A stretch of DNA of 41,005 nucleotides from Gemmatimonadota bacterium. GTDB taxonomy: Bacteria > Gemmatimonadota > Gemmatimonadetes > Gemmatimonadales > GWC2-71-9. Positions 1-41,005 of the stretch are shown here, piece after piece. The notes beneath the pieces are model-generated. The model worked only from the letters and a program-made list of their open reading frames with translations. It did not search any database and had not been told where the DNA came from. The position numbers and the translations under genes were made by a program. The stretch spans positions 1 to 41,005 of the forward strand of contig JAHECL010000008.1 in the NCBI GenBank assembly GCA_024641745.1, in the 5' to 3' direction. Within the stretch, counting starts at the first letter, position 1. Every line of letters begins with the position of its first letter.

Positions 1-849
1 CCCCTGCACCGCCCGCCCGCTGATGATCCGGTGGTCGTGCTCGAAAATGAGCGTCCAGCCGCCGGCCACCGCCTCCCGGAGGAGCGCGCGGCGGGATTCC
101 AGCGTCCGGAGCGGCTCGACATCGTACCCCATGATCCAGGCCAGCGGCATGTGGTGGCTGGTGGGGATCAGGTCGCCGAGGAAGACGGCGGTGTCGGGGC
201 CCGAAGAGATCACGATGGACTGGTGCCACGGCACATGACCCGGCGTGAGGCGGGAATGAATGCCCGGCAGGATCTCGACGTCGCCGGAGATCAGCCTCCA
301 CTGGTCCTGATCGTCGACCGGTTCGAAGTTCGGCGGGAGGTAGCTGGCCCGGGTCCGCTCGTTGGTGTTCCGGGCGAACTCCAGCTCCCGCTCCTGCACC
401 ACATAGGTCGCGTTCGGGAAGGTGGGACGCACGTCCCGGCCGCCACCCGGCACTGCCTCGGCCGTCGTGTTGCCGCCGGCGTGGTCGAAATGCAGGTGGG
501 TATTGATCACCCACCGGATGTCACGGGGACGATGGCCAAGCTCGCGCAACGCCGCCTCGAGCTGGGTGGGGCCGGGCGACGCGCGGTTCTCGACGCCGTA
601 GATGTCGAGGAACTTCCGCTCCTCCTTGTTGCCGAGCCCGGTGTCGATGAGCGCCAGCCCGTCGGGATGCTCCACGAGGACACAACGCATCGCCAGGGGA
701 ATCCGGTTCCGCTCATCCGGCTCGATCCTCCTGGTCCAGAGCGTCCGGGGCACGACGCCAAACATCGCCCCGCCATCGAGCCGCTGCAGGCCGGCCTCGA
801 GGGTGTGGCAGCGGAGCGCACCGACGGAGAAGGAGTGGGTGAGGGGCAT
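1..849 (-). CDS. MBL-fold metallo-hydrolase (3' end cut by window)
   Basis: The protein belongs to the metallo-beta-lactamase fold, a family of mostly two-metal hydrolases. The reading frame is open from the ATG at 849 to the window edge (283 codons visible), so the C-terminus is missing. The metal-binding motif HLHFDH is at about residues 118-123. Further likely ligands are the His of TPGH (about 205), the Asp of FLGD (about 226) and His in FEHDH (about 271-273). The order and spacing match the lactonase/glyoxalase-II-like branch. The substrate cannot be told from the sequence. No clear Shine-Dalgarno precedes the ATG, so the start is probable, not certain. It follows the exonuclease gene in the same direction, separated by a GC-rich inverted repeat that may end transcription or insulate it. 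Confidence 0.85.
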   Translation of the reverse strand, partial: MPLTHSFSVGALRCHTLEAGLQRLDGGAMFGVVPRTLWTRRIEPDERNRIPLAMRCVLVEHPDGLALIDTGLGNKEERKFLDIYGVENRASPGPTQLEAALRELGHRPRDIRWVINTHLHFDHAGGNTTAEAVPGGGRDVRPTFPNATYVVQERELEFARNTNERTRASYLPPNFEPVDDQDQWRLISGDVEILPGIHSRLTPGHVPWHQSIVISSGPDTAVFLGDLIPTSHHMPLAWIMGYDVEPLRTLESRRALLREAVAGGWTLIFEHDHRIISGRAVQG

Positions 850-865
850 GGGAGGGGAAGATACA

Positions 866-913
866 GGGGAGTCAGGGAGACGGGGAGTCAGGCTCTCAGG
901 CCTGCTGACTCCC
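866..913. repeat. GC-rich direct and inverted repeat between exonuclease and hydrolase genes
   Basis: An 11-nt unit, GGGGAGTCAGG, occurs at 866-876 and again at 882-892. The second copy forms a perfect 9-bp stem: GGGAGTCAG at 883-891 pairs with CTGACTCCC at 905-913 across a 13-nt loop. Related GTCTCC/CCTGAC words continue to about 930. There is no T-run, so it is not a classic intrinsic terminator. The stop codon of the exonuclease (896-898) lies in the loop, so the repeat encodes the last residues of that protein. Confidence 0.6.
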
Positions 914-1732
914 TGACCCCCTGTCTCCCCGCTTCCTGTTCGCCAGCAACGCCTCCAGGTCCTCCAAGGTCTTTGCCCCCCGCTCCTCCGCGAGCCCCAG
1001 CAGCCGCCGCAGGATCTCGGCGGTCACCAGCGCGTCGCCCGAGGCGCGGTGCCGCGCCCCGTTGTCGAGGTTGAAGTGTGCGGTCACCTGGTCGAGCGCG
1101 TGCGAGGTCAGCCCCTGGACGAGGCGGCGGGACATCCGGACGGTGCAGAGCCGGGGTCCGTCCAGCGCCAGCCCGCGATTCCGCCGCAGCTCGGCGTCCA
1201 CGAAGCTCCAGTCGAACCGGACGTTGTGCGCGACAAAGACGCGCCCCGCCAGGGCGCCAAGGATGGCGTCGGCGGCGAGGTCGAAGGTCGGCGCCTCGGC
1301 CACCATCGCATCGGTGATGCCGGTCAGCGCGGTGATCTGGGGCGAAATCGGCACCCCGGGATTGATCAGGGACTCGTAGACCATCTCGGTCCGCCCGCCC
1401 TGCACCAGGACCACGGCGATGTCGGTGATCCGGTCGTCTCCGGCGGCACGCATGCCGGTGGTCTCGACGTCCACCACCGCAAAGGTGCAGGCCGTCAGGA
1501 GCGGAGATCCATGCGCCCCGCCGGCCAGTGCCCATCGACCGTCGCCCAGCTGACGGACCCGGGGATCGGCGCCCAGCAGGGCGATGGCGAGGCGCGCGGC
1601 GACCGCCGGCGGTGCGGCGGCCAGCCCCATGACATCCCGCGCGAGCACGGTCGCCTCCACCGGTCCCGCGGCGAGCAGCGTCAGCGCGCGCTCAGCCAGC
1701 GTGGAGGTCGGGTGGGCGGAGAGTCCGTGCAC
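896..1732 (-). CDS. DEDDh-family 3'-5' exonuclease (DnaQ/epsilon-like) with N-terminal extension
   Basis: This is a 278-residue protein with a DnaQ-type exonuclease domain, the fold of the proofreading subunit of DNA polymerase III and of stand-alone exonucleases. The acidic motif VDVETTG is at about 87-93, the Exo II motif HNVRFD at about 169-174, and the Exo III His and Asp of the DEDDh type at H228 and D233. About 75 residues before the domain contain a segment that ends in LGDGRWAL and looks like a winged helix; this is inference. The GTG start at 1732 directly abuts the rex stop codon, so the two are probably translationally coupled. The C-terminal tail after about residue 267 (GDRGSGSQQA) is encoded by the GC-rich repeat and is unlikely to be functional. 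It lacks the polymerase or UvrC-like fusions seen in some relatives. Confidence 0.85.
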   Translation of the reverse strand: MHGLSAHPTSTLAERALTLLAAGPVEATVLARDVMGLAAAPPAVAARLAIALLGADPRVRQLGDGRWALAGGAHGSPLLTACTFAVVDVETTGMRAAGDDRITDIAVVLVQGGRTEMVYESLINPGVPISPQITALTGITDAMVAEAPTFDLAADAILGALAGRVFVAHNVRFDWSFVDAELRRNRGLALDGPRLCTVRMSRRLVQGLTSHALDQVTAHFNLDNGARHRASGDALVTAEILRRLLGLAEERGAKTLEDLEALLANRKRGDRGSGSQQA

Positions 1733-2356
1733 TCAGTTGGGATGGGCGAGATGGTAGGCGAGGGCCTCGAGCTCGAGCGCGAGATTGACCGTCTTGACCG
1801 TGACGTCGGCGGGGACCGCGAGCTGCAGCGGGGCGAAATTGAGGATCGACTTGACCCCAAGGCGAACGAGGCGGTCCGCCACCTCCTGCGCCACGTCCGG
1901 CGGCGTGACGAGCACGGCGATATCGACGGGGGACTTGCCCAGGCTGGCCTCGAGCTGCGCCACGTCCTCCACCCGGACCCCCGCGAGCTGATGCCCGATC
2001 TTGGCGGGGTCGCGATCGAAGATGGCGACGAAATCGAACCCGCGGCGACGGAATCCGCGGTTCTGCACCAGGCCGCTGCCGATCTTGCCCGCGCCGATCA
2101 GCGCGACCCGGTAGTGCCGCGTGAGACCGAGGATCTGGCGCAGCGCCTCGACCAGCTCGGGCACCGAGTAGCCGAGACCGCGCTTGCCGAACGACCCGAA
2201 GAAGGAGAGGTCCTTGCGCACCTGGGCGGAGGTCGTGCCTCCGCGCCCCGCGAGGGCGCCGGAGCTGACGGTCTCGACACCCTGCCCCTCGAACTCTTCG
2301 AGGAAGCGGAGGTACAGCGAGAGGCGGCGGACGGTGCTGTCGGCGATTTTGCGCAT
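1733..2356 (-). CDS. rex: redox-sensing transcriptional repressor Rex
   Basis: Rex senses the NADH/NAD+ ratio and represses respiratory and fermentation genes when NADH is low. The 207-residue length fits the family. The N-terminal winged helix spans about 1-80, with the typical TSAQVRKDLSFFG segment at about 42-54. The Rossmann domain begins with GAGKIG at about 88-93 and includes the VDIAVLVTPP segment. The C-terminal helix is used for domain-swapped dimerisation in known Rex proteins. The start is ATG at 2356. A perfect Rex operator lies 10 nt upstream (2367-2384), which indicates autoregulation. The exonuclease gene follows without a gap and probably shares the regulation. Confidence 0.97.
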   Translation of the reverse strand: MRKIADSTVRRLSLYLRFLEEFEGQGVETVSSGALAGRGGTTSAQVRKDLSFFGSFGKRGLGYSVPELVEALRQILGLTRHYRVALIGAGKIGSGLVQNRGFRRRGFDFVAIFDRDPAKIGHQLAGVRVEDVAQLEASLGKSPVDIAVLVTPPDVAQEVADRLVRLGVKSILNFAPLQLAVPADVTVKTVNLALELEALAYHLAHPN

Positions 2357-2366
2357 TGACCTAGGA

Positions 2367-2384
2367 TTGTGAAATGTTTCACAA
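2367..2384. promoter_or_regulatory. Rex operator (ROP) upstream of rex
   Basis: TTGTGAAATGTTTCACAA is an exact match to the Rex consensus TTGTGAA-N4-TTCACAA. The palindrome extends outward: TAGG lies left of the core and CCTA right of it, with one mismatch. It sits between the rsmA stop codon (ending at 2387) and the rex ATG (2356). It therefore occupies the whole promoter space of rex and probably mediates autoregulation. Confidence 0.9.
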
Positions 2385-2386
2385 AC

Positions 2387-3184
2387 CTAAGCAGGTCGCC
2401 ATCCACCGTCAACGAGCGCCGCGTGCAGGCGGAGGAAATCGGCGGGCGAGAGCATCTCCGGCCGGATCGTCCCTTCCAGTTCCGCCTGCTCCACCACCGC
2501 CTTCCCCTCGACCGCGCCCCACCCGGTCAGTTCACGGACTGCCCTCGCCAGTTGCTTGCGACGAAACCCGAACAGACCGACCACCGCGGAGCGGAAGCTC
2601 CTGACCTGGGCATCGGCGACCAGCGGCGTGGCGAGCGGCTCCAGCCGCAGGGCGGCGCTGTCCACCTTCGGCACCGGCTGGAACGCACCCGCCGGCACGG
2701 TAAAGAGTACCTCGGTCCTGGCCACCGCCTGGATGCCGACGGTCAACGCCCCGTAGTCCTTGCTGCCGGGCGCGGCCCCGACCCGCAGGGCGACCTCCTT
2801 CTGCACCAGGAAGACGATCCGGCGGGGACGGGGCGGCGTGAGCGCCTTGTCCAGGAGGAGCGAGGTGATGTTGTAGGGAATGTTCCCGGTGATGAGTCCG
2901 CCGGGGCCGCCCGCCAACGCCACCCAGTCGAGCTCGAGCGCGTCCCCTTCGACGATGGTCGCCGCGGGCACCAGGCCGCGCAGCCCGGCGATCATGTCGG
3001 GATCCTTCTCGATGGCGACGACCCGGCCGGCGCGCCGCAGCAACGCCGCCGTCAGCCCGCCGGGTCCGGGCCCGATCTCGAGCACCGTGTCGTCGGCCGT
3101 GGCGCCCAGCGCGTCGGCGAGACGGTTGAGGATTCGCGGATCGTGGAGGAAGTGCTGGCCGAGCCGGCGCTTGGGCCTGGACAT
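2387..3184 (-). CDS. rsmA: 16S rRNA (adenine(1518)-N6/adenine(1519)-N6)-dimethyltransferase
   Basis: RsmA (KsgA) dimethylates two adjacent adenosines in helix 45 of 16S rRNA during assembly of the small subunit. The protein has 265 residues. The family start RRLGQHFLHDP is at about 6-16, the SAM-binding motif EIGPGPGGLT at about 36-45, and the catalytic motif IV NIPYNITS at about 100-107. The C-terminal region carries FGFRRKQL, typical of the family. The ATG at 3184 lies 3 nt after the stop of the SpoIIE-type phosphatase gene, so the two are probably cotranscribed. The Rex operator starts 2 nt beyond the stop codon. Confidence 0.97.
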   Translation of the reverse strand: MSRPKRRLGQHFLHDPRILNRLADALGATADDTVLEIGPGPGGLTAALLRRAGRVVAIEKDPDMIAGLRGLVPAATIVEGDALELDWVALAGGPGGLITGNIPYNITSLLLDKALTPPRPRRIVFLVQKEVALRVGAAPGSKDYGALTVGIQAVARTEVLFTVPAGAFQPVPKVDSAALRLEPLATPLVADAQVRSFRSAVVGLFGFRRKQLARAVRELTGWGAVEGKAVVEQAELEGTIRPEMLSPADFLRLHAALVDGGWRPA

Positions 3185-3187
3185 CCC

Positions 3188-4711
3188 TCAGATCCGCAGG
3201 ACCAGGAGGGTGATGTCGTCGGCGGGATGCGGGGCCCAGGCCTTCACCTCGGCGATGAGCGCGGAGACGATCTCCTCCGCCGGCTGCTGCCGTCGCGCGG
3301 CGACGCCCCGAAGGAGGCGCGCCTCGCCGAACGACTCACCGTCGGCGTCGCGCGCATCGAGGAGTCCGTCGCTGCAGAGGCAGAGCAGGTCCTGCTCCAT
3401 TTCCCAGGGCACCTGGCAGAGATCGATGCCCCCGTGGGCCGCCAGCCCGAGCGGCGGCGCCGTGGCGGCGAGTCGGACCGGCTCCCCACTCGTCGGAACC
3501 CGCCACGCATGCGGATGCCCCGCGCTGGCGTAGGAGAGCTGCCTCGCCCGCGGGTCGAGCACGCCATAGAAGACGGTCAGGTACATCTCCGTGCTGGCGA
3601 GATCCTCCTCGATGCTGTCGAACAGGCGTTCCAGCGTCTCGTTGGGCGTGGCGGAGCCGCCGGCGTGGATGCCGGCGGCGGCGATCACCATCGCCATCAC
3701 GAGCGCCGCGCCGAAACCATGGGAGGAGACGTCGCCGAGCATGACGCCGACCCGTCCGTGACCGAACCGGTTGAAGGTGTAGAAGTCGCCGCCGACCGAT
3801 TCCGCCGGCACGCATCGCGCCGCGACTTCGGCGTCTCCCGCCAGCTCGGCGGGCGACGGCATCAGCTTCAGCTGGAGGTCGTGGGCCAGCTCGAGTTCCC
3901 GCCGCAGCCGCTGCTGCTGCAGGTCGCGGACGACGAGCCGCGCGTTCTCGATCGCGGCGCCCACCTGGTTGGCGACCGCCGTCACCAGCTTCCGGTGTCC
4001 CGGCTCGAAGCTGTCGGCGCCCAGCCGGTCGGTCAGGTTGATGACGCCGACGCACCGGGAGACGCCCCCGGGCGCGGCATAGATGATCGGCACCGAGAGA
4101 TACGCCCCGCCCCTGTACCCGCGGGGTCCGCCCGCCCCGCCGGCACCCGGCGCGTTTTCCACCAGCCTGCGCTCGCGGTAGGCGCGCGCCGCCACCGACT
4201 CGGGGTCGGTCGGCTCCACGCTGGCCTCGGTGGGTGCGGGGAATCCGCGGGTCGCCACGATCCGCAGCCGGCCGAGCGTCTCGTCGAAGACCATGATCGA
4301 GGAGCGGCGCGCCGCCACCACGGAACTCACCTCGCGGAGGATGGTCCGCGCGGCTTCGTCGAGGTGGATCGTCTGTCCGAGGATTTCGCTGATGGCGTAG
4401 AGGAGGTCGATCTCCTCATAGCGGTTCGCCAGTTCCGCGCCGATCTCGACGGTGCGCCGCTCGGCGTGGAAGAGGCCGCCCAGCACCGGTTGCAGCCGCA
4501 GGGAGGCGGCGCGCGCGGCGTCCCCCTCCAGCCCCTCGAGGCTGAACCAGAGGCCGGCGATGCCGGGCACCGCGTCGAGCCAGGCGCTCCCGGTCGGGGT
4601 GGGGACCGGTCCCGCCGTGCGCGGGATGACCGGCGACCATCCGGGATCGTCGCCGCCGATGCTGCGCACCCGGCGCCCGTCGAATCGCCAGGCACGGAGC
4701 CGGCCGCCCAC
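3188..4711 (-). CDS. GAF-SpoIIE (PP2C-type) serine phosphatase, RsbU-like
   Basis: This is the phosphatase of a partner-switching module. It has an N-terminal region of about 95 residues, a short helical linker (YEEIDLLYAISEILG), a GAF-type sensor domain at about 100-235, a coiled linker, then a SpoIIE/PP2C phosphatase domain to the end. Metal-binding motifs are GGDFYTF, GDVSSHGFGAAL, SAGHPHAW, SDGLLDA and DDITLLVLR. Such enzymes dephosphorylate a STAS-domain antagonist. The start is uncertain. The frame is open upstream but overlaps the kinase gene, whose stop is at 4750. GTG at 4711 is the first usual start after that stop and gives 507 residues. The conserved sequence may begin slightly earlier (DRTSLVLEALGG). 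The signal sensed by the GAF domain is unknown. Confidence 0.9.
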   Translation of the reverse strand: MGGRLRAWRFDGRRVRSIGGDDPGWSPVIPRTAGPVPTPTGSAWLDAVPGIAGLWFSLEGLEGDAARAASLRLQPVLGGLFHAERRTVEIGAELANRYEEIDLLYAISEILGQTIHLDEAARTILREVSSVVAARRSSIMVFDETLGRLRIVATRGFPAPTEASVEPTDPESVAARAYRERRLVENAPGAGGAGGPRGYRGGAYLSVPIIYAAPGGVSRCVGVINLTDRLGADSFEPGHRKLVTAVANQVGAAIENARLVVRDLQQQRLRRELELAHDLQLKLMPSPAELAGDAEVAARCVPAESVGGDFYTFNRFGHGRVGVMLGDVSSHGFGAALVMAMVIAAAGIHAGGSATPNETLERLFDSIEEDLASTEMYLTVFYGVLDPRARQLSYASAGHPHAWRVPTSGEPVRLAATAPPLGLAAHGGIDLCQVPWEMEQDLLCLCSDGLLDARDADGESFGEARLLRGVAARRQQPAEEIVSALIAEVKAWAPHPADDITLLVLRI

Positions 4712-4749
4712 GAGGCCGCCCAGCGCCTCGAGGACGAGACTCGTCCGGT

Positions 4750-5214
4750 CTACGCCCGGCGCAGGGTCATGCAGATCGAATTCCCGGGAGGATTGAATCG
4801 GACGTCGTCCATCAGGTTGCGGATGAGGAAGAGGCCGCGGCCGCGCGGCACCTCGAGATCGTCGGGCGTGACGGGGTCGTGCACGGTGGCGGGGTCGAAC
4901 CCGGGGCCCTCGTCGGTGACATGCACGTGCACCGCATCGGGCCGGCATTCGGCGCGCACTTCCACCATGCGCGCCTCCACCTCGCCGTTGCCATAGAGGA
5001 TGGCGTTGGCCAGCGCCTCGGTCAGGGCCACGCGCAGGCGAAAGTGGACCCGCCGCGGTGCATCCCAGGTCGCGAAGCAGTGCCGGGCCACCAGCTCGAC
5101 CGCCTCCTCGATGATGGCAACGTCGCTCGGGATCCGCAGCGCGACCTCCGCGCAGATGCCACCGGGCAGCGGCGTGTCGGCGCGGCGGACGCAGAGGCGG
5201 AGCGGCGAGGTCAC
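4750..5214 (-). CDS. RsbW-like anti-sigma factor serine kinase
   Basis: This 154-residue protein is of the HATPase_c_2 family (RsbW/SpoIIAB-like). These kinases bind and inhibit a sigma factor or another partner and phosphorylate the STAS antagonist. The GHKL ATP-binding boxes are visible: the N box EALANAILYGN at about 67-77, the G1 box DEGPGF at about 101-106, and the G2 box RGRGLFLI at about 123-130. It lies 7 nt after the STAS gene and just before the phosphatase gene, the usual composition of a partner switch. No sigma factor gene is adjacent, so its target is not shown. Confidence 0.9.
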   Translation of the reverse strand: MTSPLRLCVRRADTPLPGGICAEVALRIPSDVAIIEEAVELVARHCFATWDAPRRVHFRLRVALTEALANAILYGNGEVEARMVEVRAECRPDAVHVHVTDEGPGFDPATVHDPVTPDDLEVPRGRGLFLIRNLMDDVRFNPPGNSICMTLRRA

Positions 5215-5221
5215 GGCGCGA

Positions 5222-5557
5222 TCAGAACCCGGCCAGCGCCTGCGCCGCGTCGTCCGAGATGGCGAAGAGGGTGTCGAGCTTGGTCAGCTCGAAGAGGGAG
5301 CGCAGGTCCTCGTTGAGCCCGCTGAGCCGGAGGTCGCCGCCCTCCTCGCGGACCTTCTTGGAGATCGACACCAGCGCGCCGAGTCCCGATGAATCGATGT
5401 ACCCGGTCTTGGCGAAGTCGATCAGCAGCTTCCGCTCCCCGTGGTCGAGGGCCTGCTGGATCGTGGCCTTCAGCTCCTGCCGGTTGCCCACGATGAGCTG
5501 CCCCTCGACTTCGACGACGAGGACGCCGGACGGGTGCCTGGATGCGGTAAAGGCCAT
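5222..5557 (-). CDS. STAS-domain anti-sigma factor antagonist (RsbV/SpoIIAA-like)
   Basis: This 111-residue protein is a single STAS domain. The conserved phosphorylation site is in DSSGLG at about 55-60, with the phospho-acceptor expected to be the first or second Ser, as in RsbV/SpoIIAA. In the known mechanism the unphosphorylated form binds the anti-sigma kinase and releases its partner. Phosphorylation by the kinase (4750-5214) inactivates it and the phosphatase (3188-4711) restores it. A strong Shine-Dalgarno (GGGAGG) precedes the ATG at 5557. The gene follows pta with a 15-nt gap, so it may be transcribed from further upstream. Confidence 0.93.
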   Translation of the reverse strand: MAFTASRHPSGVLVVEVEGQLIVGNRQELKATIQQALDHGERKLLIDFAKTGYIDSSGLGALVSISKKVREEGGDLRLSGLNEDLRSLFELTKLDTLFAISDDAAQALAGF

Positions 5558-5572
5558 GAACGCTTCCCTCCC

Positions 5573-6505
5573 TCAGGAGCCTGGATCAGCCTGCAGGACC
5601 GCGAGTGCGGCCACCTCGACAATATCATCGCTCGTGGCCCCGCGCGACAGGTCCGCCATCGGCCGGGCCAGTCCCTGGAGCATCGGACCGAGCGCGACGG
5701 CGCCGGCGAGGCGCTGCACCAGCTTGTAGCCGATGTTGCCGGCGTCGAGATTGGGGAAGACGAGGACATTCGCCCGGCCCCCGATCGCCGAACCGGGCGC
5801 CTTCGCCTCGGCCACCTCGGGCACCAGTGCGGCGTCCACCTGGATGTCGCCATCGACCGGCACGCCGGGCGCCAGCGTCCGAAACCGCGCGACCGCCTCC
5901 TGCACCCGGTCCACCGCGTCCCCCCCGGCGCTGCCGCGCGTGCTGTAGCTGAGGAACGCCACCCGCGGCGCATCGCCGACCAGGCGCCGGCGGTCGGCCA
6001 CCGCGGCCAGCGCGATGTGGGCCAGTTCGTCCGCCGTCGGCGCCGGCACCACCGCGCAGTCGGTGAACGTCAGGACCCGCCCGTCGCCCAGGACCAGGTA
6101 GAACGCGGAACTCAGCACCGGAGCACCGGGGGCGAGGCCGATGGCCCAGAGGGCGGCGCGAAGGACGTCGGCTGTCGGATGAACCGCGCCCGCCACGCAC
6201 GCCTCCGCCTCGCCGAGCGCCACGAGGCCGGCCCCGAAGCGGACCGGATCGGCGGCCAGGTCGAGGGCATGCACCCCGTCCCGTACCCGATCGGGGCGGC
6301 GCGCCCGCAGCGCCTCGGCAATCCGTCCCAGGCGGACGTCGGTGGCCGGGTCGAGGTGGCCCTTTCCCAGCAGGATGGGCTCGGCAATGCCCTCGTGCCG
6401 GAGCCGATCGGCGGCCGCCTGCACACGGGGGTCCTCCCCTTCCGGGAGCACCACGCGCGCCTCACGGGCGGCCGCCCGCCGGAGGAGATCGTGACGAAAG
6501 CTCAC
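5573..6505 (-). CDS. pta: phosphate acetyltransferase
   Basis: Pta interconverts acetyl-CoA and acetyl phosphate. The 310-residue protein is the short form, consisting only of the PTA_PTB catalytic domain. Family motifs are the N-terminal VVLPEGEDPRV, the central FLSYSTRGSA, and the C-terminal block with GSAIGGRANVLVFPNLDAGN, GYKLVQRLAG and PMADLSRGA. The GTG start at 6505 overlaps the coaD stop codon by 4 nt (GTGA). No acetate kinase gene lies within the window. A phosphate butyryltransferase role is possible, but the C-terminal block fits Pta best. Confidence 0.9.
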   Translation of the reverse strand: MSFRHDLLRRAAAREARVVLPEGEDPRVQAAADRLRHEGIAEPILLGKGHLDPATDVRLGRIAEALRARRPDRVRDGVHALDLAADPVRFGAGLVALGEAEACVAGAVHPTADVLRAALWAIGLAPGAPVLSSAFYLVLGDGRVLTFTDCAVVPAPTADELAHIALAAVADRRRLVGDAPRVAFLSYSTRGSAGGDAVDRVQEAVARFRTLAPGVPVDGDIQVDAALVPEVAEAKAPGSAIGGRANVLVFPNLDAGNIGYKLVQRLAGAVALGPMLQGLARPMADLSRGATSDDIVEVAALAVLQADPGS

Positions 6506-6984
6506 TTCGCGAACCGGGCCCGGAGCGCCTCCGCCACCACGGGGTGCACCAGCGCCGAAACCTCACCGCCGAACCGGGCGACCTCCCGAACCAGGCTGGA
6601 GCTGAGGTAGGTCAGGTCCAGCGCCGGAACGAGGAAGACCGTTTCCAAAGCTGGGTGCAGTTGCCGGTTCATGAGGGCCATCTGGAATTCGTACTCGAAG
6701 TCGCTGACGGCACGGAGCCCGCGGATCACGACGGACGCACCCTGCTGCCGCGCGAACTCGGCCAGCAGCCCCTCGAACGCCACGAACTCGACCCGGGCGT
6801 CGTCGCCGATCGCGGCGCGCAGCATCGCCAGCCGCTCCTCGACGCTGAACAGCGGCTGCTTCGCGACGTTGACCGCCACGGCCACGATGAGCCGGTCGGT
6901 GAGCAGGAGGCTCCGACGGATGAGGTCCTCATGCCCGCGGGTCGGCGGGTCGAAGGAGCCGGGGTAGATCGCGATGCGAGTCAT
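6502..6984 (-). CDS. coaD: phosphopantetheine adenylyltransferase
   Basis: CoaD transfers AMP to 4'-phosphopantetheine, the penultimate step of coenzyme A synthesis. The 160-residue length is typical. The nucleotidyltransferase motif is in YPGSFDPPTRGHEDLI (TxGH form) at about 7-22. The second conserved block is RGLRAVSDFEYEFQMALMN, and the ISSS-like motif is YLSSSLVREV. The ATG at 6984 overlaps the rsmD stop by 4 nt (ATGA), and the stop overlaps the pta start. The rsmD-coaD pair is common in bacteria. CoA supply followed by pta makes a metabolically coherent neighbour pair. Confidence 0.97.
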   Translation of the reverse strand: MTRIAIYPGSFDPPTRGHEDLIRRSLLLTDRLIVAVAVNVAKQPLFSVEERLAMLRAAIGDDARVEFVAFEGLLAEFARQQGASVVIRGLRAVSDFEYEFQMALMNRQLHPALETVFLVPALDLTYLSSSLVREVARFGGEVSALVHPVVAEALRARFAK

Positions 6985-7496
6985 GGCGCGTGACAGAAGG
7001 TGAGGGCGGTGTCGCCGTATCGCCGGGTGTCGTCGCCCGGCAGCGCCAGGGTGGCGCGGTGCTCCACCGAAAGAATGCGGGCAAATGGCGTCCGGCGGAA
7101 GAGGTGGACCAGTCGCGCTGCCGCGTCGTGATCGTACGGCGGGTCGGCCAGCACCAGGTCGTAGGCGCCAGGCGCGAGCGCCTCGGCGATGCGCATCGCA
7201 TCGCCTTTCTGCACGCTGCAGCGGTCCGTCACGCCGAGAGCCGTGATGTTCGCGTCCAGCGCCCTGATCGAGGCCGCGCCCAGTTCCACGAAATCCGCCG
7301 TCACCGCGCCGCGAGAGAGCGCCTCGAGCCCCAGCGCCCCCGACCCGGCGTAGAGGTCGAGCACCCGGGAGCCTGGAATCGCCGCGCCGAGGATGCTCAT
7401 CCACGCCTCGCGCACCCGATCGGAGGTGGGACGGACCCGCGCGTCCTTCGGCATCACGAGCCGGCGTCCGCCAAATTCCCCGGCGACGATCCGCAC
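6981..7496 (-). CDS. rsmD: 16S rRNA (guanine(966)-N2)-methyltransferase
   Basis: RsmD methylates G966 of 16S rRNA. The 171-residue protein begins VRIVAGEFGGRRL, the family start. It has the SAM motif VLDLYAGSGALGLEALSRGA and the catalytic motif LADPPYDHD typical of N6/N2 methyltransferases. The start is GTG at 7496, whose first base is the last base of the recJ stop codon (TAGTG). The frame is open further upstream but only inside recJ. The stop overlaps coaD by 4 nt. Confidence 0.95.
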   Translation of the reverse strand: MRIVAGEFGGRRLVMPKDARVRPTSDRVREAWMSILGAAIPGSRVLDLYAGSGALGLEALSRGAVTADFVELGAASIRALDANITALGVTDRCSVQKGDAMRIAEALAPGAYDLVLADPPYDHDAAARLVHLFRRTPFARILSVEHRATLALPGDDTRRYGDTALTFCHAP

Positions 7497-9265
7497 TATC
7501 CTTCCCCCGTGGCCGGGGCGATCGCCATCAGGCGGGCCTGCAGCGACTCCCGCCCCCGGAAAGTGTTCTGCTCCAGCTTGAACGCGACGTCCACCACCTC
7601 GCCCTCCCCCGGCGCCCGATCCGCCATCCCGAAGCCGATGGCGTCGAGCGCCGTCGCTCCATCCCGCAGCGTCGCCTTGAGGTGGCCGTTCCCCACCACC
7701 CGCGCCCCGTCGAGGCAGACGCCGCGTACGGCGAACACCGGCCCCGGATTTCCCATCCCGCACGGCTCGAGCTGTCGGCAGAGGACCTCGAGATCGTCGC
7801 TGACCTCGTCCAGCCGCAGCGAAACGTCGACCCGCTGCTCGGGGACGAGGTCGTCCGGACGCAGCACCCGGTTTGCCTCGGCGATGAATCGCTGCCGGAA
7901 TGCCCCGAACCGGTCGCGGCGGATCGTCAGCCCCGCCGCCATCCGGTGCCCCCCGAAGCGCTCGAGCAGGTCACCGCACTCGGCGAGCGCCTCCCGCAGG
8001 TGAAAGCGGGAGATGCTCCGTCCGCTTCCCTTTCCGACGCTCCCGTCGGCGCCCTCGAAGGCGACCAGGAAGGTCGGCCGTCCATAGCGCTCGACGATGC
8101 GGGACGCCACGATCCCGATCACCCCGGCGTGCCATTCGTCCGCGGACAGCACGAGCGCCGCCTCCTCGTCGAGGCGCGCCTGCGCCTCCACCTGGGCGAT
8201 CGCTTGCTCGAGGATCCGCTGGTCGAGCGCCTGCCGTTCGGCATTCAGCGCTTCCAGCCGGTTCGCGATGGGTGCCGCCTCGGCCATCGTGTCGGCCAGG
8301 AGGAGGCGGACACCATCCATCGCATCGTCGATCCGGCCCACCGCGTTCAGCCGGGGACCGAGCACGAAGCCGAGCTGCCCCGCCCGCATCGCGCCCTTGT
8401 CGAGGCCTGCCACCCGGATGAGCGCCCGCAATCCGGGCCACCGGCTCAGGACCAGTTCCCGCGTGCCGTTCCGCTCGACGAAGGAGCCGAGCCGCTCGAG
8501 GCCGTACCGCACCAGGATGCGATTCTCGCCGGTCAGCGGAACGACATCCGCCACCGTGGCGAGCGCCACGTAGTCGAGCAGGTGATTGGGGATCTCGGGG
8601 GAGAGACCGAGGACCGGCATCAGCGCCTGCACCAACTTGAAGGCGACACCGGTGCCGCAGAGCATGGCGTACGGGGAGTCCGGGCCGTCGAGCTGCGGAT
8701 CGACGATGGCCGTGGCCGGCGGGAGTTCCGTGCCCGGAAGGTGATGGTCGGTGACGACCACCGCCCTGCCCTCGTCACGCGCGGTCCGCACCGCGTGCAC
8801 GGCCGTGATGCCGCAATCGCAGGTCACGATCAGCCCCGCGTCGACTTCCCGCGCGCGGGCCAGGCCCGCCTCGCCGAAGTCGTAGCCGTCCCGCATCCGG
8901 TGGGGAACGAACGGAACGACCGTGGCCCCGGCGTGCCGCAGGGCACGGGTGAGCACCGCCGTGGCGCACTGGCCGTCCACATCGTAGTCGCCGTGCACCA
9001 GGATGGTCCGGCCGTCCCGAACCGCCGTGGCGATGGTGTCGACGGCCTGCGCCATCCCGCCCAGGCCCATCGGGTCGCCGAGATCGTCCAGGGAGGGCGC
9101 AAGGAATTTCCTGGCGGAGGCCGCGTCGGCAAACCCCCGCTGGATCAGCAGCGTCGCCAGCGCCCCCGGCACGGACAGCGCCTCCGCAAGGTCGGCCACC
9201 GCGTTCTTGTCGGGCGGGGGCCCGAGCACCAGGCGGACCGCGCGCGGTCCCGCCGCGGGCAGCAT
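7496..9265 (-). CDS. recJ: single-stranded-DNA-specific exonuclease RecJ
   Basis: RecJ is a 5'-3' single-strand DNA exonuclease of recombination and mismatch repair. The 589-residue protein carries the DHH phosphoesterase motifs: HGDYDVDG at about 94-101, TCDCGI, and VTDHHLPG at about 169-176. The DHHA1 domain follows with GKGSGRSIS and GGHRMAAGLT, and an OB-fold-like region is at the C-terminus. The Asp/His metal ligands are present. The gene is preceded by the zinc-ribbon protein gene with a 7-nt gap and followed by rsmD with a 1-nt overlap. Confidence 0.97.
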   Translation of the reverse strand: MLPAAGPRAVRLVLGPPPDKNAVADLAEALSVPGALATLLIQRGFADAASARKFLAPSLDDLGDPMGLGGMAQAVDTIATAVRDGRTILVHGDYDVDGQCATAVLTRALRHAGATVVPFVPHRMRDGYDFGEAGLARAREVDAGLIVTCDCGITAVHAVRTARDEGRAVVVTDHHLPGTELPPATAIVDPQLDGPDSPYAMLCGTGVAFKLVQALMPVLGLSPEIPNHLLDYVALATVADVVPLTGENRILVRYGLERLGSFVERNGTRELVLSRWPGLRALIRVAGLDKGAMRAGQLGFVLGPRLNAVGRIDDAMDGVRLLLADTMAEAAPIANRLEALNAERQALDQRILEQAIAQVEAQARLDEEAALVLSADEWHAGVIGIVASRIVERYGRPTFLVAFEGADGSVGKGSGRSISRFHLREALAECGDLLERFGGHRMAAGLTIRRDRFGAFRQRFIAEANRVLRPDDLVPEQRVDVSLRLDEVSDDLEVLCRQLEPCGMGNPGPVFAVRGVCLDGARVVGNGHLKATLRDGATALDAIGFGMADRAPGEGEVVDVAFKLEQNTFRGRESLQARLMAIAPATGEG

Positions 9266-9272
9266 CGGGCAG

Positions 9273-9989
9273 TTACGCCGTGGAGACTTCGAGGTAGTAC
9301 AGCATCACGCCGCATCCCTCGCAGGAGTCCACCATGCCCGACATCCGCATCTGGGACCGGCGATTCATCGGCACCGCCGTATAGCAGGCCCCGCAGGCGT
9401 CGCCGGTCAGGGCGACCACCGCCACCGGCGCGCGCGAGCCGCGCAGCCGCTCGTACCGCGAACGGAGCGGCTTGGCGACCGCCTCCGCGCTCTCATCCCG
9501 CGCGGCCAGGGCCGTGGCCCGTTCCGCCTCGAGCTCGGTCTTGCGGCTCGCGAGCGCCTCGCGCGGCTCGACCTGCTCGGCGATCAGCGCCTCGACCTGC
9601 GCCTCCGCGTCGGCCACCCGCGCCTCCTGGGCCTGCACCGCCTCCTGGGCCCGGAACCAGTCGGACTCCTCGCGGGCCAGTACCTGGCGCGCCAAATCGA
9701 GTTCCGCCATCAGCTGGCTGGTCTCCTTGCCAGGGCGGGAAACCTCGATCCGCTTCCGCCGGCCTTCCTGCAGCTTGCGATAGGTCTCGACACGCCCCTC
9801 GACTTCGATCCGGCGCCTCACCGCCTCGGCGACGGCGCGCTGGGCGACGCCGATGCTGGCCTCCGCGGCGACGACGGCCTCGTCGAGTGCCTGTTCCTCC
9901 TGCAGCACCTCGTCGAGCCGCTGGTCCACTTCGAGCAGTGTCATGTCCTTTTCCTGCAGGTCGAGCAGCTTTTCCAGATCGGGGTTCAT
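9273..9989 (-). CDS. coiled-coil protein with C-terminal C4 zinc ribbon
   Basis: This 238-residue protein is predicted cytoplasmic. Residues from about 5 to 185 are rich in Glu, Ala, Leu and Arg and form a long coiled coil, probably a hairpin. The C-terminus carries a C4 zinc ribbon made by CGAC and CEGC about 30 residues apart. The architecture matches the CT398-like/zf-RING_7 family, whose biochemical role is not well defined. The ATG at 9989 has a purine-rich Shine-Dalgarno (AAGGAAGACAGG) and was chosen over an upstream start that would lie inside dnaG. It lies 37 nt after dnaG and 7 nt before recJ, so a link to DNA metabolism is possible from context only. Confidence 0.85.
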   Translation of the reverse strand: MNPDLEKLLDLQEKDMTLLEVDQRLDEVLQEEQALDEAVVAAEASIGVAQRAVAEAVRRRIEVEGRVETYRKLQEGRRKRIEVSRPGKETSQLMAELDLARQVLAREESDWFRAQEAVQAQEARVADAEAQVEALIAEQVEPREALASRKTELEAERATALAARDESAEAVAKPLRSRYERLRGSRAPVAVVALTGDACGACYTAVPMNRRSQMRMSGMVDSCEGCGVMLYYLEVSTA

Positions 9990-10026
9990 CCTGTCTTCCT
10001 TGCTGAAGGTCGTGGCCTGGGCACCG

Positions 10027-11817
10027 TCACTTCGGCGCCCGCGACCGTGGGTTTTGCCAGTGCATCGCCTTGCGGAAGGCGCGGGAGTACTTCGCATCCA
10101 GCTCCTTCTTTCGTATCAATTTCTCCGCGGGACTCAACTGCTGGTATTCGCGCCAGAGCGGCCGGAACTCGAGCGCCTCCGAGGCGCTGGCGTAGTGGTC
10201 GTCGAGCACCGCCTCGGTGAGCGTCACGCCCGACTCCCGCAGTTCGCTCCAGAGCCCCTGGACCGCGTCGGGGAGCCGGGCGGCCAGCTCCGCCGCCGGC
10301 ACGCCGGCGGCCGCCGCCAGGGCGTCGAAGAGCATCCGATGCGTCGGCTCCTCGAACCACTCCGCCTGCACTTCCTGCGCAGCGCGGGCTCGATAGTCGT
10401 CGCTGGCGACCAGGACGCGCAGCAGCTCGGTCTCCGCCACGCTGCCCATCCGCCCGCGCCGCGGGGCGCTCCGGGCAGGCGGGGATGCGCGGCGGGCCGC
10501 CTCGGGCGCTGACGCGTGGGAAAGATGGCTGCGCGGCGCGGGCATCGACTCCACCTCCGCCAGCAGCACGTCCTTGCTCACGCCCGATCGCTCCGCCACC
10601 CGGGAGAGGTACAGCTCCCGCGTGATGGCGTTGCTGGCGGCACGGATGGTCGGCAGGAGCCGGTCGAGGGCGCCCCGGCGATGCTCCACCCCGTCGAACC
10701 ACCCCTTTCGTTCCAGGATCTGGATCTTTCGCTCGAGCACGTCAACGGCGTCGTCGAGCACCGCCTGCAGCGCCGCGGCGCCCCCCTTCTGCACCAGGGT
10801 GTCGGGGTCCTCGCCTGCCGGGAGCGTCGCCACGCGCACCCGGACGTCGTGCCGGAGGAGTTCGTCGCCCGCGCGAAAGGTGGCCCGGAGCCCGGCGGCG
10901 TCGCTGTCATACAGGAGCGTCACCGTCTTGGTGTACCGCTTGAGCAGGTCCGCCTGCTCACCGGTCAGCGCGGTGCCCAGCGGGGCCACGACATGCTCGA
11001 GGCCGGCCTGCACCAGGCGGAGCACGTCGAAGTAGCCCTCGACCACCAGTGCGTCCTCCTCGCGGCGGATCGCGTTGCGCGCGACGTGCATGTTGTAGAG
11101 CGACTTTCCCTTGTGGAAGATCGGCGTTTCCGGCGAGTTGAGGTACTTCGGCTCGCCGGGGCCGAGCAGCCGACCGCCGAACGCCACCACCCTGCCCCGC
11201 AGGTCGTGGATCGGGAAGAGGAGCCGGTTCCGGAACCTCGGTCCCACGCTGCCGTCCTCCCGCCGGACGACGAGGCCCGCGGTGACCAGATCGTCTTCCT
11301 TGACCCCCAGCTCCGCCATGGCCGCCTGGAATTCGCCGCGCCGCGGGGCGAAGCCGAGCCCGAGTTCCGCCGCGACCTCGGCCGGGAAGCCCCGCCCTTC
11401 GAGGTAGCTCCGCGCGCCGGCCGCCTCGGGCGACTCGCGCAGCTGCCGGGCGAACCAGTCGTGCGCCACCGCGGCGGCCGAGAAGTACGGCTCGTTCGGG
11501 TCGGGCCCCTGGCGCTCGCTTCGCTCGGGGATGACGATGCCGACCTTGCGCGCCACCTCGCGGACGGCGGTCGGGTAGTCCATGCCAAAGCGCTTCATGA
11601 AGAAGCTGAAGACGTCGCCCGCTTCGTGGCAGACATAGCAGTAGAACATCGCCTTCTTCGGGATCACCGCGAGGTTGCGGTGCGTGCCGCCGTGGAAGGG
11701 ACAGGCGCCGCGATAGTCGGAGCCGGTCCGCTTCAGGTCCACCGAGTCACCGACGATCGACACGATGTCGGCGGTGTCGCGCACCTGTTCGATCACGTCG
11801 TCGGGGATGCCGCTCAC
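10027..11817 (-). CDS. dnaG: DNA primase
   Basis: DnaG makes RNA primers for replication. The 596-residue protein has the N-terminal CHC2 zinc domain (CPFH at about 39-42 and CYVC about 20 residues later), the RNA-polymerase core with KYLNSP and GKSLYNM, and a TOPRIM domain with VVEGYFDVL and LYDSDAAG. A Pro/Arg-rich linker near residue 440-460 is followed by a helical C-terminal domain that would bind the DnaB helicase. The start is GTG at 11817, overlapping the mutS2 stop by 4 nt (GTGA). In many bacteria dnaG lies between rpsU and rpoD. Here yqeY and mutS2 come between rpsU and dnaG, and no rpoD follows. Confidence 0.97.
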   Translation of the reverse strand: MSGIPDDVIEQVRDTADIVSIVGDSVDLKRTGSDYRGACPFHGGTHRNLAVIPKKAMFYCYVCHEAGDVFSFFMKRFGMDYPTAVREVARKVGIVIPERSERQGPDPNEPYFSAAAVAHDWFARQLRESPEAAGARSYLEGRGFPAEVAAELGLGFAPRRGEFQAAMAELGVKEDDLVTAGLVVRREDGSVGPRFRNRLLFPIHDLRGRVVAFGGRLLGPGEPKYLNSPETPIFHKGKSLYNMHVARNAIRREEDALVVEGYFDVLRLVQAGLEHVVAPLGTALTGEQADLLKRYTKTVTLLYDSDAAGLRATFRAGDELLRHDVRVRVATLPAGEDPDTLVQKGGAAALQAVLDDAVDVLERKIQILERKGWFDGVEHRRGALDRLLPTIRAASNAITRELYLSRVAERSGVSKDVLLAEVESMPAPRSHLSHASAPEAARRASPPARSAPRRGRMGSVAETELLRVLVASDDYRARAAQEVQAEWFEEPTHRMLFDALAAAAGVPAAELAARLPDAVQGLWSELRESGVTLTEAVLDDHYASASEALEFRPLWREYQQLSPAEKLIRKKELDAKYSRAFRKAMHWQNPRSRAPK

Positions 11818-14171
11818 GGCCTCAGCTCCGCGACGGTGGCGCCGGTGCCGCCCTGGTTGGAGGGCGCGAAGCCGTGGCTCTGCACACGGGGATCGCGGTT
11901 CAGCAGCTGCTGCACCCGTGCCCGCACCACCCCCGTCCCCTTGCCGTGGATGATCCGGAGGTAGGGCCGGTCCGCCAGCACCGCCGCGTCGAGCGCGGCG
12001 AGCGCCGCCATTTCCGCCTCGTCCCCCGTCATCCCGCGCAGGTCGACCTCCAGCGGGGCCTCGACAGTCGGATGGTGCGCGAGCCGCACCGGATCGGCCG
12101 CCGGCGGCCTCGGGCCCGTGCCGGCCAGCACCTCCACCTGGCGGGTGTCGACCACGACGCGCAGCCCGCCGACCATCACCACCGCCCGCCCGTCGCCGCG
12201 CAGCTCCACCACCTCACCGATCCCGGTGGCCCCGGTCCGGACCCGGCTCCCCACGGCGACCGACGCCCCGGTCCCCCGCTCCTCATCCTCCACCGCCGCC
12301 ACCGCACGCGCCTCGGCGGTGATGCCCTCTTCCAGCAGGCGACGGGCATCGCGCGCTGCGCCCTCATCGACGGCCGAACGCGCCGCCCCCAGGGCATCCT
12401 CGACCAGCTGCCGCGCCTCCAGCAGGTGCGTCCGCGCCTGCTCGCGTGCGCGACGTTCGGCGTCGCGTTCCCGCCGACGCAGTTCCCCTTCCCGCGCCTC
12501 CACCTCGGCGCGTGCGGCTGTCAGGCGGGCGGCCAGCGCCTCGCTCTCCGCATCCCGGGCCGCGAGTGCCGCTTCCCCCGCCTCCAGTGTGCGGGCCCGG
12601 CGTTCGGCGTCGGCGAGCAGCGCATCGAGCGTCCGCGCGGCCCGCGGGACGTCGGCTTCCGCCTCCGCAATGACCCCGTCGTCGATCCCCAGGCGGCGGG
12701 CGATGGCCAGGCCGTAGGACCGTCCCGGCACCCCCTTCTCGAACCGGTAGGTCGGCCGGATCGTCTCCGCATCGAACTGGAGCGAGGCGTTCACGACGCC
12801 GGGGTGACGCTCGGGCAGGGTCTTCAGGGTGCCGAGGTGCGTGGTAGCCAGGGTGGTGGTCCCGCGCCGCGTGAGCGAAAGCAGCGCGGCGCCCGCGAGC
12901 GCCGCCCCCTCCGCCGGGTCGGTCCCGCTGCCGATCTCGTCGAGCAGCACCAGCGTGGCGTCGTCGGCCTGCGTGAGGATCCCGCGCAGCGCGGCGAGGT
13001 GGGCCGAGAAGGTCGAGAGGTTGGCCGCCAGCGACTGGTGATCGCCGATGTCGGCGAAGAACTGCGTGAACACCGGGAGCTGGCCGCCGGCGCCGACCGG
13101 CGGGATGATGCCGCTCTGCGCGAGTGCGCCCAGCAGGCCGACCGCCTTGAGCAGCACCGTCTTGCCGCCGGTGTTCGGCCCGCTGACGACGAGCGTCCGT
13201 TCCGCCGAGCCGAGCGACAGATCGAAGGGAATCACCGTCTCGCCGGCGGCGAGGAGAAGCGGGTGGCGGCCGTTCAGGATGACCAGGGGAGCGGGCGCTG
13301 CGAGCATCTCCGGGCGGAACCCCTCGACGGCCGCGGCGTAGCGCGCCCTGGCCACCAGGTCGTCCAGCCGCACGCACATCTCCGCGCCGGCGCGAAGATC
13401 CTCCCAGCATGGCCGAAGAAGCGCCGTCAGCTCGCGGAGCACTCGCGTCCGCTCCTGCTCCTCCGCCGCTTCCGCCTCGCGCAGGGCGTTCCCGAGTTCG
13501 ATGGCGGCCGTCGGCTCCAGGAAGAGGGTGCCGTGGCTGGCGGACTCGTCGTGGACAATCCCTGCCGGGCGCTGACGGGCGTCGCGGCGCACGGGAATGA
13601 CGTACCTCCCTCCCCGCACCGTCACGCCGGCGTCTCCCGCACCTTCAGCGGCGCGAAGGATGGTCTCCAGCTTCCTGATCAGGCGCGCGCGTGCCGACTG
13701 GACGGCCCGGCGCGCGCCGGCAAGCGCCGGACTGGCGCCGTCGAGCAGCTGGCCGTCGTCGTCCAGCGCGGACTCGAGGCGACGGTCGAGGGCCTTGTCC
13801 GGGATCAGCACCACGAGTTCCGCCGCCAGCGGGGCCTCGTCCGCGACGCGCCGCAGTTCGGCGGCATTCAGTCGTGCCGCGCGCAGGAGTCCTCGCACCC
13901 GGACCAGTTCGGGGCCGTCCAGCACGCTCCCCTCGACCCGCAACCGCGCCAGCGCGCTCCCGGTCTCGGGCACCGGTTCCACCACGATTGGCGTCTTCCG
14001 GCGGCAGAGGGCCGCGACTTCCTCGACCCGCGTCAGCTCGTCCCGGATCCAGGCGAGGTCGGCGGTCGGCCGGCGGGCCAGGATCCGGCCGACGCCGAGG
14101 GGTCCGGCGGCAAACCCGGCGACCGCCTCGAGCGCCCGCGTGAACTCGAGCGTCTCGAGCGCCGCGCTCAT
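11814..14171 (-). CDS. mutS2: endonuclease MutS2 (Smr-domain MutS paralogue)
   Basis: MutS2 is a MutS paralogue without the mismatch-recognition domain. Family members act in suppressing recombination or rescuing collided ribosomes. From ATG 14171 it has 785 residues. The ATPase has Walker A GPNTGGKTVLLK and Walker B LVLLDEIGSGTDP. A long coiled region rich in Arg, Glu and Ala follows, then a KOW-like segment (VAVGSRVRTG), and a C-terminal Smr nuclease domain (EVDLRGMTGDEA and IIHGKGTGVVR). An alternative ATG at 14258 overlaps the yqeY stop (ATGATG) and would add 29 residues. Those codons cover a strong hairpin (14192-14227) and are rich in Gly and Pro, so 14171 (family-like start ALETLEFTRALEAVAG) is preferred. 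dnaG overlaps by 4 nt. Confidence 0.95.
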   Translation of the reverse strand: MSAALETLEFTRALEAVAGFAAGPLGVGRILARRPTADLAWIRDELTRVEEVAALCRRKTPIVVEPVPETGSALARLRVEGSVLDGPELVRVRGLLRAARLNAAELRRVADEAPLAAELVVLIPDKALDRRLESALDDDGQLLDGASPALAGARRAVQSARARLIRKLETILRAAEGAGDAGVTVRGGRYVIPVRRDARQRPAGIVHDESASHGTLFLEPTAAIELGNALREAEAAEEQERTRVLRELTALLRPCWEDLRAGAEMCVRLDDLVARARYAAAVEGFRPEMLAAPAPLVILNGRHPLLLAAGETVIPFDLSLGSAERTLVVSGPNTGGKTVLLKAVGLLGALAQSGIIPPVGAGGQLPVFTQFFADIGDHQSLAANLSTFSAHLAALRGILTQADDATLVLLDEIGSGTDPAEGAALAGAALLSLTRRGTTTLATTHLGTLKTLPERHPGVVNASLQFDAETIRPTYRFEKGVPGRSYGLAIARRLGIDDGVIAEAEADVPRAARTLDALLADAERRARTLEAGEAALAARDAESEALAARLTAARAEVEAREGELRRRERDAERRAREQARTHLLEARQLVEDALGAARSAVDEGAARDARRLLEEGITAEARAVAAVEDEERGTGASVAVGSRVRTGATGIGEVVELRGDGRAVVMVGGLRVVVDTRQVEVLAGTGPRPPAADPVRLAHHPTVEAPLEVDLRGMTGDEAEMAALAALDAAVLADRPYLRIIHGKGTGVVRARVQQLLNRDPRVQSHGFAPSNQGGTGATVAELRP

Positions 14172-14191
14172 CCGTGCCCCCGGCAAAGAGG

Positions 14192-14227
14192 ACGGGGTGC
14201 CCGGGTCCGTGGACCCCTGCACCCCGT
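14192..14227. repeat. 17-bp-arm GC hairpin between yqeY and mutS2
   Basis: The arms ACGGGGTGC-CCGGGTCC and GGACCCCTGC-ACCCCGT pair over 17 positions with two mismatches and only a GT dinucleotide at the centre. It lies between the yqeY stop (14255) and the preferred mutS2 start (14171). No T-run follows on either strand. It could be an RNA-processing or attenuation element, or a dispersed repeat. Confidence 0.65.
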
Positions 14228-14254
14228 CGCTCAGTCGAACCGGTTCGGTCGCCA

Positions 14255-14695
14255 TCATCCCAGCGAGAGCTCCGTCCGCACGATCTGTTGAATCACCTTG
14301 CCGTCCGCCCGTCCCTTGAACTGCGGGACGACGCGTCCCATCACCTTGCCGATGTCGGCGGCCCCGTCCGCGATGGCCGCCCGCACCGCGGCGCGGATCT
14401 CCTCCGGATCGGCGGCGGGCGGGAGGAACTCCTCGATGATCCGGATTTCCGCCCGCTCCTGCCCGGCCAGGTCCTCTCGCCCACCTGCCATGTACTGCTC
14501 GACGGATTCACGCCGCATCTTGACGCCCTTCTGGAGAATCTCGAGCACGTCGTCATTGGTGGGCGGGCGGTTCTGCTCCAACGCACGGTTCTTGAGAGCC
14601 GCAAGGACCGTCCCCAGCAGCTGGGTACGGTCCTTGTTCCTGGACTTGCGGGCCGCCGTCAAGGCGGCCTGCAGGTCGTCTGCCAGATTAGACAC
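14255..14695 (-). CDS. yqeY: GatB/YqeY domain protein
   Basis: This 146-residue protein is of the YqeY family, which shares the C-terminal helical domain of the GatB subunit of tRNA amidotransferases. It may interact with charged tRNA, but the role is unproven. Family blocks are [37 protein letters not shown] and [17 protein letters not shown]. The GTG at 14695 overlaps the rpsU stop by 8 nt and has GGAAG upstream. The rpsU-yqeY order is widely conserved. The stop codon overlaps a possible upstream mutS2 start. Confidence 0.93.
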
Positions 14696-14885
14696 GCGGC
14701 TTCCGGGGACCACGGCGCACCTTCCGCGCGGCGGCATTCATCTTCCGCTTCCGCTTCTCGCTCGGCTTTTCATAGTGCCGGTGCTTTCTCAGGTCGGAGA
14801 GGATCCCGGCCTTTTCGCACTTCTTCTTGAAGCGCTTCAGCGCCCGCTCGAAGCTTTCGTCATCGTGAATGACGACTTCGGACAT
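14688..14885 (-). CDS. rpsU: 30S ribosomal protein S21
   Basis: S21 is a small basic protein of the 30S subunit needed for initiation. The 65-residue protein has the family pattern: an acidic-to-basic N-terminal helix ([20 protein letters not shown]), then [16 protein letters not shown] and a very basic tail. ATG at 14885 is preferred over an in-frame TTG at 14891 because AGGGGTGA lies at the right distance. A candidate promoter is at 14941-14969. The stop overlaps yqeY. Confidence 0.96.
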
Positions 14886-14940
14886 CAGCAAATCACCCCT
14901 CTCGAGCCCGTGTCAGGGCGGTAATGTTATGCAGTCCTTA

Positions 14941-14969
14941 AACATAGACGGTCCGTGCCCAGTGAGCAA
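14941..14969 (-). promoter_or_regulatory. candidate sigma-70-type promoter for rpsU
   Basis: On the minus strand TTGCTC (14969-14964) is followed after 17 nt by TATGTT (14946-14941). Both hexamers match four of six consensus bases. It lies in the only sizeable gap (14892-14975) between the HIT gene and rpsU, so it would start the rpsU-yqeY-mutS2-dnaG transcript with a leader of about 50 nt. Confidence 0.55.
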
Positions 14970-14975
14970 GACCGG

Positions 14976-15323
14976 TCAGCCAGGGGGCCATCCGAGCGCC
15001 CGGCCCCCCAGCAGATGGAGGTGGAGGTGGTCCACACTCTGCCCCCCGTCCTTCCCCGTGTTGGTGACCAGCCGGTAGCCCCCCGCGTCGAGACCCAGCT
15101 GGGCCGCCACGTCCGTGGCGAACGCCACCAGCCGCCCCAGCAGTCGCTCCCCCTCCGGTCCCGTCGCGTCCCGGGCGGCGGCATGGTGCCGGACGGGGAT
15201 CACCAGGACGTGCACCGGGGCCTGGGGATTCAGGTCGCGGAAGGCGACGACCTCCGCCGTGCGTCCCACGACCTGCGCCGGGATCTCGCCCGCGGCGATC
15301 CGACAGAAGATGCAGTCAGCCAT
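14976..15323 (-). CDS. HIT family nucleotide-binding protein
   Basis: This 115-residue protein is a histidine-triad hydrolase of the HINT/HinT type, probably a purine nucleoside phosphoramidase. The triad HLHLHLLGG is near residues 99-107. The zinc-site motif CIFCRI at about 4-9 and the block GYRLVTNTGKDGGQSV are typical. The ATG at 15323 overlaps the end of rsmE by 8 nt. The substrate is not known. It is the last gene before the rpsU promoter. Confidence 0.93.
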   Translation of the reverse strand: MADCIFCRIAAGEIPAQVVGRTAEVVAFRDLNPQAPVHVLVIPVRHHAAARDATGPEGERLLGRLVAFATDVAAQLGLDAGGYRLVTNTGKDGGQSVDHLHLHLLGGRALGWPPG

Positions 15324-16035
15324 CGAGGCCTCGCTTCCGTGCGATGCTGGTGTACACGGCGGCCGCCAGCGCCGCCGTCTCGAACCTCAGGATATGATCA
15401 CCGAACCGGACCGGCGCGAACCCTGCCGCTTCGAGCCGCCGACGCTCCTCCACCGTGAATCCGCCCTCGGGACCGATCGCCACCGTGACCGGCGACGGGC
15501 CCACCCCGGCCGGCGGGAGTCCCCCGTCGAGCGCCGCCAGCCACCGGAGACCCTCGTGCGGCTCCGCGGCAAACGCCTCCAGCCCCACCGGCTCACGCAC
15601 CGCCGGCGCCCACGAGGCACCGCACTGCTTGATCGCCTCACGCGCGCGCCGGCGGAACCGTTCCACCTGCGCCCCCCGGATCCGCGACGCGACTCCCCGG
15701 GTGTGCTCCGTCTCGAGCGGGACGATCTCGGTCACGCCGAGCTCCGCCGCCTTCTCCACCACCCAGGCGAATCGATCCCGCTCCCCCGCCCCGATCGCCA
15801 GGACGAGCGGATGCGAGGCTTCCACACGGGTGACCGCACCGACGGTGACCGCTGCGTCCTTCCGGCCGAGTTCGATGATGCCCTCCGCCACCCCTCCCAC
15901 GCCATCGAGCAACCGGACCGCGTCCCCGGCGCCGGCGCGGCGCACACGGAGGTGATGCGCCTCCACCGGGTCGAGGGCGATGCGCGCGCCCGAGACCAGG
16001 CTGCCGGCCGGCACGAGGACGTTCACGGCAACCAT
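15316..16035 (-). CDS. rsmE: 16S rRNA (uracil(1498)-N3)-methyltransferase
   Basis: RsmE methylates U1498 of 16S rRNA and belongs to the SPOUT superfamily. The protein has a PUA-like N-terminal domain (VEAHHLRVRRAGAGD at about 24-38) and a knotted SAM-binding domain with WVVEKAAELGV, IGPEGGFTVEE, FGDHILRFETAALAA and a C-terminal helix. The start is ATG at 16035 (239 residues). An alternative GTG at 16026 would give the 4-nt GTGA overlap with the prmA stop that is common in this window. The prmA-rsmE pairing is conserved in many phyla. Confidence 0.94.
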   Translation of the reverse strand: MVAVNVLVPAGSLVSGARIALDPVEAHHLRVRRAGAGDAVRLLDGVGGVAEGIIELGRKDAAVTVGAVTRVEASHPLVLAIGAGERDRFAWVVEKAAELGVTEIVPLETEHTRGVASRIRGAQVERFRRRAREAIKQCGASWAPAVREPVGLEAFAAEPHEGLRWLAALDGGLPPAGVGPSPVTVAIGPEGGFTVEERRRLEAAGFAPVRFGDHILRFETAALAAAVYTSIARKRGLDG

Positions 16036-16865
16036 CTCGCCGCGACCGCCCACCACCCGCCGTCCAGCGCCTCCTCGGCGATGGCGAAACCGGCGGCCTC
16101 GAGTTCGGGACGGAAGAGCGGAGCCTCCGCCGCTTCCATCCCTGCGAAGATCGCGACGCCGTCTGGCGCAAGGGCCGCGCGGATGGCGGGCAGGAGCGTC
16201 ACGTTGACGTTGCGCAGGATGTTGGAGAGGAGCAGGTCCACGGGACCGAGCAGCGGCGCGAGCTGCGCCGCATCGCCGTCGAGAAATCGGCAGGCACCCG
16301 CCACCCCGTTCCGTTCGGCGTTGCGTACCGCGACTTCGTTCGACTCGGCGTCGATCTCGATGCCGGTGGCGCGCGTGGCGCCAAGCCGGACCGCGGCGAT
16401 GGAGAGGATGCCGCTGCCGCTGCCGAGGTCCAGTACCGATTGGCCGGGATGCAGGTGTCGGACGAGCAGGGTGAGGGCGGCGCGGGTGGAGCCATGTTCC
16501 CCGCTCCCGAACGCCATTTCCGGATCGAGGACCACCACCACGTCGTCGGGGCCGGACGGGGCGTCCACCCAGGACGGCGTGACGATCAGCCGTCCGAATC
16601 GCCGCGGCCCGAGTCCGTCGCGCCACCGGGTGCTCCAGTCGACCACGTCAAGCGGGCGCAGCCGCGCCGTGGCGGCCGGATCGACGCTGGCAGCGAGATC
16701 GCGGATCAGCGCCTCCGCCGCCGCTTCATCCTCGGCAAAGGTGACGAGAGTGCCGTCGTCCCGCTCCTCGATGGCCTGCCCGGTGCGGGCCACCAGCCAG
16801 GCGGCAAGCGCCGCCCCGGTTGTCGGTGGGGCCGACGGAGTGACATCCACGGCCCACCAGCCCAT
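16023..16865 (-). CDS. prmA: ribosomal protein L11 methyltransferase
   Basis: PrmA trimethylates ribosomal protein L11. The 280-residue protein has the signature DPEMAFGSGEHGST, where the family usually has DPGMAFGTGxHxTT, followed by the SAM motif VLDLGSGSGILSIAA and the catalytic-pocket motif LLLSNILRN. The N-terminal substrate-binding region is short and divergent, as is common outside Proteobacteria. The ATG at 16865 shares one base with the dnaJ stop (TGATG), and the stop overlaps rsmE. Confidence 0.93.
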   Translation of the reverse strand: MGWWAVDVTPSAPPTTGAALAAWLVARTGQAIEERDDGTLVTFAEDEAAAEALIRDLAASVDPAATARLRPLDVVDWSTRWRDGLGPRRFGRLIVTPSWVDAPSGPDDVVVVLDPEMAFGSGEHGSTRAALTLLVRHLHPGQSVLDLGSGSGILSIAAVRLGATRATGIEIDAESNEVAVRNAERNGVAGACRFLDGDAAQLAPLLGPVDLLLSNILRNVNVTLLPAIRAALAPDGVAIFAGMEAAEAPLFRPELEAAGFAIAEEALDGGWWAVAARWLP

Positions 16866-18007
16866 CAGCCGAGCGCCTCGCGGATGCGGGACCAGAAGCC
16901 CTTCCCGTGCCCCGGTGGGTCCCCCTCGTGCACGGCGAGCTCCCGGAAGAGCCGCTCCTGCTCGTCGTTCAGCCGCTCCGGCGTCCAGACGTTGATCCGG
17001 ATATGGAGGTCGCCCCGCCCCGACTGGCCCAGCCGCGGGAGGCCCTTGCCCTTGAGGCGGAGGACGGTGGCGGTCTGCGTTCCCGACGGCACGATGGCCT
17101 CTTCCTCACCCCACGGGGTCGGGACGGGAAAGGTGCCGCCGAGCGCCGCCTGCGAGAAGGAGAGCGGGAGGTCGGTGGCCAGATGCTCGCCCTGTCGTTC
17201 GAACCGGTCGTCTTCCTCAACTTCGATGAGGAGGAGGAGGTCGCCCTTCCCGCCGTTCCGGGGCCCCGCCGCCCCCTGACCCCGCATCGTCAGGTAGTTG
17301 TTGGTGGAGACGCCGGCCGGAATGTCAGCCTGGACCGTCCGCTCGGAGCGGATCCGTCCCTCGCCGCGGCAGACCTCGCAGGGCGTCCGGATGACGGTGC
17401 CCTCGCCGCCGCAGGTCGGACAGGCGGCGACCTGCACGAACTGGCCGAACATGCTGCGGGCCGCGCGGCGCACCTCACCGCTCCCGCTGCAGGTGCCGCA
17501 CGCCGCCGCGCTGGTGCCCTTCTGGGCGCCGCTGCCGTCGCACTGGGCGCAGGTGTCGAGCGTCTTGAGCTTGATGGTGCGCCGGACGCCGGTCATGACC
17601 TCGGCCAGCGTCATCTTGACCGTGACGCGGATGTCCTGCCCGCGCCGCGCCTCGGCCGCGGCGCGACCACCGCCTCCGCCGCCACCAAAGAGCGACTCGA
17701 ACCCGCCGAGCCCCCCGAAGTCGCGCATGAAGATGTTCAGCGCCTCGGTCAGGTCGACGTGGTGATACTCGAAGCCCCCGCCGCCTCGATTGCCCAGCCC
17801 CGCCTTGCCGTAGCGGTCGTAGGCGGCGCGCTTCTGCGGATCCCGGAGGACTTCGTACGCCTCGGTGACCTCCTTGAACCGGCTCTCCGCGTCGTGGGAG
17901 GAGTTCCGGTCGGGATGCAGGTCCATCGCCTGTTTGCGGTAGGCCTTCTTGATCTCGGCTTCGCTCGCGCCGCGCTCGACGCCCAGCAGGGTGTAGAAAT
18001 CGCTCAC
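16865..18007 (-). CDS. dnaJ: chaperone protein DnaJ (type I Hsp40)
   Basis: DnaJ delivers unfolded clients to DnaK and stimulates its ATPase. The 380-residue protein has a J domain with the HPD motif (DLHPDRN at about 30-36), a Gly-rich segment ([10 protein letters not shown]), four zinc-binding CxxCxGxG repeats ([32 protein letters not shown]) and the C-terminal client-binding domains. The GTG start at 18007 overlaps the hrcA stop by 4 nt. Neither dnaK nor grpE is in the window. In Bacillus they lie exactly between hrcA and dnaJ. Confidence 0.97.
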
Positions 18008-19038
18008 GTCAGCAATCCTTCGACGAGCTGGCTCGTGTGCTCGACCAGCCCGATGATCTTGTCGTAGGGCATCCGGGTCGGTCCCAGGACGCCGATGACG
18101 CCGCGGAGTTCGCCGGCGCGGTAGGACGCGGTGATCAGGGTGAAATCGTTCAGCCGCGGATCGAGGTTCTCGCCGCCGATCGTGATGGTGAGCCCGTCCC
18201 CGCGGCGCTGGAGCGTCGACCGCAACAGGTCGCGGCGCTGGGTCAGGGCGAGGAGGTCGCGCATCTTGGTGTTGGAGGCGAATTCGGGCTGGTCGGCGAG
18301 CAGCTCCGCGCCACCGAGGACGACCTCCCGTCCGTCACCCGACAGGTCGAAGAGCTCGTCGCGCTCGGCCACGAAGATGTTGAGCAACTCGTGGCTCTCC
18401 GGCTCGGTGGCGGCGTCGCGCAGGCGGTCGGCCAGGGAGGTCCGGATTTCCTCGACGGACAACCCGGCCAGCCGCTCGTTGAGCACCTGCGTCACCCGGT
18501 CGAGCGCCGGCTTCGCGATGCTCCCCCGGACCTCGACAAACACGGTGCGGACGGCGCCGCTCCGCAGGGTCAGCACCATCAGGATCCGCTCGCTCGACAC
18601 CTGGACGAGTTCAAGGCGGTCGAGGACGATGTGGTTGAACGCCGGCGTCACGGCGACGCCCAGTTCCTGGGTCAGCACGCCCAGCACCTGCGCCGTCCGG
18701 CGCAGGAGCCGGTCCATCGCGTTGCGCGAGCCCGGCAGTTCCGCCTGGAGGGTCTGGCGGTCTTCGTCGCTGAGGGGAGAAAGTCGCATCAGGCTGTCCA
18801 CGTACACCCGGTAGGCCAGGTCGGTGGGGATGCGGCCCGCGGAGGTGTGGGGATGGTACAGCATCCCCTGCTCCTCGAGTTCGCTCATGATGCTCCGCAC
18901 GGTGGCAGGTGACACCCCCAGCCCGAACCGCTGGGACACGGTCCGGCTGCCGGCAGGCTCCGCCGTCTCGATGTAGGTCTGGATGACCGCCTCGAGGACG
19001 TGGAGCTGGCGCTGGGTCAGGTGGTCGGCGGATGCCAT
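18004..19038 (-). CDS. hrcA: heat-inducible transcription repressor HrcA
   Basis: HrcA represses chaperone genes by binding the CIRCE operator and is kept active by GroEL. The 344-residue protein has the winged-helix start [40 protein letters not shown] and [19 protein letters not shown], then a GAF-like domain and the C-terminal [19 protein letters not shown]. The start is ATG at 19038, 13 nt after the hemW stop. I saw no CIRCE element (TTAGCACTC-N9-GAGTGCTAA) in the window, so its target is elsewhere or diverged. Confidence 0.96.
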
Positions 19039-19051
19039 GGGGTGAATCTAA

Positions 19052-20152
19052 TCAGGAGGCGTCGGCCACCAACGCATCCAGCCGGAGCCACCCCTCGGGG
19101 GAGAGGGAGAGCCGCCCTGCTGCCACGGAGGCCCACCCGGCGTCCACCCAGCGGCCGATCACCGCCGGGGCCACCAGGTCGGCGGCGACACCCGCTGCGG
19201 TCCGGAGACCAAGGTAGAGCGCCTCCAGCCGGCGTTGCGGCGCATCGAGCCGTTCCCGCCCGGCCACCGTCCCGGACCCCGAGGCGATGGCGGCCTCCCA
19301 CGCCGCGTATTCCCGGATGTTCCACCGACGCTCCCCGGCGGTGCTGCTGTGCGCCGAGGGACCGAGTCCGAGGTAGGGGGTCCCGGTCCAGTAGCCGCTG
19401 TTGTGCCGTGCCCGATGCCCGGGACGGGCGGCGTTGGAGACCTCGTAGTGCTCCCAGCCACGCTCATCGAGGGCGCGGCTCAACAGCAGGAACTCATCCG
19501 CATATCGCGATTCGTCCACGGCGCCGGACTGCCCCCGCGCGGTCCAGTGCCCGAGCGGGGTGTGCGCCTCCACCGTCAGGCCGTAGCAGGAGAGGTGGTC
19601 GGGGTCGAGCGCGAAAGCCTCCTCGACATCGGCCCGCCAGTCGCGGTCGCGCTCGGCGGGCAGGCCGTAGATGAGGTCGAGGGAGAGGTCGGTGAAGCCG
19701 GCGGCACGCAGGATTCCGACCGCCGCACGGGCCTGTTCCGCGGTATGGGTGCGATGCATCCACGCCAGGACATCGGGGGAGAACGACTGCACGCCCAGCG
19801 AGGCGCGGGCGATGCCGGCGGCACGCCACCCGTCGGCCGCCGCGGGCGAAACATCGTCCGGGTTCACCTCGATGGTGATCTCGGCGTCGGGAGCGAGGGG
19901 CCGGGCGTCCCGCACGCCGCCCACGATCGCCGCCAGCGCGGCGGGCTCCAGCCGGGAGGGCGTCCCGCCCCCGAAGTAGATCGTGTCGACCGCAGGACTC
20001 GATTGCCACCCCGGGTCGGCCTGCACGCCGCGCCACTCGGTGAGAACCGACTCGGCAAATCCCGCGGAGGGCACGCTCCGGCGGACGGCGATCGAGAAAT
20101 CGCAGTAGCTGCAGCGTCGGGCGCAGAAGGGGACGTGGATGTACAGGTTCAC
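19052..20152 (-). CDS. hemW: HemW-like radical SAM protein (heme chaperone)
   Basis: HemW is a radical SAM protein related to oxygen-independent coproporphyrinogen oxidase and acts as a heme chaperone. The 366-residue protein starts VNLYIHVPFC with the cluster motif CARRCSYC at about 10-17. It also shows FGGGTPS, the SAM-binding ASLGVQSF block and HNSGYWTG. The N-terminal Cys that HemN adds to this motif is absent, which fits HemW. GTG at 20152 is chosen; a longer open frame extends into dprA. It lies 37 nt after dprA and 13 nt before hrcA, as in Bacillus where this gene precedes hrcA. Confidence 0.93.
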   Translation of the reverse strand: MNLYIHVPFCARRCSYCDFSIAVRRSVPSAGFAESVLTEWRGVQADPGWQSSPAVDTIYFGGGTPSRLEPAALAAIVGGVRDARPLAPDAEITIEVNPDDVSPAAADGWRAAGIARASLGVQSFSPDVLAWMHRTHTAEQARAAVGILRAAGFTDLSLDLIYGLPAERDRDWRADVEEAFALDPDHLSCYGLTVEAHTPLGHWTARGQSGAVDESRYADEFLLLSRALDERGWEHYEVSNAARPGHRARHNSGYWTGTPYLGLGPSAHSSTAGERRWNIREYAAWEAAIASGSGTVAGRERLDAPQRRLEALYLGLRTAAGVAADLVAPAVIGRWVDAGWASVAAGRLSLSPEGWLRLDALVADAS

Positions 20153-20189
20153 CGGTGGAAGGGTACAGCCCGGCGCAAGCCGATGAAAG

Positions 20190-21314
20190 TCAGGCGCGGA
20201 GAAATCGCCGCCCCGGTTCCTGCCGGGCAACGCCGTAGAGCTCGAGGGAGGAGAGCGCCGGCAGCAGCTCGGCGGCGGAAACCCCCACCACCTCGATGAG
20301 GGTGTCGAGGTGCTGCGGCGTGCGGTCCAGGGTCTGGAACACCATCCGTTCGAAGGGCGTGAGGGGCAGCGCGGGCGGAGGTGCGTCGGGCTCGGGCAGG
20401 TCGGTCCGGGCGCGGCGGCGTGGACGCACCTCCGGGTAGGCGGCGAGCAGGTCGGCGGCCTCGAGGAACGGCGTGGCACCGTCGCGCACCAGCCGGTTGG
20501 TGCCTACCGACGTGGGGCTGGTGATGGCGCCGGGCACCACCATCACGTCCCGCCCCTGCGAGAGTGCGGCATCGACGGTGATCAGCGTGCCGGACCCCGA
20601 CGCCGCCTCCACCACGACCGTCACCCGGGCAAGACCGCTGATCAGACGATTGCGGCGCTGGAAACTGCCGGCGTGGGGTCGGTTTCCTGGCGGGAACTCG
20701 GTCAGGAGCAGCCCCTCCCGTCGCATCCGCTCGTAGAGGATCCGGTTGGCCGACGGGTAGATGATGCCGAACCCGTTTCCCAGTACGCCGATCGTGTCGC
20801 CGCCGGCGTCGAGCGCCGCGAGGTGGGCAACGGCATCGAGCCCGCGCGCCATGCCGCTGACGACGCAAAGGCCGCTGCCGACGGCCGCCCCCACCACCAG
20901 CCGGCAGGCGTCGGCACCGTAGCGGGAGTGGTTCCGGCTGCCGACGACCGCCACGGCGAGTCGTTCGAGCAGCTCCAGCCGCCCGAGGGCGAAGAGCGCG
21001 GCCGGAGGTTCGGTGATGTCCTTGAGAATTGCGGGATAGGCGACGTCGCCCGGGACGAGGCAGATCCCTCCATGCTCCGTGACCTGTCGCAATACCCGTT
21101 CGCCGTGGGCGACGGAGGCGGCCTTGATGGCGGTGGCGCAGGCGCGAGAAATCCCGGGGATGGCGCACAAAAACTCAAACGGCGCCGAGAGGGCGCCGTA
21201 TGCGGTGGAGCAGGCCTGGAAGAGCGCGGTACGTCGGGCATGCCCGACCCCGTTCACCAGTGCGAGCGCGACCTGGGCGGCACGCTCCTGGTCCGACACA
21301 CCCGGCGCGTTCAC
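20190..21314 (-). CDS. dprA: DNA-processing protein DprA
   Basis: DprA loads RecA on incoming single-stranded DNA in natural transformation. The 374-residue protein has a helical N-terminal region with an HhH-like segment (ALVNGVGHAR and IPGIS), a Rossmann-fold core (AVVGSRNHSRYG, SGMARGLDAVAH, FPPGNRPHAGSFQRRNRLI) and a C-terminal winged-helix domain (LTPFERMVFQTL onward). The start is GTG at 21314, overlapping the obgE stop by 4 nt. It suggests competence potential, but no other competence gene is in the window. Confidence 0.96.
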   Translation of the reverse strand: MNAPGVSDQERAAQVALALVNGVGHARRTALFQACSTAYGALSAPFEFLCAIPGISRACATAIKAASVAHGERVLRQVTEHGGICLVPGDVAYPAILKDITEPPAALFALGRLELLERLAVAVVGSRNHSRYGADACRLVVGAAVGSGLCVVSGMARGLDAVAHLAALDAGGDTIGVLGNGFGIIYPSANRILYERMRREGLLLTEFPPGNRPHAGSFQRRNRLISGLARVTVVVEAASGSGTLITVDAALSQGRDVMVVPGAITSPTSVGTNRLVRDGATPFLEAADLLAAYPEVRPRRRARTDLPEPDAPPPALPLTPFERMVFQTLDRTPQHLDTLIEVVGVSAAELLPALSSLELYGVARQEPGRRFLRA

Positions 21315-22336
21315 TCGTCAGCCCACTCCTCGTCGGCGGGAGCGGGCTCGGCCGCCTTCGCTTCCGACACGAAGCGCCAGAGGTACTCCTTGATCTCCTC
21401 CAGGCCGCTGCCCGAGGCGCTGGAGATCGCCATCTGGCCCGCCGCCCCGGGGGCGTCGAGCACCGGCACCGCGTCTCCCTCCGGAAGGAGGTCCCGTTTG
21501 GTCAGCACCACGACATGGGGGCGTTCGGCCAGCGCGCTCGAGTAGGCGCCGACCTCGGCCCGCAACTGGTCGTACACCGCCTGTGGGTCCTCGGCGTCCA
21601 GGGGAACCATGAACGCGATGACGCGGGTGCGCTCGATATGCTGCAGGAACTTGAGTCCCAGCCCCTTCCCCTCGTGGGCGCCCTCGATGATGCCCGGGAT
21701 GTCGGCGATCACGAAGGTGCGCGACCCGCTGAGCTGCACGACGCCGAGGTTCGGCTCCAGCGTGGTGAAGGGATAGTCGGCAATCTTGGGGCGCGCCGCG
21801 CTCAGTACCGAGAGGAGGGTGCTCTTGCCGGCGTTCGGCTCGCCGACCAGCCCGACGTCGGCAATCAGCTTGAGGACGAGTTCGATGTCCCGCTCCTGGC
21901 CCTCTTCGCCGGGCTCCCACTCGCGCGGCGCCTGGTGCGTCGGGCTGGTGAACCGGGCATTGCCCCGCCCGCCCCGACCGCCGCGGGCCACCTGGAAGAG
22001 GTCTCCGTCGTGCAGGATCTCGGCGAGCACCTCACCGGTCTCCACGTCCCGCACCACGGTGCCCGGGGGCACCGGCATGTAGATGTCGTCGGCGGAGGCG
22101 CCGGTCCAGTTCTTCCCCTTGCCGTGGGCGCCGCGCGCCGCCTTCCAGATGGTCTTGTAGCTGTAGTCGAGGAGGGTGGAGAGGTTGCGGTCGCCCCTGA
22201 TGAAGATGTGGCCGCCGTGGCCGCCGTCCCCGCCGTCCGGACCGCCCTTCGGCTTGAACTTGAAGCGCGCGAAGGACGAGGCACCCGACCCGCCGGTACC
22301 CGCAATCACCTTGACGACCGCCCGATCGATGAACAT
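21311..22336 (-). CDS. obgE: GTPase ObgE/CgtA
   Basis: ObgE is an essential GTPase of 50S ribosome assembly and stress control. The 341-residue protein has the Gly-rich Obg domain at about 1-158, including GPDGGDGGHGGH and GGRGGRGNARFTSPTHQAP. The G domain has G1 GEPNAGKST, G3 DIPGII, G4 TKRD and G5 SSASGSG. It lacks the C-terminal OCT domain and ends in an acidic tail. The ATG at 22336 was chosen from the family start MFIDRAVVKV; the longer open frame lies in the CMD gene. It overlaps dprA by 4 nt. Confidence 0.97.
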   Translation of the reverse strand: MFIDRAVVKVIAGTGGSGASSFARFKFKPKGGPDGGDGGHGGHIFIRGDRNLSTLLDYSYKTIWKAARGAHGKGKNWTGASADDIYMPVPPGTVVRDVETGEVLAEILHDGDLFQVARGGRGGRGNARFTSPTHQAPREWEPGEEGQERDIELVLKLIADVGLVGEPNAGKSTLLSVLSAARPKIADYPFTTLEPNLGVVQLSGSRTFVIADIPGIIEGAHEGKGLGLKFLQHIERTRVIAFMVPLDAEDPQAVYDQLRAEVGAYSSALAERPHVVVLTKRDLLPEGDAVPVLDAPGAAGQMAISSASGSGLEEIKEYLWRFVSEAKAAEPAPADEEWADE

Positions 22337-22977
22337 CAGTCCTCCTGGGTCCAGCCCGCACGCACCACCGCCCACAGTTCCTTCACTTCCTTCCACTCCC
22401 CGTGCCCCAGCAGCGGGTTCGCCAGGGCCAGGACCGCCTCCACCTGCGCGAAGCTCGCGCCGGCGTTGAGGGCACCGCGCAGGTGGGAGTGCAGCTGTCG
22501 ATGGGTCTGCAGCACTGCGGTCTGGGCCACGGTGCACAACTCCCGACGCAGGAGGTCGAGCCCCGGCCGGCTCAAGGTGCGGCCGTAGCCCTCCACCAGC
22601 ATCCATCGATCGAGTGCCGGGTGCAGTCCGCGGACATTCCGTCGGAGGCTGGCGTAGTTGCCGCCGTACACCGTGGTGCAGGTGACTTCGCCCCGCGCCG
22701 CCCACTCGGGGAGCCGGGCATACTCGGAGTCCGCGTCCTCGGCAGGGGCAGGCTGTCCGCTCGCCTTGCGCCAGAGCCCGAAGGCCACCAGGGCGCGGGG
22801 GTATCCCGTCATCAGGACCGACTGCAGCAGCAACTCCTCGACCCACTCCGGCGCGGTGCCGGCGTCGATAACGGATGCCATTGCCTGCCGGATATCGGGC
22901 TCGTCACCACCGGCGACGGCGGCCGCCATCCGGACGAGGGCGAGGGTCGAAGCGTCGAGTGTCGCGTCAGCTGGCAT
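22336..22977 (-). CDS. carboxymuconolactone decarboxylase/AhpD-like protein
   Basis: This 213-residue protein has an AhpD/CMD-like fold. The C-terminal half matches best (RRELCTVAQTAVLQTHRQLH, HLRGALNAGASFAQVEAVL). The N-terminal half looks like a degenerate second copy of the same unit (ASVIDAGTAPEWVEELLLQS). There is no CxxC motif, so AhpD-type peroxidase activity is unlikely. A decarboxylase or other function cannot be assigned. The ATG at 22977 lies 15 nt after the asparaginase-like gene stop. Its stop codon shares one base with the obgE start. Confidence 0.75.
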   Translation of the reverse strand: MPADATLDASTLALVRMAAAVAGGDEPDIRQAMASVIDAGTAPEWVEELLLQSVLMTGYPRALVAFGLWRKASGQPAPAEDADSEYARLPEWAARGEVTCTTVYGGNYASLRRNVRGLHPALDRWMLVEGYGRTLSRPGLDLLRRELCTVAQTAVLQTHRQLHSHLRGALNAGASFAQVEAVLALANPLLGHGEWKEVKELWAVVRAGWTQED

Positions 22978-22992
22978 CAGGATAGACCCGAA

Positions 22993-24030
22993 TCAGTTGG
23001 ACTGCGGCACGACAGGCGCGCCGATGGTGGCGTGAAAACGCAGCTCACCGGCGACACGGAGCACCCCGGTCACTTCCCTGCGGGTGTTCCGGATCGCCGG
23101 CTCGGCGTGCGAGGCGAGCGAATCGAGCGGCAGCGCTGTGTTGCAGTGACTGGCCAGCTGCCGCAGGACGCCGAGCAGCGCCACCGGCGCGCTCCGCATG
23201 TCGCCGTCGTCCACCTTCAGGGCGATGCCGAGGCCCAGCGCCGGCCACGCGGCACTGTAGACCCCCTCGGCGCCGACCTTCGCCAGCACCTGCCCGTGCG
23301 TGTCGCGCATCAGGTCGGTGCAGAGCCGGCCGGCGCCGCCCACAAGCTCGGGGTGCGCCAGCATCGCCTCCCGCACGCGGACGGCGGCCGGCTCCGTCGT
23401 GACACCAAGCCGCGCGTAAGCCAGCGCCATCGCACGCAGCGGAAGGCCGAAACAGACCGTGGTGCAGCCATCGACCGCCTGCACGATCGATGCGGCTGGC
23501 AGGCCGGTCCAGCGCGCCACCTCATCGAGAATCCGCTGCTGCACCGGATGGCCAGCGGCTTCGTAGCCGCTGGTCGCCCAGCCATGGTGCCTGGCGAGGG
23601 CGAGCATCCCGGTGTGCTTGCCGGAGCAGTTGCTCCAGGCGGGCGTCATCGCGGTGCCATCACGCTGGATCCGCGCGGCGATGGCGGGGGAGAGCGGCGT
23701 GTGCGGCCCGCAGGCCAGATCTTGCTCGGTGCAGCCGATCGCCTCGAGCATCCGGCCGGCCAGCGCCACCTGTGCCGGCTCACTGGAATGGGAGGCGCAG
23801 GCCAGCGCGATGGCGTCGGGGCCGAGGCCGAAGTGGTCGGCGCCGCCGTCGGCCACCATCGGGAACGCCTGGAACGGCTTGGCGGCCGAGCGCCAATAGG
23901 TAACGAGCTCCGGGTCGCCAGAGGAGGCCTCCAGGGTTCCGCGGGCATCAGTGACGGCCACCGACACGGTATGCACCGACTCGACGAGGTCGCCGCGGGT
24001 GGATTCGACACGAAAGGGCGAGGCTGGCAT
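22993..24030 (-). CDS. asparaginase of the Asparaginase_II (PF06089-like) family
   Basis: This 345-residue protein resembles the Rhizobium etli inducible asparaginase family, unrelated in sequence to the E. coli enzymes. Residues shown to matter there have clear counterparts: the Ser-x-x-Lys in YWRSAAKPFQ, the Ser in CASHSSEPA, and the zinc-site candidates Cys and Lys in NCSGKHTGM and Cys in DGCTTVCFG. There is no signal peptide, so it should be cytoplasmic and release ammonia from Asn. Many distant members are uncharacterised, so the substrate is inferred. The ATG at 24030 is preceded at 8 nt by TATCTT, a possible -10 box that would give a very short leader. It heads the minus-strand run. 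Confidence 0.85.
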   Translation of the reverse strand: MPASPFRVESTRGDLVESVHTVSVAVTDARGTLEASSGDPELVTYWRSAAKPFQAFPMVADGGADHFGLGPDAIALACASHSSEPAQVALAGRMLEAIGCTEQDLACGPHTPLSPAIAARIQRDGTAMTPAWSNCSGKHTGMLALARHHGWATSGYEAAGHPVQQRILDEVARWTGLPAASIVQAVDGCTTVCFGLPLRAMALAYARLGVTTEPAAVRVREAMLAHPELVGGAGRLCTDLMRDTHGQVLAKVGAEGVYSAAWPALGLGIALKVDDGDMRSAPVALLGVLRQLASHCNTALPLDSLASHAEPAIRNTRREVTGVLRVAGELRFHATIGAPVVPQSN

Positions 24031-24038
24031 GGGGGACA

Positions 24039-24044
24039 AAGATA
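24039..24044 (-). promoter_or_regulatory. candidate -10 box for the asparaginase gene
   Basis: TATCTT on the minus strand ends 8 nt before the ATG at 24030, so transcription would begin close to the start codon. No clear -35 hexamer was seen at 16-18 nt. The site is weak evidence alone but lies in the divergent gap 24031-24145. Confidence 0.3.
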
Positions 24045-24068
24045 GCGGACAACGCCGGGGAGGGGGTG

Positions 24069-24118
24069 GGGGCTCCCCTTCCCCTTTGCCTGCAGGGTGG
24101 GCACGTTTCGGGAGCCCC
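24069..24118. repeat. 9-bp perfect inverted repeat in the divergent promoter region
   Basis: GGGGCTCCC at 24069-24077 and its exact reverse complement at 24110-24118 are separated by 32 nt. They lie in the 115-nt gap between the divergent asparaginase and heptose-kinase genes. They could form a stem in the leader of the kinase gene or be a regulator site. No partner is known. Confidence 0.45.
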
Positions 24119-24145
24119 GACCCTCCACGCCGCTGAGGAGATGCC

Positions 24146-25186
24146 GTGCGACCCAGCTCACCTCCCTCCCCGATGCCCCGCGACCGCGTCCTGAAGCTCA
24201 TCGACCGGATGGCGGGAAGCCGGATCGTGGTGATCGGCGACCTGATCCTCGACCGCTATCTGCTCGGCGACACCGAGCGGCTCTCGCCCGAGGCGCCGGT
24301 GCCGGTCGTCAGCGTGCGGGAGCATCGCTCGGCCCTCGGCGGGGCCGCCAACGTCGCGGCCAACGTCGCGGCCATGGGCGCCACCTGCCGGCTGGTGGGC
24401 GTGGTCGGGGACGACCCGACCGGCCGGGCACTGCGGGCCGAGATGGCGACGCTGCGCCTCACCGACGAATTCGTGGAGACCACGGCGGGCCGTCCGACGA
24501 CTTCCAAGACCCGGGTGCTGGCGCGGGGGCAGCAGGTAGTGCGGATCGACGAGGAGGTGGACCGGCTGCTGGACGACGCGGAGCTCGACCGGGTCCGGGC
24601 GAAAGCGGAGGAGGCGCTGGCTGACGCCGATGCGCTCTTGCTGGAGGACTACAACAAGGGGCTGCTGGCGCCGGCCCTCATCCGCTCGGCGATGGAGATC
24701 GCGAAGGCGCGGGGAATCCCGGTGGTGGTGGATCCGAAATTCCGGCAGTTCTTCGACTATGCGGGCGCCACAGTGTTCAAGCCCAACCGGCGCGAGATGG
24801 AGGCGGCGCTCGGCGCGGCGGTGGACCTCGAGCACCAGGACGCGCTGTCCGAGGCATTGGTCCGACTGAAGGTGGACAACCTCCTCCTGACGCTTGGCGC
24901 CGACGGCATGGTACTGGTCACCAAGGACGGCAAGACGACGCACCTTCCTTCCCTGGCGCGCGAGGTGTACGACGTGTCGGGGGCGGGCGACACGGTCACG
25001 GCGTGGGTCGGCACCTGCCTGGCGGCGGGGGCGACGGTACGGGAGGCGGCCCAGCTGGCCAACATCGCGGCGGGGATCGAGGTCGGGAAGTCGGGGGTGG
25101 CCACCGTCTCGCCGCAGGAGCTGCTCGCAATGCACGATGAGCGATTCGACCAGATCGGACGGCTCAGGCGGGGCGGGCTGATCTAG
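24146..25186 (+). CDS. rfaE1: D-glycero-beta-D-manno-heptose-7-phosphate kinase (RfaE1 type)
   Basis: The protein is a PfkB-family sugar kinase that phosphorylates heptose-7-phosphate at C1 in the ADP-heptose pathway for LPS inner core. The 346 residues cover only the kinase half of the E. coli HldE fusion, so the adenylyltransferase must be encoded elsewhere. Motifs are GDLILDRYLLGDTERLSPEA, the Gly-rich LGGAANVAANVAAMGA, LLEDYNKGLL, VVVDPKF, FKPNRREME and the catalytic VSGAGDTV. The GTG at 24146 has a good GAGGAG Shine-Dalgarno 6 nt upstream, which favours it over the ATG at 24173. It starts the plus-strand segment. Confidence 0.92.
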   Translation: MRPSSPPSPMPRDRVLKLIDRMAGSRIVVIGDLILDRYLLGDTERLSPEAPVPVVSVREHRSALGGAANVAANVAAMGATCRLVGVVGDDPTGRALRAEMATLRLTDEFVETTAGRPTTSKTRVLARGQQVVRIDEEVDRLLDDAELDRVRAKAEEALADADALLLEDYNKGLLAPALIRSAMEIAKARGIPVVVDPKFRQFFDYAGATVFKPNRREMEAALGAAVDLEHQDALSEALVRLKVDNLLLTLGADGMVLVTKDGKTTHLPSLAREVYDVSGAGDTVTAWVGTCLAAGATVREAAQLANIAAGIEVGKSGVATVSPQELLAMHDERFDQIGRLRRGGLI

Positions 25187-25197
25187 GGCGGTTGGCC

Positions 25198-25226
25198 TTG
25201 CCCACCCCGGCATGGCCGATTAGACT
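25198..25226 (+). promoter_or_regulatory. promoter of tRNA-Val
   Basis: TTGCCC (25198-25203) and TAGACT (25221-25226) are separated by exactly 17 nt, and the mature tRNA begins 18 nt further on. Each hexamer matches four of six consensus bases. The -35 hexamer resembles that proposed for rpsU (TTGCTC), which supports both. Confidence 0.6.
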
Positions 25227-25243
25227 CCCGCTCCCAAATCATC

Positions 25244-25317
25244 GGGCGATTAGCTCAGCTGGTTAGAGCGCGCGCCTCACATGCGCGAGGTCGGGGGTTC
25301 GAGCCCCTCATCGCCCA
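25244..25317 (+). tRNA. tRNA-Val(CAC)
   Basis: A complete cloverleaf can be drawn. The acceptor GGGCGAT pairs with ATCGCCC. The D arm is GCTCAGCTGGTTAGAGC. The anticodon stem CGCGC/GCGCG encloses the loop CTCACAT with anticodon CAC. The T loop is TTCGAGC and the discriminator is A. The 3' CCA is not encoded and must be added after transcription. A promoter lies upstream and an intrinsic terminator follows, so it is a single-gene unit. Confidence 0.95.
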
Positions 25318-25333
25318 TTTACTGCAACATCGC

Positions 25334-25367
25334 ACCCCGCTTGAGCTTCACGGCTTGGGCGGGGTTT
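25334..25367 (+). terminator. intrinsic terminator after tRNA-Val
   Basis: ACCCCGC (25334-25340) pairs with GCGGGGT (25359-25365). The stem continues inward by TTGAGC against GCTTGG with G-T pairs, closing a TTCACG loop. A short TTT run follows. Position 17 nt after the tRNA fits termination. Confidence 0.7.
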
Positions 25368-25582
25368 CTGCCTGTCCGTGCCCACGGCCGCCGGATCCGG
25401 CACCGATAGGCGCACACCAGGGCGGGAACATCCGTGTCCATGGGGTAGCAGCGACTGCCTCGGAACCCCGCCGCGACTCTCGCTGCCTACGGCGGCGGCG
25501 CCCCCGCGGTCGGGCCAGGGGAAATCTCCGACGGGGTGTCCGTCTTGTAAGATGAGTCCGGGTGCATTGTCCTGCCCTGATA

Positions 25583-25611
25583 TTGTCAGTCACGCGAAGG
25601 GACCATATCGC
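25583..25611 (+). promoter_or_regulatory. candidate promoter of the kinase-TPR gene
   Basis: TTGTCA (25583-25588) and TATCGC (25606-25611) are 17 nt apart, and the ATG is at 25626. The -35 hexamer is good (5 of 6), the -10 hexamer poor. A short leader with GGAG would remain. Confidence 0.35.
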
Positions 25612-25625
25612 CTGGAGCGACCCTG

Positions 25626-27746
25626 ATGTCCGGCCTGATGCTGCATAATGGTGACGTGTTCGCAGGCTATTCCATCCTGAAGGAGCTGGGTCGAGGAGGG
25701 ATGGCCACGGTCTGCCTGGCCGAGGACCTGAAGCACCATCGCCATGTCGCCATGAAGCTCCTCAAGCCGGAACTCGCCTCCTCCCTCGAGGCGGATCGTT
25801 TCCTCCACGAAATCCGCATCACCGCCACGCTCACGCACCCCAACATCCTGCCGCTCTACGATTCGGGCCACGAGGAGGGTCGCCTCTACTTCACCATGCC
25901 GTACGTGGACGGCGGGTCGCTCCGCGAGCACCTCGACCGGGAACCGCGCCTCCCCGTGGAGGAGGCGCTGCGGCTGGTCCGCGAGGTGGCCGACGCGCTC
26001 GCCTACGCGCATGAGCGCGGCGTGGTGCACCGGGATATCAAGCCGGAGAACATTCTGCTCGAGGAGCAGCACCCGGTGATCGCGGACTTCGGGATGGCGC
26101 ACGCCCTTGCCTACATCCGCGGGGAGTTTGCGACGGGGGCCGGCATCGCCCTCGGTACGCCAGCGTACATGAGCCCGGAGCAGGCGAGCGGGGAGAGCAC
26201 GGTGGACCACAGGGCCGACCAGTACGCCCTGGCCTGCGTCCTCTACGAAATGCTCGCGGGCCACCCTCCCTTCGTGGGCGGCGGTGCGCGAGCCGTCCTC
26301 GCGCGCCACGTGGTGGACGCACCGCCTCCGCTCGTCACCGTCCGCCCTGGCCTTCCGCGCCACGTGCGCGCGGCGGTGACCCGGGCACTGGCCAAGTCCC
26401 CCGAGGACCGCTTTCCCAGTGTGCGCGAGTTTTCCGATGCCCTGGTGGCCCCCCAGAACGGCACCGCGCGAGGCCCCTCGGTGGCGGTCCTGCCGTTTGC
26501 CAACCTCAGCGGCAACGCGGAGGACAGCTACTTTGGCGACGGGATGGCCGAGGAACTCATCATGGCCCTCACCCGTATCGAGGGACTTCACGTCGCTTCG
26601 CGCACGTCGGCCTTCACCTTTCGCGACAGCCAGCTCGACATCCGCGCCATCGGCGAGGCGCTCGGCGTCGCCGCGATCCTGGAGGGTGGCGTGCGCCGGG
26701 AGGGGAGCAAGGTGCGGGTGACAGCCAAGCTGGTCGGCACCGCCGACGGCTTCCACCTCTGGTCAGGGAGCTTTGACCGGGACCGGAAGGATGTCTTCGC
26801 GATCCACGAGGATATCGCGGCGAACATCGCGCGTGCCCTCCGGGTGGTCCTGCGGGAGAGCGCGACCAGGGTGGCGCCGACGGCCAACCCAGACGCGTAC
26901 GACTGCTACCTCCGGGGCCGGCAATTCTTCCATCAGCGCCGCAGAAAGAAGATGCTCTTCGCCCGCCAGATGTTCGAACGGGCCATCGAGCTGGATCCCG
27001 GGTTCGCGCTCGCGCATGCCGGCATCGCGGACGCCAGTTCGTTCCTGGCGCAGCACTATCACGACGAAGCCACGGCCGACAACCTCCGGCGCGCGGACGA
27101 AGCGAGCCGGCAGGCGCTGGAACTCGACCCGGAACTCCCGGAAGCTCACGCGGCACGCGGATTTGCGCTCTCGCTCCTGGATCGTTTCTCGGACGCTGAG
27201 GCGGAGTTCCGTCAGGCGATGGCCATGGACAGCGGCCAGTTCGAGGCCCGGTATTCCTACGCCCGGGCCTGCTTTCAGCGGGGCGAACTCGAGCAGGCCC
27301 TCACCCTGTTTGAAGAAGCCAGCAACGCACGCGAGGACCACGAAGCGCTCTACTTCGCCGCCCAGACGCTGTCGGCACTCGGGCGGCAGGGCGAGGCGCT
27401 GGCCGCAAGCCGGGCCGCACTCCCCGTGATCGAGCGTCACCTGCAGCTCAATCCCGACGACGCACGTGCCATGACCATGGCGGGCGTCACCTGCAGCCGG
27501 CTGGGCGAGCGATCCCGGGCCCTTGAATGGGGCCGGCGTGCCGCCGCGGTGGACCAGGAGGATGCCGGGGTCTGTTACAACCTGGCGTGCCTGATGGCGC
27601 TGGAGGGAGAGCGGGAGGCGGCGCTGAAGCACCTGCAGTGCGCGTTCCGGGTCGGGTTCGCCCACCGGGACTGGATTGAACATGACCCCGACCTCGACGT
27701 CCTGCGCGACGACCCCCGTTTCCGTGCGCTGATCCGAGGCACCTGA
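25626..27746 (+). CDS. Ser/Thr protein kinase with TolB-like and TPR regions
   Basis: The 706-residue protein has three parts. A Hanks-type kinase domain spans about 15-275, with GRGGMATV (P-loop), VAMKLLK (catalytic Lys), VHRDIKPENIL at about 132-142, IADFGMA and GTPAYMSPEQ. All catalytic residues are present, so it should be active. A TolB/FlgO-like domain begins near 287 (SVAVLPFANLSGN, FGDGMAEELI, GGVRREGSKVRVTAKLV) and runs to about 415. TPR-like helical repeats fill the rest (AIELDPGFALAHAGIA, ALELDPELPEAHAARG, AMAMDSGQFEARYSYA). No transmembrane segment separates the parts, so the whole protein appears cytoplasmic. This layout is common in Gemmatimonadota and Acidobacteriota. Targets are unknown. 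GGAG lies before the ATG. Confidence 0.93.
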   Translation: MSGLMLHNGDVFAGYSILKELGRGGMATVCLAEDLKHHRHVAMKLLKPELASSLEADRFLHEIRITATLTHPNILPLYDSGHEEGRLYFTMPYVDGGSLREHLDREPRLPVEEALRLVREVADALAYAHERGVVHRDIKPENILLEEQHPVIADFGMAHALAYIRGEFATGAGIALGTPAYMSPEQASGESTVDHRADQYALACVLYEMLAGHPPFVGGGARAVLARHVVDAPPPLVTVRPGLPRHVRAAVTRALAKSPEDRFPSVREFSDALVAPQNGTARGPSVAVLPFANLSGNAEDSYFGDGMAEELIMALTRIEGLHVASRTSAFTFRDSQLDIRAIGEALGVAAILEGGVRREGSKVRVTAKLVGTADGFHLWSGSFDRDRKDVFAIHEDIAANIARALRVVLRESATRVAPTANPDAYDCYLRGRQFFHQRRRKKMLFARQMFERAIELDPGFALAHAGIADASSFLAQHYHDEATADNLRRADEASRQALELDPELPEAHAARGFALSLLDRFSDAEAEFRQAMAMDSGQFEARYSYARACFQRGELEQALTLFEEASNAREDHEALYFAAQTLSALGRQGEALAASRAALPVIERHLQLNPDDARAMTMAGVTCSRLGERSRALEWGRRAAAVDQEDAGVCYNLACLMALEGEREAALKHLQCAFRVGFAHRDWIEHDPDLDVLRDDPRFRALIRGT

Positions 27747-27772
27747 GTCCCGGCGGCGGCGTCTCCTGTCCC

Positions 27773-28405
27773 CTACGAACCGAGCTGGTAGGTCATCCCC
27801 GCTGTGCCCCGAATGTCGAACTGGGAAGAACTCAGCGGCTCGGCACCCGGCGCCTCGAGACTGAACGAGTAGATGAAGGTGTCGAGCATCAGGTTCACCC
27901 GCCAGCGCGGCCCCACCGGAATGGTGCTGCCCGCTCCGAACGTCGGTCCGATGCCCGTCGAAGCCGTCCAGTCGTCGAAACGCGGGCTGTCCTGGCTCAT
28001 CCAGACCACCCCGGCACTCACCCAGACGACGTTGTGAATGGTGGGCGTGTTGAACCGGTACAGCAGCGCGGCGGTCACCGCGGTTGACGAGGCCGGGTAC
28101 GACGAATCAGGCGCGATGCCAGAGGGTGACTGGACCACCAGCGACCCGTCGGACGCCCCGAGGGTCGCCTGGGCGCCGAGATGATCAGCGAACCAGGCCC
28201 GCCCGACCAGACCATACGTGAAGGTGGTGGACCGCTTGGCGGTGGTGGCACCGAAGGGTGAGTTGAATGCGTCAGGGGGGATCGCGAAGTCGGAGGTCGG
28301 GGCCAGCACCCCGCCGAACGCGCCGACCTCGACCTGGGCGGCGAGCGGGGTGACCACCAGGACGGCCGGGAGCAGCAGGTGGCACAGAGAGGGACGGGTG
28401 CGCAC
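27773..28405 (-). CDS. secreted beta-barrel-like protein, function unknown
   Basis: From GTG 28405 this is a 210-residue protein with a clear signal peptide (RTRPSLCHLLLPAVLVVTPLAAQ). Alternating polar and hydrophobic stretches suggest strands (FTYGLVGRAWFADHLGAQAT, WRVNLMLDTFIYSFSLE). It ends in a strand-like segment, GTAGMTYQLGS, without a C-terminal aromatic residue. An outer-membrane barrel of the OmpW/OmpA-like type is likely but the family is not recognised. GTG is preferred over TTG at 28447 because GAGG lies at the right distance and the signal peptide then starts normally. It converges with the kinase gene across a 26-nt gap. Confidence 0.65.
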   Translation of the reverse strand: MRTRPSLCHLLLPAVLVVTPLAAQVEVGAFGGVLAPTSDFAIPPDAFNSPFGATTAKRSTTFTYGLVGRAWFADHLGAQATLGASDGSLVVQSPSGIAPDSSYPASSTAVTAALLYRFNTPTIHNVVWVSAGVVWMSQDSPRFDDWTASTGIGPTFGAGSTIPVGPRWRVNLMLDTFIYSFSLEAPGAEPLSSSQFDIRGTAGMTYQLGS

Positions 28406-28512
28406 AGGACGCCTCGATCCGCTGGACGGTGAGTCCTCAGGGGGCAAGCCGGGGGTGCGGCTGGTACCGTGCTGGGGGAAGGGGCCGGAGCCTGAGTGAA
28501 ACGCCCGCGTTG

Positions 28513-28845
28513 CTAGCGCGGCGGAGGCGCCTCCCGGCGCTCGACCCGCTCCGCCAGCATCCGCTCTGCAAAATCGAGACGTTCCCGGGTCTCCTCGAGT
28601 GCGTTTCGCAGCGAGTCCACGTCCGCGTCGAGCTCGTCGATCGCGTCGAGGCCCGACTCAAGATCGTTGCGCGCGGGTACCGCGGTCCGGAGGCGCTGGG
28701 CCCAGAGCCCAAACGCCACAGCCAGGCCGGCGTGCACCGTGGCGTGCCATGTCTCGCCCGGCCGGGCCGCGAACCAGACCGCGGCAATGTTGATGGCGCT
28801 CAGCACAGTGGCGATCGGGAACCAGACTGCGGGCCTGAACTTCAT
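28513..28845 (-). CDS. small membrane protein with C-terminal coiled coil
   Basis: This 110-residue protein of unknown function has two hydrophobic segments near residues 7-26 (VWFPIATVLSAINIAAVWFA) and 35-50 (ATVHAGLAVAFGLWAQ). A charged coiled coil follows from about 60 to 103 (LDAIDELDADVDSLRNALEE). A strong Shine-Dalgarno (AGGAGG) lies 7 nt before the ATG at 28845. TGGTATCAC upstream resembles an extended -10 promoter. The coil probably faces the cytoplasm and mediates oligomers or partner contact. Confidence 0.75.
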   Translation of the reverse strand: MKFRPAVWFPIATVLSAINIAAVWFAARPGETWHATVHAGLAVAFGLWAQRLRTAVPARNDLESGLDAIDELDADVDSLRNALEETRERLDFAERMLAERVERREAPPPR

Positions 28846-29007
28846 GCCGAAGCCTCCTCAGATGGTGATACCACACCCGCGCCCTTCCCGGTGCGCCTCG
28901 CCGGCCTCGATCTTCCGGCCCGCCGCCTCCAACATAACCAGCCCGTCCGGTGCTCCGACCCGTTCCGGCGCCCCCGTATCGGCTCCTGAGCCTCGGGGCG
29001 ACGCTCC

Positions 29008-29241
29008 ATGCATATCCATCAACGGAGGTCCACCAAGCGCCAGGCGCTCCTCGCCGCCGCCCTCGTGGGGGTCGCCAAGGACCGCAACTACATGGCCGCC
29101 TGGGAGGACCGCTGCGTCCGGGAGGCGTGCAAGAACGACCTGACCTACAGTGTTGCCCTCAAGGGGGACGAACTTCGCCTCACGCTGCCCGCGGCGCTGG
29201 GGGCGACGGCGCAGGTAGCGATCCTCCACCGCGTCGAGTAG
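29008..29241 (+). CDS. hypothetical 77-residue protein
   Basis: This is an open frame from ATG to TAG with about 90 % G or C at third codon positions, as in the real genes here; the antisense frame lacks this bias. The product is basic at the N-terminus and has two Cys (CVREACKN). No signal peptide or family is recognised. A weak GGGG lies upstream. The 3' end overlaps the convergent gene 29180-30364 by 62 nt. It may be real, but this rests mostly on codon use. Confidence 0.45.
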   Translation: MHIHQRRSTKRQALLAAALVGVAKDRNYMAAWEDRCVREACKNDLTYSVALKGDELRLTLPAALGATAQVAILHRVE

Positions 29242-30364
29242 CCGCCCGGATCAGCACCAGCCCCACACCGAGTGCCAGCGCGAGCAGGAGCACTCCGCCG
29301 AGGAAGAGCCGCCACAGGACGTGGTCGATGATCATGGTCAGCCGCTGCTCGAAGGCATGGTCGATCAGGCGCTCGGCGGACTTCTCCGCGTCGGCGAGCG
29401 TCCCGACCCGCTCCTCGTGCAGCGCCTCGAGCACCAGCCCCCGCTCCTCGGCGAGCGCCGCCAGCAGTGCCATGCGCTCGGCCGTCAGTGCCCTCAACAG
29501 TTCGATTCGCTCTGCGGTCACCAGGCCGGGAAGCGACTCGGTGACGTCGGTGATCCGCTCCACCGACGTCGTCAGTCGGGAGACATCGCCGATCAGGGTG
29601 TCCACGACCGGCTGCTGGACCGCATCCGCCACCGCCAGTTGGGCCTGCCACCGGGCCTGTTTCAGCAGCGAGTGCTGGATCTGCTCGATGCGGAGGTCGA
29701 GGAGGCGTGCGGTGAGCTCAATGTCGCCCACCGCGGCCAGGGCGGAGCGGTCGGTGGTGAGCATGCCCATGACGGAATCGGTGATGCCGACCCGGCTGAG
29801 ATAGGGCGCCTGGATGGGGTAGGCCACCACGAGCGGCTCGAGGAAGGCGATCCATTGCGGGGGAGCGTCGGGCGACGCGACGCGCGACACGAGCGCCAGC
29901 AAGTCGGTCAGGATGGTGTCCACGGCGGCCACGGCGATGCCCTGCTGCGGGCCGAAGAGCGCGCCGCCCTCCCCCGTAGTCAGGAACGCCTGCATCTGCA
30001 GGCCGAACAGGAGCATGTCGCCCAGCGCCACGACCGGATCCCGCTCCAGCGCGGCGCTCTGCAGATCGCTCACCGATGCCACCTTCCACTCAAGCGCGCG
30101 GCGGCGGACGGCGGGGGACCCGGACGCGGCCGCGATGGCGTCCGCCGCCCGCTCGATGTCGCTGGTGGCTTCCCGGGAACGATCCAGCACCGCCGAGCGC
30201 ACGCCTTCGACCGGGGTGGCGACCGATGTCTTCGACATCACCGCCGGGGCGGCGGGCTTCGAGCGCAGGGCACACCCGGTCGACCCGCCGGCCAGGAGGA
30301 GGATCATTCCGGCCCGAAGGGGAAGGCCGAAGGTCTTATTCTGGCGGGATCCCGGCTGTGGCAT
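29180..30364 (-). CDS. lipoprotein-like protein with hendecad coiled coil and C-terminal membrane helix
   Basis: This 394-residue protein of unknown function begins with a signal-like segment ending in MILLLAGGSTGC. The Cys could be lipidated, although Ser at -3 is unusual for a lipobox. A mostly helical domain follows. Near residues 290-335 an 11-residue unit repeats at least four times: TAERIELLRAL, TAERMALLAAL, AEERGLVLEAL, HEERVGTLADA. This predicts a right-handed coiled coil. A transmembrane helix (LFLGGVLLLALALGVGLVLI) lies near the C-terminus, then a Gly/Pro-rich tail. If both ends are membrane-attached, it could bridge two membranes or fold back on one. TATCAT upstream may be a -10 box. 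Confidence 0.7.
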   Translation of the reverse strand: MPQPGSRQNKTFGLPLRAGMILLLAGGSTGCALRSKPAAPAVMSKTSVATPVEGVRSAVLDRSREATSDIERAADAIAAASGSPAVRRRALEWKVASVSDLQSAALERDPVVALGDMLLFGLQMQAFLTTGEGGALFGPQQGIAVAAVDTILTDLLALVSRVASPDAPPQWIAFLEPLVVAYPIQAPYLSRVGITDSVMGMLTTDRSALAAVGDIELTARLLDLRIEQIQHSLLKQARWQAQLAVADAVQQPVVDTLIGDVSRLTTSVERITDVTESLPGLVTAERIELLRALTAERMALLAALAEERGLVLEALHEERVGTLADAEKSAERLIDHAFEQRLTMIIDHVLWRLFLGGVLLLALALGVGLVLIRAATRRGGGSLPAPSPPAPRAA

Positions 30365-30476
30365 GAGGGGGTCGGGTGGCGGCCATCGGCCTGGTTGGCA
30401 TGGTGAATCAGCATCCTTCTCCTGTGATGATACGCCGATCGTCCGGAAGCGGAAGCCCCGGAGGACCGATGCAAGA

Positions 30477-30502
30477 ACGGCGACCCCACCTGGAGTCGCC
30501 GT
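30477..30502. terminator. intrinsic terminator after tRNA-Ile2
   Basis: On the minus strand ACGGCGACTCC pairs with GGGGTCGCCGT around an AGGT loop (11 bp, one G-T pair), followed by TTCTT. AAAG precedes it and CTTT follows on the plus strand, so it may act in both directions. It would end the outer-membrane-protein/tRNA transcript. Confidence 0.7.
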
Positions 30503-30538
30503 CTTTGCGTCACCTGTTGCCCAGCTGGTCCTGCACGC

Positions 30539-30615
30539 TGGTGGGCCCTGCTGGATTCGAACCAGCGACCTACGGATTATGAGTCCGCTGCTCTAACCAC
30601 CTGAGCTAAGGGCCC
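30539..30615 (-). tRNA. tRNA-Ile2(CAU), lysidine type
   Basis: The cloverleaf has acceptor GGGCCCT/AGGGCCC, D arm GCTCAGGTGGTTAGAGC, anticodon loop CTCATAA (CAT), T arm GCTGG-TTCGAAT-CCAGC, discriminator A and an encoded CCA (30541-30539). A CAT anticodon could mean Met, but C4-G69 and C5-G68 in the acceptor and the overall likeness to E. coli ileX favour the AUA-reading tRNA-Ile2 modified by TilS. It begins only 12 nt after the stop of the outer-membrane-protein gene with no promoter seen between, so it is probably cotranscribed. Confidence 0.85.
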
Positions 30616-30627
30616 CCGTCCTCTGAC

Positions 30628-31296
30628 CTACTTGAACTTGTAGACGACGCCGAGGGTGATCTCCCCGCTGCCGTACCACGAGGTGTCGTAGGCGTAGCAG
30701 CCGTACCACCCGCAGTAATAGGAGTCGGAGCCGTTCACGTTGACCCAGCGGTACCGGCCGTCGAGCGTCATGCCCACCTTCTCATTGAACATCTTGGTGC
30801 CGCCGAGCCCGAAGACGGTGCCGAACTGGGTGGAGCCGCCACTGTACTCGGTGCCGTCTTCGTCCACACCCGAGGCGTGGAAGTTGTCCGCGCCGCCGCC
30901 GATGGCGATGTATCCCATCATCTCCGGCGTGTTGCCAAAGTAGAAATTGAAGGTGGCTTCGTAGACGTTGGTGCTGAAGTCGATTTCCTGGTCCACCACG
31001 GAGCCGTTCCCGCCCCTCACCGTGAGGGTCGGATCGGCGTGCGCGTACTCGAAGACCAGCCCGATCGAGTTGTTGAACTTGTAGCCGAGCCGGGCGCCGT
31101 AGGTGAAGGAGCTCCCCACGTCGAGCTTCGTGATCCCGAAGTCGTTGCTCGCAGGACTGAGGGAGCCACCGAAATACATGCCGGCAAACGGCGTGATCCA
31201 CGCCGAGCCCTCGGAGTATTGGGCATGGGCGGGCGTCGCGACGGCAGCCAACCCGACCAGGGCCGCAACGGCCGCAGCAGTGCGAATGCGGGACAT
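30628..31296 (-). CDS. outer-membrane beta-barrel protein
   Basis: This 222-residue protein has a standard signal peptide (cleavage likely after ATPAHA). Repeated strand-like segments follow: WITPFAGMYFGGSL, SSFTYGARLGYKFNNSIGLV, VYEATFNFYFG, TLDGRYRWVNVN. It ends in ITLGVVYKFK, with the aromatic residue near the end typical of barrels. It resembles the small 8-strand OMP_b-brl group. Two Cys in YYCGWYGCY may form a disulphide in a surface or periplasmic loop. A GGGAGG Shine-Dalgarno precedes the ATG at 31296. It follows the glycosyltransferase gene by 35 nt, across a hairpin. Confidence 0.82.
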   Translation of the reverse strand: MSRIRTAAAVAALVGLAAVATPAHAQYSEGSAWITPFAGMYFGGSLSPASNDFGITKLDVGSSFTYGARLGYKFNNSIGLVFEYAHADPTLTVRGGNGSVVDQEIDFSTNVYEATFNFYFGNTPEMMGYIAIGGGADNFHASGVDEDGTEYSGGSTQFGTVFGLGGTKMFNEKVGMTLDGRYRWVNVNGSDSYYCGWYGCYAYDTSWYGSGEITLGVVYKFK

Positions 31297-31324
31297 CAGG
31301 AACCTCCCAAAGGGGTGAAATCGC

Positions 31325-31342
31325 AGGTCGGCTACCGCCGAC
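31325..31342 (-). terminator. hairpin at the end of the glycosyltransferase gene
   Basis: On the minus strand GGTCGGC and GCCGACC pair perfectly over 7 bp around GGTA. The loop carries the first base of the stop codon region (TAG at 31334-31332). TGCGATTT follows, a poor T-run. It may reduce read-through into the outer-membrane-protein gene. Confidence 0.4.
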
Positions 31343-32411
31343 CCGCCAGGATGCGCTCGTAGAGCGCGATATGTGCCTCGGCCATCTGCTGACGCGTGAA
31401 CTTCTCCACCACTCGCCGACGCCCCGCCGCGCCCATCCGGGCCCGCATGCCACGATCGCCCGCCAGCTCGGTCATCGCCCGTGCCAGCGCCTCGGGGTCC
31501 CGCAACGGCACCACCAGGCCCGTTTCGCCGTGAGAACTAACCTCGCGCAGTCCACTGGGCAAGTCGGTGGTGATGACCGGACGACCCGCCGCCATCGCCT
31601 CCACCGCCGCCAGGCCGAACATCTCCTCCACCGTCACCGACGGCAACACGAGGAAATGGGCCTCGGCCATGCGGCGCGGAATGTCCTCGTCCGGATACTG
31701 GCCATACCACCGCACCCGGTCGGTCACCGCAAGCGCCTGCGCCAGCGTCCGCAGGCGCGGAGCCTCGGGACCCGTCCCGACGATGTCCAGCCGCAGCTCG
31801 GGCACCCGCTCCAGCGCCCGGAGGAGGATGTCCACCCCCTTGTATCGCACCAGCCGGCCGATGAACAGCGCCCGGATCGGCCCCTCTGCCGGCTCGGGCG
31901 GCACGTCGGCCCACCGGCTCTCGTCGATGCCGAATGGGATCACCTCGACCTTGGTTTCCAGGCCTTCAAGCTCGCCGCAAAGCGCGATATGGGCCCGGCT
32001 CGGCACCACGATGCCCTTGGCGCGCTTGAGCGTGATCCGGGATGCGATCCGCTGGGGGCTCTTCTTCTGGTCGGCATGCTGGGTGACGACCAGCGGTGTC
32101 CGGCGTGCACGCAGCATGACGGCCACGTCGGCCAGGGTGTGCGGGTGGTGGACGTGGATGATGTCGGCGCGGTGCCACGCCGCCGCGAGGTACCCCGGCG
32201 CGAAGTCCTGGGAGCCGAGCGTCCCGAACGAGAAGACCCGCGTGATGCGCGACTGCTGACGGGAGCGGCGGTCCCCGCGGGCCTTGCTCTCGACGGCGAC
32301 CACCTCCACCTCGTGGCCCAGCGCCGCGGCGCCCTCGGCGAGATCCTGCACGACGCGCTCCCGGCCACCGGAGTGCGGCCAGTAGTACCGGGACAGGTGA
32401 AGAATGCGCAT
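31332..32411 (-). CDS. glycosyltransferase family 4 protein
   Basis: This 359-residue GT-B fold enzyme transfers an activated sugar in glycan synthesis. The N-terminal Rossmann domain starts MRILHLSRYYWPHSGGRERV with the acceptor-side GG motif. The C-terminal domain has LFIGRLVRYKGVDILLRAL, IVGTGPEAPRL and the EMFGLAAVEAMAAGRPVI motif, where the donor contacts lie. The donor and product are unknown. ATG 32411 is preferred over an upstream in-frame GTG at 32426, since a TATATT box lies just 5 nt upstream. It is divergent from a second GT4 gene. Confidence 0.9.
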   Translation of the reverse strand: MRILHLSRYYWPHSGGRERVVQDLAEGAAALGHEVEVVAVESKARGDRRSRQQSRITRVFSFGTLGSQDFAPGYLAAAWHRADIIHVHHPHTLADVAVMLRARRTPLVVTQHADQKKSPQRIASRITLKRAKGIVVPSRAHIALCGELEGLETKVEVIPFGIDESRWADVPPEPAEGPIRALFIGRLVRYKGVDILLRALERVPELRLDIVGTGPEAPRLRTLAQALAVTDRVRWYGQYPDEDIPRRMAEAHFLVLPSVTVEEMFGLAAVEAMAAGRPVITTDLPSGLREVSSHGETGLVVPLRDPEALARAMTELAGDRGMRARMGAAGRRRVVEKFTRQQMAEAHIALYERILAGRR

Positions 32412-32416
32412 GACAC

Positions 32417-32422
32417 AATATA
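32417..32422 (-). promoter_or_regulatory. extended -10 box for the glycosyltransferase gene
   Basis: TGGTATATT on the minus strand contains an extended -10 (TGn before TATATT). Only 5 nt separate it from the ATG at 32411, so the transcript would be leaderless or nearly so. No -35 hexamer is evident, as often with extended -10 promoters. Confidence 0.5.
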
Positions 32423-32488
32423 CCACGGGCAGGTACGCGGGTTCCGCCGCCCTTGGATGTGACGCCGGTCACGGCCATCTTTCCCGCC

Positions 32489-33604
32489 GTGCGCGCCGTC
32501 ATCGTCTCCCACACCTACGCGAATCCCGCCTCCCGCGGCAAGCTGCACGCGCTCGCCGGACAGGGCACCGCGCTCGCGGTCGCCGTGCCCGCGGCATGGA
32601 AGCCGCCGGGGTCGGGCGAGGCGCTCACCGCCTCCTTCGGGGAGGACAACGGCGTCCGGATCGTGCCGATTGCGACCCGCGGCGGGGACCCCGGTGGTGC
32701 ACCCGGCTCGTGGCAGCCGTCGGCCCTGCGGCGGTTGCTCACCGATTTCCGGCCGGACATCGTGCAGGTCGAGGAGGAGCCATCGACCCGGGTCGCCGCC
32801 GTCGTCACCCGCCTGGCCCGCGAACTGAAGATCCCCTCCGTGGCATTTACCACCGAGAGCCTCGAACGGGGCCACACCCTCCTGCCCAGGCTGCGGCGCC
32901 GTCGCACCCTGACCCGGGCGCGCGGGCTCCTGGGCGCCAACACCCTTGCCACCCGTCTCGCCTGCGGGGATTTCCCGGCGCTCCTCGGTGGGTCAATCCC
33001 CCAGCTCGGCCTCCCGGTCCCGAGCGCCCTCGCGCGGGAAGCACACCCACCTCTCGCCGTCGGATTTGTCGGGCGGCTCGTCCCGGAGAAAGGGCTTGAC
33101 GTCCTCTTCAAGGCCTGCGTCCGGCTCTACGGGGCGTGGACGCTGACCGTGGCCGGCACCGGCCCCGAACAGGAGGCGCTCGAGGCCCTGGCCGAACGGC
33201 TGGGCATCTCGTCCCGGATCACGTGGCTGGGGGGCGTCCCGCAGCGCGACCTCGTGACCCTCTGGCCCCGGCTCGACTGCCTGGTGGCGCCCTCACGCGC
33301 CACGTCCGAGTGGGTCGAGACCCACCCGCTGCAGGTGCTCGAGGCGATGGGACACGGCGTGGCCGTCGTCGTGAGTGACGCGGGCGCCCTGCCGGAGACG
33401 GTCGGCGGGGCGGGACTCGTCTTCCCGGACGGACACGCCGACGCCCTGACCGAGGCGCTCAGCCGGTTGCTCGCCGACCCCGAGTTGCGGGAGCGGCTGG
33501 CGGCGGAGGGCCGCCGTCGGGTCATTGCGGAATTCGTGGATGACGCGGTCGCCCGGAAGACGCTGGGCTTCTGGCAGGCAGTCCTGCAGGAACGGGCCTC
33601 CTAG
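32489..33604 (+). CDS. glycosyltransferase family 4 protein
   Basis: This 371-residue GT-B enzyme has the donor-domain motifs VGFVGRLVPEKGLDVL, VAGTGPEQEALE and the E-x7-E-like region ETHPLQVLEAMGHGVAVVV. It differs clearly from the divergent neighbour, so it is not a recent copy. The N-terminal domain (RAVIVSHTYANPASRGKLHAL) suggests the start is GTG at 32489. A TTG at 32453 would add 12 residues. No strong ribosome binding site is seen for either. The stop codon overlaps that of the convergent dehydrogenase gene by 4 nt (CTAG). Confidence 0.88.
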   Translation: MRAVIVSHTYANPASRGKLHALAGQGTALAVAVPAAWKPPGSGEALTASFGEDNGVRIVPIATRGGDPGGAPGSWQPSALRRLLTDFRPDIVQVEEEPSTRVAAVVTRLARELKIPSVAFTTESLERGHTLLPRLRRRRTLTRARGLLGANTLATRLACGDFPALLGGSIPQLGLPVPSALAREAHPPLAVGFVGRLVPEKGLDVLFKACVRLYGAWTLTVAGTGPEQEALEALAERLGISSRITWLGGVPQRDLVTLWPRLDCLVAPSRATSEWVETHPLQVLEAMGHGVAVVVSDAGALPETVGGAGLVFPDGHADALTEALSRLLADPELRERLAAEGRRRVIAEFVDDAVARKTLGFWQAVLQERAS

Positions 33605-34662
33605 TACTCCAGCGGCAGGTGCACCGGCCTGCCGTCCCGCGCGGACAAGTACAGCCCGATCAGCAGCTCGAGCGAACGCAGTCCCTCGCGACCGTCGGTG
33701 TCGGCTGGCGCCTCGCCCCGGAGCGCTGCGATCACGTTCTCGTAGTATGCGGCATGGCCGAAGCCGTACACCGAGGTCGTCTGGTAGCTCGCGTCCGCCG
33801 CGAGGGCATCGTCGGGATCGCTGTCGGCGAACTCCCAGTGCTCGATCTGGTTGACCGCCACGCCGCCCACCCGCGCGGTGCCGCGCTCGCCGATGATCGT
33901 GATCGAGCCCTCGAGGTTCTTCGGGTAGGTCAGCATCGTCACGTTGATGGAGCCGAGGGCGCCGGAGCGCCAGCGGATGTTGGCCACCCCGGTGTCTTCG
34001 ACCTCGATCTGCCGTGCGAGGGTGGCGGTGAAGGCCTGCACCGACTCCACCGGACCGACCAGCCAGTCGAGCAGGTCCACGTAATGGCTCGCCTGATTCA
34101 TGAAGGCCCCACCGTCGAACTCCCAGGTGCCCCGCCATGCCGCGCTGTCATAATACGCCTGCGGACGGTTCCAGAAGACGTTCACGTTGACCATGTACAC
34201 CTGGCCGAACCGCTGCTTCTCGACTGCCCGCTTGAGCAGCTGCACCGTGGCGTTCCGCCGGTTCTGCTTGACCACGAACAGGCGCACCCCCGCCTCGTCG
34301 CACGCCTGCACCATTGCCTGCCCGTCGGACCAGCGGGTGGCCATCGGCTTCTCGGTCACGACATGCCGTCCCGCCTTCGCGGCCTCGATCGCCTGCGACG
34401 CGTGGAGTCCGCTCGGGGTGGCGAGGATGACCACGTCGGCGCTCGACCCGGCGAGCAGCTCCGTCAGGGAGCGAAAGCCGGGGACACCGGTCGCCGCCTG
34501 GGCGCGGGCCAGCGCGTCGGCGTTGATGTCACACACCGCCACCAGCTCGGCGCCGGCCTCGTGCCTGGCGATCGCCTCGACGTGTCGGTCGGCGATGCGG
34601 CCGCAGCCGACGAGGGCAAAGCGGATCTTGCGGGTTCGGATCGGGTCGCGCGTTGGGGGCAT
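33601..34662 (-). CDS. Gfo/Idh/MocA oxidoreductase, WbpB/WlbA-like
   Basis: This 353-residue NAD-dependent sugar dehydrogenase has the Rossmann motif ALVGCGRIADRH at about 16-27 and the family motif VTEKPMATRWSDG. The C-terminal domain shows KQNRRNATVQLLKRAVEK, WEFDGGAFMNQASHYVDLL and LTYPKNLEGSITI. These resemble the UDP-GlcNAcA 3-dehydrogenases (WbpB/WlbA) that oxidise UDP-N-acetylglucuronate towards di-N-acetylated mannuronate. The partner aminotransferase and acetyltransferase are not in the window, so the substrate is inferred. A TAGAAT box overlaps the hflX stop upstream and may be its -10. Confidence 0.88.
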   Translation of the reverse strand: MPPTRDPIRTRKIRFALVGCGRIADRHVEAIARHEAGAELVAVCDINADALARAQAATGVPGFRSLTELLAGSSADVVILATPSGLHASQAIEAAKAGRHVVTEKPMATRWSDGQAMVQACDEAGVRLFVVKQNRRNATVQLLKRAVEKQRFGQVYMVNVNVFWNRPQAYYDSAAWRGTWEFDGGAFMNQASHYVDLLDWLVGPVESVQAFTATLARQIEVEDTGVANIRWRSGALGSINVTMLTYPKNLEGSITIIGERGTARVGGVAVNQIEHWEFADSDPDDALAADASYQTTSVYGFGHAAYYENVIAALRGEAPADTDGREGLRSLELLIGLYLSARDGRPVHLPLEY

Positions 34663-34689
34663 GGGCGCCGATGGGTTGAGGGTTACGGT

Positions 34690-34695
34690 ATTCTA
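34690..34695 (-). promoter_or_regulatory. candidate -10 box for the dehydrogenase gene
   Basis: TAGAAT on the minus strand matches five of six consensus bases and overlaps the hflX stop codon (34695-34693). The leader to the ATG at 34662 would be about 20 nt. No good -35 hexamer is present. Confidence 0.4.
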
Positions 34696-35922
34696 GCCGA
34701 CCGGCGGGGCACCCGCCACGCTGGTTCCCAGCACCTCCACCCCGTCGTGCCGGAGGCGCGCCAGGTCCTCGGGCGGGAGCCGCACCAGCAGGTCGAACCC
34801 CTCGGCCGAGTCCCGCCGCTCCATCACCTCGCCCAGCCGGTAGAGCGCCGCGAGCCGGGCGCCATCGGTAAGGGGCAGCCGCAGCCAGGTCGGCGGTCGC
34901 AGCTCCTTCTCCCGTTCCCGGAGCGCCGCCCGCAGGGTGGCGAGGCCGTCGGTCCGCATCGTCGTCGTCAGGACCGCGCCGGGATAGATCGCGGAGACCC
35001 GGCGCCCGAAGTCGACGGGGTCGGCCAGCTGGTCCATCTTGTTGAACACCGGCAGCACCGGTCGGTCCTGGAGCCCCAGCTCGAGGAGCACCTCCTCCAC
35101 CACCTGCATCTGCTCTTCCCACGACGGGTGGCTCGCGTCGACCACGTGCAGCAGCATGTCGGCCGAACGCGCCTCCTCGAGGGTGGCGCGGAAGCTGGCG
35201 ACGAGATGGTGGGGCAGCTTCCGGATGAAGCCCACCGTGTCGGTCACCCGCGCCCGGTACCCCTCCCCCAGTTCCACCTCGCGGGTCAGCGTATCCAGGG
35301 TGGCGAAGAGCCGGTCCTCGACGACGATTTCGTGCTGCCCCGAGAGGCCCCGCAGGATGCTTGACTTCCCCGCGTTGGTGTAGCCGACGAGGCTGACGCT
35401 CAGCATCGGCGTGCGGCCTGCCCGGATCGTCTCGCGATGACGCTCGACGTCCCGCAGCTTGCCCTTCAGCCACTGGATCTTCTGGCGGATCATCCGGCGG
35501 TCGGTCTCGAGCTGCGTTTCGCCGGGCCCGCGGAGGCCGATGCCGCCCCGGATGCGGGAGAGGTGGGTCCACATCCGGCGCAGGCGTGGCAGGAGGTATT
35601 CGAGCTGGGCCAGCTCCACCTGCAGCTTGGCCTCGTGGCTCCGCGCCCGCGTCGAGAAGATGTCGAGAATCACCTCGGCCCGGTCCATGACGCGCACCTT
35701 GAGCTCCCGCTCGAGGTTGGCGCCCTGCATCGGCGACAGCTCGTCGTCGAAGATCACGAGCGTGGCTCCCGTCGCCGCCACGAGCGCCGCCAGCTCCTCC
35801 ACCTTTCCTTCCCCGATGAGCGTCCCCGGATGGGGGGACTCGACCTGCTGGGTCAGCCGGTCGAGCACCCTGGCGCCGGCGGTGTCCACCAGGCGCGCCA
35901 ACTCGTCCAGGTGCTCCTGCAT
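34693..35922 (-). CDS. hflX: GTPase HflX
   Basis: HflX binds 50S subunits and splits stalled or heat-damaged ribosomes. From ATG 35922 it has 409 residues. The HflX domain shows HPGTLIGEGKVEEL, FDDELSPMQGANLE and RGGIGLRGPGETQLETDRR. The G domain has G1 GYTNAGKSS, G3 DTVGFI and G4 NKMD. The homologous N-terminus appears to begin earlier. The in-frame codons upstream encode ESPAERAILVAAPRKGSPDV, the usual first strand of the family, but contain no ATG, GTG or TTG back into rarA. ATC at 36009-36007 is the only start-like codon (438 residues). The gene may use a rare start, be slightly truncated, or contain a base error. Confidence 0.93.
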   Translation of the reverse strand: MQEHLDELARLVDTAGARVLDRLTQQVESPHPGTLIGEGKVEELAALVAATGATLVIFDDELSPMQGANLERELKVRVMDRAEVILDIFSTRARSHEAKLQVELAQLEYLLPRLRRMWTHLSRIRGGIGLRGPGETQLETDRRMIRQKIQWLKGKLRDVERHRETIRAGRTPMLSVSLVGYTNAGKSSILRGLSGQHEIVVEDRLFATLDTLTREVELGEGYRARVTDTVGFIRKLPHHLVASFRATLEEARSADMLLHVVDASHPSWEEQMQVVEEVLLELGLQDRPVLPVFNKMDQLADPVDFGRRVSAIYPGAVLTTTMRTDGLATLRAALREREKELRPPTWLRLPLTDGARLAALYRLGEVMERRDSAEGFDLLVRLPPEDLARLRHDGVEVLGTSVAGAPPVG

Positions 35923-36040
35923 CGCCGAGACGTCGGGCGACCCCTTGCGGGGTGCGGCGACGAGAATGGCCCGCTCGGCCGGGCTCTCAACATTGATGAG
36001 GTCTCTGATGGCGCCTGGTTCCCCTGCTGCTGTGGAAGGA

Positions 36041-37363
36041 CTACCCGCGGTCGGCCTGCTCGCCTGTCCCCCTGCCCTGCCGTTCCCACCACGCCATCCG
36101 TTCGGCGATCCGCTTCTCCAGCCCCATCGGACCCGGCTCGTAGAACCGTTCGCCCTCGAGGCCCGCCGGAAGGTACTCCTGGGAAATGTACGCCGCTGGC
36201 GCGTCGTGCGCGTAGCGATACCCTTTCCCGTAGTCGAGCTCCTTCATGAGCCCGGTCACGGCATTCCGGAGATGCAGCGGCACCGGGGCCGCCGGGGTCC
36301 GTTGCGCCGCCTCCCGCGCCGCCGCCCAGGCGGTGTAGACCCGGTTCGACTTCGGCGCGGTCGCCAGGTAGACGATCGCCTCCGCGAGCGCGAGTTCGCC
36401 TTCCGGAGCGCCGAGAAAATCGTACGCCTCCTTGGCGGCGAGCGCGACGTGCAGCGCCTGCGGGTCCGCCAGCCCGACATCCTCCGTCGCCATGCGCACC
36501 ATGCGACGGGCGAGGTAGAGCGGCGTCTCGCCGCCCTCGATCATCCGCGCCAGCCAGTACAGCGCGGCCTGCGGGTCGCTGCCCCGGACCGCCTTGTGCA
36601 GCGCGGAGATCAGGTTGTAGTGCCCCTCTCCAGACTTGTCGTAGGCCGGCAGCCGGCGGGCGAAGACATCCGCCGCAATCTCCCGGGTGACTTCCCCGCC
36701 CAGCCCCACCTGCTGCGACGCGGCCTCGAGCGCCGTGAGCGCCCGGCGGGCATCGCCGTCCGCGGCGGAGGCCAGGAACGCGATGGCCTCGTCCGTCACC
36801 CGCAACTCCATCGCGCCGAGCCCCCGCTCCCGCTCGGTCACCGCGCGCCGGAGGAGCGCCGCGAGATCCTCCTCCGGGAGCGGCTCCAGCACATACACCC
36901 GCGACCGGGACAGGAGGGCGGCATTCAGCTCGAAACTGGGATTCTCGGTGGTGGCGCCGATGAGGGTGATGAGCCCGGACTCGACGGCGGGGAGGAAGGC
37001 ATCCTGCTGCCCGCGGTTGAAGCGGTGGATCTCATCGCAGAAGAAGATCGTCTCCCGCCCGAGCCGGCGCCGGTCCTCCGCCTCGCGGAGGATCTCCCGC
37101 ACCCGCTGCACTCCCTCGGTGACCGCGCTGAAGGTGACGAACTCGCGCTCGGTGTGACGGGCAATCACGCGGGCCAGGGTGGTCTTCCCGGAGCCCGGCG
37201 GCCCCCAGAGGATGACGCTCCCGACGTCCCCCCGGCGGATCGCATCGCCGAGCGCCCGGCCCGGCGCCAGGAGGTGCGCCTGCCCCACGACTTCGTCGAG
37301 GGTGCGGGGACGAAGCCGGGCGGCGAGTGGCTCCGCCGGTGCGAAGAGGGACGGCTCGTTCAC
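36041..37363 (-). CDS. rarA: replication-associated recombination protein A
   Basis: RarA (MgsA) is an AAA+ ATPase related to clamp loaders that acts at stalled forks. The 440-residue protein has LAARLRPRTLDEVVGQAHLL at about 13-32, Walker A GPPGSGKTT at about 54-62, Walker B IFFCDEIHRFN, sensor 1 IGATTENPSFE and the arginine-finger region LLSRSRVY. The C-terminal tetramerisation part includes YDKSGEGHYNLISALHKAVR and MVRMATEDVGLADP. All motifs are intact. It lies 10 nt after the ZIP transporter gene. Confidence 0.96.
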   Translation of the reverse strand: MNEPSLFAPAEPLAARLRPRTLDEVVGQAHLLAPGRALGDAIRRGDVGSVILWGPPGSGKTTLARVIARHTEREFVTFSAVTEGVQRVREILREAEDRRRLGRETIFFCDEIHRFNRGQQDAFLPAVESGLITLIGATTENPSFELNAALLSRSRVYVLEPLPEEDLAALLRRAVTERERGLGAMELRVTDEAIAFLASAADGDARRALTALEAASQQVGLGGEVTREIAADVFARRLPAYDKSGEGHYNLISALHKAVRGSDPQAALYWLARMIEGGETPLYLARRMVRMATEDVGLADPQALHVALAAKEAYDFLGAPEGELALAEAIVYLATAPKSNRVYTAWAAAREAAQRTPAAPVPLHLRNAVTGLMKELDYGKGYRYAHDAPAAYISQEYLPAGLEGERFYEPGPMGLEKRIAERMAWWERQGRGTGEQADRG

Positions 37364-37373
37364 GCCGCCGACC

Positions 37374-38096
37374 CTAGCCGCCCCACCGCTGGAGCAGCGA
37401 GTGTGTCAGGAAGAACGCCGCCGCCCCGCCGAAGAAGGGCAGCGCCGTCCCCCAGCCGCGCTTGGCCTGGAATTCCGGCACCAGGTCGGAGGCGGCCACA
37501 TACAGCGTGACGCCCGCCGCCAGGGCGAGGCCCCATTCGGCCAGCGGCGCCGCCCGCTCGGTGAGCAGCACCCCGAGCACCGTCGCAAGGCCGAGCACCG
37601 CCGCCGCTCCGATGGCGCGTCGGGGTCCCTGTCCCCCCGCCATGATCATGCTCGCGATGGTCACCCCCTCCGGCAGCTTGTGGAGGAAGACGGCGAGGAA
37701 GAGCAGCAGGCCGAGCTGGGGCGAGACCAGCATCCCGGCGGCGATGGCGACGCCGTCGAAGAGGCTGTGGATCGAGAGCCCGAGCAGCGCGCTCATGCCG
37801 GCCTTGGCGCCGACCCGGTGGGTCTCGACCCCGTAGTGGAAGTGCTGGGTGAAGACATGCTGGGAAAGGTGGACCCCGAAGTAGCCGGCAAAGACAAACA
37901 CCCCCGGCAGCACCGAGGCCCCGCCCTGGAAGACCTCGGGCAGCACGCCCACCAGCACCACCGCCAGCATGAACCCCGCGCCGAAGGCGATCAGTCCCTC
38001 GATGAACTGCAGCCCCCGCTGCAGGTGCCGCACCACCACCACCGCACCGATCACGTTGCCGGCGGCGGCCAGCAGACCCAGGCTCAGCGGATGCAC
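37374..38096 (-). CDS. ZIP-family metal transporter
   Basis: This 240-residue integral membrane protein is predicted to have about seven or eight helices. The metal-path motifs of the ZIP family are present: HSLFDG (H110) in helix 4 and HKLPEG (H139) in helix 5. A His-rich loop (HLSQHVFTQHFHYGVETHR at about 76-94) may bind metal before transport. Zinc, iron or manganese are possible substrates. The start is GTG at 38096, which overlaps the CCA-transferase gene by 13 nt. Confidence 0.93.
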   Translation of the reverse strand: MHPLSLGLLAAAGNVIGAVVVVRHLQRGLQFIEGLIAFGAGFMLAVVLVGVLPEVFQGGASVLPGVFVFAGYFGVHLSQHVFTQHFHYGVETHRVGAKAGMSALLGLSIHSLFDGVAIAAGMLVSPQLGLLLFLAVFLHKLPEGVTIASMIMAGGQGPRRAIGAAAVLGLATVLGVLLTERAAPLAEWGLALAAGVTLYVAASDLVPEFQAKRGWGTALPFFGGAAAFFLTHSLLQRWGG

Positions 38097-39283
38097 GCTA
38101 TCTCCTTGGCGCGGGCGAGGAGTGTCTCCCGCACGTTCAACGTTGGATCGTCCACCACGGACGCCAGCAACCGTTCGAGGACCTGCCCCACCATCGGGCC
38201 GGCCGGGATCCCGGCAGCCAGCAACTCCTGACCGGAGACGGCGAGATCCCCCCGACGGAGCGGACTCCCCGCCTCACGCACCGCGGCCATCACCTCGGCC
38301 CACGGGAACGGCCTCGCGTGCCGGAGCCGCCAGAGCTCGGCCAGGTCGTCGGCGGCATCGCCGACGGCGGCCATCCACTGCCGGACATCCCGCGGGGCCA
38401 CGCCGGAGGGTTCGGCCGGACCAGAGACCAGGGCGGAGGCGCGGGCGATTTCCGCGTTGGACATCCGCAGCCGGCTGAGCACCGCGACCGGGTCGGCGAG
38501 GAAGAGCACCGACAGGACGACCGGGTCGCGACGGGCGGGGGCGTCGTCGCCCTGCCAGGCCTCGACCGCCGCCGCGGACCAGAGCTGGGGCAGCCAGATC
38601 CCGGCGGCGCCCGACTTGTCCCAGAGCGACACCAGGCGCCGGAGCGAACGGGTCGTCGCCAGCCCCTTGATCCACTCGTCCCGCACCCGCTCGGCCGACA
38701 GCTGCCCGAGTCCGCTCGCCGCGGCCGTGACGGCCTCCCACGTCGCCGGGTCGATCGCGAACTCGAACCGTGCGGTGAACCGCAACGCCCGCAGTACCCG
38801 GAGATAGTCCTCACGGAAGCGGGCCGGCGGGTCGCCCACGGCACGGAGGCGCCGCCGTGCGATGTCGTCCGCCCCGCCGAACGGGTCGCGCCACTCGCCG
38901 CGAAGCGGATGGTAGGCGATGGCGTTGACGGTGAAGTCCCGTCGCGCCAGGTCTTCGTCGAGCGAGACGCCGTACGCCACCTCGGCGTGCCGTCCGTCGG
39001 TCTGCACGTCATGCCGGAAGGTGGTCACCTCGTGCAGCACCCGATCGGGATCGAACACGCCGACCGTCCCGTACCTGACGCCGACCGCCACGGTGCGCTT
39101 GAAGAGCGCCTGCACCTCGGTGGGCGTGGCGGACGTGGCCAGGTCGAAGTCGTTCTGGGGATCACCGAGCAGCGTGTCCCGGACGGCACCGCCGACGCAC
39201 CACGCCTCGTGCCCCGCCGCCTCGAGGGTGCGCGCGATCTCCAGCACCCCGTCGGGGACCGGGATCCTCTCGGGAAAGGCCAT
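38084..39283 (-). CDS. cca: CCA tRNA nucleotidyltransferase (class II, PcnB-like family)
   Basis: This 399-residue enzyme is a class II nucleotidyltransferase that adds CCA to tRNA 3' ends; the family also includes poly(A) polymerases. Motifs are the GGAVRDTLLG P-loop-like segment, the metal-binding DFDLATSA, RRDFTVNAIAY, and the helical neck EDYLRVLRALRFTARF. It has no HD domain. tRNA-Val in this window lacks an encoded CCA and so needs such an enzyme. ATG 39283 is preferred (MAFPERIPV). The gene lies 1 nt after the L-asparaginase gene. Confidence 0.9.
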   Translation of the reverse strand: MAFPERIPVPDGVLEIARTLEAAGHEAWCVGGAVRDTLLGDPQNDFDLATSATPTEVQALFKRTVAVGVRYGTVGVFDPDRVLHEVTTFRHDVQTDGRHAEVAYGVSLDEDLARRDFTVNAIAYHPLRGEWRDPFGGADDIARRRLRAVGDPPARFREDYLRVLRALRFTARFEFAIDPATWEAVTAAASGLGQLSAERVRDEWIKGLATTRSLRRLVSLWDKSGAAGIWLPQLWSAAAVEAWQGDDAPARRDPVVLSVLFLADPVAVLSRLRMSNAEIARASALVSGPAEPSGVAPRDVRQWMAAVGDAADDLAELWRLRHARPFPWAEVMAAVREAGSPLRRGDLAVSGQELLAAGIPAGPMVGQVLERLLASVVDDPTLNVRETLLARAKEIACIR

Positions 39284-39284
39284 G

Positions 39285-40247
39285 CTACGCCTCCATCCCC
39301 GCGCCATACGCCATCCCGGCGGAGCGGCTCACCACCAGTTCCATCCAGGCCTGCGACGGGGCCCGGGGACCGGCGGGAATCGCCCCCGCCTGGATCAGGC
39401 GGGCGCCACCCCCTTCGAAGGCGTAGATCGGCAGCACTTCCCCGGTGAAGCAGCGGGTCGCGAGGACGACCGGCTTCCCCTCGTCGAACCAGCGTTGTGC
39501 CGCCGCCGCCAGCGCCGGCTGCATGTTGCCCCGGCCGAACGCGACGAGCACCAGCCCGTCGTACGCCGCCCGCGCGGCGTCCACCAGTGCGCCCCCGTCG
39601 CCCACCACCGCCGGGAGCATCGCGATGCGGGCCGTCAGTGCGGTCGGCAGGGTCGGAAGCGGGGCGGCGCGGCGGGCCGTCGCCGAAAACCGGACGACCC
39701 CCTGCTCCACGATCCCGAGCGGCATGCCGCGCGGCGCACGGAAGGTGTCCACCTCACCGGCGTCGGTCTTCACCGCCTCGAGTCCGCTCAGCACCGTGCC
39801 GTGCAGCACCACCATCGTGCCGCGTCCGCGGCTGTCCCGGGCGCCGGCCACCAGGGCGCTGTCCACCAGGTTCTGCCGGCCGTCCCACTCCTCCTCCTCG
39901 GAGGTGCGCATCGCGCCGGTGACCACCACCGGCACCGTCGGGTCCAGGGTCCGCGCCAGGAGGTAGGCGGTCTCCTCGAGCGTGTCGGTGCCGTGGGTGA
40001 TCACGATGCCGCGCACCCCGGACGTCGCCGCGATCTCCGCCACCCGGTTCCGCAGCGCCCAGAGCCGGTCGAGGCCCATGTGTGAGGCCGGGTAGCGCCC
40101 CCAGTCCTCCACCGTGATCGGTCCCGCGGCGGCGAGGCCGGGAGCCAGGCCCACGAGGGCGGCGCCGTCCAGCGCCGGCACGGCACCACCGGCCTCGGAG
40201 GAGCGCTGCATCGAGATGGTGCCGCCCGTGAAGAGCAGGTGGATCAT
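39285..40247 (-). CDS. L-asparaginase (classical PF00710 family)
   Basis: This 320-residue enzyme hydrolyses Asn to Asp and ammonia. The two catalytic Thr motifs are present: FTGGTIS at about 5-11 and ITHGTDTLEETAYLL near 80-95, along with TGAMR and the conserved Lys region EAVKTDAGEVDTFRAP. There is no signal peptide, so it is cytoplasmic (type I-like). The ATG at 40247 is chosen since the family starts right at MIHLLFTGG. It is not related in sequence to the asparaginase at 22993-24030. It follows the SDR gene by 13 nt. Confidence 0.92.
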   Translation of the reverse strand: MIHLLFTGGTISMQRSSEAGGAVPALDGAALVGLAPGLAAAGPITVEDWGRYPASHMGLDRLWALRNRVAEIAATSGVRGIVITHGTDTLEETAYLLARTLDPTVPVVVTGAMRTSEEEEWDGRQNLVDSALVAGARDSRGRGTMVVLHGTVLSGLEAVKTDAGEVDTFRAPRGMPLGIVEQGVVRFSATARRAAPLPTLPTALTARIAMLPAVVGDGGALVDAARAAYDGLVLVAFGRGNMQPALAAAAQRWFDEGKPVVLATRCFTGEVLPIYAFEGGGARLIQAGAIPAGPRAPSQAWMELVVSRSAGMAYGAGMEA

Positions 40248-40260
40248 TCCGACCCCGGGG

Positions 40261-41005
40261 TCAGCCGCACAGGACGCTGCCGCCATTCACGTTCAGGACC
40301 TCACCGGTGATGTGCCGTGCCATGTCGGTCAGCAGGAAGACGATGGGACCCGCCACGTCGTCGGCGCTCGCCACCCGCTTCAGCGGGATCGTCTGCTCGA
40401 TGCGCGCACGACCGCCGTCGGCATACGGCTCGGCGGCCATCTCCGTGTCCACCCAGCCGGGCGCCACGCAATTGACGGCGATGGCCGGGGCGCACTCGAC
40501 CGCCAGCGACTTGACCAGCGAGATGATGGCGCCCTTGCTCGCGGCGTAGTCGGCGTGGTGTCCCTCGCCGCGCTGTCCCGCCGTGCTCCCGACGATCACG
40601 ACCCGACCGCCCGGCCCCATGAGGCGCAGCGCCGCCTGCGTGGTGTAGAAGACGGCGTCGAGGTTGGCCGCGAGCACCGACCGCCACCGCGCGGGATCCA
40701 TGTCGCGCAGCGCCACATCGGGCACGGGCCACACTCCGGCATTGGCGACGAAGTAGTCGAGTCGACCGAAGCAGGCCTTGAACTCGCGGAAGATCCGCTC
40801 CACCACCACCGGATCGGCCAGGTCCCCCCCGCCGGCAAACGCCTTCCGCCCGAGCGCCCGGATCTCCCGGGTGACCGCCTCCGCGTCGGCCCGGCGGGTA
40901 TGCCAGGTGATCCCGACGTCCACGCCGTGGCGGGCGAGGAGCATCGCCGTGGCCCGCCCGATGCCGCGGGTGCCTCCGGTGACCAGGGCGACGCGATCCG
41001 GGGGG
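40261..41005 (-). CDS. SDR-family oxidoreductase (FabG-like), 5' end cut by window
   Basis: This short-chain dehydrogenase/reductase lacks only its first few residues, as the frame runs off the window at 41005. The cofactor motif TGGTRGIG is visible close to the edge, followed by the NAG motif (FVANAGVW), the catalytic Ser in IVGSTAGQRG, the YAASK motif and the C-terminal ITGEVLNVNGG. Classical features of 3-oxoacyl-ACP reductases are present, but the family is broad and the substrate is not certain. A methionine at 40944 is internal and not the true start. Confidence 0.9.
   Translation of the reverse strand, partial: PPDRVALVTGGTRGIGRATAMLLARHGVDVGITWHTRRADAEAVTREIRALGRKAFAGGGDLADPVVVERIFREFKACFGRLDYFVANAGVWPVPDVALRDMDPARWRSVLAANLDAVFYTTQAALRLMGPGGRVVIVGSTAGQRGEGHHADYAASKGAIISLVKSLAVECAPAIAVNCVAPGWVDTEMAAEPYADGGRARIEQTIPLKRVASADDVAGPIVFLLTDMARHITGEVLNVNGGSVLCG

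Follow-up and report, generated by a model that had tools for sequence, protein, structure and literature searches.

The stretch of DNA analysed here (the window, 41,005 nt) carries two genes that follow each other in the same direction on the minus strand. The upstream gene is rarA/mgsA (36041..37363), with a GTG start at 37363 and a TAG stop at 36043-36041, and the downstream gene is hflX, for which a coding sequence of 438 codons and a stop is proposed at 34693..36009. The frame of hflX is open from just after a TGA at 36244..36246, the nearest in-frame stop upstream, down to its own stop at 34693, and thus overlaps the end of rarA in another frame. Between this TGA and the ATG at 35920..35922, which is the first standard in-frame start and would be Met30 of the proposed protein, no ATG, GTG or TTG is found in the hflX frame. 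The codons read in frame ahead of this ATG are IRDLINVESPAERAILVAAPRKGSPDVSA. They contain the ATC at 36007..36009 that is proposed as the start codon, 31 nt beyond the rarA stop. A Shine-Dalgarno-like AGGGG (36021..36025, minus strand) lies 11 nt before the ATC, and the best 9-mer pairing there, AGCAGGGGA, reaches −6.5 kcal/mol, as compared to −2.7 kcal/mol before the ATG at 35922.

When read from the ATC, the protein scores 436.6 bits against the HflX GTPase profile TIGR03156 (curated cut-off 216.75), with residues 26-365 aligned to positions 14-349 of 351, and displays the N-terminal, middle and G domains in that order (GTP-bdg_N, PF13167; GTP-bdg_M, PF16360; MMR_HSR1, PF01926). Ribosome splitting by this HflX, an activity that takes stuck ribosomes apart, is inferred from its membership of the family. 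In the AlphaFold2 model (alignment A1; mean pLDDT 83.9 overall, below 50 for residues 1-7), residues 13-18 (RAILVA, 35956..35973, minus strand) form the first β-strand, and mean pLDDT is 93 for residues 11-20. The earlier note on this DNA, made from the letters alone, had claimed that the usual first strand of HflX is coded before the ATG at 35922 and that the frame stays open into rarA without a standard start; the predicted strand and the reading of the frame bear out both statements.

Gemmatimonadetes are mostly soil bacteria. The survey of the class took in the DNA for the HflX N-terminus in 106 genomes, with one locus from each, spread over seven families (f1, f2, f4-f7 and f9), families f3, f8 and f10 lying outside it. 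These loci, together with six from a second class of the phylum, were drawn from overlapping sets, one in which HflX was found in 264 of 298 genomes and one in which any match was found in 59 of 61. Matches L001-L003, which are the window's own genome again or other GTPases, and genomes with matches cut by a contig end were excluded before counting. Positions were numbered from an anchor, codon 0 being the E (or D) of the ER motif in PxERAxLV. A locus was taken to have no standard start when ATG, GTG and TTG were all missing between the in-frame stop ahead of it and codon −8, and a column of ATC, ATT or ATA (ATH, or AUH in the message) was sought at codons −13 to −11. The background in upstream codons is 2.2% for ATH and 3.2% for the standard starts, and ATH occurs in any three upstream codons at 6.5%. 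With standard starts so rare among upstream codons, a single frame that lacks one proves little, and the weight of the argument rests on recurrence.

A standard start ahead of the conserved HflX N-terminus is missing in 63 of the 106 loci, in line with the earlier claim that the gene has its family N-terminus but no ATG, GTG or TTG to begin it. In 62 of these 63, ATH stands at −13 to −11, against the 6.5% expected; the exception, L079, has ATA at −8. The open frame is often short, the in-frame stop lying within 25 codons of the anchor in 34 of the 63 and within six codons before the AUH codon in 15. In hflX of the same-genus genome G002, the codons run TGA GTC ATT CGG GAT CTC, and the first three of these leave no room for any other start. 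Eight named metagenome-assembled loci (L146-L153), from the same group and partly from the same genomes, show the same pattern, and in the second class of the phylum hflX has a standard start in all six loci.

Compared at the column of the ATC, the homologues carry AUC, AUU or AUA in 91 of 106 loci, a standard codon in 10 and neither in five (ATC 62, ATT 26, ATA 3, GTG 7, ATG 2, TTG 1). AUH at the sought column is found in 35/40 loci of f1, 31/36 of f2, 11/12 of f5 and 5/5 of f9, and in 4/6, 4/5 and 1/2 loci of the smaller families f4, f6 and f7. The search for this column admitted only start-like codons, which makes the absence of other codons automatic. The fair count takes a single position for each family, −11 for f1 and f4 and −12 elsewhere, and finds ATH there in 79 of 106 loci and a standard start in seven more, the rate of ATH among upstream codons being 2.2%. 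By family, the fixed codon is ATH in 29/40 loci of f1, 29/36 of f2, 11/12 of f5, 4/6 of f4, 2/5 of f6, 3/5 of f9 and 1/2 of f7.

The other 43 loci have a standard codon somewhere upstream or at −8, which makes an AUH start likely in them but not forced; 29 of the 43 have ATH at the column. The 10 loci with a standard codon at the column indicate that AUH is not indispensable, and three of these 10 (L021, L047 and L048, with GTG at −13 beside ATG at −8) may be mis-assigned. The loci with neither kind of codon at the column are L030, L087 and L094, which have ATG or GTG at −8, L107, which has ACG at −11, and L079. In family f1, an ATG at −8 is seen downstream or instead of the AUH codon in L020, L039-L041, L043, L021, L047 and L048; a shift to a standard start is possible in these loci.

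The prevalence of ATH does not by itself prove a start, since ATH fills an internal isoleucine column at −7 to about the same extent (92 of 101 rows). The exceptions at that internal column are not standard start codons, unlike those at the start column. The assignment rests instead on the missing standard alternatives, the Shine-Dalgarno signal and the boundary of conservation taken together. Residue identity between loci rises abruptly at the AUH codon, from 0.09 to 0.93 in f1 (30 loci), from 0.13 to 0.73 in f2 (34 loci) and from 0.25 to 1.0 in f5 (11 loci), and several of the codons that follow are conserved too. The mean Shine-Dalgarno profile peaks at −5.3 kcal/mol for 9-mers beginning 14 nt before the AUH codon, over a background of about −0.4 to −1.3 kcal/mol further upstream, and the best pairing within −21 to −4 averages −6.3 against −3.9 for shuffles. 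The mean at the AUH hflX loci is −6.7, as compared to −3.6 at 97 genes of one f2 genome, while the f2 loci alone average −4.7, which does not differ significantly from those 97 genes (p 0.065). The window and its relatives thus show what is known from infC and pcnB: AUU, AUC or AUA at a conserved place behind a Shine-Dalgarno sequence at normal spacing, and, in the window and in 63 of 106 loci, no ATG, GTG or TTG able to start the conserved protein. The earlier note had named the ATC at 36009-36007, about 11 nt after AGGGG, as the best candidate, and the relatives single out that very codon. Initiation of hflX at this AUC is well supported by the comparison of sequences.

Three other readings of the N-terminus were weighed against the AUC start. 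HflX might be shortened, beginning at the ATG at 35922 or at another standard codon downstream; this ATG is the first standard start in the frame, and the protein that begins there matches Pfam GTP-bdg_N from its residue 3 onward. Such a start would remove the predicted first β-strand, the codons upstream of it are conserved as protein, its Shine-Dalgarno sequence is the weaker one, and across the class 52 of 62 loci pair more strongly at AUH than at whichever standard codon comes first downstream. Nor do the relatives that lack a standard start upstream agree on the place of this Met, the outcome that the earlier note had named as speaking against its proposal: their first downstream standard codons are scattered from −5 to +74 of the anchor and coincide with the place of 35922 (+18) in only five of 62 loci. 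A shortened HflX is therefore highly improbable, and the ATG at 35922 was rejected as the main start. An N-terminus supplied from an out-of-frame or upstream standard start by frameshifting or read-through could draw on the out-of-frame ATG at 35993 and on the open frame into rarA, but out-of-frame standard codons do not recur (at most four loci per offset within 24 nt), and in L005 and L017 an in-frame stop lies two codons ahead of AUH. This reading is scarcely credible, and an out-of-frame start with a frameshift was rejected for want of any recurring out-of-frame start.

The genome of the window is a draft of 228 contigs, in which an ATG could in principle have been lost by an error of sequencing or assembly. 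The same class of codon is, however, present in 91 of 106 genomes, including the single-contig genomes G043 and G058, and this recurrence, together with the TGA GTC ATT of the same-genus genome, makes the chance of such an error so small as to be negligible. Translational coupling to rarA, considered as a general cause of the unusual start, is unsupported, the spacing of rarA and hflX varying widely: of 98 loci, 51 showed rarA, with gaps of 2 to 1175 nt from stop to start and four overlaps, and 47 did not, many of the latter being represented by only a few hundred bases.

The persistence of the AUH codon in the class was then set against a quick tree of the 106 loci, built from the anchor onward, in which 101 loci have an assigned codon. 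This tree requires a minimum of 31 changes of the start codon and a minimum of seven crossings between AUH and a standard start. The start codon therefore turns over within AUH, which indicates that it is not simply frozen by recent descent, and ATC, ATT and ATA are each one substitution away from ATG. Judged from these sequences, selection very probably keeps the hflX start weak, and the joint claim of a start at AUC and selection for its weakness is held with the same high confidence.

A comparison of 400 kb around hflX between G043 and G058 served as a control, in which 230 ortholog pairs were tested in the coding frame; it replaced an earlier pairwise version that had flagged 129 of 266 pairs and was swamped by overlapping upstream genes. 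Two versions of the test each put eight of the 230 pairs over the threshold for coding signal ahead of the first standard start that the two genomes share. Inspection by eye left hflX as the one pair of the 230 in which a standard start is clearly missing on both sides. This control undercounts, since it missed infC, the ATT start of which was recognised only by eye. Two further genes of G058 (contig C1, block L274-L293) seem to differ from their counterparts in G043. A folC-like gene has no standard start before its conserved GAWRLGLERV, where G043 has ATG and GTG, and a pcnB-like gene has ATA where G043 has GTG as its apparent start, with a GTG five codons later.

The earlier note had likened the case to infC, which uses AUU in known instances, and the comparison proves apt, as infC of the same lineage also looks non-AUG. 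The loci compared include L116-L145, and their start places were aligned by eye. In f1, CTG stands at the aligned start in 23 of 25 loci, including the window's own genome (L128, G000:C213); of the other two, L131 has TTG and L124 could not be parsed. ATT is found in all three f3 loci (L126, L143 and L145) and in three of four f2 loci (L144, G043 and G058), with ATG in the fourth (L141); G043 and G058 both read ACT ATT CAG GAT. These CTG and ATT starts are likely but not forced, because many of the loci have in-frame standard codons further upstream; in L122 and L135 the CTG is forced by a stop two codons before it. The infC of the window's own family thus appears to use CUG rather than AUH.

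Beyond the phylum, a laxer cut was applied to Chloroflexota and to the control loci, in which a standard start was sought before codon −3. The samples were non-random: 53 loci of Chloroflexota (the 30 best-scoring and 20 picked, mostly from small genomes, of 194 genomes with HflX, and three others) and the 30 best-scoring of 61 genomes with HflX in Bacillota, the phylum of a Thermoanaerobacteraceae metagenome-assembled genome. In Chloroflexota, 15 of the 53 hflX loci have no standard start before codon −3, and the other 38 have some in-frame standard codon. The candidate start of each of the 15 was taken as the codon among ATC, ATT, ATA, CTG and ACG with the best Shine-Dalgarno support. It is AUH at −12 or −13 of the same anchor in 11 (L197, L204, L233, L234, L238, L241, L244-L246, L248 and L251), the best codon lies at −19 in L230 and L231, and L196 and L249 are weak. 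A TTG or GTG lies within four codons of the anchor in L196, L233 and L238. Elsewhere in Chloroflexota, hflX of L207, L208 and L211 may start at an ACG just after AGGAGG or AGG, and perhaps likewise that of L216, L217, L221, L225, L227 and L228. Among L239-L241, from small genomes, two loci have an ATG inside a GGAGG motif and the third has CTG; the true start in these is probably an ATC or ATT a few codons on.

In Bacillota, two of the 30 loci have no standard start; one apparently begins with CTG (L295, AAGGAGGGTAATCC CTG GAA) and one with ACG (L300, GGGAGGGGACGCTCT ACG GAA), each behind a strong Shine-Dalgarno-like sequence. Among 37 control loci from Bacteroidota, Clostridia and one other lineage, an in-frame standard start precedes codon −3 in 36, and L172, the only locus flagged, has an ATG among its codons. 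The Chloroflexota metagenome-assembled loci L171, L176 and L194 departed from the control pattern. In E. coli K-12, hflX starts with TTG.

The codons AUC, AUU and AUA initiate poorly, and IF3 discriminates against them. In the mechanism proposed here, hflX would be translated from the AUC at 36009-36007, read by the initiator tRNA and placed by the AGGGG, and AUC, AUU or AUA would mostly be kept in the class because poor initiation and proofreading by IF3 make HflX scarce. A relaxation of IF3 discrimination would then raise HflX synthesis. Published work states that IF3 discriminates against the AUU of infC (PMC9410913), that HflX splits 70S ribosomes and that free 30S subunits are kept from association by IF3 (PMC9067457). 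Given that both factors favour separate subunits, HflX by splitting 70S ribosomes and IF3 by keeping the halves from rejoining, a weak start would make HflX when IF3 is short, in parallel to infC: translation of hflX would rise when IF3 activity falls short relative to free 30S and would offset the re-formation of empty 70S. The arrangement suggests a scarce HflX that is tied to the state of the translation machinery. Control of the hflX start by IF3, which is argued from analogy, is a serious possibility held with somewhat less than even confidence.

Alternatively, a real AUH start may serve only as a fixed throttle, holding HflX down whatever IF3 does, in the manner of pcnB, whose expression is lowered by its AUU start (PMC1780047; PMC13009471). 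The present data bear on the weak start only and not on feedback, and a plain throttle fits them equally well. That HflX and IF3 act on the same pool of subunits (PMC9067457) and that infC of the same genomes also looks non-AUG speak for a response to IF3, both being suggestive only, and the fixed throttle is likewise put at a little below an even chance. As to the strength of such starts, AUU and AUA starts of S. aureus are reported to give about 10% of the AUG reporter yield in poor medium, ccpN reaching as much as 30% in rich medium (PMC13009471). A wider reading of control by IF3, which would join hflX and infC in a small start-codon regulon across several phyla, with a shortage of IF3 raising both factors, is more tentative and rather doubtful. 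Its codons would be AUU, AUC and AUA, at times CUG or ACG, all proofread by IF3 as in infC, and this too is offered with reserve.

Starts at AUU, AUC or AUA are known from few bacterial genes, the best known being infC, with feedback by its own product. PMC9410913 counts two E. coli genes that start at AUU. According to that source and PMC13009471, infC has AUU with autocontrol by IF3 in E. coli and AUA in S. aureus. It resembles hflX in having a non-AUG start, discriminated by IF3 in the case of infC, and in that its product, too, works on ribosomal subunits in their free state. It differs in being another gene and in that autocontrol belongs to infC, the regulation of hflX being proposed by analogy. 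The pcnB of E. coli, the other gene of that species known to begin with AUU, is kept low by this start (PMC1780047), as would be the case for hflX, but it does not encode a ribosome factor. The S. aureus genes ccpN (AUA) and cvfC1 (AUU) have conserved non-canonical starts with strong Shine-Dalgarno sequences as hflX does, and theirs were mapped by ribosome profiling and reporters, whereas that of hflX is known from comparison alone (PMC13009471). For lepA, a translational GTPase, PMC1780047 reports that full length is reached only via AUU, in two species, as compared to a whole class for hflX.

Control of hflX itself is described for Firmicutes, where hflX or hflXr is subject to leader control through the uORFC-6-1 motif (PMC8632094) and Listeria rli80 (PMC6310831). 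Its expression there is reported or suggested to depend on ribosome state (PMC6310831; PMC8632094), as in the present proposal, but the control works by leader ORFs and attenuation and not by the start codon (PMC8632094; PMC6310831). In the open-licence PMC text that was available in part, no report on the start codon of hflX was found. An AUH start is thus of a known kind, and it is the gene, the conservation across a class and the recurrence in other phyla that appear to be new.

Gene callers limited to AUG, GUG and UUG would truncate the N-terminus of HflX in these lineages, and the onset of conservation at an AUH codon behind a Shine-Dalgarno sequence provides a comparative method for finding hidden weak starts. 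With the start placed at AUC, hflX would be a second translation-factor gene with a start of this kind, and one that carries it across a class, which points to a shared mode of coupling between ribosome splitting and initiation fidelity.
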